Under the pieces are notes generated by a model that was not told where the DNA came from, did not search any database, and saw nothing but the letters and a program-made list of their open reading frames with translations. Shown here one piece after another: positions 1-64,000 of a stretch of 64,000 nt of DNA (its first letter is position 1; each line of letters starts with the position of its first letter). The stretch is from Acanthamoeba castellanii str. Neff (lineage: Eukaryota > Discosea > Longamoebia > Acanthamoebidae), in assembly GCF_000313135.1 (NCBI RefSeq), contig NW_004457554.1, positions 916,283-980,282 on the forward strand, given 5' to 3'. The translations under genes were made by a program, and so were the position numbers.

Positions 1-1817
1 AGATGGTGGCGTGCCTGCTATCTCTTGGGGTGGACGCGAACGTCGAGGGCGATAACGGCACAGCCCTCCAGGTAGCGGATAAGGCCGGCTTCGAGAACGT
101 GAGCAAAATCCTCACCGGTACACACACCACACACACACAACTGTTCACCGGCCAGCTACGACCACGGTCGCCATGGCTGTGGTCTAATAACGAACGTGGT
201 GGTGTGCACACAGAGACGGCGCCGATGTCCCTATCGAATCAGGGCGACAACATCAGCCATGCGCTGGAGCGGGCGCGAGAAACGGGCAAGCTCGACCTGT
301 CCAACCTGGGCCTGCCCGGCATTCCGCCGGAGATCTTTGAGCTGACGAACCTGGTCGAGCTCGACCTCTCCCACAACAGCATCGTCACCGTGCCGCCCGC
401 CATACGCCAGCTCACCGCCCTCAAGTCCCTCAGACTCGAAGACAACCGACTCACCCAGCTGCCCAGGTATAACCGTTTGTTTATTTAATAAGTTATTTAT
501 ATTTATTGCTCTCTATTTATGTATATTTTTTATTGTTATGCTGACCAGTTGCGCGCCCGTACGGCCAACAGGGAGATGGGCGAGATGGGGTGGCTGGAGG
601 AGCTGACGCTGTCGCTCAACTCGGATCTGGAGCCCGGGCTGAAGCGGAAGATGCGCGAGGGGGTGCCGGCCCTGCTCGATCACCTGCGGAGTACGTCGGG
701 CGGGTTCAAGACCACGCGTGCTTCGATGCTCAGCATGAGCAAGCGGGGCAGCGTGGGCGAGCAGTCGCTCGACCTCAAGCTGGAGACGCCCGCCGAGGAG
801 CGGCTGATCCGAGCACTCGAAGAGCGAGAACGGACACTCGCCAAGAAGGAACGGAAACTGAACGAGACCATCGCCCTCATCCAGGAAAAGAACGAGGTGA
901 GCACGACACACGACACACGACACACGACACACGACACACGACACACGACACACGACACACGACACACGACACACGACACACGACACACGACACACGACAC
1001 ACGACACACGACACACGACGCACGACGCACGACACACGACACACGACACACGACACGACACGACCAACTACCAACGACACGACCAACGACCAACGACACG
1101 ACACAACACGACACAACACGACACGACCAACGACACGACACGACCAATGACACGACACGATACGACACGACACAACACAACACGACACGACACGACACGA
1201 CACGACACGACACGACACGACACGACACGACACGACACGACACGCTTGCTGACTTTCTTACGCACACGCAGAGCACGAGGGTGATGCTGGCGGAGATTAA
1301 AGAGAGGGAAGAGGCGGTGGAGGCGAGGGAGAAGGGGCTGCGAGCAGCCGGCGGAGAGAGGAGGACCAGGACGCACTCGGCCGACCCTCCGCGACCGCGC
1401 AAGCATCTGCCGCTGGCTCGGTCCGACAACACGCTCGACCTGGATTCAGCCCCCGAGCCCCCTCCAACCGGCGTCGAGACCACTAAGGTATGCAGCTCGC
1501 CTCCTGCGGCTACATCACGTTGACTGCGACTCAAAGTGTGACATCGACTTGTCAATTGCGTGCTGCTAGATCGGGAAGGCCAACGGGGTGAAGGTGTCCG
1601 TGGGCTCCACTCTGAGCGGCGTCGATGTCGAACTCCATCTCTCCACGCGACAACAAAGTACGGCCACTACAACGCTTGCACCCTTGTTCCGCACAATGCT
1701 AACATGTTGGCTGACGGGGCTTCCACGCCAGGCTTGACGCTGACGCTGGCGCAGTGGCACGGGGTGGTGCAGCTCATCGCCTCCAGAGACCGGTCAAACT
1801 CGGGCAAGCGTGAATAG
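1..1817 (+). CDS. Ankyrin/leucine-rich-repeat protein, 3' part of gene (5' end outside window)
   Basis: The gene enters from the left edge, so its start is not visible. The first exon (to 117) encodes the end of an ankyrin-like repeat (CLLSLGVDANVEGDNGTAL). Exon 214-466 encodes leucine-rich repeats of the form LxxLxxLDLSHNxIxxVPP. Exon 549-896 continues with an LRR-capping segment (LEELTLSLN) and a charged helix likely to be a coiled coil. Exons 1272-1487, 1570-1657 and 1732-1817 finish a low-complexity tail ending in SNSGKRE. Such proteins are usually intracellular binding scaffolds, and no catalytic domain is visible. One oddity is the join after 466: it leaves two bases of a codon, while the next exon reads in frame from its first base, so the canonical sites do not preserve frame there. 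The other joins do. Family assignment is fair and function unknown. Confidence 0.75.
897..1255. repeat. Tandem CACGACA-type satellite filling an intron
   Basis: Almost the whole intron between the exons ending at 896 and starting at 1272 is an array of short units, ACACGACAC grading into ACACGACACG and ACGACACGAC variants. It is open in several frames on both strands, which makes long artificial ORFs of Thr/His/Asp or Val/Ser/Cys repeats. The donor GTGAGC and acceptor ACGCAG flank it cleanly and the exons on each side are in phase, so it is intronic. Confidence 0.9.
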
Positions 1818-2314
1818 CAGCCAGACCATCGAGGAGATAGTGTGTCCCATTTATAGTCCGTAGTGGCCACAACTTGGGTCGTGGCCCACACAACACACTG
1901 TGACTCTGACGAACGTTCGTTGCCCAACCAAAAACAATGATCCTTCACCTAACAACTGAAGGTTCCCATAATATTTGTGCTCTTTGTCGGTGCGGTGCTC
2001 TTGTGAGCGGCTGGCTTGGTCGTGGAAGATGCCGTTGTCAATGGTTGGAGTGCGAGAATCTTGCTCGTCCTGTTTCTCATACCACACACGCCCCTGTCTG
2101 TGGGGCGTGCCACTGATAGGACGAGCTTCGAGTGGAGCCATAAGCCAATCAGCCCTCGCACGGGGAGTTCGACTCTCCCCGACGGCAATCCATCTCTTTT
2201 GTCTCTTTCTCGGGCTCTTCGCAAACTGAAGGCTCAGCGTGAACCCCCTGGCTGCTCGCGTTGATCATCCATCAACCACCATTGTTCGAAGCAATGATTC
2301 TCTTCTTGAATTGT
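1818..2314. other. Intergenic region between convergent genes
   Basis: No protein gene is supported here. It lies between the stop codon of the LRR gene (+) and the stop codon of the sirtuin gene (-). It contains the tRNA-like structured RNA candidate at 2031-2187. The rest shows no other structure that I can support. Confidence 0.6.
2031..2200 (+). ncRNA. Candidate Pol III-transcribed RNA with tRNA-like ends and a long structured middle
   Basis: Bases 2031-2037 (GCCGTTG) pair with 2180-2186 (CGACGGC) like a 7-bp acceptor stem with one G-U pair, followed by a discriminator A at 2187. Bases 2161-2181 form a T-arm-like hairpin with loop TTCGACT (2168-2174), giving a B-box-like GTTCGACTC at 2167-2175. 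An A-box-like TGGTTGGAGTG lies at 2042-2052. Instead of an anticodon arm there are stacked helices: 2050-2056 with 2155-2161 (7 bp), 2063-2071 with 2118-2126 (9 bp, exact) and hairpin 2087-2094/2102-2109 (8 bp, exact). A TTTT run at 2197-2200, ten bases after the 3' end, fits a Pol III terminator. There is no recognisable anticodon. The short D-loop without a D-stem, followed directly by a long helix that returns beside the T-arm, recalls the tRNA-like part of tmRNA, but homology is not shown. Alternatives are a tRNA-derived repeat or a tRNA with an unusual intron. Confidence 0.6.
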
Positions 2315-3185
2315 TCAGGTGCTCTTTTGGCCGGGCACGGGGTAGTGGACATGGCAGGAGAAGCGGAGGAGCTGCTGGCCGGTGTCGCCCTCGCTGGGGC
2401 GGATGACGTAGCGCAGCTGTCGCGGGGGCACGCCGTAGGCCGGCCGAAACACGATCTCCATCTCCACCGCCACCTCTTCCGCGCTCGCGTCGGTCTGCTC
2501 GAAGGCCAGGTCCCACACGCCGTCGCCCTCGTCCATCAGGCGCGGCTCGTCCTGCTGCTGGCCGGGCAGGGTCACCCTGACCTCCTCCACGCAGGTGCAC
2601 ACCTCGTTCTTGCGCCCGCCGCCCAGCCGCAGCGCCCACCCGCCGTCGGCCTCGCGGCGGTGCGAAACCAAGAACGACTGGCGGTACTCGTACTCAAGCG
2701 TCGAGTCCCGGCCCAGTCCCTCGAGTATTCCGTGCATCACCTTAGGACGAAGAAGAAGAAGAAGAAGAAGGGTGGTGAGCACAAGAAGGGCTAGCCATGC
2801 TGATACGGTGCGGAGGCTTACCTCATCGCAGGTGGCGTTGATCTTGATAGTGGCGCGCCTGTCCACCGTCGTGTCCTGCAAGCAGACGATGATGACCTTC
2901 TTCGCTTTCCACGGCAGATTGCAGAACGGCGAGACTGTGTAGGTTGTAAAAAAAAACAGTGAGCAAGCGTGCGTGAACACACACCACGACAGGGAGGCGC
3001 GGAGCAGTACCACTCATGGAAGACCCCAGGACGAGGGCAACGTCGGCCTTCTTCGCCTCGTTGGTGGCTATTCGCAGCGGACCCTCCGGCACCATTCCGC
3101 CGAACCGCACCCCCTCCTTCTTCAGCCGTCCGCCACACTCTTCCTACACGACATCATTAGTTCCCCGATATGAGCAGAGCGTGCG

Positions 3186-3274
<89 letters not shown>

Positions 3275-4049
3275 CGACACACAACGACACACGTACGTGA
3301 TCGCAGATACGGCCCAGCTGAGGGACTTGCGTGTGTCGGAGGAACTTGTCGCCACACTTGAGGCAAGTCTCGATGTAGCCGTTGCCAAAGATCTCCGACA
3401 CCTTGTCCGGCGACGCGCCGGAGCGGATGTGGAGGTTGTCGTGGTTGGAGGAGACGATGAACTTGATCACGCCCTCATTGAGCAGCTTCGTAATCGCCAC
3501 GTGCGAGTAGGACGGCATCAGCAGGTCCGCCGCGCCCTGTGGACGAAGGGGGAAATGTGGTGTCACCATACGCGCAAGGAAGTCACATCGCATGGTAGGG
3601 CGCTCTGATTGAAGTAACCTACCTTGCCCACGCCCATGCCCAGCACGGCGCTCTGCCAGCCGTACTTGTCCATTCCGTTGTCTCCCCTGAAGTCTGGGAT
3701 TCCGCACGCCGTACTAGCGTGCACCCCCCCCCCAAGAACGTTCAGTCAGCAGAGAAGAGGAGTAGGAGGGGAGAAAGAGAGAGGGGGGGTGTCACCAACC
3801 TGACGCCGGCGCCGGTGTAGACGACCAGGTTCTGTGCGCTCCGCACAATGTCCACCAGCTGCCGCATCTTCTTTGCCTTCTCCTCCGGTGGGTCCTCATA
3901 CTCTGTCTGCAACGAGGCCACAAACGTCGCACGTTGAGGGGACGACACGTTCGTGGAAGCTTTCAAGCGTAGAAGGGGGGGGGGGGAACAAGACTAACCT
4001 TTTCGTAGACGACGTGGTCAGGAACAGGAGGCGGGGCGGGCGCGTTCAT
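2315..4049 (-). CDS. SIRT7/SIRT6-like sirtuin with altered catalytic motif
   Basis: Sirtuins are NAD-dependent protein deacylases; the SIRT6/7 class usually acts on chromatin or in the nucleolus. The minus-strand ATG is at 4049. After short N-terminal exons the protein reads LVVYTGAGV, spliced in phase to STACGIPDFRG, the NAD-binding GAGxS and GIPDFR motifs. It continues with VSSNHDNLHIRSG, a zinc ribbon (TCLKCG with a second Cys pair, RICDH and EECGG, across an intron), VALVLGSSMSVSPF and a C-terminal region of about 145 residues that looks beta-rich and is not recognised. The usual catalytic motif ELHGN reads EIFGN at about 3402-3416, so the general-base His is Phe, and the usual TQN reads SSN. 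NAD binding may persist, but ordinary deacylation is doubtful. One intron holds a long (AC)n tract. The fold assignment is secure and activity uncertain. Confidence 0.85.
3187..3273. repeat. (AC)n microsatellite inside a sirtuin intron
   Basis: An uninterrupted AC/GT dinucleotide tract of about 43 repeats, followed by two ACAACGAC variants. It lies between the minus-strand donor GTACGTGTG and the acceptor TAG before the exon starting EECGG, so it is intronic and probably length-polymorphic. Confidence 0.95.
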
Positions 4050-5222
4050 CTTTCGTTGTCAGCTGCGTTGGTGGGGTTAGCTTGCTGTTTGCATGCTCGA
4101 GTCACGCGCTGTCGTGCGGGGTGGGCCGTTCACCCAACCTCCCCCTTCACTTCACCACCATCAGCAGCTGCCGGGAAGGCAAAGAAAACGGAGCGGAATG
4201 CGGAGTATGTGCTATCTATTTATTTTTTATTTACAAACAAATAAAATGAAATGCGAAATGAATTAATTACAACAGAAAGCTGGAGGGCGCAGTGGAGGGG
4301 ACTGTGGAGAGCAAGTCACACATGTCCGAAGTTGGTGCGCGAGGCGCGAGGCGATGAGCCCAGGCGCGGAAATACATCAGTCGCATCGTCTGCGGGCCGA
4401 GTTGTGGAGGAGAGGCGCATGACAAGGGGCGAAGGTGGTGGCGAAGAAGACGACGACGACGTTGCGGGCGGCCCCGCGCGCGATGACGCAACGCGCGGGG
4501 CGTGGTGGTGCTGACGGCCCCACGGCGGCAGGGAGTCGGCCCACTTGGCCTCGACCAGGCGCAGCAGGCAGGTGCCCTCCTCCTCACCGTCCAGCGAAGT
4601 CTCTCGGTCCATCTCAGGCTGCTCGCGTGTGCAGGTCGGTTGATGGTTGGTGTGCCGGGCACTTGTGGCTGGATCGAGAAGGGGAGGTGGTCTGGGCCTC
4701 GTCAGGCGCAGCTCTGGTTGTCTCCTTCCGGTGGTGTGGGGCGCTGCTGTGGCCTGTGCGATGCCAGCATTGGGGGGGGGGATCTTATCGGCTGGTTGGC
4801 TCTGGCGCAGGTTTCAGGCGACATTTCCTCGAAGGTCTTCGCCGCGCTTTCTGCCACCGTCTTCGCCGTCACTCTTGCTCAAGGCCTGCACGTGGAGGAA
4901 AGCGTGCGAGAGTGGAGGCCTCTCTACCTGTGCTTTGGGTCCAACCTCAGACAAGGAGTAGTCTTTTCGAGAGTCTCTCAATCGTTGGTTTTAAGGGTGC
5001 TGACATTGGCAAAATGCATGGTTCGTACTTCTCTGGCGTGGTAAGTGGTGTCGGCCTTACCTTCGGTTCTGCCTGACTTCGGTGTAACTTGCCCCCCCCC
5101 AATGTGCACTCTCCTGATGCCCACGCAAACGCCGGACCACCACGTTGGTCGACAGAAAAGAAACTTAGTTGTGCTTTGTAGTTGATTTTGGTGAGATTAA
5201 CCCTGTACAATTGATTATCAAA
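4050..5222. other. Gene-poor interval upstream of two divergent genes
   Basis: This stretch separates the start of the sirtuin gene (-) from the start of the eIF4E-like gene (+) and probably carries both promoters. Open frames exist on both strands over 4270-5070, but none gives a recognisable protein or convincing splice sites, apart from one weak minus-strand candidate at 4316-4612. An AT-rich patch at 4200-4270 contains AATAAA on the plus strand. The interval may hide an unrecognised gene. Confidence 0.4.
4316..4612 (-). CDS. Possible small hypothetical protein
   Basis: A 98-codon ATG-to-stop frame with an acidic start (MDRETSLDGEEEG), a possible amphipathic segment (LLRLVEAKWADSLPPWG) and a Ser/Pro-rich tail (SSSSSSPPPSP). 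Its composition is more protein-like than the competing frames here, but it matches no family that I know. It could be the last exon of a longer minus-strand gene, because a CGCGAGCAG acceptor-like sequence lies just upstream of the ATG. It could also be chance coding in GC-rich DNA. Confidence 0.3.
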   Translation of the reverse strand: MDRETSLDGEEEGTCLLRLVEAKWADSLPPWGRQHHHAPRVASSRAGPPATSSSSSSPPPSPLVMRLSSTTRPADDATDVFPRLGSSPRASRTNFGHV

Positions 5223-6726
5223 ATGGAAAACGAACACAAGGACAAGGTTGTGAAAGAGGAGGCCACTAAACCAGTAGTGGTGGAGAGCTCTACTCCCGCT
5301 GGTGCGGAATCATCTGCCGCTACCGCATCGTCGGCCAACGACAGCCAGGACGGGAGTGAGGGCGGCGAGGGTGGGAATGGAGCCAACCGCAGCAGACGCG
5401 ACAGCGATGCGGCGCGACGCTCGAGAAGCAACTCCGCTAAGGCATGGAAGGTGAAGGGAGCCGAGGGCGCGAGCCCGGCCACCGCCCCCGCCCAATCTGC
5501 CAATGCCACCAAGGCAGACGCCACGCTGGGCGCTGCCGCCGCAGTCCTGGCCACCCCCACCTCGCCTGCCGCCTCGCACCAGCAGCACAAGCAGCCGCAG
5601 CACAAGCCCAGGTCCCGCAAGGGCTCCCGAGCAGGTAATTTTAATCCCATTAATTCCTCGCAATCTTCATCTCTGATTCACGTGCGTAGAATCACAGTGT
5701 TTTTTCAAGAACTCATTAACCTCCATCTGCGGCCCACATGCGCAGGCCAGCTGGAGTCGCCCCGGTCGGACGCGCCAGCGCACGACGATGGTGCGTCGAT
5801 CCTGGGTCACCGTCTGCAGACGCCGTGGACGTTCTGGTTCTCGCGCAAGGACAGGAGGAGGTCCAACTCCATCACGGCGGGTCCCTCCGGCACCGTGGTG
5901 ATCGACAAGAAGCTGGACAAGAAGGAGCACATGGAGCACCTCGTTCAGATCGGCACCTGCCGCACCGTCGAGGAGTTCTGGCAGTGCGCAATCCGCTCCC
6001 TCTCACCTTGTTCCCACTCCTCTCGAGCTACTTGCGCTTTGACTCATTTCCCCTTTCCTCCTCGTCTGTCAGCCACTATGCGTTCATCCAGCGGGCCAGC
6101 AATCTGCCGAAGGAGAGCAACCTGTACTTCTTCAGGAACCAGCTCAAGCCCATGTGGGAGGTAGGTGACCCCAATCATGGAGTGGTCGAGTGCCTTCTCC
6201 CCCCCTTCTTTTTGACTCAGCGTGTTTGTGCTGCAGACGTTCCCCAAGGGTGGCTGCTTCATTGTCAGGGTCGACAAGCGCACCGGTGCCCTGGACAAGA
6301 TGTGGGAGGAATTGGTTCGTGTGTCGTGGCTCCCTTCGTATGGTGGCGTCGCCACGAGGCTAACGAACCCCACCCAAAACCCGGACACCAACAGCTGTTC
6401 GCGTCCATTGGCGAGCTCTTTGAGGACCCCAACGTGGTGGGCGTGGAGGTGAGCATCAGGAGCAAGGAGGATGGTCTGTCCGTGTGGACCAAGACCAACC
6501 AAAAGCACATCCGCCTCAGCATCGGGTTCGCATCATCCTCGCCCACTGCATTCCATACGCCTCGCGTCGTACACTTGACACTGACGCACTTGATGTCAAT
6601 CTCTCCGACAGGGAGAAGCTGAAGCTGATGCTGGATCTGGACGACGTGATGTACAAAAGCAACTCGACCTCCATCAAGGACCGCTCGACCTACAAGAACG
6701 CACAGAAGGTCTTGGTCGCGTCGTAA
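5223..6726 (+). CDS. eIF4E-family cap-binding protein with atypical cap pocket
   Basis: eIF4E proteins bind the mRNA 5' cap in the cytoplasm and recruit or block the translation machinery. I chose the ATG at 5223 (MENEHKDK, good context CAAAATGG). Exons are 5223-5634, 5746-5983, 6073-6160, 6237-6314, 6395-6525 and 6612-6726, all in phase. The first 170 or so residues are a low-complexity Ala/Ser/basic extension. The core follows: TPWTFWFSRK, TVEEFW, KPMWE (equivalent of W102-E103), GGCFIVRV and GLSVWTK (equivalent of W166). Aligning without gaps from TVEEFW, the position of human W56 is His (KEHMEHL), so one of the two stacking aromatics is missing. Human 4EHP has Tyr there, so a 4EHP-like repressor or weak cap binder is plausible. 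An AATAAA follows at 6905. Confidence 0.9.
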
Positions 6727-6904
6727 AGGAAAGAAAAAGGAGAAGGCTCTGTAAGGCGGAAACCTCGTGTGGTGTGATGCCAGGAGTGGGAGACAGGTAT
6801 TTATGAGAGCAGTGGCGCCAGAGATGGAGATGGCTCATGTGCATGTAGCGCTCCTCCTCGACGGCATCGTGTTCTTGTGATATATTTTTCTTTTCTCGCT
6901 TTTT

Positions 6905-6910
6905 AATAAA
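6905..6910 (+). terminator. Putative polyadenylation signal AATAAA
   Basis: The AATAAA hexamer lies about 180 bases after the eIF4E-like stop codon in a T-rich stretch and just before the converging end of the basic-protein gene. It is the only such hexamer in this 3' flank. Confidence 0.45.
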
Positions 6911-6956
6911 CAGTAATTTTAATCACAGATGATGGATGATCAAGAAAGATGGACTT

Positions 6957-7319
6957 CTAAGCCTTCCTGAGGGCGTGCATGGCCTTCGCGCCGGCGGAGG
7001 AGCCGTGGGCGAGAGCGTTGGAGGCCGCTGATTTGAGGAGGTTCTCCGCTCGCGTCTTGGCCCCGGCAGGCGACGCTGGGGCGGCCGCAGCTGCCCTGGG
7101 GGTGGCTCGCTTGGGTGCGGCGGTGGCCGGCGCCTTCCTCGTCTTCGCTCCCTGCTGCACGGTGCTGGTTTTCGTGATTGTCGTGGTCGTTTTGATTGTT
7201 GTCTTAGTTGTTACTTTCTTAGGCGTCTGCTTCTTGATCGTCTTCGTGGCAGCTGGTGCCGCCTTGGGCGCGCTCCTCTTCGTGCCGCCACCCCCTCCCT
7301 TCTTCGCCGTCTTTGGCAT
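6957..7319 (-). CDS. Small Lys/Ala/Thr-rich basic protein, histone H1-tail-like
   Basis: A 120-residue protein from the minus-strand ATG at 7319 (MPKTAKKGGGGG) to TAG at 6957, with no obvious intron. It is built of Lys, Ala, Thr and Pro tracts (TKTIKKQTPKKV, APATAAPKRATP) and ends ALRKA. This is the composition of linker-histone tails and other nucleic-acid-compacting proteins, but no winged-helix globular domain is visible. It may be nuclear and DNA- or RNA-binding. It is divergent from the RasGAP gene with 194 bases between start codons. Composition could mislead, so function is inference only. Confidence 0.6.
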   Translation of the reverse strand: MPKTAKKGGGGGTKRSAPKAAPAATKTIKKQTPKKVTTKTTIKTTTTITKTSTVQQGAKTRKAPATAAPKRATPRAAAAAPASPAGAKTRAENLLKSAASNALAHGSSAGAKAMHALRKA

Positions 7320-7513
7320 CTTCACACGAAATTAAATTCAATACCAGATTCAAACTCAATTTATCGAAAATCAAAACATAAACCAAATAAAGCAAAAGCG
7401 CAAAGTTAGTCACGGAGCAGAGAATTGGTGACCGTTGCGAACAACAACATTCTACTATCGATTTTAAATAATATAACATAGACAGGTGGACCAAGGGGTG
7501 GTCTTGTACACAC
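7320..7513. promoter_or_regulatory. Short divergent promoter region
   Basis: Only 194 bases separate the start codons of the basic protein (-) and the RasGAP gene (+). The stretch is markedly AT-rich compared with its flanks (for example TTTTAAATAATATAAC near 7464), as expected of a promoter in this GC-rich genome. No specific factor site can be named. Confidence 0.5.
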
Positions 7514-10500
7514 ATGGAGGAGAATGAAAATGATAGTTTGTCTGCGGTCGAGCGCCTCTACCCGGAGTGGGTGCGCAACGCCCCCACAAAATCCCAAAAC
7601 GAGTGCACTTGCTCAGCCCCTTGTTCTTCCACACAGATCGTCACTCTCGAAAGCCAGCTTAAGAAGTCTGACGGCGCGAAGGTCGACCAGGAGATACTTC
7701 GCACCCTCCTCATGAAGGTACCTTGTTCTTATTTTATTACATTATTTTATTACAGTATTTTATTGGGATTTATTTTCTTTTTTATTTGAATTAATTGATG
7801 TTGTATAACACGACGTGCCCTGTCCAGCTGCTGCTGTCGCCAACGATGACAGTCGCACGGGCGCTGTGCCAGAGTCTGGTGTCGTCGAGCCACGACTACG
7901 AGTCTGTGTGCAACTCGCTCCTGATCATCTTCCGTCACAACAAGCAAGACATGCGCCTCGTCGAGTGGGCGCTCCAGAACGAGATCGACACCTGTGGTAC
8001 ATACACGACGCGCTTCCTCCTTCGCCACACTCCAGAGTCCACTCGCTCTATGCTGATCACCTCTGCAGAGGGTGGCACGACAGTGACGCTGTTCCGAGGG
8101 ATGACGGTCGGGGTCAAGCTGGTGAGCATCTATCTGCACATCAAGGGCCACTTCTTTCTCAAGGGCGTGTTGCAACCGCTCATCGCCCAAATGCAGACCA
8201 CGTCCGCTATCGAGGTACGTGACCACAGTGACGGCTGCAACATACACACACGGGCACCTGCTGATGATCACCGCCCGCCCGCACAGGTCGACCCCATGAA
8301 GCTCGCGGACTTGACACAACTCCAGGACAACCAGAAGCGGCTCATGGACAGCGTGGAGCAGATGTTCCTCGCCATGGAGTCGGCCATCGACCTCTTCCCC
8401 TGGTGCGAGCCGCCTCTTCTCTTTTTGATCTTTGCGCCTCTGGCTGATTTCCTTCCCTTTCTCTTCGCTGGCGCAGCGCGTTGAAGCGGGTGTTTCAAAA
8501 GGCGCACCAGATGGTGGAGGAGCGGTTCAACGAGAAGGGCTACCAGCTGATCGGAGGCTTCTTCTTCCTGCGATTTGTGTGCCCCGCGCTGGTGTCGCCT
8601 GAGCGAGTCGGCCTTGCCTCCAGTACGCAACGAACCCGATACGACCACACACCGCACACACCGCACACACCGCACACACCGCACACACCACGTTCTCATC
8701 TTCATATGTACGATCGTTCCGCAACGCAGCTCTGTCCAACGAGACGCGGCGATCGTTAATTCTGATCAGCAAGGTATTGCAGAACGCGTCCAACGACGTT
8801 CAGTTTGGAGAGAAGGAACAGTACATGGTATTTATCAACGAGTGGATCGGTATGCGCCCCCCCCCTAGCGAACACACGACACACGCGCGCTCCCTTGTAA
8901 CCGACTGTGGACTTCCCTTCTCTACAGCGCTCAAGCAGGAGCGGATGCAGCGATTCCTGAGTGCATTATCGACCGCGCCGAGCGACGCAGACGCCCACCC
9001 GGCGCCTCCCGGCACGGTACGAGTCCAGACTACAAAACGAGACGTGGAGCCAGCTATCACAGTTGACATCGACGCTGATGAGTACACATCTGGCCCCGCC
9101 ACACAACACAGGAAAAGATGTCTACAGAGGAGGATCGAAGAATGGCGGTGCGGGCGCTGGTCAACAGCTTCGACACCCACAAGGAGCAGATGTCGGCCGC
9201 CCTGGCGGGCCACAAGGAGCAGCGGCTGTTCGATCGACTCATACAGGTGGTGGACCCGGCCGACCTGCTGGCTGTCGAGAACGTGACCCTCAACTTCACC
9301 AAGGTCTTCCGGACGTCGCTAGGCGAGATCGAGGTCAAGCGCACCCCCGAAGCCTACGGCGGGCGCAAGAACAAGAAGAAAGAGAAGGACAAAGAGAAGG
9401 AGAAGGAGAAGGAGGGCAAGGAGAAGAAGAAGTGGAACAGCCGGGAGGACATCAAGGTGGTGGGCAAGGGCCGGTGGCGGCGGCTAAACCGGCCCGTGTC
9501 GGACTTCATCCACCACGAAGAGCTGGCCAGCTTCTCCAACGCCATGCGACATGTACGGCCCCCGGCCTCTTGGACTGCTACGCCAATTCTATTGACATCA
9601 CACGACACACACTCGACACAGGCCACGACGACGGAGGCGACAAAAACGCTCGAGTCGCAGATCGCTGTGCTCAAGGAGCAGCTGGCCGCTGAGCGCGAGG
9701 TGCGGAGCAAGGTCGAGACGCAGCTCGCGATCGCCCGGTTGCACCTGGCTCAGGAGGGGGCCCGGCGGGAGGGCCTCGAGCGGCTGGCCGGCGCCATGCT
9801 CGAGAAGCTCAAGAGCGCCGGCATCGCCTTCAGCCCGCCCGCACCCGCGCCCTCGCCCTCCTCGCCTACACCGACCGCCAGCCACCCGAGCCACCCCCAC
9901 CCCATTCCGACCCTCTCATCGTCGCCGCCCTCCCCGGCGCCGTCCGGGGCCAAGTCTACGACGCAGGTCTACGCCCTGTCCCGCCACAACAGCAGCCCCC
10001 ACAGGCTCGTCAGCAAGGCGCCACCGACCGGGGGCGCGGCCCAGCAGCAGGGGCCAGGCGGCACCAGCAGCCCGCCGCACTCGCTGTCGCCCTTGTCGCA
10101 GACCAAGGTGCCGCACACGTCGCCTCGAGAGCAGCACGCCAAAGTTAGTCCACGCTCGACATCGAGGCAATCAACATCGATCACCACGACCAGCGGCCAG
10201 CAGCAGTCATCGTCGACCACCACCACGACGGCGGGCTCGGTCTCGGCCCCCATCAATGCGGCTCCGCGCGTGCGGCAGTCATCGGGCGGCGGGTCGTTGA
10301 TCGCGAGCGCCTACCAGAACAGCGGACGGCCGCTGATGGCGGTGGACGACGCCCAGAGCGGCAAGTCGCTGACGGACCGGCTGGTGGACAAAATGTTCTC
10401 GGCAGACTCGGGGCTCGAGCTGCGCGAGACCCGCGATGGGCGGCTGTGCTTCTGCGGCTGCGAATGCGTGGACTGGCTGGTCGAGGAGCTGCGGGTGGGA

Positions 10501-10641
10501 CGCGACAAGGCCGTGGTCATCGGCGACAAGCTGCTGCAGCGGGGCTTCTTCCGGTGCCTGGTCTACGATACGGCCTCGTTCACGGACGACCACACACTGT
10601 TCCAGGCCACGACACCTGCGGACACGTGCGGCGAAGATTGA
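7514..10641 (+). CDS. RasGAP protein with coiled coil and C-terminal DEP domain
   Basis: RasGAPs switch off Ras-family GTPases by supplying an arginine finger. The ATG is at 7514. After two short exons the GAP domain runs over exons 7828-7996, 8069-8214, 8287-8402, 8477-8622, 8730-8849 and 8928-9016. It shows TLFRGMT (Arg-finger motif) and FFFLRFVCPALVSP, the RasGAP signature. The joins tested from 7718 onwards keep phase; the intron I favour at 7571-7637 is small and could be unspliced. Exon 9112-9552 has a Lys/Glu-rich basic stretch. The last exon, 9622-10641, holds a coiled coil (LESQIAVLKEQLAAERE), a long Ser/Pro-rich linker and a DEP domain (LTDRLVDKMF to LLQRGFF), which usually directs membrane binding. 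It probably links Ras signalling with the membrane. Family assignment is strong; the target GTPase is unknown. Confidence 0.9.
8646..8689. repeat. CGCACACAC nonamer tandem repeat in an intron
   Basis: About five copies of CGCACACAC lie in the RasGAP intron 8623-8729, between the exon coding for the FLRFVCPA motif and the next helix. Flanking exons join in phase, so the repeat is intronic. Confidence 0.85.
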
Positions 10642-10675
10642 AAAAAGATAAAGAGAAAAGAGAAAAGATAAAGAA

Positions 10676-10681
10676 AATAAA
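10676..10681 (+). terminator. Putative polyadenylation signal AATAAA
   Basis: AATAAA occurs 35 bases after the RasGAP stop codon in an A/G-rich tract and about 55 bases before the next gene's ATG, so the 3' untranslated region must be very short. Confidence 0.45.
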
Positions 10682-10735
10682 ATAGTAAATAATTTTTGCT
10701 GTGATTTTCTTCACATCTCGTAAATTGTGGAAAGG

Positions 10736-11418
10736 ATGCAACGGAGGGTGCTGCTCGGATCTCGGGGTGCCGTGGCCTTCCGGCCAGCCTGCGGACCTTC
10801 TTCTTCGTCTCGCTTCCTCTTCACGTCTTCGGCAAATGTCGAATCTGCCTTTAATTCGGAGGCCTTTGCTCTTCCCACCCTTTCAACTTCCTCTCCTCTC
10901 CCTGTCTCCCGCCGTCCGGTGGCCGCCTTCAGCGATGTCTCGCCACGTATGCCTCGCACTTTAATTTCTGCTCTGCGCCCGGCCATCATCAGCTTGTGGA
11001 ATTAATGTTGCGGCCGTTTTCGCCTCCTGCAGGAATGGCCATGGTGCCGCTCGATCGTACTCTTGAGATCGCGCCCACGCCGCGAGACAGCGTCTTGGAC
11101 ATGGTGCTGCCCACCTTGCCCCTTCCCCTCGACGCGCCTCTGTACCCCACTACTGAAGGCAACGGTACCTCGGCACTTCGTCATCACTACATGTAGTGCC
11201 TCCATTTTGCGCCACCAGCCGTTCATTGACCTCTTCTTCTCTTTCCTTTCTCTTCTTTGCTCGCCGCAGCGCCGATGGAGGCGGTGAAGCGGACGTACCA
11301 GCCGTCGACGGTGAAGAGGCACCACACGCACGGCTTCCTGGTGCGCATGCGCTCCAAGAACGGACGTCGCACCATCGCCCGGAAGAAGGAGAAGGGACGC
11401 CACAAGCTCGGCATTTAA
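10736..11418 (+). CDS. MRPL34: Mitochondrial large-subunit ribosomal protein bL34m
   Basis: bL34 is a small basic protein of the large ribosomal subunit. The C-terminal exon (11270-11418) encodes the diagnostic KRTYQPSTVKRHHTHGFLVR stretch, then MRSKNGRRTIARKKEKGRHKL, close to the bacterial bL34 consensus over its full length. It is preceded by two exons (10736-10946, 11033-11164) that add about 115 residues. The N-terminus MQRRVLLGSRGAVAF with many Arg and Ser and few acids looks like a mitochondrial targeting sequence. All three exons join in phase. I took the ATG at 10736; an upstream in-frame GTG is not needed. Confidence 0.92.
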
Positions 11419-11564
11419 TTGTCCGTCCTCCTGCCCTCTTCACAACACAACACGATACACGTTCGCAACTTGCCCACCAACCATCGTCATCATCACTTAG
11501 CATCATCGCTAGTCCAGAAGGTGTGTTTGTTGTGCGTTCGGAAGTATCGGTCGCTGCATACGAC

Positions 11565-14444
11565 TTAGTAGGTGGGCCTGAAGACGTGGACGTCGCCTGC
11601 GCTGTTGCCGCCCACGATGACGTTGGAGCCCGGCCTTGTCGCCACTGTGCTCACCCACTTCGGCGAGGAACCCTGCGCGCACCCACCCAAGTATCAGCTC
11701 ACGAGCAGAGTGATCACTACAAGCGCTCGCTCTCTGGGTTGGCAGTTGTGAACGTACAACCTCGCCGCACGAGTAGGTCGTGAGAGGAGTCGGAGTGTCA
11801 ACGTTCCACAGGTAAACCTGCACGCGACGATACACCAGAAAGATACGTGGGGTGAGGGAAGACATCGCAGGCGGCGCGGTGAAAATCAGATGGGAGGGGG
11901 ACCTGGTTGTCTTCGCTGCCACAGATGATGTGTTCGCCGGTCCTATCGACGGTCAAGCCGGTGAAATTCTTGGCGTTGGCGTGCCTGATGGTTGATGATG
12001 GTTGAACGTGAAGAGATGAGAACATGAGAGCCGTAGATCTGGCGCGTCTCGGCTGCGAGGCAAATAATAGCCAATAATAGCCAATAATAATAAGATAGCG
12101 TACGTACCCTGAGTAGGACATGAGCGGTGTCCCCTTGTGCATGTGCCACCTTTTGATGGTGCCGTCGACCGATCTGAATCGCGATGCCCCAAGACACATG
12201 AAGTTAGCATGGAGTACTATCGCCAACGCCAACAAAGCGCTCATCCAAAGGGAGCCAACGCCAAACGTACGCAGAAACGAGCTGTTCCTGGTTGAGGAAG
12301 CTGAGCGCCCATACGGCCTTGCGGTGATCACGCAGGATGGCGAACGGAATCTTGAGGTTCCTCAGATCGTAACAGTGCACGTGGTGGTCTGCGTTGTCGA
12401 AACCTAACGGTCAGAGAAGGGCAGCCCATGATATACGTGCGGGAAGGAAGAGTACCGGCGGAGCTGAATGCCAGCATGGAGTCGTTTGGCGAATAGCGAA
12501 CACAGCAGACTGTGGCCTTAGAAGCGATGCTGGCGGTAGACGTCTTGTCATCAATTGTCCAGAGCCGCACTGTATCATGACACATCCACACGGTGAGACG
12601 GTACGCACACTACACACTAAAGTTCCCGGATCTGTACCAGTCCTATCATCGGAGGCCGACGCGAACTGTTTGTGATGGGCGGCCGACGCAAAGGAGACGC
12701 ACCAAACGCGCTTGGTGTGCTCTTGGAAGGTAGAAACAGGCTGGCAACGTCGTGGCGTTAGTTTTCGCGGTGGGGCCAAAGTGAGCCCTAGAGCAAGAGA
12801 GACGGTGGTACGAATCGGGTCGGGTGCTGTGTACCTGGGCGATCTCGGTATTCCACAGGCAAATATTACCGTCGTGGTCGCCGTGTGCCAGGAGGTGTCT
12901 CACGCTCTTGTTCCAGCTGAGCGTACTGTGTTGGGAGAAACAACATGCAGTTCGCACGTCAGCAGGCAGTCGGCGACGAGCCAAGTGTGATCGAGGTTTG
13001 AATTGTCGGGCATAACGACCCACCTCATGTTGGACTTTATAGGCAGCGTTTGGGCGGCGAGGGGTACGCTTTCCCGAGCGTTCACAAACGAAGTGTAGGA
13101 GTAGATAGAGATACGCTCGGAGAGCTGTGAGACGGGGCGAGTCAGCGAAGAGTCGTCCCACATTTCAACGAGAGGGGGGGGGACGAGCAACACACCTGAG
13201 ACGCGGCAAAGTAGTCGCCGGTGGGGTCGAAGTCGATACACGTGATGACTCTCGTTACCTTGCCTTCATCGACGATGGTGTGAGAGGCCAAACGACTAGA
13301 CGGGGACACACACACACAAGCGCACTTGTATCAGCACATGTTGACGTTGAGTTGAGTTAAGCATCGGGGATATCATGCGTACCTGGTGCCTTTGATCTTT
13401 TGGGCATCTTCTCTTACGGGCTCCCTCGCAGGCTCTCGCGCAAGCTCCCTCAAGGACTCCCTCACGGGCTCTCGCACGGAATCCCTCGTATGTTCCCGCA
13501 TGGGCTCCCTCACAGACTCCCTCGTGTGTTCTCGCACGGGCTCCTCCCTGGGTTCAGACTTCACGGAAACGGAACGCTCACGCTCACGATCACGCTCACG
13601 CGGAGTCGAGCCTCCGTGCCTCGGACTAGTGGGCCTGATGATGCGAGAGAGCGGCGCACAACCGGTTGTCTTGTCAGATACGAAGGAGAGCTGCGACGAG
13701 GATTGGAGCCTTGAGAAAGTCTAAAGGCACGTACATGGGAGAGCGGGGGGCCAGGGGAGCAGAAGAGAGGGGCAGCCCGAGCGCGAGCTGTATCTGGTTG
13801 ACCAGGCCGGTGAGCTGATAGAACTGAGCCTCCCTCAGCACCGCACGCAACACCGTCCTGCACACGGAGAAAGCCTCCAGCGTTAGGCCGCTGCGTGCGC
13901 GAAAACATGACGTAGGGCGGCATACCCATCCGTAGGCAACTCAACGCTACCGTCTCGCAAGAAGTTGAGAATGAGAGAAAAGAAGGTACCGTCTCTATCA
14001 ATGAAGTAGGCTCCCTCTGCAGAGGCGCTGCAGTGAGCATCCCGGACTGCAATCCCGGAAAAGTAGAGAAGGAAATGGTACCCTCATCTTGGGCTGGGAT
14101 GCTGGTGTTGGAGAACATCGCCTCCAAGAGAGAACCCTGACAAATTAAGATAATAAATGGTTAGATTTGCAGTAGCGATGAATTGGACTTGAAAGCTGTA
14201 CCCTGGCGCGGCGGAGGGTGGCAACGGTGGTCGTGTACTTCTGGCCCCCCACATTCAATTTCACAATTTTGTGGCTGGGCCACTGCTGCTCTACTTCGGC
14301 AGCGTAGCGCCGATCCCTGTTATCGGTCTCGCTGGGGGCGTCAAGGCGCAGTCGCTTGGCACCGTCCGCATGGTGGTAATCCCGCTCCCCGTTCGAGGAT
14401 CGGCTTCTACGCGACGATCCGCTGTCCAATCTTTCACGCTCCAT
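11565..14444 (-). CDS. KCTD-type BTB domain fused to COP1-type WD40 propeller
   Basis: The minus-strand ATG is at 14444 (MERERLDSG). A basic, Arg/Ser-rich leader precedes a T1/BTB domain of the KCTD type (KIVKLNVGGQKYTTTVATLRRA, YFIDRDGTFFSLILNFLRDG, LREAQFYQLTGLV), a fold that usually bridges substrates to CUL3 ubiquitin ligases. Next comes an Arg/Glu repeat linker (REPVREHTRESV). The rest is a WD40 propeller whose blades match COP1/SPA (DRTGEHIICGSEDNQVYLW, ASKATVCCVRYSPN, GNSAGDVHVF). The join between BTB and linker works with donor CCCAT|GTACGT and acceptor CATCATCAG|GCCC, and linker to propeller joins in phase. COP1 itself has RING and coiled coil before its WD40. The inferred role is a CUL3-linked substrate receptor. 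The last codon TAC is followed by TAA at 11565-11567. Confidence 0.82.
13405..13560 (-). repeat. Coding repeat of Arg-Glu-Pro-Val-type heptads
   Basis: Imperfect 12- and 24-base units encode REPVREH, RESVREP, RDSVREP and similar, between the BTB and WD40 domains. The segment is strongly charged and probably an extended helix or a disordered spacer. The period is a multiple of three and the frame is kept, so it is coding. Confidence 0.85.
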
Positions 14445-14605
14445 CTTCTTCCGAATTGATGAAGCCGCAGAAAGAAAAACAAAAATAAAACCCGGCACCA
14501 CTCACGCTCGAAACGACACACACGCCACACGCTAAAACAGGGCCAAGCGAAGGACCGCACACATACATTACACATGATACAGGAGGAGGCTAGAGACGAA
14601 ACGGC

Positions 14606-17472
14606 CTAGCCCATGACAGAGTTGCGACGTAGGGCCGCGAGCGATGTGGCGCTCGAGTTGGTGACGACGCGTTCGGTTTGCCAGCCACGCGTGGCTTGCT
14701 GCTCCTTCATCCGCTTCCACTCGAGGTATCGCTCCTCGGCTTCGTTGTCGTCCTCTTCATCCTCTTCGTCCTCGTCCTCATCAGCTTCATCGCAGACCCT
14801 TTCCTCCTCACTTGATGTCGTTGGAGATCGATCACCCACCTCCTCCTTGCCCTTTCCGCTCTCGTGCTCGCTGCCGCGACTGTCGGTATCGCTGATTACC
14901 TCTTCCTCTCTGCGAGTGGCGTCACTCGTAAGTCTTCACTCACACGACACACGACACCTAAATCAGGTGGAAACGGCATTCACGTACGAAATGGAGTCGA
15001 GTAGGAGACTGTGTCGTCGGACTGGCATGTTGGTTTCTGAGGTGGCGATAACGCTGTGTGCCCATCGTTTGGTCAGACGCGCCAAGGAGGATTGGGGGGG
15101 AGGGATGCCACACTTACCGAGCACTGGGCTTCAATCGCCTCACCTCCTGCTGGAGCACATTCACCTTCAGTCGCAGCTCGTCCGCTTCATCCTGCATGCA
15201 GAAAAGGGCACGGGTGAGGTGGTGTAAAGCGCTCATGAGGAGGCGACCATAGGGTACCTCTCGCTGCTGCAGCTCGGCATAGATCTCGGACTGCGTGCGG
15301 ATGTTCCGGGCCTCCTCCTGCGCGCGCGGTAAACGTCAGCGCACGCTGTGGGACTGACTAGTCAGGGAGTGACCACTAGTGTACGTACCTGGAGGAACGG
15401 ATGGTCGAGCAGGTCTTTGGCCGATGGTCGCTTGGTATCTTGTTCGTGGAGAAGCGAGTGTAGAATCTCCGTCAACTGGTGGCTGTAAAGCTGTTGTTGG
15501 CGCCAAATCAAACGACGCACCGGCGCGGGAGAAGGTCAGCATGCATTCACGGTACTGTGGTACACAACGCCAATTGATTGGGCCAAGCACAAGCCAGCTG
15601 CGTACCGAGGGGATGGGCATGGGGAAGCACCCGTCGTGCTCGTCGTCGTAGACAGAGCGCAGGGTGAGGATCTCGTAGAGGCAGCACCCGAGGGCGTACA
15701 TGTCCGACTTTTCGTTGTAGGCCTTGCCCTTGAGCAGCTCGGGCGCGGCGTAGCCCATGGTGCCGACCGGGGTCTGGTGCTGCTTCTTCTTGTTCTTGCG
15801 CACTGTCGACAGGCCAAAGTCGCCGATCTTGATGTCCTTCCACTTGTTGAGGAACAGATTGCCCGGCTTGATGTCCCTATGCAGCACATTGTGGGAGTGG
15901 ATGTGCGCCAGCGCCAGCAGGATCTGATCGGGCACCACAAAAGGAGTCAGCAGCGCGCCGCAGGAGCAGTCGCATTTCTCAGATTCCAGTGGTTGGAGTG
16001 GTACCTGGATCAGCCATGTGACGACTCGCTTCTCGGGGATCGGGATCCCCTCCTCGATGACAGCCGACACGTCTCCGCCTGAAGAAGGCAGTCCATTCGG
16101 TGAGACCATATTAATTAACAATCACTCAAGTAGAAGAAATGTCAGGCCGCACCCTGGCAATATTCCATGACGATGAACACATGCAGTTTCTCCTGCCAGA
16201 AGTCCTTGTACTTCACGATGTAGGGATGACGCAGCAATCGTAGGAGCACCATCTTCAAGTACAAACAGAGACAAGGCAAGACAAAGAGATGAGTCTCATC
16301 AGGCCACCCAAAAGAGAATCACGTCCCGCTACGTGATTCCCAAGTGAGAAGATGGTGCGCACCTCACGCATGGCGTCCTTGGCCTCCTCCTCGTTGATGC
16401 AGCACACCTTGTGAAGTGAAGCAACAAATGTGAATATATACCCACGAGCAAAATGTTACACCACTCATCGAATTGAGTACCTCTTTGAGCACGTATTGTC
16501 GAAAGTCGCGCTTATCGAGCACGACGAAGACGAGACCGAAGCCTCCCTCGCCCAGCTTGCCCACCACCTCGTATCGATCCGCCTTCTCTTTCTGCACCAG
16601 AGAAAGAAGCGCCGACCGATGTTGAGCGATTCACGCGAGTGGGAGGAGGAGCGAAGGCGGGAGCGAGAAAGAAATGCGGGGCAAGGAGTACCATGGCGCG
16701 CTTGAGCTGCTTCATCCAGTCCTTCTGCTGGGTGAGCTGGGCGATCTCGGTTGATTTGACCGAGAGCTGTTTCTTATTCCACAGCCTGTCCATCACCGTG
16801 TAGGCCTCATGCCTGTTCAGAAAGTTACGGAACAGCACCTGTCGCGGGGAGTGGTGGGTGAGACCAGAAGTCTTCGGTGGGAGGCAGCAGCGGGAGCGCA
16901 TCTCACCTCCTTGTTGCCCTTGAGGCGCACGAGGATGGCGTTGGGGATGATCTTGGCCGTGGACTTTCGCTCCAGCCCCTTCACCTGCTCCCACTTGATC
17001 GTGATCTGATCCACACAAACACGCCGCCGGCCTTGGTGAGGCATTGCACGATGACCACGCTTGCGTTTCGTGTCGTTTTGTCGTTGGTCGTGTGTGTGAG
17101 CACCTTGCGTTCGCGGCCAAAGAAGTGGGCGTAGAAACACTGCGTACATAACAACGGCCGCCGAATGGTGAGCGCACATCTCAGCACACCGGGCTGTTGG
17201 CAGTGTAAAATTGTAGGTATGTACATACCAAATAGTTCTGGGTCAAGTAGACGTGGCCCTCTATCAGCAGCTTGCCCTTTTCCTTCAGAGAGCAGTGGTA
17301 GGCTGTATAAATAAATAAATAATTTATAATAATAATAATAAAAAGGCGGCAAGTGTGCATTCAAATATTTGAATCGAGCCGTTGAGCATCGGTGTTTGGG
17401 GGGGAGGGTACCGTAGAGGATTTCTTCCTCTTGGGAGAGTTCGAAGAGCTTGACGAACTCCTTTTGCTTCAT
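14606..17472 (-). CDS. NEK-like Ser/Thr kinase with N-terminal GRAM domain
   Basis: The minus-strand ATG at 17472 starts MKQKEFVKLFELSQEEEILY, spliced in phase to AYHCSLKEKGKLLIEGHVYL, CFYAHFFGRERK, ITIKWEQVKGLERKSTAKII and FRNFLNRHEAYTVMDRLW, a complete GRAM domain of the kind that binds membrane phosphoinositides or proteins. A linker helix (LTQQKDWMKQLKRAM) joins in phase to the kinase domain: GKLGEGGFG (P-loop), YVLKEV (VAIK Lys), HRDIKPGN (catalytic loop), KIGDFG, then GTMGYAAPE and SDMYALGCCLYEI. The order and motifs are those of NEK/NimA-like kinases and all catalytic residues are present. The tail has a coiled coil (YAELQQREDEADELRLK) and a very acidic patch (DEDEDEEDEEDD). GRAM would tether the kinase to membranes. 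The upstream exon structure could be longer. Confidence 0.85.
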
Positions 17473-17925
17473 GACGGTTCGATTACGCTTGAGGGAAGAA
17501 CGAATCGAATCCGACAGCAGGAAGACTGTCGCGAGAAGAGTGAAGAGCACCACTTTCAGTGCAAGGGGGGCCGCGGGCAGGCAGGCAGACACAACACAAG
17601 CTCACAGGCAGAAGAAGGCTTTCAAGCAGAAGAAGATAACTAATAGCTCGAAAGCCTCGCCGTCGTGTGGTCCTGACGGGCACTCGCCGCCAGCCGTGAT
17701 CTGCGGGTCGGTTAACTCCGACGGCCGGAAATCACACTTGATCTCAAAAGAAAAGCAGAAGAAATGCAACCGACTTTTGCTCCCCATAAACCTGGTAGGC
17801 TGGTTCTGCGTCGCACTGCAACATCGTCAAACATCGACGTGGTCGATGGTGGTGGTGGTGATGGCGATAATCAAAGAGTGGCGGGTTTGAGTGGCTACAA
17901 CGGGGGATAGGGTGATATCGGCTCG

Positions 17926-24237
<6,312 letters not shown>

Positions 24238-24535
24238 GTGACGTGAACAGCGTCAAGCACGGGGTGGAGGTTGTGGGGGGAAGGTTGGCAAAGAAAGAGG
24301 CAGCACCCCCACGAGTGGGAACTGCGGGCCAAGGCAACCAACCTGGCCAGTGGCATACAGGTAGCAACACAATAGAGCCATATGTGGAACTAGTCGTAGC
24401 ATGGGTTTGCGGAGCTGCAACACCCCCCCCCCAATGTTACGTTCCGTTGTGTACAAAATAACTGGTGTTGGAAGGTGCCCAAAACGCTACTGGAATGCTT
24501 GGCATCTCGCTGATGGTCACCATCATTATTTGAAG
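24238..24535. other. Intergenic spacer without visible gene
   Basis: This spacer separates the start of the receptor gene (-) and the stop of the CAP-FN3 gene (-). It would hold the receptor promoter. I see only C-runs and no structured element. Confidence 0.5.
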
Positions 24536-27500
24536 CTAGATTGGCGGGAGGGTGCGGCTCGGTGTGCTGGGTGAGATGCTTGCGCTGCGCGTGCCTGTCG
24601 CCGAAGGCGATGGGCTTGGACTTCTCGACGGGGCGCGAGTGCTTATGATGCGCACGCGCGTGGTCGAAGGAGTGGCCGAGGCAGTCGGGCTGTTGGTGGG
24701 GCTTGTGGACGGGGTGGGGCTGCGGGTGGGGCTGCTGGTGGGGCTCGGGGTAACGCTGATGGACGCAGTTGGGCTGAGCGTGATCGAAGCGCTTGGGCTG
24801 GTTGTGGCCGAAGGGCTCGGGATGGTTGTGACACTGGGGCTGCGGGTGGGGCTCGGGCTGCGGGTGCGCGTAGGGCTCGGGCTGCGGGTTCGAGTGGGTG
24901 TGACAGTGCCGGTGGGTGTGACGCTTGGGCTGCGGCTGGCGGTGGTGGAGGCAGTCGGGCTTGTGCTGACGCTCGATGATGCAGTGGGAGTGTAGCTCGG
25001 GCTGGAGCTGGTGCTCGGGGTTGTGGTGGCCGATACACTAGGACTGATGGTGGGGCTTGTGGACGGAGTGGGGCTCGGGCTGCGGGTGCGGGTAGGACTC
25101 GGGCTGCGGGTGCGGGTGGGACTCGGGCTGCGGCTTGGCATGACGCTTGGGCTGCGGGTGGCGGTGGTGGTAGCCGTCGGGCTTGTGCTGACGCTCGACG
25201 ACGCGCTGGCGCTTGCACTGGGAGTGAAGCTCGGGCTGGAGCTGGTGCTCGGGGTTGTGGTGGCCGATACGCTCGGACTGGAGCTGGCGCTTGGGGCTGT
25301 GGTGGCCAATACACTAGGACTGTTGGTGGGGCTTGTGGACGGAGTGGGGCTGCGGGTGCGGGTGGGACTCGGGCTGCGGGTGCGGGTGGGACTCGGGCTG
25401 CGGGTGCGGGTAGGACTCGGGCTGCGGCTCGGCGTGACACTTGGGCTGCGGGTGGCGGTGGTGGTAGCGGTCGGGCTTGTGCTGACGCTCGACGACGCGC
25501 TGGCGCTTGCACTGGGAGTGAAGCTCGGGCTGGAGCTGGCGCTTGGGGTTGTGGTGGCCGATACACTCGGGCTGTTGGTGGGGCTTGTGGACGGGGTGGG
25601 GCTGCTGATGAGGCTTGATGACGTGCTGGGGCTGCGGCTGATAGACGGGGTGGGGCTGCGGGTGCGGGTAGGACTCGGGCTGCGGCTGCGGGTAGGACTC
25701 GGGCTGCGGGTGCGTGTGGGGCTCGCACTGACACTTGATGCACTCGGGGTCGATACACTCGGGCTCGTGGACGTGCTCGGGCTGGCGGTGGGCGTCGCAC
25801 TGGGACTGCGGGAGCTGGTAATCGAGGCGCTCGGGCTGGTGGTGGGCGTCGTACTGGGGCTGCGAGAACTGGTGACCAAGACGCTCGGGCTGGTGCTGAC
25901 CGAAGTGCTCGGGCTGCGGGTGGGGCTGATGGTGGAGGCGGGGCTGCTGCGAGTGGGGCTCGGGCTGCGGCTGGCCGTGACACTCGGGGTCAACGACGCA
26001 CTCGGAATCGGGCTGACACTGGTTGATGGAGTGGTGCTGCCCGATAAACTAGGGCTGCTGGTGGGGCTCGTAGACGTGCTCGGACTGAGCGCAGGGCTCG
26101 AGCTAGGGCTGACGGTGGGCGTCGTACTGGGGCTGCGGGAGCTGGTGATCGAGGCGCTCGGGCTCGTACTAGGACTGCGAGAGCTGGTGATAGAAGCGCT
26201 CGGACTCCGCGTGGGCGTTGTACTGGGACTGCGGGAGCTGGAGATCGAGGCGCTCGGGCTCATACTGGGGCTGCGGGAGCTTGTGATAGAAGCGCTCGGG
26301 CTCCGCGTGGGCGTTGTACTGGGACTGCGGGAGCTGGTGATCGAGGCGCTCGGGCTCGTGCTAGGACTGCGGGAGCTTGTGATAGAAGCGCTCGGGCTCC
26401 GCGTGGGCGTCGTACTAGGACTGCGTGAGCTTGTGATCGAGGCACTCGGGATCGTGCTAGGGCTGCGGGAGCTGGAGATCGAGGTGCTTGGGCTCGTACT
26501 GGGACTGCGGGAGCTGGTAAAAGAAGCGCTCGGGCTACGCGTGGGCGTCGTACTGGGACTGCGGGAGATCGAGGCGCTCGGACTGGGACTAGGACTGCGG
26601 GAGCTGGTGATCGAGGCGCTCGGGCTCCGCGTGGGCGTCGGGCTCGTACTAGGACTGCGAGAGCTGGTGAAAGAAGCGCTCGGGCTCCGCGTGGGCGTCC
26701 TACTGGGACTGCGGGAGCTGGAGATCGAGGCGCTCGGGCTCGTACTAGGACTGCGAGAGCTGGTGATAGAAGCGCTCGGACTCCGCGTGGGCGTTGTACT
26801 GGGACTGCGAGAGCTGGTGAAAGAAGCGCTCGGGCTCCGCGTGGGCGTCCTACTGGGACTGCGGGAGCTGGAGATCGAGGCACTCGGGCTGAGCGTGGAC
26901 GTCGAGGAAGCGCTCAATGACGGGCTGACGCTCGGGGTTGGGCTGACGCTGATGCTGCTGGAAGCAGTCGGGCTTCGGCTGGGTGTTCTAGTCGTGCTCG
27001 GGCTCGTCGTGGCCGAGGCACTTGGGCTGCGGCTGGGCGTAGGAATTCGGCTGCCACTCACCGAAGCACTCGGGCTGGCTGCGATCGAGCGACTCGGGCT
27101 GCCGGTGGGCGACACACTTGAGCTTGGACTGACGCTGACTGACGCAGTTGGGCTCGGACTTCCGGTGACTGACGCGGTCGGGCTGCGACTGCCGCTGACG
27201 GAAGCAGTCGGACTGCGTGTTGGTGTTCTGGTTCCCGTGGGCGAGACAGGCGGACTGAGTGTGGGGGTCACGCTGGGACTCGGCTCGAGACTCGGGCTCA
27301 CCGTGCTGCTGGGCGTGACGCCGGGCGTAATGGAGGCGGTCACCGAAGCGCTCGGGCTGCTGGTTGGGCTGCGCGTCGGCGTCCTGCTGGGCGAGGGGAG
27401 CGAGAGCGTGAAGAACCAGTTCTCTGCTCCGTCGGAGAAGCCAACGGCGTTGTTGGCCCACACGACCACTGTGTACTCGGTCCCGGGCAGCAAGCCTGCA

Positions 27501-30109
27501 GAGTTGTGGTGGCGGCGGCGGCGGCGGTGGGTGTTGGTGGCCGAGCAGTGGTATGACGGAATGGTAACAGGAATTTGAAGCACGCTCGTGAGTACCTCCG
27601 AGGGAGATGGCGAGGTTCTGCGTGTTGTAGTACTGGCCTTCATCTCCTGCATAGATGCTGCACCCGACCAATCAGAGAGAAAACCGCGGTTCTTTGCACT
27701 GCGTGGGTTCAAAGGGGGGGCACGTACATCAGTACCTGGTAGTACCGAATGGAACTGCCGCCGTCGCTGGCAGAGGCCAGCCACGAGATTGTGACCGATG
27801 TGGTGGTAATGTCGGTAAGCGTCATTTCCTGCGGCGGACTGGGAGCGGAGGCGCCGCTTGTGGTGAATTGATTACCGGCCGTCGCGTCTGACCTGCCCAC
27901 GCTGTTGATCGCCCGCACCGCGACGGTGTAGCTGGTGCCAGGCATCAGACCTGCCAGAGAGCGTCGGTTGGTCCACTCGCACGCAGGGCGAAGCTCAGCT
28001 GAGCAAGAGAGAGGAGCGAACCGGCAGCGTAGTAGCTTGTCGCGGTGGTGATGGCCGCAGAGCTCTCTGGTCCCCAGCTGCAGCACCAGGAAACAACAGA
28101 CGGATCAGTGAACAGTGCAGGATGATAGGCGGATGGGACTACGAGGGCCGACGACTGAGGGTGGAGAACGTACGAGAGAGAGACTTCGTAGGCCGTGATC
28201 GGGGTGCTGCCGGGGCTGACCGGGGCGGCCCACGAAATGAAGGCCGACGTGACGGTGATGTTGTGAACAATGAGGTCACGCGGTGGAGTCGGCACCGTCG
28301 ACGGAGCGACGGTGGTAAAGTACTCCTCGGATGACGGCGAATATGAGAGACCGCTCAGCGTCAATACAACGATCGTGTAGCTGGTCGAAGCGCTCAAGTC
28401 TGAGGTCAGGGGAGATTGTGCGCAGCGAGTCAGGTTGAGTTCGGCCAGCAATCATGTGCTGCGTCGCAGGTGTGATGGCGGCGTACCGGCGACAGACAAA
28501 AAAGTGGACTCCCTGAAAAAGGATCTGCTGTAGCTGCCGTCCCACCTGTCTCGAGAGTATACGGTAAGAACGCTGGTAAGAGGCACGGGGTGGAATGGGA
28601 AAGGGCGATTGGTACGCATAGAGGAATATCTGGTAGCCTGCGATTGGGTTGCTACCACTGTCGAGCGGGGGCAGCCAAGAGGCGATGGCCGACGTGGAGG
28701 TGATGCTGTTGACGGCCAGGTCCCGTGGTGGGTCGGGCGCCTTCTCGGGCGTGGTGAAGGGTGAGCTGGCCGCTCCGGCCGCAGAGAAACCCACACTGTT
28801 CTGGGCCGACACGGTGACCGTGTATGTTGTTTTGGGCAATAGGGCTGCGCGGCCATGTAGCGTGAGAAGCCAAGCAATACATGTGTCTAGCATATGGGGA
28901 GGGTGCTGCAGAGGGGTGGTGCTTACATGCGATGTGGATGGAGGTGTCCGACACCAAGAAGTCCAGGGTAGGGCCAGTCCACGCAAGACTGACCTTGTAG
29001 GCCAGGATAGTGCTACCGCCGTTGCTGGTTGGCACCAGCCACGAGACCTGCGCGCCCTCGGCTGTGACACCGCTGACCGTCACATTGCGCGGGGCGCTGG
29101 GAACGGTCGTAGTGGTGGTGAATGTCGTGGCGCCCGACCCTGCCGCCGAGTAGCCGACGGCATTCTTGGCCACCACAGCAAAGGTGACGCTCGTTCCAGG
29201 CGGTATGCCTAAGACGAAACCCTGGTAAGCCCAATTCTCGTCGCCGTTGCACGGGGTAAGCGGCCATGTACCACTGAGATCCACGTAGGTGTTGAGGACT
29301 CCGTCCCAGGTCAGCTGCGTCGCGCCATTGTACCTGCGCACCGCCAAAGACATACATTAGGCATCGTTAGCATTTTGGTTGGCCCGGTTGGGGCGAGGCA
29401 GGAGCGGTAATATACGTCAAAGTGACCCGGTAGCCCTCCAAGGGGCTGTTTCCGTCGCTGAGTGGGGCCAGCCACGAGACGCGGGCCGTGGTAGAGGTGA
29501 CACTGTCGACTGCCACGCTGCGCGGTGCGCTCGGTACGGAGAGGGTGAGGGTGGTCAGGCTCCGCGTCAAGGCAGCAGAGAAGCCCACGGCGTTGATGGC
29601 CCACACATTGACCGTGTAGGTCCTCCCGGGCGTCAGACCTGTCACGGCACTGAGTGTGGAATCCAAAAAATGGGGCCTGGCAAGACCGTACCAGTAGCGG
29701 ACAGGAACGTAGAAAAGGACTGGAAATAGCTGCTCGCATCTTCATAGCTACACCATCACCATCATCAACACACCGGCGAGAACAGGATCACCTTCTCTTC
29801 TTCCAATAAGAATCAAGTGGTGGAAGGTCTGAGAGGGAGCACGTACAAGATGCCAATCTGGTAGGAGTGAAGGGGACTGGTGCCGTTGCTCAGCGGCGGG
29901 AGCCACGAGATGAGGGCCGATGTGGGGGTGATGCTGCTCAAGGTCATATCTCTCGGCGAGCTTGGTGCGGAAGGACTGAGAGTGACAAAATTACTGACTC
30001 CGGTTCCGTCCGCAGAGGCGCCTTCCACGTTGACCGCTTTAACGACCAGAGTGTAGCTCGTGCTGGGCAACAGATCTGGCGTGTTGTGTGTTGTGTGTGG
30101 CGTGCGTTA

Positions 30110-30141
<32 letters not shown>

Positions 30142-33100
30142 AGAGAGGGAAGGAGAGGGAAGGCCAGTACTAGTAGGGGCGTAGGAGGTGGTGGTAGAGG
30201 TTATGGTGCTGGTCTCGGTTCCCCAGCTGCATCACCACAACGACGGGAGTTTAGATAGCCCAGGGACGTGCGGCTCATGCGAGCGCTAGGTAAGGAGGCC
30301 GTACGATAGAACGATATTGTAGCGGATGATTGGACTTCCGCCGTCGCTGGTCGGCGCCAGCCACGAGATGAGGGCCGACGTGGTGGTGATGCTGCTGACC
30401 GTCTTGTCTCGGGGGGCACTGGGCGGATTGATGGCCACCGTGGTAAAGTACGTACTCCCCGTCCCGTCGAGCGACAGGCCTCTGCTGTTGATCGCCCTCA
30501 CGGCCACTGTGTAGATGGTCGAGTGATAGAGATCTGTCACACCAATCATGGGTCAATACCAGCCCCGCCTCGAGAGAAGAAGCGAGAGAGCGAGAGCGTA
30601 CTGATGGCCTGGTAGTAGGTGGTGGAGACGTAGAAAAAGTCATCTTTAACCGAACCCCTGCGCACCCCGCACATGTTACTAGTCCGGTCGACAATTAATT
30701 GAAAGAGGGGAAGCGGCGGCAGGGAGAAGAAAACGAGAGAGCAGCCACGCACCCCAGGAGATACGAGAGAGCGACCTGGTAGCCCGTGATGGGACTGTTG
30801 CCGTCACTGAGCGGAGGTGACCACGTTATGTAGGCGGACGAGGTGGTGATGCTGCTAAAGGCCTTGTCCCTCGGTGGGCTGGGCGTGGTGACGGCAATCG
30901 TATCGAAGCCGAGGTGCGCCGGATCCGAGAAGCCCAGTCCATTCATCGCCCACACATAGACCGTGTAGGTGGTGCCCGATGAAAGATCTACAGCAAGCGC
31001 CCTTCGCCTGTGAGTAGGGGAGCTGACCGTTACAATACTCTTACTAACGCTGGTATGCACCTGATAAGGCCGTGAATGTTCCGTAGACGAGACGGAATTC
31101 GCTCTGTCCGTTCCAACTGCACCAGATAGTAGAGATTGGTCAGCTAAGAGGACAAGGATCTGCAGAGGGAGGCGCGTACTAGAGACCGACCTGGTAGCCC
31201 GTGATGGGACTGTTGCCGTCACTGAGCGGAGTCGACCACGTGACGAAGGCGAATGTGGTAGTGATGTTGCTGACGGCAAGGTTACGTGGCGCGCTCGGTG
31301 CAGAGAGGGATAGCGTGGTGAACGAGCGGCTTCCACCCTCCGAGTACCCGACGCCATTGAGCGCCCACACATAGACCGTGTAGGCGGTGCCGGACGATAG
31401 GCCTGCAACGAGCAATCGAAAAAGACAATGAGCGCGAACAAGAGAGCGAGCTGTCAGGCGGAAGGTGCAGTGTTCAAACCTGTCAAGGTAAAGGGACTTC
31501 CATAGGCGAAGTAATAGCTGCTGTCTGCGCCCCAACTGAGTGGTGTTGTCCGAAGATGAGCGATCAGAGCGACAAAAGAACGAAGAAGAACGAAGCAGGG
31601 GTGGACGGATTGGCGGATTAGGGGAGGCACGTACACGAGACCGACCTGGTAGCTTGATATGGGGCTGGCGCCATCGTTGAGCGGAGCGGACCACGAAACG
31701 ACTGCGGACGTCGGAGTCACGCTGCTAACTGTCACGTTCCGGGGAGGGCCGGAGACTGTAGCACGGCGTACGCGCTCGTTGGCTTCTACCACATCCCCTC
31801 CTTCTTTTCTTGCCGCGTAAGAACAGAGAAGTGCGTGGGTGCAAGAATGAATGAAGGCGGAGTAAAAATCGCACCTGAGTTGCCAGCAGCTGTGGAGGAA
31901 CACTTGTCGTTCGCACAGGCGCCCTCGGAAAAGGTGTTGAAGTTGTGCGTCTCCGGATAGCGGTGCACCGCTCCGTTTTCTAATGTAAACAAGAAGTGGT
32001 ACGGCTGGCAGCCGTCGTTTATCGGCGAGCTGGCCGCTTCCGTGAAGTAATTACCCTGCAACACGTTTTTGAGGATCAGCTGATGAAGCTTCATTGAGGG
32101 TGTAGCCTGGCGTGAGTGGGAATGCGAACCATGCCAGGGGTACCACCGATGTCGAGGGCCAGGTCGACAGTCACACCATTGATTACCACCTGACTGGACG
32201 TAGGGGCGCCCGATGGATCCCAAAACGTGGCAAAGTATCGTATCTTGTCGTCCTGCGACCATGGAGAGAAGGAAGCACAGTGAGTCACCAACAGAGCGAA
32301 CCGCACGAGCAACGCTGGTGTCAGCACCTGCATCACGATGTGGGAGCCCGACGCAATGGCAGAACGGAGGGGCTTGACGGCGTCGGCGCAAGAGCTAAGA
32401 CGCGTTGTCCTTTTTGTTCACAACAGCGATTAGCCACACGCCAACGATTCACTAATGCGACAGAGGAGCTACCAGTAATAGTGGCCATTGGAATCGAATC
32501 CAACGCCCGCTCCAGCGTGACGAAATGCGGGCGAGAGGAATATGTCTCTGGACTCCTCGCTACAGAGCGCGTGAGCGGCAGCCGCCTATGTGGAGAGTGG
32601 ATGACAGTTGAAGTGGGACGTGCGAAAACCAAGCTTTAACCAAGCACGATGGAGTACCAAGGAGCTGGTTGCATTCGTGGCTTGCAAAAGAACTCTCTGC
32701 GCTATGATTCTGTACATGACACATCGGATGCTATCAGGAAGGACGGAAGGAAGGACAACATGGAATGGAGAGATCGGCTGGTGATGACGTACCCGTCTGG
32801 GCAGGCATGGGCACTTACGAGCCGTGTTGAGTCATCACAGTCGTCGCGCTGGAGTTGATGGCACGTCGCCTGTCACGGGGCCATAAGAAGAGGTCCACCA
32901 GAGTCAGCTGGTCAATCGCACCAAGGCAAAAATCACCCGGGCTGGTGTGTACCAGGTTCGTGGAGTGAGCGCGAGCACGCTCCGATAGTGTGGTATCGAA
33001 CCAAAGCGGTTCTCTCGCGGTCGTGGCATTTGCTGCGCTTTGTAATTTACAGTCCGCTCCCAAGAGGGGGTAGCTCGCGTCAACGAAGGTTGTTGGCCCT

Positions 33101-33354
33101 CCTGCTCATCACCATTCCTGTTACTTACGAGCCACCTGGTGATGGGAGCAGCGGGAGAATGGGCAGGAGCAAGTACCAACACGGGCGGCATTGATGAGGG
33201 CAAGAAACGTTCGTTCCTCGTACGAGGCCGAGTGTGCGCCGATTGTACAACTGCTCGCCGGGAGCGGGTGGAGAGGTTGACCACTCGCCAGAGTGGTCAA
33301 GAGGACAGTTGTCACCACTGCCCCCAACAGCAGCCAGTGACCCAGTCCCTTCAT
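24536..33354 (-). CDS. Giant secreted protein: CAP/SCP domain, about ten FN3 modules, Ser/Pro/Thr mucin-like tail
   Basis: The ATG at 33354 opens a signal peptide (MKGLGHWLLLGAVVTTVLL). Spliced exons give a CAP/SCP fold: YEERTFLALINAAR, EPLWFDTTLSERARAHST, SPAFRHAGAGVGFDSNGHYY. A short exon coding ASGSHIVMQ then joins in phase to DDKIRYFATFWDPSGAP, an Ig-like module often found after CAP domains in bacterial proteins. About ten FN3 modules follow (pattern PSAPRNVTV, SWLAPLSDGNSPI, YQVGLxY, YTVYVWAxNxVG), each cut by an intron at a similar point. The last exon codes about 950 residues of Ser/Pro/Thr/Arg repeats and ends TLPPI with no membrane span. The protein probably has about 2,200 residues, is heavily O-glycosylated, and lies in the cell coat or cyst wall or is released. 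The join near 33180 may use a 7-base microexon and is uncertain. Confidence 0.75.
24560..27400 (-). repeat. Long degenerate coding repeat, Ser/Pro/Thr-rich mucin-like tail
   Basis: Units such as SPSASITSSRSPSTTPTR recur with changes over about 2.8 kb without a stop codon in the minus frame. The repetition also keeps a plus frame open for 855 codons (Leu/Gly/Val-rich), which is an antisense shadow. Nearly every third residue is Ser, as in mucins and cell-wall proteins. Confidence 0.9.
30107..30162. repeat. (GT)n plus (GA)n microsatellite in an FN3 intron
   Basis: A GTGTGT run turns into GAGAGA and GAAGG repeats between two FN3-coding exons on the minus strand. It is intronic. Confidence 0.85.
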
Positions 33355-33602
33355 TGATGCTGTCACGTTCTAGCGGTTGCACAGGGGAAAGAGGGGGGGG
33401 GAGCTGAAGAAGAAAATCTCGTCTCTATTATAGATGAAATGGACCTCGTGGACACGTACAAAAAAGGCATCACTACTTGCTTTGGCCCTCGCTTGCAATC
33501 CACAACCCACGAACAGTGCCGCCTTCAGCTAAACCAGCAAACAAAACAAAATGATACGTATTTTATTCTGTTCGACTTCTTTTCAGGGTTCCAAGGAACA
33601 AG
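33355..33602. promoter_or_regulatory. Divergent promoter region between CAP-FN3 gene and F-box GTPase gene
   Basis: The two start codons are 248 bases apart on opposite strands. The region becomes AT-rich towards 33535-33590 (ACAAAATGATACGTATTTTATT). A shared promoter is likely; no motif can be named. Confidence 0.45.
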
Positions 33603-36600
33603 ATGGAGGAGACACCAGCGACCACACCAGCGGCGCACCTACAACCCTCACCGCGTGCAGGAGGAGAAGGAGAATGCTACTTTGATTGGCTGGCGGACGA
33701 GCTGGTACTTCACATCTTGAGCTTCCTGCCCCACCACCCTTGCCCCTCGCACACGGCCCTCCTCCTGCCGGCCGTGTGTCGTCGCTGGGCGTGGGTGGTC
33801 CGCGACCGCAGCCTCGGCCCCGCCAATCTCGCCCTCGCCGACCTGCTCGACGGTGCCGAGGCCCTGCGCGAGCTGCCCGGCCTGGCCGGCTACGATACCG
33901 TACCGAGCGTCAAGAAGGGCTACGCCATCGACAAGGCCACCTCCGTGGGCCTGCCGCTACGTTGGTCGGTCAACGCCCTTGTGTGCGGCCCGCGCGGTAC
34001 GGGCAAGTCCACGCTGGCCGGGCTGCTGCTCTACTTCTACGGCGCCGCGACGCAGCTGGAGCTCGATCGCACGAAGCAAGAGCTCGAGGTCCTCTACGAG
34101 GGCCTGCAGCAGCCGAAGCTGCCCAAGGGCAATCCCTACGCCGGGCGCGACAGCACCTGCGGCAAGCAGAACCTCTACTCGGCGCTGTGCGATCGCACGC
34201 GGGAGGAACGTGTCAGCGGGCGATCAGTCCACGGCCACACCAGACAAGTGGCCGTCTGGCCAAGGTACCGCCCATGTGTGTGTGGCGTGTGGCGTGTGGC
34301 GTGCGGCGTGTGGCGTGCGGCGTGCGGCGTGTAGCGTGTGGCGTGTGTGCGTGTGCGTGTGTAATGGTGGTTCCGTTCTAATCCTGCATGCTGTTTGCGC
34401 GCAGATGCACGCTGACGCTGATGGACACCCCCGGGTCGTATGAGCTGCCCAAGCCCTTCATGTCCGCAGCATTTGGGGTACGCTCGGCACCACCGGGATG
34501 AGCGTCGACGCAGATCCCGCATGAAGCTTGCACCTGACACCTGAATCTTTTCTCAGGCTCAGTGCGGCGTCGTGGTGGTGGATGCCACCACAATATTGAA
34601 CGACCAGCACAAGCTCCCTGAGGTGCCCTCCCCTTCAAGACGAACAATTGCGTCAAGTGAATGATGGTCTGACATGCGGAGGACCAACAGGGAGCTGAGC
34701 TGCTCCCTGTATACAAATTCTTTGACGTGAGCCCGCTAAAGCGCGTCACGGATCAACTGGCGGTGTTGAGGACCAACAACGTTAAGTGCGTGCGCAGGCC
34801 ACTCCTCTCTCATGCGTTGCTCTCGTTGCTCACCGGTTGTGAGTACTGACCCCTTTGGGTCAACACAGGCGATTGATCTTTCTGATCAACAAGATGGACA
34901 GGGTCAAATATTCGCAGGATGTCTTTGAGAAGGTGTGCGCCGAGCTGCTCGTGTTGGTGCGCGGTTGCCTTAGCCCCTTCCCCCCCAGCATCTCGTGATG
35001 TTCACTGAACCGCCACGCACGCTGCGCGGGCTGCGCAGGTGGGCACCACGGCCAAGAACTATTGGCCTCAGAACAACCTCGTCTTCATCCCCAGCTCCTA
35101 CAGGGACCTCACGACCCTCTTCGGCCCCAAGGCAAAGGGCTCAGCCTCACCGATCCTCGACGAAGACCTGGACTTCGTCCTCCCGCCCTCGTCACCCTAC
35201 TACACCCTCAAGCAGAAGAAGGATCCCAAAGGCAACCACCCAACGCACTCCACGACATTTTGGCCAAAAGATGACTAAATTTTCAGCTTGGCTTGTGGTG
35301 GTCGTGGTGGTCTGCAGGCGATCTAAGCTGGTTTAAGGGCCAGAACCTGCTGCAGGCGCTTCAACAGGGTACGTCCCTCCGCTGCAGTGCAGTGGGTGTG
35401 CTTCCGTGTCGCAAGTTCTGACACGTTTCGTTGTGCTGTGTCATCATCATCATGGGCGCCATTGCCAGTGTTCATTCAGCGCATCAACACCGCTCCTTCC
35501 GAGCTCATGCGCAGGGCCGAGCAGCCGCTGCGATTTTGCATGGGTACGACGCACAACAGACCGCTTCTCTCCGCGGTTGGGTCCACTTTCCACTTACTCG
35601 TACGCTGCGCGACAGACAAGGTCTACCCCAAGGCTGGCGGTTCTCACCGCAAAGGCCTGGTGGTGTCGGGATTCGTGGAAACAGGCACAATCTTCCCCCC
35701 CCCTCCACACCCAATCTTTGTAGGTCGACTAACTTCTTCCAACACTACTGATGGGGGGTGGGTGGTCCTACGTAGGCATCTTGTTGAAGGGAAGCAAACT
35801 CTTCATTTGGCCCGCGGATGCCACGTTCGCCTCCCAATTCTGGGTCTTCTCCATGCACTTCAACCGCCGGTTTGCTTCTCACTCTCATTGAGACTCGCAT
35901 TGCAATCGCAACGCATCACCGACCAACATGACATGACACGATCCTTCTTCAGGGAAATTGAGTCTGCTTACCCGGGCCAGTGGGTGAGCATCCTGTTGCG
36001 CTCGGACGATCCGGCTATGACCTCGCTGAAGGCCGTCCGCCGCGGTATGGTCGCCGTCAAAGCCAAAACGAGTGCGTCCCTGCAGCCCCGCTTTACAACC
36101 CCCTTAGCCTAGTCGAACTAACGACACCCCACAATATCAGCCAAGTCAATCAAGAGCCACGCGCAGGAGATCATGGCCACGATCTCGCTCACCACACACA
36201 TGCGGCTTGCGGTACGTCTCTCAGCTCTGCTGGCGGCTGGTGTGACCGAGCGTGTACAAAAGAACAGAAAAAAAAATCAACTTTCCCCGATTATTTATTG
36301 CAGGCCTCACTCGCGCCGGTGCTGTACTGTGGGACGAGCGTGGTGCCCTGTAAGGTGGTGGAGGTCATCTCTAAGCTCGACAAAGTCGGGAAGGAGCTCC
36401 CCGGCGTCGCCCATCTCAAGGGTCACAACGCGCTGGGTACGTTCTACCTTCCACCACCTCCTCCTCCTCCTCCTCTCCTATCGCTGCTGTTGACCCATGC
36501 GTGTATGTTGTTCTCCTCCGCCTGCAGTGAAATTGCAGCCGCTGAAGCCCCTCTTCTGCGAGCCGTTCATACCGACGCCCACCGCTGCGTCGGCGGCCGG

Positions 36601-36736
36601 CGAGAAGAAGGCCGCGACTTCGTCGACGAAGTCGCCCAAGGTCCCCAAGCGCGTCAACTCGCTCGGCCGATTCGTCCTACGCGACAACCACGTCACCTTC
36701 GCCGTCGGCTCCATACAATCCGTGGTCTACTCCTGA
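33603..36736 (+). CDS. F-box domain fused to translation-factor-like (HBS1/eEF1A-type) GTPase
   Basis: The ATG at 33603 starts MEETPATTPA. The first 75 or so residues include an F-box-like helix set (DWLADELVLHILSFLPHH, VCRRWAWVVRDRSL), which normally binds SKP1 of SCF ubiquitin ligases. Then comes a GTPase of the EF-Tu superfamily: GPRGTGKST (P-loop), LMDTPGSYELP (DxxG), CGVVVVDATT and LIFLINKMDRVKYS (NKMD), spread over small exons. Beta-barrel domains follow: QPLRFCM, GLVVSGFVETG, a segment ending in AVRRGMVA, VLYCGTSVVPCKVVEV, and a last exon LGRFVLRDNHVTFAVGSI, which resembles the final domain of eEF1A/HBS1/eRF3. The protein ends at TGA 36734-36736, tail to tail with the next gene. It may couple ribosome rescue or elongation to ubiquitination. 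Several middle exon joins were not proven base by base. Confidence 0.78.
34278..34362. repeat. GTGTGGC/GTGCGGC tandem repeat in an intron
   Basis: Ten or so copies of a 7-base GTGTGGC/GTGCGGC unit, grading into GTGTGC repeats. They lie in the F-box GTPase intron just after the exon coding DRTREERV and before the acceptor GCGCAG ahead of the DTPG exon. Confidence 0.85.
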
Positions 36737-36783
36737 TCATATCATATCCGTCATCGACGACCACTTCGCGGTTAAGGTGTACA

Positions 36784-38044
36784 TCAAAGCCAATAGGTCG
36801 GGTATTGCATGGCTCGAGGGATGTTGTTTACAAGGATGCCCACCAGGATGAGGATGAGCACGTTCATGATCGCCACGCCGATGTACCACCAGCCGAGGAC
36901 GTGTAAGCTCGGCGTGACGATGTACAACAGCGACAACGCGCCGCCGGGCGGGTTCATGGTACCTTGCGCGATCGGACAGGTGGTGAGACGCGAAAAGGCA
37001 TCATCATCATAACAGAGGGGGAGAGGTGAGTACCGGTGATGGCCATGGCGGCAATGGCGGTGGCGACCGACAGAGCGCCCGCGAGCCATGTGAGCGACGT
37101 GGAGGCAAACGCCTTCTGGAAGGCCACCGCCAGTAGCGAAGATAGGGCGCCTCCCCCGATCATGTTGCGCGGCTGGGCTGCAGGTCACCCCACAACTCAG
37201 AGGTGAGCAAACGCAGAGCAGAGGACTTGGGTGGTGGTTTGTACCGGTGGGCAGGTCCGGCAGTGCAAAGATGAGGGTGGCCGCAGCTCCCTCGGCCGCA
37301 AAGAAGCTGGGCACGTCCGAGGGCAAGGCGTACTGCGCCACCAGCCCCGTCACCGCAATGCCCACAAATGCGCCCAACCACGACCACGCGGCCTTGTGCA
37401 CCGATGATGGCCACGGCGAGCTGCGTAGGGGGCCAAAAAAAAGGCAACTTGTAAACGACTCGTCGAGTGGAGGGGCATGAAGGTATGTACTTGAACAGAG
37501 GTACGAGGGAGAGCTTGTATGCACAGGAGAAGGGCGTCTCGATGCCGTAGCTGTAGGTGCGCGGGGAGGGGAAGAGGGATCGCCAAAGGGGAAGCAGGGT
37601 GTCCTTCAGCGGATGCCGCACCCGCAGCCAACTGCTGCGCTGCTTCTCCCTCCACATGGACATCCACCCCTTCTTCGTGTCCTCCTCCCTCCCCTGAGAC
37701 GTTTCTCCCTCTGCCCCAGCCGCAGCGGCGGTTGGCGAAGTAGCCGTGGTCTCCTCTGATGTTGGCCGCCCCCGAGAGTCGAGCTGCCGGAGGTGAGTCG
37801 CCTCTACGTCGTAGGGCTCCTCCTCTTCCCCTTCATGTTCTACCACGTGCTGCTGGCCGGCGGGAGGCAGTCGGCCCATCCAGGCGAGTAGTGGCTGGCG
37901 GCAGCTCTGGGGGAGACTCGCGAAGACCTCCTCCCGCTGCGCTCTGGTAGACCTGAAGAGTGCATCCACCAGCTCGTGCCACCTCTCCTTCTCTTCTTCC
38001 TCTTCGGACCCTGTGTCGTGGTGAGATGCTGTCTGCTGCTCCAT
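36784..38044 (-). CDS. HPP-family integral membrane protein
   Basis: The minus-strand ATG at 38044 gives a hydrophilic N-terminal half of about 190 residues, rich in Glu and Ser, then four membrane segments: AAWSWLGAFVGIAVTGLVA, AAEGAAATLIFALPDLP, SLTWLAGALSVATAIAAMA and WWYIGVAIMNVLILILVGILV. The HPP family marks are present: QPRNMIGGGALSSLL and MNPPGGALSLLYI, where the family-naming His-Pro-Pro is Asn-Pro-Pro. HPP proteins include plastid nitrite transporters in plants and uncharacterised bacterial membrane proteins. The bacterial proteins lack the long N-terminal extension. It is probably an anion transporter of an internal membrane; substrate unknown. Its stop codon is only 47 bases from that of the F-box GTPase gene. 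Confidence 0.82.
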
Positions 38045-38280
38045 GGCTTGTGAAATCTCTCCAGTCCTGTTGCGGGCGCTCGTCTCAAGAGTCGCAAGCT
38101 GGGCCTTTGACTTCGTTGCAGAGAGCCACCCTTCACCAGCAATTCCGCCGGAAAGCAGCTCGCTGACAGCGACACCCCGACCAGCGCTGATTGGTTGGTT
38201 TTTATTTTATACATACAGCACGGCAGGATGGTCCTCATGGTGTGCTGTACAAAAAAGGCCTATAACGTCATCAGTGTCGA

Positions 38281-41202
38281 CTAGCTGATGATCTTGTCCA
38301 GGCGCACCATGGAGTAGTAGGTGGAGGCCACCAGCCACACGGTGAAGATGCCAAACAGGAACCGCGTGCGATAGTTCAGGATCGTGAGGTTGCGTCCCTG
38401 GTGATGAAGAAACACCACGCGAGGTGAGGAGGAGAAGCCAGCGCAGCGGGGACCATTGCGTTTGACGTACCGTCGAGGCCGCGTTGATACGATAAACGAA
38501 GTAGATGATCATCTTGTTGAGCATGTCGCCGCCCGCCTCCGCGGCAAACATGAACAGGAAGCGCAGCATCAACCCTTTTTCGAGTGGGACGTCACAGCCT
38601 TAGTGCAAGTGGGCCACTTGTCGATCGAGCTTTGGGAGGCGTGGGCGTACCTTCGAACTCGTCTTCCGAAAGGTCCGTGATGAGAGGGTAGACGTCGCTG
38701 TTGTAGGAATATCTGCACACGGGCGATGCGGCCATCAGTGAAACGACGTTGCTTCCGTTGGAAAGAGGGGAGCAGCAACAACGTACCGGATGATGGGGAA
38801 GAGAATGAAGGTCGTCGCGATGGAGGTGTAGGTTGCTGGCAACGACACGAAGCGATGCGCGGGTGAGCGACGATAGAAGAATAAAGAAGTGAATAGTGCG
38901 CGAGTGAGTGTAGGTCGTAACAACAAGTACCGATTTCGTCGAAGTAGTACTCCACCGTGAGGATGGTGAGATAGTTCTCGTAGGTGACCTCCGAAGGGGC
39001 AATGGCCTCGGCCAGCACGTTGAGCCACTTTTTGTTCGGTTTCTGGAACGCCAAAGTTGAACCCCTCAGGGAGTTAGAGTGCGTGGACCACGCACACCTC
39101 AAGTTGTGGTGTACCTGAAGCCTGCGCTTGAGGGTGTCGAAGCGGAGATCGTAGAACCACTGGGACATTTGCACGGGATAGAGCGTGAACTGCGTGAGGA
39201 AGACGACGACGGACACGGCGATCACCACCCACCACTCTGTGCCACGATGCCACGCCGCACACACAAACCGGTGTTAACACATTCCACAGCTTCGCGAAAG
39301 AGCGCGGGCAGGTGCAGGTGCGGTGGCGGTGGAGAGAGGAAGCGATACGGTTGACGGAAAGGAAGAGGTTTCGGTAGTAGAGGTAGAGCATCATGGGGAC
39401 GGCAAACTGCGAGAAGTACTTCAGTTCCTTGACGCCGGGCAGCTTGTCGTTGATGGAGAACATGATCTGGACCGCCAGGGCTGCGTCGTGAGCTCATGGA
39501 GCGGACGCAACAATAGCACCACGCTCGATCGATCGACAGGGAGGAGGCACCTTGAGGATAATCACTCGCACGAGCTGGTAGAGGATCAACGTAAGAATGC
39601 CGAAGAAGGAGTTCCTGAAGACGTCCAACTGCACAACGAACTCTGCGCGATCCAACATAGAATAGAGAGGGGCCGTGAGCATTCGGGCCTACTAGTATCA
39701 ACAAGCTTGGGCCACAAGGCACGCACCGGTAAAGAACTGCAGCCACGCCCACACGCCATAGAGAAGCGCCCTGTCACAGTCGGTGGATAGTGTCAGTAGA
39801 AGAAGCGGGGTGCGGGCCTGGCCGGCAACAACCACAGCAAAGTACCGTACCGGTAGATGAATCCCCAGACGAGCGTCTTCCACGCGATCTCCACGTTGGC
39901 CGTGGATGACTCCTGCTTGCGGTTCCAATCTATCCACCTGCAGATCGCCGCCATGTGCACGTCAGGATGAGCATACATGGTGGCCGGAGAGATGATGGTG
40001 ACGGAAATAAGCGGCGTACTCGATGAAGCAGAAGATGTTGTAGAACCAGCGGGAGCAGTGCATATCCTTCTCCTGGTAGGTCTTTTGCTGATCCTGGAAG
40101 GTGGGTCCGCGCTTCTTGTCGGCCTCGATCTTGAGCGAGTTGGTGTAGTTCTTCAGGCCCTCCAAATCGATCTTTGGATCGCCATCCGAGCCCTGGTAGA
40201 CCGCTGGAAGCGGGGCTGGCTCCCACTTAGGTGTCTGGGTGGGTTGGTGTGTGGGTGGGTGGGTGGGTATTGAATGGGTGGTGTGTCGTTGAGGAAGTGA
40301 TGAGAGATCCCAGTTGCTGAATACGAAAGTTGTGGACGCACCTGCTTGAAGACGCGGGATCGCCACACGTGGATGGCAAAGCAGATAAGATTGAGGAAGA
40401 GCCCGTAGAGCGCTACCAGCGTGTAGGCCAGCTTCTGGTGATCGATGTCTGCACGGGCACAATGTGAAGAGAGGCGGTTCAACAATCGCTCCAGTCGCAC
40501 CGCAATAGCGCGAGAGTGTGAGCCGGCGGTGTACCGGTGATCTTCATCACGGCGTACCACCCGACCGTGCCCGAAATGAACATCACGTTGAACACCTGAC
40601 ACTGCACTTGGCTGCAGCCTGCAAGCCACACAGAGAGGAAAGCCAAGAGGGTACACCGTTAACATCATTTTATTTATTTTAATTGTTTATTTATTTACCA
40701 GCGAAGGAGCAAGAGCGGGGGGGGGCGCACCAGGGAGAAGAATATCGAACCAGGTCTGCCACATGAGGAAGGAGTAGAAGAAGTAAATGCCGCTGTTGAC
40801 GGCCCACGAGTAGTAGTTGATGTTGGGCAGCAGGATCCAACCGAGGGCCACGAGGAAGGGCAGCACGAGGAACTGGCCATAGATGAAGACCGACCGCCAC
40901 GAGGTCGAGAGCGGCAGACCCTGCTTCTTGATGAAGCCCTTCACCGTCGGGTGGCGCGGTCGTCTAAGCTCCGAGCGCCCATGGGCGAGGCCCTCCGCAT
41001 CCTCGGGGTAGAGGAATCCATCAACGAGCCCGCGACCAGACAAGGGTCCGGCCGCGGCGGGCGGCAAGGCAGTGGGGGGCAGCGGACCCGGTCGCTCTTC
41101 TCGCGGCGATCTGGAACGGGGGTCCAGGAGGGGCTGGTTGAGCCCACTGCTCGTGCCGCTGCTGCTGGCCCTCAGCGGGGGCAAGCCCTTCCCTCCCTTC
41201 AT
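38281..41202 (-). CDS. Unrecognised multi-pass membrane protein
   Basis: The ATG at 41202 (MKGGKGLPPLRASS) begins a soluble Pro/Ser/Arg-rich N-terminus of about 95 residues. Small exons then alternate hydrophobic segments and amphipathic loops: VFIYGQFLVLPFLVALGWILL, YFFYSFLMWQTWFDIL, KLAYTLVALYGLFLNLICFAI, FYNIFCFIEYAAYF, NSFFGILTLILYQLVRVIIL, YFSQFAVPMMLYLYY, WVVIAVSVVVFLTQFTLY, IATTFILFPIIR, LFMFAAEAGG and FGIFTVWLVASTYY. At least nine or ten membrane spans are likely. A long polar loop (about 40100-40200) is Lys/Glu/Asp-rich. It ends DKIIS. I do not recognise the family. The spread of aromatic residues and the size suggest a transporter, scramblase or channel, but that is a guess. Confidence 0.65.
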
Positions 41203-41539
41203 TGGGAAAGAGATAAATGAATAATGAGGGAGGGTAAAAGAGTGATCGAGCGGGCAGACCCAGTCGCTCAATCGGTCTGGGTTGTAGAGAAAGAATAAAA
41301 AAAAAAAAGAGAAGAGGTCGCGGGGGTGGCAAGATGGAGGAGGAAGAAGGAGACGAAGAAGACACCCCCTGCACGTAAAAACAAGTTCGTGCTGGCTCGC
41401 GCCGAGAATACCACGCATACCGATCGGGTGGCCACGGAAAAATAAAAAGCAAAAAAGAAAATAGCCGCAAATCACAAGACAACGGGAGTAAATTGGTAAA
41501 AAATAAATAACATGTACTGTAAATGTGCAGTAATCTCTT
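41203..41539. other. Spacer, likely promoter of the multi-pass membrane gene
   Basis: The upstream flank of the membrane-protein gene (-) and the 3' flank of the PAK gene (-). It includes A-runs (about 41294-41305) and an AT-rich piece at 41495-41520. No gene or structured element is visible. Confidence 0.5.
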
Positions 41540-44500
41540 CTAGAAGAGTACGCACAGACCTCCGTCGCGATGCTTCTTGGCCTCGACGATGGCAGGCACC
41601 AGCTCCTCCGGCGAGCAAGCCTGCTTGAGCCAGGGGTGCTGCACACAATCGGAACGAAAGACGAAACGCGTCAGTAATGGGTGCACGGGAGCAGCGCTCT
41701 GGGCAGTGGCCACACGTACGTCCAGGAGTTCCTCCGAGGTCGCGCGGGCGTAGACGTCACGCTCCACGCATCGGTTGAGGAAGTGGTGGAATTCGGAGGA
41801 CCACGTTGCGGCGTTCTTCACCGGCGGCACTCCCTTCGTGGTTATGTACAGCAGCGCCTGCACACACAGCACACATCACACAGTGGGCAATCACCACCAC
41901 CATCATCCGGTCAGTCACACCTCTCGCCTTGAATGGTGGGCGAATCGACAACTGCGGGCGGGGCAAAGAAATGGACCTTGGTCGGAGGGAGGTTGAGGTA
42001 AGGCGGCGAGCCCTGGACCATCTCCATGATGAGGATGCCCAGCGACCAGATGTCCACCTTGGGGCCGTAGTCGATTCCCTTGATCACCTCCGGAGCCTTG
42101 GAAAAATAATAAAACAGCAACGGGAGAAGCCCAACACGTGTAAGCCGCTGAGAGCCAAGAGCGCGACTACGGAGATAAAAGGCAAAGGAAGGCAAGATGC
42201 ACCATCCAATAGGCCGTGCCCAAAATTGTGTTCCTTTGCTGTTTCTCTTCGGTCAGCTGCGCCGCAAACCCGAAATCGGCTGTGGGTCGTCACGGTGTGG
42301 TCAGCAATGCATATTAGTAGTGCTCCCAGGGACAACAGGTGCAAGAGGCTATCGTACTGATTTTGACCTGGCCCTTGGCCGACAACAAAATGTTGTTGCT
42401 CTTGATGTCTCTGTGCAGACGCCCCATCGAGTGGACGTAGTGCAGCGCTTTCACGCACTGGTCATGAGGAATGTTGGACGTCAGCGGGAGTTCTCCGTGG
42501 CGATATTGGGTGTCCGACAGACGAGAGCGAGTGAGTGTATGGATGGGGCACCTCGCGAGCAATAAAGGCCACCTGCCGTTCGGTGAGCCTGAACTGGTCG
42601 TAGATCTCCACGATCTCTAGCAAGGACCCTCCGCCGCAGTACTCCATTACCACCTGGAGGTGTGCCCAACGTCAGTCTGCCGCGAATAGGAACCACACCG
42701 CAGCGAAGTGGGACGGAAGCCGTACCCAAACGACGTCATCGATGCGGTAGCTATCGATGAAGCGGACGATGCTGGGATTCTGGCAGGTCTTCATGATGCC
42801 AATCTCCATGGCCAAATACTCCTCCTTGTTCTTTCGGTTGATCTGCATCTTCTTGATGGCCACCTGTCGTTTTCGCGCGCGGAGATCGGAGCTATATCAA
42901 TGAACAGAACTCGAAGCAGATTAGGCAGAGGAGCGCACCTTTTCGCCAGTTCTCGTATTGGTGGACAGGAACACCTCGCCAAAGCCACTGTTGACAGCAA
43001 GCAGGCAGGCAACCGAGCGAGTAAGACCCCAGAGTCGGTCAACTAAGACGAAGCACGTACCCTTTGCCGATCTTGGTCTTCATTACCGGGTACAGTGGCC
43101 GGGGATCTTCCGTGTTGACCAGGTCCGCTGTTGTTTGCGGGCACCTTGGTGAGCACACGCGAGGCTGCATGGGCATTGAGCGAAAGCAGGGTATAGGACG
43201 TACTGAGTGTGGTGTATTCGGGCAACTGCAGAGCGTTCACCTGAGCCTGCAGCGTCTGCACTTCCGTGGCACGGCTGATGGGCGTGGAGAGTGGTTGAAT
43301 GCCTGCCACAGTCTGCTGCCGAGGGTGCACGGCGCCCGGCAGAGGCGCTGCGTTACGCGGGCAGGCAACGTAAGCCATGACTCCATCAACTCACACTGGA
43401 GAGGGGAGATGTCGAAGCGTACCGGTGGGGGCGCTTCCGAGTTGCGGTGCCAGCGTATCGCCGTTCTCAGGGAAAGCGTGCGTCTGCCTGTCCTGCCCGG
43501 CGGCAACGGCCGTGCGCTGGCGACTCCACCGCCTCCGACTTGCGTGTTGCGCGCCACCGACCCGCCGATCGTCGTTCCATGCGAGGGACGCCCAGCGATG
43601 CCTTTGTGGTTGGGGGAGGAAGGTGCGAATACTCCGCTCAGCTGACGTTCAACGGTTGCATCGATGAAATGACAGCACCGACCAAGTAGTGCGGGGTGTA
43701 CCCTGCGGAGTCGAGGGTGGAGGGACGATCACGCTCCCGCCCCTGCGTCCGCTGCCATCTTCCTGGCAAGCACTTTGCCGAACGGCTGCGCCAAACGCCT
43801 GCTCCGGAAAATAAAAAGCGGAGGTCAACAACAAATCACCTCGACGGTCGTCACACGATTGGGGTGTGGGTTGGCTGCAGGGCCTTGGGACATTTTTGCA
43901 CCTGTCGAGCACTGATCAAGGATGCACTCGACCCGAGAAGCGTTCTCCTCGGAGGCGGGCTCTGCGGCTGAGAGGGGGAGAGAGAGAGTTCAGCGGTGAG
44001 ACGAACCGGCTTAAGAACAAGCCCGGCGAAGGCGGACGCACTCCTGAGTCTGCCGGTGGGGAGAGGGGAGTCGCGTCAAACGACCCAGATCGCATCTTCG
44101 AAGCGACGGTGTATCCACCATCGTCCTTGCTGCGCCTGCAGACATGCAACAGACCCACAAATGCGTGAGTGTCGTCGGAAAGAAGAGAAAACGAGATGGT
44201 GGCCTCGTCGGTACCCTGAAGGGATTCCGGCCTTGAGCAGCTGGCTGGACGTGTAGTTGGTCGAGAACCGAGGCAGGACCTTGTCGCTCGATTCGATCAG
44301 CTTGCTCTGGAATTCCAAAATGCTGAGGACCTCGTCGGGATTGCTGTCGATGTCCTGCGGCGTGAGGCCCGAGGAGCGAAGGATGGCGCCCCACGCGGGC
44401 GGCAGACCCTAATCAAGACGAAGAAGAGTTACAAATATGTCAGACATCCACCCGGTACGCTGTGCTACGACAGAGGAAAGAGATAGACGCACCACAAAGC

Positions 44501-45412
44501 CTGCGTCCGGTTCGTATGTGATGTGCGCCTTGTGCTTGACGTTGAACGGCGTGCCCACGACCGACAGGCTGCTGATGGCTTTGTTGAGCACCTCCATCCA
44601 TTCGTCCACCTCGTTTGTGTCCTGGAGGAGTAGACGACACTCACTCGGCCGTCAGCCGTCAGCCATCACCACCGCTGTTCGTCTGCGCGCTCTCCTCCTG
44701 TACTCCAAGCGTACCTTAGCTCCGAGATAGAATGTCTTGTTGTCGGCTGCGGGCATTTAAGAAGAGAACACAAGGTTAGACGAATCGGCGGCTGGCGAGG
44801 AGAACTGCTGCGTGGCAGTGGGAGGCAAAGGAGGGAGAACCGGAGGAGAAGAGTTCGAAGCAGTGGTCGCGCTTGACGGACGTTCCCACGTTGACGTTGG
44901 GCGGAATGGGGAAGGTCACCTTGGCGTCCTTGAGCTTTATGCAGCCCGCCGGCTGGGTGTCCTGCGCAGCAGCCAAGCACAAACAGCCCCGAGCGTGTCA
45001 GCCGCCACCAGGTGGACTCGATAGAACGAGGGCGTGCGCGATGGTGATCATGGCCGTACCTTCTCATTCTTGAAATAGAGGAGGTAGTCCTTCTTCAAGA
45101 CGAAGTAGCGGGGCTTCCAGTTCTTCACAATGTGCCCTGTGCCATTTGTTATTCATGTGTTGTAGTCAATTATGAACAGCGAAAAGCAATAAATAAGCAG
45201 AAAACTTATAATAAATAAGTTATAACATATATTCAATGCAATGCAATATATTCAATAAGATTCCAAACAATAAAAAAGAACGGAGAAAGAGATTGAGGGG
45301 GGGGATGAAGACAAAGAGAAGAGGAACCTTGCTTGACGAGGAAGCCCTCCTTAACTTGCGTGCGCGCGTTGGTTGCCGAAGATTGAAGGGTGGAAGCCCG
45401 AGCGGAAGCCAT
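41540..45412 (-). CDS. PAK-family kinase with PH and CRIB domains
   Basis: This is a p21-activated kinase of the Cla4/PH-PAK layout, activated by Rac/Cdc42 at membranes. From the ATG at 45412 (MASARASTLQSS) the protein reads QVKEGFLVKQ, spliced to a PH domain (NWKPRYFVLKKDYLLYFKNE, GCIKLKDAKVTFPI, DNKTFYLGAK, VDEWMEVLNKAI). The CRIB box follows (VGTPFNVKHKAHITYEPDAG, then GLPPAWGAILRSSG). A Ser/Pro-rich linker precedes the kinase domain: KIGKG, VAIKKMQINRK, VVMEYCGGGSLLEIV, HRDIKSNNILL, ADFGFAAQL, GTAYWMAPEVI, DIWSLGILIMEM and HPWLKQACSPEEL. It ends CVLF, an unusual last motif resembling a CaaX-like box. An acceptor-like CACAG lies just upstream of the chosen exon and its frame stays open, so a further 5' exon is possible. 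All kinase catalytic residues are present. Confidence 0.88.
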
Positions 45413-45737
45413 CTTCTGCACCACTTGTAGCAGTTCATCCTTGGGCTGTGGGAAGAAGAAAAGGAGGGTGAGAAGACATTTCGTAAGTTGTACCCTCCGA
45501 GAGCCAGAGAGACGGAACCAATTCCATGTCGGGTACGGAGAACGCAGAGGCCCTTGACCCTGCTCTCTTCTTTGGCGGGAGCACACCCTGCGCAACGGCG
45601 TCTTGATAGTTGATGTGTGTGTATCAGTGCCTGGCCACCAATACCACACAGGACCTTTAATTATGATTAATTTGAATTTCTTGCATTTTCTTAGAGGAAG
45701 GAAAATGATCAAAAATAAATAAAATCGGAGAAAGAAG
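45413..45737. promoter_or_regulatory. Divergent region between PAK gene and COQ3 gene
   Basis: 325 bases lie between the two start codons on opposite strands. It may contain a 5' exon of the PAK gene around 45490-45540 and is AT-rich at 45655-45730, the likely COQ3 promoter. Confidence 0.4.
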
Positions 45738-47000
45738 ATGAAGAGGACGCTCCTGCTCGCAGGTCGGTGCGGCTCGACTGCCACGGCACTTCCTTCTTGC
45801 ACGCGAGTCTGCCGTACGACCGCGGCAGCATGGCGAGTCCCTACGCGGGCGGTAGGGCCGCTTTTCCACTCTGTGCGTAGTATAGCCACCGTTCACGGCA
45901 GCCCGCAGCAGCAGCAGGGGGCGGCCACGGGCGGCTCGACGGTGGACGAGGAGGAAGTGCAGCGGCTGTCGGAGAGCGCGCGGCTGCGGTGGTGGGACCC
46001 CGAGGGAGAGATGAAGCCCCTCCACCGCATGAACCCCAAGCGGGTGGCCTACCTCCGCACATGCCTCACCAAGCGCCTCGGTCTCCCTCCGCTCGCACCG
46101 CAGCCCTTCACCGGCCTTCGCTTCCTCGACGTCGGCTGTGGCCCTGGCCTCCTGACCGAGGTATTACCCCCCCCCCCCAATGCCACTCATCGATGCAAGG
46201 CCCGACCTTATACGCGGTGTTACAGTCGCTGGCGCGGTTGGGTGGGGAGGTGCTGGGTGTGGATGCGTCGGCAGCCAACATACAGACGGCGATCAAGCAC
46301 TCGTCGGGGGATTCCTCGCTGTCGACTCTGGCTTATCGTCATGGCACGGCTGGTACCGTTCCGACCCACACGTCACGACCAACACATTCTCCGAGCGAAA
46401 CACTCACTCACGCGTGTTATGAGCACAGAGGGTCTGGCAGCAGAAGGACAGCAGTTTGACGTGGTGAGCAGCCTCGAGGTGATCGAACATGTCAACAACC
46501 CCGAGCTCTTCATCAACTCCCTCAGCGGTCTGGTCAAGGTGCCGTCCCACCTGGCCCTTCATTCATTGGAGCTGTATTGGGGTGGGAGTCGGCGTTAGCT
46601 CACGGGAACCCTTTCTCCCCTGTGCACAGCCGGGCGGTAGCCTGTTTCTGTCTACCATCAACCGAACGATGAAATCCTACGCGCTCGCCATTGTAGGCGC
46701 TGAGTATATCCTGGGCTGGGTGCCACCGGGCACGCATCAGTGGAACAAATTCGTGCAGCCCACGGAGCTGGGCGTTCTTCTGCAACGGTGCGTGGTGGCG
46801 TGATCTGTTGTCCCGCTCTCCGCCTCACGGCTTCTGATCGCTATCTAACCGCACGCACGCAACCACATGACACCAGAGCGGGCATGAACTTGGAGGAGCT
46901 GACGGGGCTCGCCTACCAGCCGTGGAACGGGTCGTGGTCATTCACCACCGACACCTCGGTCAACTATCTGCTGTGGGCCACCAAGCCCCTCGCCCAATAG
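45738..47000 (+). CDS. COQ3: Mitochondrial ubiquinone-biosynthesis O-methyltransferase COQ3
   Basis: COQ3/UbiG performs the two SAM-dependent O-methylations of ubiquinone synthesis at the mitochondrial inner membrane. The ATG at 45738 starts an Arg/Ala/Thr-rich presequence ([20 protein letters not shown]). The enzyme core shows the UbiG features: [35 protein letters not shown] (SAM motif I), [40 protein letters not shown] and the COQ3-typical [19 protein letters not shown]. It ends WATKPLAQ. Five or so short introns split the SAM domain; the exon after LLTEV is read from 46215 or so. Length and motifs fit a full-length enzyme. Confidence is high. Confidence 0.93.
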
Positions 47001-47163
47001 ACCCTATTGACTCGGACCGACTATGGTCTATAAACGCGTGCTCAATGCGGAAACAAGGTAACTTCTCCTAACTTGAGTTCAACCACCTTTCGGGAGGGAG
47101 TGGCGGTACTGCGGGTGAAGGGCTTTCTCTGTGGACTTGGAAGAACTTGTTCAGTCTCTCGTC

Positions 47164-48744
47164 ATGGCCTCTTTCTCGTTCCTGTTCGCGGTTGCCGCTA
47201 CTCTCCTCCTCTTGCTCGTGGTCGGGGGCAGCACTGCCTCCGCAGAGGTCGCAGTGCCAGTGGCCGCAGATGTCCCGCTCTATGCACTTTGGTCTGGCCT
47301 GACCAGCACCTTCTTCAACATCTCCACCATTGACTCGAGCACCGGTACGCAGCCCCCATATATCTCTTTCTTCATCTCTCACTCCATTCCATAGTCAGCT
47401 CTAAGCTCTACTCTACTCTCTATTCTCTGCTCTCCTTCTTCGCAGGAGCCCAGGGGCCGCAACTCTACACGAGTGCGGAGTGGGTTATGCTTTTCCCCAT
47501 CACCCCGGCAGTGGACCATCAAGGCAAGCGACTCTTTGCTCCTTTGCTCAGCATGGCCGTACGCCGCCTCGCACTAGCAGTGGCTGTATGCGTACAGAAG
47601 TGTCCGTGGGCTCACACTCGTTTGTGGAACGAGTGTGTAGAAACAGGAGATGGCGCTGGGCGTGTTCGACGTGTCCAAGGTGTCTACTGGGCAGGTGACG
47701 CTGGAGACGACCATCAAGATCGGCGAAACCTACGTCATGGGCCTGCACTACGATCCTGCTGGTGATCAGGTGTGGGTCATTGGCACCGACATGCGTTCGT
47801 TTTCCCGCTCATGGCCCATTCCATCGGGGCGGATAGTGGGGTATTGATGTTCCTTTCCGCGATAGACAAGCGTGCCTCTGGCGTGTGGGTAGAGCTTGTC
47901 GATCTCTCCGCGGGCACTTCCAAGCGCGTGGCTACCGTCCCTTATGGCGCGGTGCCTGCCGCCTCCGGTACCCGAATTCTCCTCTGATCGTGCACGTGCG
48001 CTCTTCCCTTGACAGTTGCTTGTCCAGGCATTGGCGGTGCGCCCACTGCATTCGATCAGAAGAACAGGCTGCTTGTTTTCCCTGCGAGGACGGAAGGAAC
48101 TTCTCGTACGCCCCCATCTTTCTTCTCTCTCACACACACGCTCGGCGAAACTAATCTCCATCTTCTCTCCGCTGCAGCGCACTTCTATTGGACTCGTTTG
48201 GATGTGCAGAAGTTGGAGTGGAGCAACGTGACGCTGGACACTCTCTACCCTGCCGCCATGGTCACTTCCACACGCCCCGCGCCCCGTCACACTACTCACC
48301 TTTCTTATTTTAAAATAACTAACAATCCGATAGGCGTGGGATAGCGAGAGCGGATTGTCGTACGGGCTGTTCAGCCCCGCCTCCGGCAACGGGGGTCCGT
48401 TGGCCTTCGGTACCATCGATTCACTCACCGGCAAGGTGCACGACATCAATCAATGGGACTCCACCAAGTTTGTCTTCATAGTCGGCTCCCTGGCCGCCTA
48501 CAGCCCGACCAAGTCTCAGTTTTACTCGGGTACGCACCACTCCTCTCGCTCATGCCCCGAATGCGCCCGACCGATGATGTGCTCACCTGTGTACACCTAC
48601 TACTACCACCTACGGCTAGTGTCTGGAACGGGTGAGAGTCCTCCCGTTGCGCTGTTGTCCGCCTCCACTGTGTCTGGCCAACTCGAGCATGCGACCTACT
48701 TCTCCGGCAGAGAAGTCCAGCCGAGCGGTCTCTTCTGCCTGTAG
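47164..48744 (+). CDS. Secreted protein of unknown function, possibly beta-propeller-like
   Basis: The ATG at 47164 begins a strong signal peptide (MASFSFLFAVAATLLLLLVV, cut probably after STASA). Exons 47164-47344, 47446-47557, 47647-47794, 47866-47967 and further ones join in phase. The mature part has repeated beta-strand-like pieces with the pattern hydrophobic-Asp-x-Thr-Gly: FDVSKVSTGQVTLETTI, YDPAGDQVWVIGTD, ELVDLSAGTSKRVATV, FDQKNRLLVFPAR, GTIDSLTGKVHDI and LLSASTVSGQLEHATYF. This suggests a secreted propeller with about six blades. No membrane span, enzymatic motif or family match is recognised. It might be joined to the downstream membrane-protein gene, but there is no supporting splice, and a TAG closes it at 48744. 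Confidence 0.6.
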
Positions 48745-49135
48745 TCAGCACTCGAACTGGCAAGCGCTTGCCTTCAGCACAGTCGGCGAAATGAGGAAAA
48801 TAGAGAGAAGAAAAAGCATGTGTTTGGTTACCCTTGGCTGACGTGTGGGGGCGTGTGCGCGCAAACCTTGTTACAACAAGGTACTGCACGAAGCAGATGT
48901 CGGCTCCTGGCTCCCCTACGCTGGGTGAGCACTCGCATGGCCGTCGTGGCAGGCCGGCCGCGCCTATGCAGCTCTTCCCGACCTCGTACGTCGATCTTGA
49001 CCTCGATGATGCTGCACCGCCAGGCGAATCGTTGGCGAGCCCCCATCTGCCCGCGTCACCCCTCATGCCCCTCTCGTCGTCGGTCCCACCGCAACGACCG
49101 CTGCACCACCGCCTGATGCGCACCCTCCCCAAACC
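48745..49135 (+). other. Spacer with weak open frame, possible extra 5' exon of next gene
   Basis: From the ATG near 48898 the frame reads MSAPGSPTLG, then a Pro/Leu/His-rich stretch resembling the N-terminus of the following protein but in a different frame. Either the next gene has another 5' exon here or the reading is chance. The promoter of the following gene is expected here too. Confidence 0.35.
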
Positions 49136-51384
49136 ATGGGAAGCTTCCCATCTGCGGCACCCCAAGCCCAGCAGCCACAGCACCACCTTCTACCACCCCA
49201 TCATCAGCACCCCATGATGTACCATGGTGGCCTCTCGCCCATCGTCGATGCATCATCGACCCCTCCCACGTCTTCCTACTCGCCTGCTGCTGGCATCTCA
49301 TCTCCAGGCTCATCCGATTTATTCTCAGCCATGTCGCCCTACTCGTCCGATGCGAGCGGCCAATTCCTGCAACCGGCTACTCATCACCTTCAACACCCGC
49401 ACATGCCGCCACAATCCTCATACCTCGCTCCTCCCCCGTCGACGGGCGCTGGTAACCTGCTCTCGCCGCCTCACTCGCACGGCTCCCCATACCCTGCTGG
49501 ACTCCAGCAGCACCAGCAGCAACCCGAACCCCACTTCTCGTCGGTGGAGCAGCCCCAGGCAGGAGCAGCACCTCTGTTGTCCCCTCCCCACTCGCACGGC
49601 GCGTTCCCTCCGCAGGCCCACCAGCCAGCGCTGCACCACCACCACCACCACCAACCGCAACTGCAATACACACAGCCTCAGCAGCCCGCACCTCAACAGC
49701 TGCCAGCGCCACACTACATGCAGCCCCAACAGCAGCCAGCGCCGCACTACATGCAGCCCCAGGCGGCGCCGCAGTTCTACGGCGTGCCTGCGGCGGGTGG
49801 AGGCACGTTCGGGCCTGCAAGCGGCGGGCTGCCGGTGCCGGATGCCTTCGCCGATTCGCCTGCACCCTCTGCGTCCTCGCTGGGTGCGGACTCCTACGAG
49901 CCCATATTCGAAGACACACCACCAACACAGCAGCAGAATCCTCAACAGCGCGGCAACGGCGCGGGAGAGGACGACGACGACTACATGGGGCTCTACAACA
50001 AGCCGAAGAAGCCCATCCTCCCGCCGATGGAGCAGGCCGGGGGCAACGACGTGTCCTCGCTCTTCGCCACCTCGGCCTCCTCGTTGCGCCAGAGACGCGG
50101 CGGTAGCGCGCATGAGGAGGACTCGGCGGTGACATCGTCGTCCTCGAGAAGCCAGCCCGCACCGAAGCCCACCGCGACCCCTCCCGCCAGGGCGAGGAGG
50201 CAGCCAGCCGCCGCCAAGCCCGGAAACTGGCACTGGCCGTGGGCGTCGCGATTGGCGGGTCTCCTGCTGCTGACCTACTTCGCCTCTCTCAGCTATCGCC
50301 ACTGGGAGAAGGTACATTTCACGCTCACCTTGCACCTTCCCCTCAGCCATCTCTTCGACTGAATCTTCTCCCACTTTGCGACGCCAGGATGGATTCGAGG
50401 GGCTGGCGGACATGCTGTTCAACCTGCAGATCTTTATCCTGCTGGCGGCCGTGGGGATGCTGCTTCTGTCCCCGACGCTCATTGGTGCGTAGACCCACTA
50501 CCTCGCCACCTCCTTGCTTGGCGGTTCGAGATTCGATGGTCCAGACGGACTGACGATGGCACCGCAGGCACGTCACTAGTGGTGTTGAGCTACTATCACT
50601 TCTCGTGGTGGGCCGATCTTGCCCACTGGCTCATCACCGGGGCCTTTTTCTTCGGCACCGCCGTGCCCGTCGGTAAGAGTTATTCCCGCACGCACGCACG
50701 CACGCGCACGCACGAACAAACACCAATCGAGCTTCACACTCATGCCGCCCTCTTCTGCAGCGCACATGTCGTGGGACAACTACTTTGCGATCGCGGATTT
50801 GAGCTACCACGTACCACCCACGTCCTCTCGTTATGGTTGCGGCAACTATGCTTTGGAGCAAGAGGGAAGCTTACCATGCCTCCCTGCCCCCCCCCCCAAT
50901 GCACCAGGCGCTGTTCTTGCCGCTCTGCTTCCTGGCGCTGTACAAGAATGGAGGGGTGAGGTGGCGCGCGGGCTTCCTGTCGATCTTCCTCCACTCGCTG
51001 CTCTTCCTCCTCTCGACGACGCACCAGCTCCCGGGAGTGCCCTCCCTCCACGCCTACACGCCCTTCGCCCACAGGAGCGCGAACCTCTACGAGCAGGCCT
51101 ACAAGAGCGAGAACAGTCCGCCCTACCGGGCCTTCATGGAGCAGGCGCCGCAGCAACTGCAGAACGCCGCTGACAGCCTGGTGCCTCTCCTCGAGCAGCA
51201 GGGCATCCACGTCAGTCTCGAGCGTGCCGCACCTGAAGAGGGCGGCGCACTGGTCGTCCCGTTCTACGTCTACTCCATCCTCTGGATCGTCCTGTGCAAC
51301 TTCGTCTCCTTCGTGCTCCTCAAGCTCCTCTCCTTCATCCTCCTCCAGCGCGGCGCTCAGGGCAAGAAGAAGAAGGCCGAGTGA
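49136..51384 (+). CDS. Multi-pass membrane protein with long Pro/Gln/His-rich N-terminus
   Basis: From the ATG at 49136 (MGSFPSAAPQAQQPQ) about 360 residues are Pro/Gln/His/Ser-rich with short repeats (LLSPPHSHG twice, PHYMQPQQ) and an acidic motif (EDDDDYMGLYNKPKKP). A basic stretch then leads to membrane spans: LAGLLLLTYFASLSY, LQIFILLAAVGMLLL, WLITGAFFFGTAVP, LFLPLCFLALY, GFLSIFLHSLLFLLS and VYSILWIVLCNFVSFVLLKLL. It ends GKKKKAE, a dilysine-like basic tail. Exons 49136-50311, 50388-50484, 50569-50672, 50761-50810 and 50908-51384 join in phase. I do not recognise the family. The Lys-rich C-terminus may suggest ER retention. The upstream open frame could extend the N-terminus. Confidence 0.7.
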
Positions 51385-51455
51385 TGATCAGCTCACGGAA
51401 CACGTGTGAAGAGAGACTCGTTTGTTGTAGTGTGCGAAGCCTTCTTGCTCTACTC

Positions 51456-52252
51456 TCATTGCTCGTTCTTCTTCAGCCGAGCCAGGAGGTGCTTCTCCTT
51501 GCGTTGGCGTACGAGGCCGGCCACCTCCTCTTTCCTCTTCTGCTCTGCCTCTGCCGCGATCCGTATGTCGTCCGTGCGCCGGCGCTGGTCCTCCTTCTCT
51601 CGCTCGGCGTCGGCCTTGGCCTGGTTGTAGGTGGCCATCTTCTTCTGCGTGGCGGACATGTCGGACCACTGGACGGCGCCCTGCTGTAGCGAAGACTGCC
51701 AGGCCAGCTTGCGCTGCTCTCCTGCGCTCAGCTTGCTGGCCTTGGCCAACTTCTTGGCGTCCTCCAGTCGCTTCCTCTCCTCCCGCACGCGCTTGTCCCG
51801 CTCCTCTCGCCAGTTTTTCTCTTTGAGCACCTGTGCCGCTTCCTCCTCTTGCTTCGCACGTGCCTCTTCTTCCGCTCTCATCTGCTCCTCCGCTTGTCTC
51901 TGAGCTTCAGCCTGCTGCTCCTCTTGCTGGTTATGCTGCTCTAGCTGGACCATAGATTCGCCGCTGCTGATGCTGCTGCTTAAGTCTTGCTGGGGCGTGT
52001 CCTCTGTCTCCTCGAACACTTCCTCCGGGGTATCGTCCTCTGCAGAAGATTGGGGGTTGTGCGCACCGTAAGTGGCCTTGAATCGAGGAGAAGTAATATG
52101 GTTGGGGGGATTCGCGTACCGTCTGCCAGAACTGGCAGTGGCTGAACTCGCACCACCTGGCGGGACATGTTACGCCCGAGAAGCACGAAGGCAAACACGC
52201 ACGCCAGCAGCATTACCACCAAGAGCGCTCTCATCCATACCTCTCTCTTCAT
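51456..52252 (-). CDS. Single-pass membrane protein with long charged coiled coil
   Basis: The ATG at 52252 starts MKREVWMRALLVVMLLACVF AFVLLG, a signal anchor with basic residues before it. The first exon ends PVLAD and joins in phase 1 to the second (EDDTPEEVFEETED). After an acidic linker comes an uninterrupted helix of about 120 residues rich in Glu, Lys, Arg and Gln (EEEARAKQEEEAAQVLKEKN, RERKRLEDAKKLAKASK-like), a coiled coil ending LARLKKNEQ. No family is recognised. The layout suits a tether or filament-linked organelle protein. The stop codon is 71 bases from that of the convergent membrane gene. Confidence 0.75.
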
Positions 52253-52581
52253 CTTGCTCCAGCCACCTACGACGTACCAACAGGCGCTTCATATCTCCTG
52301 TCCAAATAAGGAAATGAAGAAAATATTAAAGAAAAGGGCAATGGAAAAAAGCAAGAAACTCGGCCGCGGCCGCATTTCGGCTAAAAGCGTGAGGCAAAAG
52401 ATGGACGCAGAATGGGGCCAAGAATGCGAATGGTTATCGCTCGGCCCTCTATTCTCCAGTTGTTCGGTTGGACACTCCGTTGGCCGTAGCTGTACTGTAT
52501 CGACAAGGCAATACTGGCGCCTGCGGAGAGGAGATTTGGGGCTGAGAGCTGTGTGACACACAGCAGTGACGCGTACGAACT
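52253..52581. promoter_or_regulatory. Divergent promoter region
   Basis: 329 bases separate the start codons of the coiled-coil membrane protein (-) and the TKL-like kinase (+). It has A-rich pieces near 52310-52350 and no recognisable gene. Confidence 0.45.
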
Positions 52582-54892
52582 ATGGCAGTCACGACCCAGT
52601 CGAGGACCCAGCACGAGTGCGGTTCACACTCGCCTCCCTCCTCCTCCTTATCGTGGGGCGAGGCGAACATGGCCGACACGGCCTCGCGGCGTCTGCGACG
52701 CAGCCTCTCTCACGATCTTACAGCGCCTATCACGGCCCCGGCCGCCGCGCCAGAGCCCGGGCCACTCATTGATCGCCCGCTGTTCAGCTTGACGTCGTCG
52801 CTCTCTGCTCCGCTGCTCTGCCGCCGAGTGGTCCGTCCCCCCGCCGGCGCCGTACTCGATAGAGCGCAGTCCGCCAGCGACGAAGAGTTCTCCGCCGTCG
52901 GAGCTCCGACATCGGCAGCAACTACGACGACAAAGGGCCGCAAGCACCGGCACCGGCGCTGCAACTCGTTACAAGATGGGCGCAGCAGGCAACAGATCGA
53001 TGCGCGACGAGCCCACGAGTACAACTCGAGGGAGGGCTCTGGAGGCGCCGGCTCGACGGTGTCGCTGGGCAAGGAGGCGACCAGGGAGGAGGTGGAGAGC
53101 TACGTGACGCGGTTGGAGAGCGACATCCGGCAGCTGGAGACCAAGCTCGACGACTTCAACAACAGGAAGCGCAACTCTGCCCAAGGCTGGGTGGGCCTCG
53201 AGGAGAAGCGCAACCGCAAGAAGCTGGTCGAGGAGATGAGCCGCACGCTCGCCGCCAGGCGCAAGCGGCTACAGGCCGTGCACAAGCGCCTCCAGGCCGC
53301 TGCTTCTCTTCCTCCTCCTTGTGCCACCTTCTCGAGCAACAAGTGGTGCCCCGGCTCCGACGACGACGACGACGACACCGTGCCGCCGGCCAACATCACC
53401 AAGGAGCTCTTCGACGCCTGCCTGAAACCGTACGCGTCCCCCCTCCATTCCTTTGTGAGTCGAGTAAACCGTTTCACTGACGCCACAACGCAGGCAGGAG
53501 ACGTTCTTCGGCCTCCTGCGGCGGCTGCGGGAGCGACAGCTGTCCCTGGACAAGTACTACTACTATCAGGACTGCGAGGGAGACAGCGGCCACGCCACCG
53601 ACGCGACCACCGATGACGCCTCGCCGCCCGCCGCCGCGCTGCGTTGCCTGGTTGCCTCTCGCTCTCTGCCCATCCTGACCCGAGCGTGCACCGAGCCTGA
53701 AGGGAAGGCCGCCCCGATGGTCTATGCCTCGCTCTCGCAGCCTCAGCTCCTCCCGCCCGCGGTCTGCCCGCGACCGCACAACGGCGCCGGTCTCGAGCTG
53801 AGCTACGGCGACATTCGCTTCCGGGAGGGGGTCCTGGGCCAGGGCTGCTTCGGCGCCGTCTACCCGGCGTCCCTCCCACACACGGGTCCGGTGGCGGTGA
53901 AGATCCTCAAGTGCGGCCCGCGCCAACGCCAGAGCTACCAACGCGAAGTCGCGGCCCTGAAGCGAGCCCTGGAGGAGTGCCCGGTCGCGCACCCGCTGCT
54001 GCCGCCGCCGATCGTCCGCCTTCGCGGCTACTGCGCTGAGCCGCACGCCTGCATCGTCACCGAACTGTGCGAGGGTACGACCGACCATGTGTGCGCCTCG
54101 CACACTTTTCTCTCGAGGAAGGCCTGACTGATCAATTTTTTTGGTGTTTCTTTATCAGGAGGAAGCATTGAGTCGGTGATACGGCGCAGAGTCAAACTGT
54201 CCGATAGGGCGGTCGCGCGAGTGGGTATGCGCGTGGCAGAGGCCATGATTAACCTGCTCGCCCTCGACCCTCCCATCTTCCATCGGTAAGCAACCCACAC
54301 CCCTACACCCTCATCCTGGCCACATCATTAACCCTTCCCGGGGTCCCTTCTCGTTTCGTGTCATAGTGACCTATCGACTGCGAACATCCTGCTTCGCAAG
54401 CCGGAGGACTACGCCAGCGCCTGCTTGGCCGATTTCGGCATCGCTGTCGAGGTCATCGGCGCCGCCGAGACATACCCCGAGGGGGCAGTCAGCACGTCCA
54501 AGAACGGCAATCCGCGATATCGCGCGCCAGAGGTCACCCTGACCGGACGCTACAACAGAAAGTCCGACGTCTTCTCCTTCGGCCTCGTCTTGTTCGAAAT
54601 GATCACCGGTAAGCACGTCCCTCTGCAGTGACGTAGCACTGTGTAGATGAAGATCTAACCATCATCACTATCTCCTCACACAGGCACGGTGCCCTATGCA
54701 GAGGTCGAGACCAGGCGCGTGGCACGGCATATTGCCGACGGCCACCGCCCTAAGTTTCCGAAGGGCACCACGGCCGACAAGCGCCTGCGACGTCTCGTCA
54801 AACGGTGCTGTCTGCGCAACCCCGATCGTCGCCCCGATTTTACGATCATCGCCCGTAAGCTGGCCAAGGTCTTGGACGCCGCCCAAGACTGA
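52582..54892 (+). CDS. TKL-like protein kinase with long N-terminal region
   Basis: The first ATG is at 52582; a second in-frame ATG at 52669 (MADTASRRLRR) is an alternative start. The N-terminal 270 or so residues are basic and Ser-rich with a coiled coil (VTRLESDIRQLETKLDDFNN). The first exon joins in phase to QETFFGLLRRLRERQ. The kinase domain follows: GVLGQGCFGAVYPAS (P-loop), VAVKILK, QREVAALKR (helix C Glu), HRDLSTANILLRK (catalytic loop), LADFGIAVEV, GNPRYRAPEV, KSDVFSFGLVLFEMITG and NPDRRPDF. The motifs fit a TKL or receptor-interacting-type kinase with all catalytic residues. There is no membrane span, so it should be cytosolic. Substrates are unknown. Confidence 0.85.
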
Positions 54893-55122
54893 ACTCAACT
54901 GCATCCCCCTCCCTCGTGGAGGACAGCTGATGGTTTTCATCTCGGCACGAAGGGCTCGTGCGAAACTTGTAACCATCTTGCTTTGCTGATGAGCAAAGCC
55001 GAACGTTGTACACAGAAGTCTTCTTCCAATTTCTCTCTCCTGAACTCCCGTTGTTTCCACGCTAAGGCGGTAGATCTCGAGCGAGAGGAGCAGGCGAACT
55101 GAGAAGAGCCCGCCGACCACGA

Positions 55123-55854
55123 TCACGATTCAACAGAGGGCGCCAAGGGATCGAACACGTATCGCCAGAGCTTGCGGCCTTCCACTCTTCGCCTGAAGAG
55201 AGGAGGTCATGAGTCTCCGATTGCAGTCACTGATGGCCCAACAGAAGCGCGCGCACGTATCATTGGGGGGGGGCATCAATGCGCACCTGCGGACATGCGT
55301 TACAAAAGGGAAGCGTTCGACCTCGGTCACACCGCTGTACAGGGTGATGTAGATCACGCCAACATTCAGCAACGTCTCTTCCATGATGCCCTCGCACAAT
55401 TCGTTCACAAAGTCGTCCACCTGCACCACAGAGAGTGTGAGGCCAGGTGTGATGGAGAGTTGGCGTGTGCACATGCATGCCGTACAGCAAACGAGAAGGT
55501 GTGGCTCTGCCCCTCGACGAGCGTGACGCCAGTCTCCGCGACCTGCGTGCTTCCTTCCTTCCGCTTGCCCGTCTGCTTTGCATTGGCGAAATCTGCCAAA
55601 TACTGTGTGCAAATTCGAAACGAACTTCGTAAAGGGGGCTCCTTTGCAGAGGGGGGCAAGAGCGGGAGGCGTCGTACCGTGGCCTCCCATCGGGCGTTGG
55701 TGATGGCCTTGGAGGCACGGACTTCGATTTCGATACGCAGAGGAGCCTCTAGCAGTGCCTCCGTGTCAGGCTCGATCACGGTCCGGGTGAGCACCACGGC
55801 CTTCTCGGCTGCGGGGGCCTGAGCGAGCTCCGACGCAGGCGCAGGAACTTCCAT
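55123..55854 (-). CDS. Unrecognised conserved-looking protein, about 180 residues
   Basis: The ATG at 55854 starts MEVPAPASELAQAPAAEKAV. Exons join in phase through ALLEAPLRIEIEVRASKAIT, WEATYLADFANAKQTGKRKE, EGQSHTFSFAVDDFVNELCE, VGVIYITLYSG and FPFVTH to the last exon WRYVFDPLAPSVES. The alternation suggests a beta-sandwich ending in a F-x-PL motif. It resembles small ciliary or trafficking beta-sandwich proteins in style, but I cannot name a family. It is divergent from the PAXX-like gene with 168 bases between start codons, so the two may be co-expressed. Confidence 0.65.
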
Positions 55855-56022
55855 CTCGCGAAATCTTGCAATGTTGAGCTGATCGAGAAATGTGCTTTTC
55901 TGCTTTGATTTTCTTCTTAGCCCTTGCCGTTGGGACAAAAGGGCGGGAAAACGAAACAGAACGAAAAACTTCAAAGAGCAAAGAGTTTTGTGCACTGTGG
56001 TTAATTCGATTCAACCCTGCAC
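55855..56022. promoter_or_regulatory. Very short divergent promoter
   Basis: Only 168 bases between two divergent start codons. A purine/pyrimidine-biased AT-rich core (about 55890-55925) is the likely shared promoter. Confidence 0.5.
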
Positions 56023-57202
56023 ATGTCGCAAGCAGCTGCTGAGCAGTTTGCAAGGAGCTTGCGGGTCCTCGACGGCATCTACGCCGAGGTGAGCGGCGAC
56101 GAACGATACCTGGTCCATTCTTCAACCACACAACACGATTCGTGGATCATCTCCGTGACCGATCTCAGCGAGGGCCTCTGGGAGAAGGAAGTGTTCTTTG
56201 AGGAGATGCAGCACCAGGTTCCCCCGCCTCCTTGGCGCCGGTATCCTCTGGCAAAGTTGCTTACTACAGTACTGCATTATACTTGACTTGTGTAATCTGC
56301 GCGTGCAGAAGAAGATGCTTGGATTTGGCAAGGAGTCGTGGAAAGATTTTCTCTCTCGGCTGGTGGAGGCGTTGCAGTCGGACAGCCTCTTTGTGGGACT
56401 GAACGACAACGAGCAAATGAAGTTCACGGCCTGGTGCTACTGCAACGGGAAACAAATTTCCTACACCTACACGCTCCTACCGGGCGAAACGGACGAGATC
56501 AAGTCCAAGGTGGCCGACATGGTGTTTGACCTCCTCGCCTTCGCTCGGCGGAAACGCAAGTCCGAACTAGGTACTTTCCCTGGTCGTCCGCTGTTTTGTT
56601 GTCGGCGATCTTCTGACGAACTGCCCAACAGAGGCCCACGAGTTGCTGTCGCAAGTGGAGAAACACAGGGTACGCGCGCGTGTTCTTGAAGCGCTCTCCT
56701 GCTAACTGATTGAAGCTGATGCGTTGCTTTTTGGCGAAGCAGGAAGATCGAACAGAGACCACGCTGACGTCATCTCAGCCGTCCTCCCAGTCGTCCTCGC
56801 AAACCATGCCCTGCACTTTATCGACGTCCAGCGGAGGAGCCACTTCCTTCAAGAGATCGTCAGGTATAGAGTGGCGCGACAAAGAAGGAGGTTCAGCTGA
56901 TCGCTGACCGCCCCACCATTCATTCCAGAATCGACGTACGAGATGGCGGAGCCCGCGGCCGTGGCCAATACAGTTCCGAACAAGGCGCAGGCCAAGGGCG
57001 CGAAGAGGAAGCAAGGCTTCTCCCTCGTCAACCCTCGCGTAAAGAGGTGCGCGATCGAACATGTGCAACCGAGTCGCGTATTGAAGAATGTTCATCCTCT
57101 TCATCACCTCCACGGATCAGGTGGTACGGAGAAAAGGGCGCTCGCATCGGCTCGAACCAAGCACCACCTAACAAGCTCGCGCCTCCCGCCGTTGACGACT
57201 AA
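56023..57202 (+). CDS. PAXX: PAXX-like non-homologous end-joining factor
   Basis: PAXX is an XRCC4/XLF-superfamily protein that binds Ku and stabilises end-joining complexes. From the ATG at 56023 exons end at 56217, start at 56309 and continue in phase. The head domain is a beta-sandwich (ISVTDLSEGLWEKEVFFEEM, LVEALQSDSLFVGLNDNEQM, ISYTYTLLPGETDE), followed by a helical stalk (VADMVFDLLAFARRKRK, EAHELLSQVEKHRQED). A Ser/Gln/Thr-rich linker leads to a basic C-terminal motif GFSLVNPRVKRWYGEKGARI, matching the PAXX tail pattern SLINP-x-K, and the protein ends PPAVDD. The human Ku-binding end has Val-Asp-Phe; here it is Val-Asp-Asp. Length of about 260 residues fits PAXX (204) better than XRCC4. 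Identification rests on head order, the VTD-x-LW motif and the SLxNP tail. Confidence 0.72.
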
Positions 57203-57292
57203 ATCGGGTCCGTTGCTTCCTGTACAAATTAAACTCTCTCTTTCTCTCTATATATTTTCGTACGGTTGCCAAAACTAGGATCTCCTTTGGTG

Positions 57293-60185
57293 TTAGCCGA
57301 ACTTGTCCTCCTGGTAGTGGTTCTTCTCCTTGAGCGTCCGAATGTACTGCTCGGCAAGTGGCCGCTCCATCTTACCGCACTTCTCGACGATCGACACCAA
57401 GGCATCCTCCACACCCATGGCCATCTGCGTCGCTCTGTATGGTACGTAGGAATGCCTCTGCGGATCAGCAACTGCAATTTCACACTAAGCTCAGAGGGGA
57501 GATACCGTACCCGCAGACATAGAGATTGGCGTCTTCGTGGTGGATCAGGTGCCAAATCCGGTCGGCGTTTTGCATCAGCTTATGCTGCACGAACACCCTG
57601 CGTGGACGAAAGAGAGAGAGAGAGAGAGCGAGAGAGAGACGTCAACATACAGCTCGTTGGATAGGCGTGCCATTTCTCGGGTACCTCTCCTCCTGGGCGT
57701 GGGAGAATGCCGTGACGAGCTGCAAGTTGCCGCGATCGATCTCCTTGGCCAGCTCGTCGCGGTAGAGGAAATCCTGGTCCTGATGGTAGCATCCGAAGTA
57801 GAGTACCGTGCCGCCCAGCATCTTGCCTTCGTGGTCGTGGAGGTACGTCCTATCTTGCACGAATGCCTGATGCCACGAGATCGTTCAGGCCTCCTTCTGA
57901 GACACTTCACTTCAGAGCGAGAGCGAGGAGCATAGGTACCCTGAACGGAGCCAGACCTGTGCCGGCGGCGATCATCACAATGGGGTGTGACGAATCGGGC
58001 AGCTTGAACAAGGAGTTCTTCACGAAGATCGGCACTCTATCGCCGACCTCGACGCGATTGCACAGGTAATCGGAGCACACTCCCCGGTGCAACCGGTCCG
58101 CGCGCGTCTTATGCTGCGTCAGGCCGACAGTCAGGTGGATGTGCTGAGGATGCACTCGATCGGAGGAGGAGATGGAGTAATAGCGGGGCTGGAGCGGAGG
58201 CGCGAGCTCGACGAAGCCACCCAGCGGAACATCGATCGACGCGTAGCGGTTCATGACGTCCAGAAGAATCTGCTCCTCGTCGACCATGCGCTTGACCACC
58301 TCCTGTGGACAAAGAAAGGGAAGCGCATCAGACTTACTGCCCTGCTGGGTGCATCTACCACCACCACCACTCTCCCCGCACATACGTTGTCCGCTATGAC
58401 TGACTCCAGCTGCTCTTTCTCTGCAGGCCTTGCCACGAAAGGCAACAGGCTGGAGAGGTGGGCCTTCTTGAGGGGCGCCGAGAGGTCGGCGTAGTGCGCG
58501 AGGTACGTGCCGAGTGTGCACGGCGTGGCAAATGGGAGTGTGACTGGTGGGATAGTTGTCGTCGCAGGTTAGACGAGCTCAGGACTGGTTGGCGATGTGA
58601 GGTGAAGAACGAGCACCTTTGGTATCGGGCTTGACGTTGAAGTCCATCACGGTGTCCAGCGGAAGGCCCAACCGCTCAGCGTACTGAGTGACCAGCTCCG
58701 GATGGTTGCGAGGAAAGACGCCCAGGTAATCTCCGGTCATATAGCTACATTGAATGCGCAGTTAGCGTGTGGCACACACGCGAGAAACGAGAGAACATGA
58801 ACGAGCATGTACCGCATGTTTGGCGCGTTACTGATGTCCAGCTCAATGTGCTTGCAAGATCGCGTCGACGTCTGTGTGTGCAGCTCCACTCTGTGGCACC
58901 CGACGAAGAGAACCGATCCAAGTCACGTCAGCGCACCAGACGGGGTTGGCTTGTCCAAGAAAGAGCTGGGTACGCACTTCGTGAGCAGAGGCGCAGGATA
59001 GGGATTTCTGATGTCCACCGCTCTGGTGGGATCGAACGGCCTACTTGCGGCGAGTTGCTTCACATCCGTACGCGGCAGCACCTTCAACGAGAACAGCTTC
59101 TCCTCTTCGACGGCGGCCGCAGTTGTCGTGCGTGCTCCCACATCCTTGTTCTCTGACGCCGAAGAGGTGTCGTCGAGCTCTTGCAGCTTGGGGAAGAGCT
59201 TGTCCACCCATTCCTCGAAGTTGGTCTCGATGTCTCCATTGTCGTCACCCTCACCTGCGAATCGGGGCGCTAAGGTGAGCGACAGTCGGCGAGTGTGCCC
59301 CACGAGATGGGAGAGGTACCTCTCTCCACGATCTCCTGCGCTCCCAACTCCAGCATTCGCTTCTCCACCCACTTGGCTGCAGCTTGGTACCGCGCCGGAT
59401 ACGTCTGGCTCATGCCTATGTTGTGCAGGGGGGGCGTGGTTGTCAGTTGCCAGCGCAGGCGGCGGGAGCCAAGGCGCCAAGCACCACGTACCGAGACCGA
59501 AAACGGCGAAGCGCAAAGGTGAGAACCTGCTCTTGTCGTCTTCCCGCTCATTCGCTTTTAGCCACTCGAAGAAGCCTTTCGCGTTGTCGGTTCCCTCACC
59601 CTGCCAACACGTGGCGGTGGTGGCAAGAGTCAACAACAAGCCAGCGTACAGACCCCACACATAAGCGGGGGAGGGGTGGCTCTTACCTGACCAAACGTGG
59701 CTTGGACGAACACGTACACCTCAGAAGGCTTGCCGAGCATGTCCGCCTGCCAACCAAAAGCCGTGAGACACCGTTAGCCTCTCCACAATAACAACACTGT
59801 TCGGAGCGATAGGGCGGCACGCACGGGTTCGAACTCCTCCAGGTCCACCACCCTCGCCTTGATGCTCTTCTTACGCGCCATTTTGCCCAGCTGCTGCGCA
59901 AAGCCTTTGGAGGGGGAGGGGAGGGCGGCATATTAACAATCAACAAAGCACCAACTACTGCAACAGGTGCGCGTGCGGGGGAGGGGGGATACCCATGGCT
60001 GTGCCCGTCTGCGACCCGAACATGACGTTAAGGTTCACGGGAGCGGCTGCAGGAGGTACTGCCCTGTACCATCGCTGCTGCTGCTGCTGCAGGGTGGGAG
60101 GGGCGAGGTGTCTGCTGCTGTGTGCATTCGCCAATCGTGGCGGAGTCAAAAGTTGGTGTGCTCGTCTCTTGGCTGATCGGAACAT
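57293..60185 (-). CDS. NADPH diflavin reductase (cytochrome P450 reductase family) with mitochondrial-type presequence
   Basis: Diflavin reductases pass electrons from NADPH via FAD and FMN to haem or iron-sulfur acceptors. From the ATG at 60185 the N-terminus MFRSAKRRAHQLLTPPRLAN has many Arg, no acids and no membrane anchor, like a mitochondrial presequence; classical P450 reductases have a hydrophobic anchor instead. Next come the FMN flavodoxin (NVMFGSQTGTA, VYVFVQATFGQGEGTDNAKG, FAVFGLG) and the FAD module (RYYSISSS, GVCSDYL). The NADPH site reads MIAAGTGLAPFR, and the last exons HEDANLYVCGDATQMAMGVE. It ends EDKFG rather than the usual Trp-containing tail. It is divergent from the hybrid cluster protein gene. 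Possible alternatives are methionine synthase reductase or NDOR1-like proteins. Confidence 0.85.
57608..57640. repeat. (GA)n microsatellite in an intron
   Basis: AGAGAG tract of about 15 repeats with one CG interruption, in the intron of the diflavin reductase gene between the exon ending near 57670 and that near 57600. Confidence 0.8.
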
Positions 60186-60514
60186 GTTCTCGTGTGGGGG
60201 AAGGGTAAAAGAAGCCAAAACCGGTTGGCGACCACGACGCAGTTTGGTTCGGTCGTGCTGAGGGGATGTAAACTCCGGGCCGCGAGATGTCACGGACGTT
60301 GCATGTGGTCTGGACTTTTCAACGCTAATTGCCTGGCAACAACCAATGGTAGAAGCTCCGGTCCAGCTAATTTCTAGTTCTTTTCCGACAGTTCTTCAGC
60401 AATTCCAAGCGGTTGGAGGCCGCCCATTGGGTCGTGGAGGATTGCGCAACCCATTTTTTTTCCTCCCACAGGAACTTGTTCCGCACAACGCAACACACCC
60501 CCACACACTTAGCC
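60186..60514. promoter_or_regulatory. Divergent promoter region of diflavin reductase and hybrid cluster protein
   Basis: 329 bases separate the start codons of the two redox genes on opposite strands. It contains a T-run (60453-60460) and a CA-rich piece before the HCP ATG. The arrangement would allow common control. Confidence 0.5.
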
Positions 60515-62870
60515 ATGAAGCGACTCCAACACTCCACCGCCCGCGCCTCGGCCGTTCTTCGCACTTCCTCCTCCGCTGGCGTTTCTTCGCGCCGTCTTGT
60601 TGCTTCGGGTGCCCAAAGTTTGACTACCTCGACGCGTGCGACTGCGCTCACCAGCCGAGCCCTGCCTCGTATCGCGGGCACGCGAGCTCTCCATGCCAGC
60701 GCCGGTCTTCGCGCGGCCGCTGCTGCCAACGCCGCAGGGGCGCCCGACATGTTCTGCTTCCAGTGCGAGCAGACGAGGGACAACAAGGGCTGCATGACCG
60801 TCGGCGTGTGTGGCAAGACTCCCGAGGTCGCCTCCCTGCAGGACCTCCTCATCCACGCCACCAAGGGCGTCTCCATCTACGCCAAGGGAGCCCGTGACCT
60901 TGGTACGTGTGCCACACATCGCAACTTCTTTCCCATCCAACAGCCGTGCGTCGAGTTGGAATCTCTTGCTGATGACGATGAACGATGATGCTGATGGTCT
61001 TCTTCCCTCTTTGCATGGCGATGAGTACAGGAGGCCTCTCGGACCGCGAGGTCGACAACTTCGTGCTGCGGGCCCTGTTCAGCACGGTGACCAACGTCAA
61101 CTTCGACTCTGCCCGATTCAACGCCTTCCTCAAGGAGGCCTACGACATGAAGACCCGCGCCAAGGCCCTCTACGAGAAGGCCAAGGCCAGCGCCTCGCCT
61201 GCCGCGCTCGCCAAGGCCCAGGCCGAGGAGCAGCAGGAGGACCAGTGGCACCCCACCGCCTTCAAGTTCCACTCGGTACCTGCCTGTCCCAGAACCTCAA
61301 CGTTCCGCCAATGACGATGAAGTTGATGCATGATGAGCTGGAGTTTTGCTGACGTTGGGTGTGTGTGTGTGGTGCACAGGGTATGAGCCTCGAAGAGCTC
61401 GAGGCCGAGGGACATCGGGTGGGCGTGCTCCAGAGGCGGGAGGTCTACGGCCCGGATCTGTCCGGTTTGCAGGAGATGGCCATGTACGGACTGAAGGGCA
61501 TGGCTGCCTACGCCGAGCACGCGTTCGTGCTGGGTCAGGAGAGCGACGAGGTGTTCGCCTTCTGCCACGAGGCCCTCGCCAGGCTGAGCCGCAAGAATGA
61601 GCAGACACTGGAGGGTCTGCTGCAGCTGTGCCTCGACGTGGGCAAGGTGAACGTCGAGGTCATGCGCCTCCTCGACCTGGGCGCCACCACGCGCTACGGC
61701 CACCCCAAGCCCACGCCCGTGCGCACCACCGCGGTCAAGGGCAAGTGCGCCCTCATCTCCGGCCATGACCTGCGCGATCTCGAGGAGTTGCTCAAGCAGA
61801 CCGAGGGCAAGGGCATCAACATCTACACGCACGGCGAGATGCTGCCCGCGCACGGCTATCCGGGCCTCAAGGAGAAGTACCCTCACCTTGTTGGTACGAC
61901 ACCGTCCTGGCACTCTACTACTACTACTACTATCACTACCACTGCCACTGGGGGCAATGGGGTCATTAAGTCTAAGTCAGCGACACTGACCGCTCCTCCT
62001 TCCAGGCAACTACGGCGGTGCCTGGCAGCAGCAGAAGATCGAATTCTCGAGCTTCCCCGGTCCCATCCTGATGACCACTAACTGCATCATCGAGCCCAGG
62101 AAGAGCTACAAGAACCGCATCTACACCCGAAGGTGCGCACTCAAACCGTCCCATAGCAGCCGAGCTGGGGTTGCATGTGAGACTCACAGTTTTTTGCGAA
62201 CAGTGTTGTCGGTTGGCCCGGCGTGACGCACATCCCCGACTACGACTTCTCGGCCCTGGTCGAGCAGGCTCTGGCGATGGACGGCTTCGAGGAGGACGAG
62301 CCGGAGAAGAACACGACCATGACCGGCTTCGCCCGCAACACGGTGCTGTCGGTGGCCGACAAGGTGGTGGACCTGGTGAAGAGCGGCGCCATCAAGCACT
62401 TCTTCCTCATCGGCGGTTGCGACGGTGCCGAGGGCGAGCGCAACTACTTCAAGGAAATGGCCCTCAACACTCCCCAGGACACCATGGTGCTCACGCTGGC
62501 CTGCGGCAAGTACCGGTTCAACAAGTTCTTCGACCAGTTCGGCACCATCGGCGGCCTGCCCCGCATGCTCGACATCGGCCAGTGTAACGACGCCTACTCG
62601 GCCATCCAGATCGCGTCTGGTCTGCAGCAGGCGTTCGGCCTGAAGGACATCAACCAGCTGCCGCTCTCCTTCGTCATCTCGTGGTTCGAGCAGAAGGCCG
62701 TGGCGGTCTTCCTCACCCTGCTCCACCTCGGCATCAAGAACGTCTACCTCGGACCTCAGCTGCCGGCTTTCGCCACGCCCGCCATGCTCGACATCCTGGT
62801 CAAATCCTACGGCGTCAAGCAGATCAACAACGTGCAGGCCGACATGAAGACCATGCTTGCGCGCCCGTAG
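60515..62870 (+). CDS. hcp: Hybrid cluster protein (prismane), mitochondrial form
   Basis: HCP carries a [4Fe-4S] and a hybrid Fe-S-O cluster and reduces hydroxylamine or nitric oxide in anaerobes. The ATG at 60515 starts a long Arg/Ser/Ala/Thr presequence ([18 protein letters not shown]) of about 80 residues, so the enzyme should be mitochondrial. The N-terminal cluster motif is [23 protein letters not shown], a C-x2-C-x8-C-x5-C pattern typical of class I enzymes from strict anaerobes. Exons 60515-60902, 61031-61275, 61380-61893, 62006-62132 and 62204-62870 join in phase. Downstream motifs include [52 protein letters not shown] and [11 protein letters not shown], which carry the hybrid-cluster Cys, Glu and His ligands. 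The protein is complete and looks functional. Confidence 0.95.
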
Positions 62871-63053
62871 TGACAAGTCAGTTATTGGTGACCAAAATGA
62901 TAATGTAATGTTAAAAACAACCCAACAATACCGCGGCCTAAGGCGTCTTTCTCCCACGTTCTTCTCCAAGAGAAGCAGCACAGCAGGTTTGTGATGACAT
63001 GAGCAGTTCATTGAACGCCGAGGACAGGAATAATGAGAGGGATGAGGAAGTTA

Positions 63054-63956
63054 TCATGATGTTTTCCACCAGTTCAATCCCAAGCTAAACTGGACGAATC
63101 GTCGGCGAGCGGTTTCCAGCAGGCTCCCGAGTGTGTTCAGCTCCGAGAGATGGCCCATGAGACCTGGTCCGCTTCCGTGAGAGTTGTCGTAGATGAACTC
63201 GTTGGTGCCACAATGCGGATGGCATCCGTCCTCTCCGATGAACACGAAGCGACGCTCCACCTTGTCGATCACAATCACATACTCGCGAGCGTGATCCATG
63301 TGGTGCACGTGCGTGACCTCGAACCTGTCCCTCTGGAGCCGCTCGTCAGGCTCACCCTTCGGCTTCATCGCCGAAGCACGATAGACCATCAGCTGCAGCT
63401 CTCCGGACACATAGTTCCCTTCTCCTTCCCCGTCGACGTTGGCGTCGACGCCAGCTGGTCTCTTCTGGCCGGTGATGAGTTCGAAGCGCTCTTCCGTAGT
63501 TAAGGGATCGAAGCGCCACGGGCCGACGGCGACGTCGAGAGGAGGCAGCGGAGCCACTCTCCCGCCTTCCCCGGCTCTCCTGTCCAATGCCTTCGCTCCT
63601 CTGCCACGACCACTTGTAGTAGACAGGTTCATGAGCGGTAGTCCTTCATCTTCCTCGTCCTCTTCATCGCCATGGCCATCCTGACCGGCGCTTCCTCCTT
63701 CGCCACCAACTGTACCGGGCGGAGCGAGCGCGTCGAGAAGACGACGGCCACGGGCGACCAGCGACGGATGCACCTTCTCGTCACAGATGTATGTGGCTTC
63801 GGTCGAACCGACGAACCGGTGCACGGTCGAGGGATAGCCCGACCCGAACTCGGCGAAGTTGTCCCAATCGAGATCGAAGTCGCCTGCCACCTCAACTTGA
63901 TCATCTGTTTTTGCTCCTCGCGCTCCAGTTGGATTATCCAACAGGAGGGGAACACT
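63054..63956 (-). CDS. Unrecognised protein, 3' exon only (5' end outside window)
   Basis: The open exon runs from an acceptor (AACAACACAG, minus strand, near 63957) to TGA at 63054; the upstream exons lie beyond the right edge. It codes about 300 residues: WDNFAEFGSGYPSTVHRFVG, an acidic Gly-rich linker (GDEEDEEDEG), WRFDPLTTEERFELITGQ, a central VSGELQLMVYRASAM and a C-terminal FGED-like region (VERRFVFIGEDGCHPHCGTN, GLMGHLSELNTLGSLLETAR). No catalytic motif or family is recognised. Frame, composition and ending are those of a true gene. Confidence 0.6.
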   Translation of the reverse strand, partial: SVPLLLDNPTGARGAKTDDQVEVAGDFDLDWDNFAEFGSGYPSTVHRFVGSTEATYICDEKVHPSLVARGRRLLDALAPPGTVGGEGGSAGQDGHGDEEDEEDEGLPLMNLSTTSGRGRGAKALDRRAGEGGRVAPLPPLDVAVGPWRFDPLTTEERFELITGQKRPAGVDANVDGEGEGNYVSGELQLMVYRASAMKPKGEPDERLQRDRFEVTHVHHMDHAREYVIVIDKVERRFVFIGEDGCHPHCGTNEFIYDNSHGSGPGLMGHLSELNTLGSLLETARRRFVQFSLGLNWWKTS

Positions 63957-64000
63957 TCTGTGTTGTTTTAATATTTATTTTATTTCGTGTCTACAACAAT

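Follow-up and report, generated by a model that had tools for sequence, protein, structure and literature searches.

Vault RNAs are described as transcripts of 80–150 nt with a box B, a stem joining the 5′ and 3′ ends and a T-run (PMC8824774), and have been reported in trypanosomes too (PMC12547018); for the taxon of the strain analyzed here, RNAcentral is said to list two vault RNAs (PMC12872441). The bacterial Y RNA YrlA contains a tRNA-like domain and is encoded together with Rsr, an ortholog of Ro60 (PMC7790460). Circularly permuted tRNA genes are known from algae, nucleomorphs and archaea (PMC3978253). Among the leading results of a search of the open-access literature, we found no paper that deals with tmRNA-like RNAs, or with RNAs containing a permuted tRNA, in Acanthamoeba.

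Here we analyze a candidate RNA gene in a 64,000-nucleotide stretch of the genome of Acanthamoeba castellanii str. Neff (contig 90, 916283–980282; hereafter, the window). In its sequence and predicted fold, the candidate combines a tRNA-like minihelix of acceptor and T-arm and a D-like loop with a three-helix rod in the place of the anticodon arm. As the preliminary description had it, the locus lies between convergent genes, in some 500 bp of intergenic sequence (1817 to 2315) delimited by the apparent ends, both dependent on inferred exons, of a forward gene upstream that looks leucine-rich-repeat-like by eye (~1817) and of a reverse gene downstream that encodes a Sir2 domain (26.9 bits; ~2315). 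The neighboring genes contain long simple repeats (CACGA-type and AC, at 903–1250 and 3187–3273 of the window), which are probably intronic. The core of the candidate, 2031–2187(+), is 157 nt long, and its parts are as follows.

2031–2200, forward strand: proposed transcript core with terminator (folding z −3.34; single locus)
2031–2037, forward strand: 5′ strand of the acceptor-like stem, pairing with 2180–2186 (7 bp, one G-U)
2038–2049, forward strand: D-like loop of 12 nt with two GG, a weak box A and a possible weak 4-bp stem (from the sequence and pair probabilities)
2050–2056, forward strand: 5′ strand of helix P2, forming 7 Watson-Crick pairs with 2155–2161
2063–2071, forward strand: 5′ strand of helix P3, forming 9 Watson-Crick pairs with 2118–2126 (12 with weaker pairs)
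2087–2109, forward strand: P4 hairpin of 8 bp (2087–2094/2102–2109) with a 7-nt loop, Watson-Crick pairs only (probability 0.99–1.0)
2118–2126, forward strand: 3′ strand of P3 (from pairing and probabilities)
2127–2154, forward strand: linker containing CGAGTGG, a second box-A-like element, and a weak hairpin (pair probabilities 0.51–0.58)
2155–2161, forward strand: 3′ strand of P2 (from pairing and probabilities)
2163–2179, forward strand: T-arm with loop TTCGACT, containing box B (5 bp, 2163–2167/2175–2179; T-arm of the Rfam tmRNA model, 10.2 bits)
2180–2187, forward strand: 3′ strand of the acceptor with discriminator A (from pairing)
2197–2200, forward strand: TTTT, the proposed Pol III terminator, at offset 9 from the gene end

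Thus, the acceptor, the A-box-like and B-box-like elements, the T-arm, the three helices (7, 9 and 8 bp) and the TTTT that were originally reported are all present, with the box A in the D-like loop being poor, and all pairs in P2, P3, P4 and the T-stem are Watson-Crick. In the folding that had been proposed as a check, the segment 2031–2200 has a minimum free energy of −67.8 kcal/mol, and none of 200 shuffled sequences is as stable. The antisense strand also folds (z −2.74, 1 of 200 shuffles as stable). At 37 °C, the pair probabilities in the 157-nt core are 0.94–1.0 for P3, 0.99–1.0 for P4 and about 0.9 for P2; in the acceptor, six pairs reach 0.86–1.0 and the seventh 0.34. The T-stem has a pair probability of 0.68 in the 7+5 register of acceptor and T-stem, and the minimum free energy fold prefers 6+6, moving one pair from the acceptor to the T-stem. 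A D-loop of 12 nt is found, as initially described, but the accompanying claim that it has no D-stem is uncertain because a 4-bp D-stem has a pair probability of 0.28–0.51. A 5-bp hairpin that could mimic an anticodon arm (core positions 22–26/34–38) has a pair probability of 0. Extending the sequence by 40 nt of genomic flank at each end removes the acceptor and P2 from the fold; with flanks of 0–20 nt on the 5′ side and 0–14 nt on the 3′ side (six combinations), both persist, with mean probabilities of 0.69–0.97 for the acceptor and 0.90 for P2.

The window was scanned on both strands for a T-arm with a TTCRANN loop directly followed by a strand that can pair with a 7-mer farther upstream, no fewer than 11 of the 12 pairs being Watson-Crick. 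This layout occurs at a single place, the candidate, and is present in 14 of 300 dinucleotide shuffles. Acceptor and T-arm together with an adjacent 7-bp helix likewise occur once in the window and in none of 300 shuffles, a figure that is generous because the layout criteria were fixed after inspection of the sequence.

A T-run just 3′ of the gene and a box B, two marks of a type 2 Pol III gene, are both found in the candidate, the box B being located in its T-arm. Among 86 distinct tRNA genes of the same genome, identified with their flanks by running ARAGORN on fetched loci and hence biased to the families searched, 82 are followed by a TTTT no more than 15 nt beyond the gene end, compared to 2.7% of 20000 random places in the window, and the candidate has its TTTT where these tRNA genes carry theirs. 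The B-box pattern GTTCGANTC alone has a chance expectation of 2.5 per window; the second box-A-like element, that of the linker, precedes box B by about 30 nt.

The suggestion that the region could be a repeat did not hold up: searches of the 38.4-Mb, 250-contig genome by blastn with 191 bases (E up to 0.001) and with 501 bases (E up to 10) each returned the locus itself only, so that a mobile repeat or SINE was rejected. No match to the candidate was found by blastn among phages and plasmids at E up to 1. An exact 19-mer from its 5′ end has no occurrence in viral contigs and is found in two bacterial records among genome contigs (L162 and L163), which is roughly the chance level by our estimate, and a 17-mer from the T-arm, a common T-arm, recurs in at least 120 stretches of viral contigs.

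Judging from the sequence and the folding models, we consider it probable that the candidate is a real Pol III RNA. The case for a gene comprises the fold stability, the joint layout, the position of the TTTT, the pure Watson-Crick helices, the intergenic location, the single copy and the presence in the genome of TEP1-type TROVE and MVP genes (see below). Against this reading stand the poor box A, the loss of the fold with 40-nt flanks, the folding of the antisense strand, and a similarity to vault-like RNAs that does not exceed chance. The status of the candidate as a gene is more secure than its function, and we hold a role as scaffold or decoy with less confidence than the existence of the RNA; we put at about even the chances that this is an orphan single-copy type 2 Pol III gene for a noncoding RNA that probably acts as an RNP scaffold or a tRNA decoy. 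TFIIIC would bind box B in the T-arm, and Pol III would transcribe the gene and stop at the TTTT; RNase P and RNase Z might then trim the tRNA-like ends, the minihelix could guard the RNA against degradation, and the rod would bind a protein. An RNA of this kind would serve as RNP scaffold or tRNA decoy rather than in decoding or trans-translation.

The strongest rival, which we consider unlikely, is that there is no gene, only inverted repeats clustered by chance, or else an untranscribed, decayed relic derived from a tRNA. This explanation fits the single locus, the folding of both strands, the poor box A, the frequency with which the box B pattern is expected by chance, and the appearance of acceptor and T-arm alone in some of the shuffles. 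It is hard to reconcile, however, with the complete absence from the shuffles of acceptor, T-arm and adjacent helix combined, with a TTTT at the usual place for a tRNA gene, and with helices that are free of mismatches, unlike those of a relic.

Stranger than the candidate are RNAs of the vault and YrlA types, detected in the same genome by control searches, that enclose circularly permuted tRNA domains. These RNAs, together with the relevant protein genes, are located as follows.

L032:1523–1740 (C108, ~240000), L033:1463–1688 and L034:1463–1675 (C124, ~92750 and 578300): permuted tRNA-like genes
L202:1501–1644 and L203:1501–1647 (C94:713498–713875): vault-like RNAs
L204:1501–1635 and L205:1501–1631(−): vault-like RNAs
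L209:1420–1650, L211:1420–1660 and L213:1420–1640(−): YrlA-like permuted tRNA domains
C143:62153–63394 (L194), C114:420847–422237 (L195, L196), C124:1103969–1104996 and C160:2721–3461: TROVE and MVP-repeat genes

With 18 of 502 candidates scored, the Rfam tmRNA model (RF00023) yields 13 matches in the A. castellanii genome at E up to 10; all of these stay below the cut-off, and the locus in the window is not among them. In the control genomes, the model has matches in all 14, with 9 over the cut-off. The top three matches in A. castellanii, L032–L034, are circularly permuted tRNA-like genes in which the T-arm and the acceptor 3′ strand come first, followed by a short loop, the acceptor 5′ strand, the D-arm and the anticodon arm. 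Their anticodon loops carry TAG, GCT and AGA, respectively, the permuted domain lies within a conserved outer stem, and T-runs follow downstream. The three genes are similar across 213–226 nt, with a mean column identity of 88%, and no further copies of this type were found by blastn. Ordinary tRNA-Ser genes (AGA, CGA, TGA and GCT) coexist with them.

For the vault RNA model (RF00006), 48 of 2964 candidates were scored, giving seven genomic matches at E up to 10, of which one, L202 (35.0 bits), exceeds the cut-off of 34; L203, L204 and L205 score 31.9, 29.1 and 26.7 bits, and the remaining three 17.1–17.6. In the controls, this model has matches in 7 of 14 genomes, none over the cut-off. The tRNA inside L204 and L205 has the normal order (RF00005, ~40 bits); L202 and L203 enclose, by our reading, permuted tRNA domains, the loop being Lys(CTT) in the former and Phe(GAA) in the latter. 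About 90 nt before the vault-like RNA of L204 is a U2 snRNA gene (L204:1184–1408, 91.3 bits). With the YrlA model (RF02553), five matches were obtained (46 of 1931 candidates scored), none over the cut-off of 69: L209 at 44.0 bits, the L032 locus at 32.5, L211 at 32.3, the L034 locus at 25.2 and L213 at 24.8; 13 of the 14 control genomes have matches below the cut-off. The flanks of L209, L211 and L213 contain TACTTC-type letters in common with the vault-like RNAs, and a 5S rRNA gene (L211:257–389, 56.9 bits) is located on the same stretch as L211. By the structure line of the YrlA family, the permuted set resembles bacterial YrlA in having the rod outside and the permuted tRNA inside.

When the halves of the permuted domains were joined at many junctions, with the acceptor strands picked by eye and no shuffled control, ARAGORN recovered Leu(tag) from L032 (501/1125), Ser(gct) from L033 (460/1125), Ser(aga) from L034 (473/1125), Lys(ctt) from L202 (108/1047), Phe(gaa) from L203 (111/1080), Tyr(gta) from L209 (118/1125), and either Tyr(ata) (94/1125) or Lys(ctt) (38/1125) from L211. 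Some joinings give other anticodons, and L213 gave no tRNA in 1125 joinings. A narrow exact pattern found no uninterrupted tRNA-Tyr, a result of little weight.

Two TROVE genes are present in the genome, one of them with a TEP1-type DUF4062 domain, along with MVP-repeat genes at two places; the protein side of vaults is thus present. Over the aligning 91% of its open frame, a TROVE protein of this genome has 100% identity to a protein named as that of A. castellanii str. Neff. Relatives of the TEP1-type TROVE protein frequently bear the name telomerase protein component 1, and Ro60 is a TROVE protein as well. Because other candidate RNAs of the vault and TROVE kind in this amoeba likewise combine a tRNA module with a rod, a TROVE/TEP1-vault particle would be the first RNP to consider for the scaffold or decoy proposed here.

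A bolder explanation, to which we assign little probability, makes the candidate an inside-out member of this vault/TROVE set, with a tRNA-like module holding the ends and a protein-binding rod inside. The other members end in the rod and carry the tRNA module, mostly permuted, on the inside; that the candidate is the same circle opened elsewhere is a doubtful proposition as well. The joining of tRNA module and rod in vault-like RNAs of the same genome is consistent with it. So is the score of 16.4 bits that a model built from the candidate alone gives to L202 (E ~0.026 on a rough calibration; 34 of 63 positions identical, ungapped), a match seen again via the L203 flank; in one scan of other loci, the best scores besides the candidate itself were 14.8 bits for L162 and 14.5 bits for L034. 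Furthermore, CCACTG and GAGTGG, the cores of the vault strands, occur in the candidate in the required inside-out order, as in 6 of 5000 shuffles, for a motif chosen post hoc. Yet the same motif is found at 21657 of the window, in L172 and in L214, the candidate lacks what follows downstream in the vault motifs, and its local alignments with seven vault-like or permuted RNAs are at the chance level, with 21 to 155 out of 300 shuffles scoring as well.

Neither does the vault RNA model match the window at its cut-off or the region 1900–2320 at E up to 10, and the candidate is not among the seven genomic matches. It shares with vault RNAs a size near their range, a box B, a predicted stem joining the ends and a T-run, with box A being weak, but differs in that no model match is found, a tRNA acceptor forms the closing stem, and the conserved vault strands were not found. 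With YrlA, it shares the joining of a tRNA-like module to a rod, but YrlA ends in the rod and has a permuted tRNA module, whereas the candidate ends in the tRNA-like module, and neither RF02553 nor any other Y RNA family matches it at E up to 10. The two weak hints given above, the score of L202 and the order of the vault strand cores, make the tie to the vault-like set a lead, not membership.

We regard as improbable, too, that the locus is a 3′-end element of the two convergent mRNAs, involved in termination, processing or stability and having no transcript of its own. The position between the convergent genes and the folding of both strands are as such an element would have them, but the one-strand tRNA arrangement of acceptor, T-arm and TTTT is left unexplained.

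The kinship with tmRNA suggested in the preliminary description was rejected, and a true nuclear-encoded tmRNA that tags stalled peptides is very improbable. The tmRNA-style layout itself was confirmed in the predicted fold: the acceptor and D-loop are followed by a helix, P2, that returns directly to the T-arm, with no anticodon arm. The Rfam check recovered a link through the T-arm hairpin only, at 10.2 bits, 37 bits below the family cut-off of 47, and ARAGORN, the other check suggested, reported no tmRNA in the candidate at default or lowered thresholds. SmpB was not detected in the A. castellanii genome at E up to 1, in a search that might overlook a gene interrupted by introns, compared to 10 of 14 control genomes that were positive in the same search. 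The tag frame of a tmRNA is expected to carry a protease-tag ending, and the alanine identity pair of tmRNA is G3:U70. In the candidate, one reading frame has inner tandem stops at its end, as a tag frame might, but the tag would end in GACH, with no ssrA-like protease-tag ending; the other two frames are open throughout, and the 3:70 pair is C-G. The length of about 157 nt also sets the candidate apart from RF00023.

An intron-containing tRNA with a degenerate D-arm is just as remote. At lowered thresholds, ARAGORN did propose a tRNA-Leu(cag) with a 91-nt intron, but this match needs a shifted acceptor with mismatches, and in a test confined to single deletions, none of 1414 deletions produced a cloverleaf tRNA under ARAGORN defaults, as against at least one in 32 of 60 sequences with shuffled interiors. 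The candidate is like a tRNA in its acceptor, T-arm, box B and terminator position, and unlike one in having no anticodon arm and no secure D-stem. Telomerase RNA was dropped because, by inspection, no template of the CCCTAA type, after the telomere repeat, was seen in the candidate sequence.

If the candidate is real, it would add a new case of tRNA mimicry, a nuclear eukaryotic RNA in which the upper half of a tRNA is combined with a rod that replaces the anticodon arm, and such an RNA could turn the tRNA-processing machinery to a different use. Along with the vault-like RNAs that enclose permuted tRNAs, it makes the long-standing question of the nature of vault RNA and its relation to Y RNA testable in a laboratory amoeba. 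If the inside-out reading were true, one architecture would be common to vault RNA, Y RNA and tRNA mimicry.
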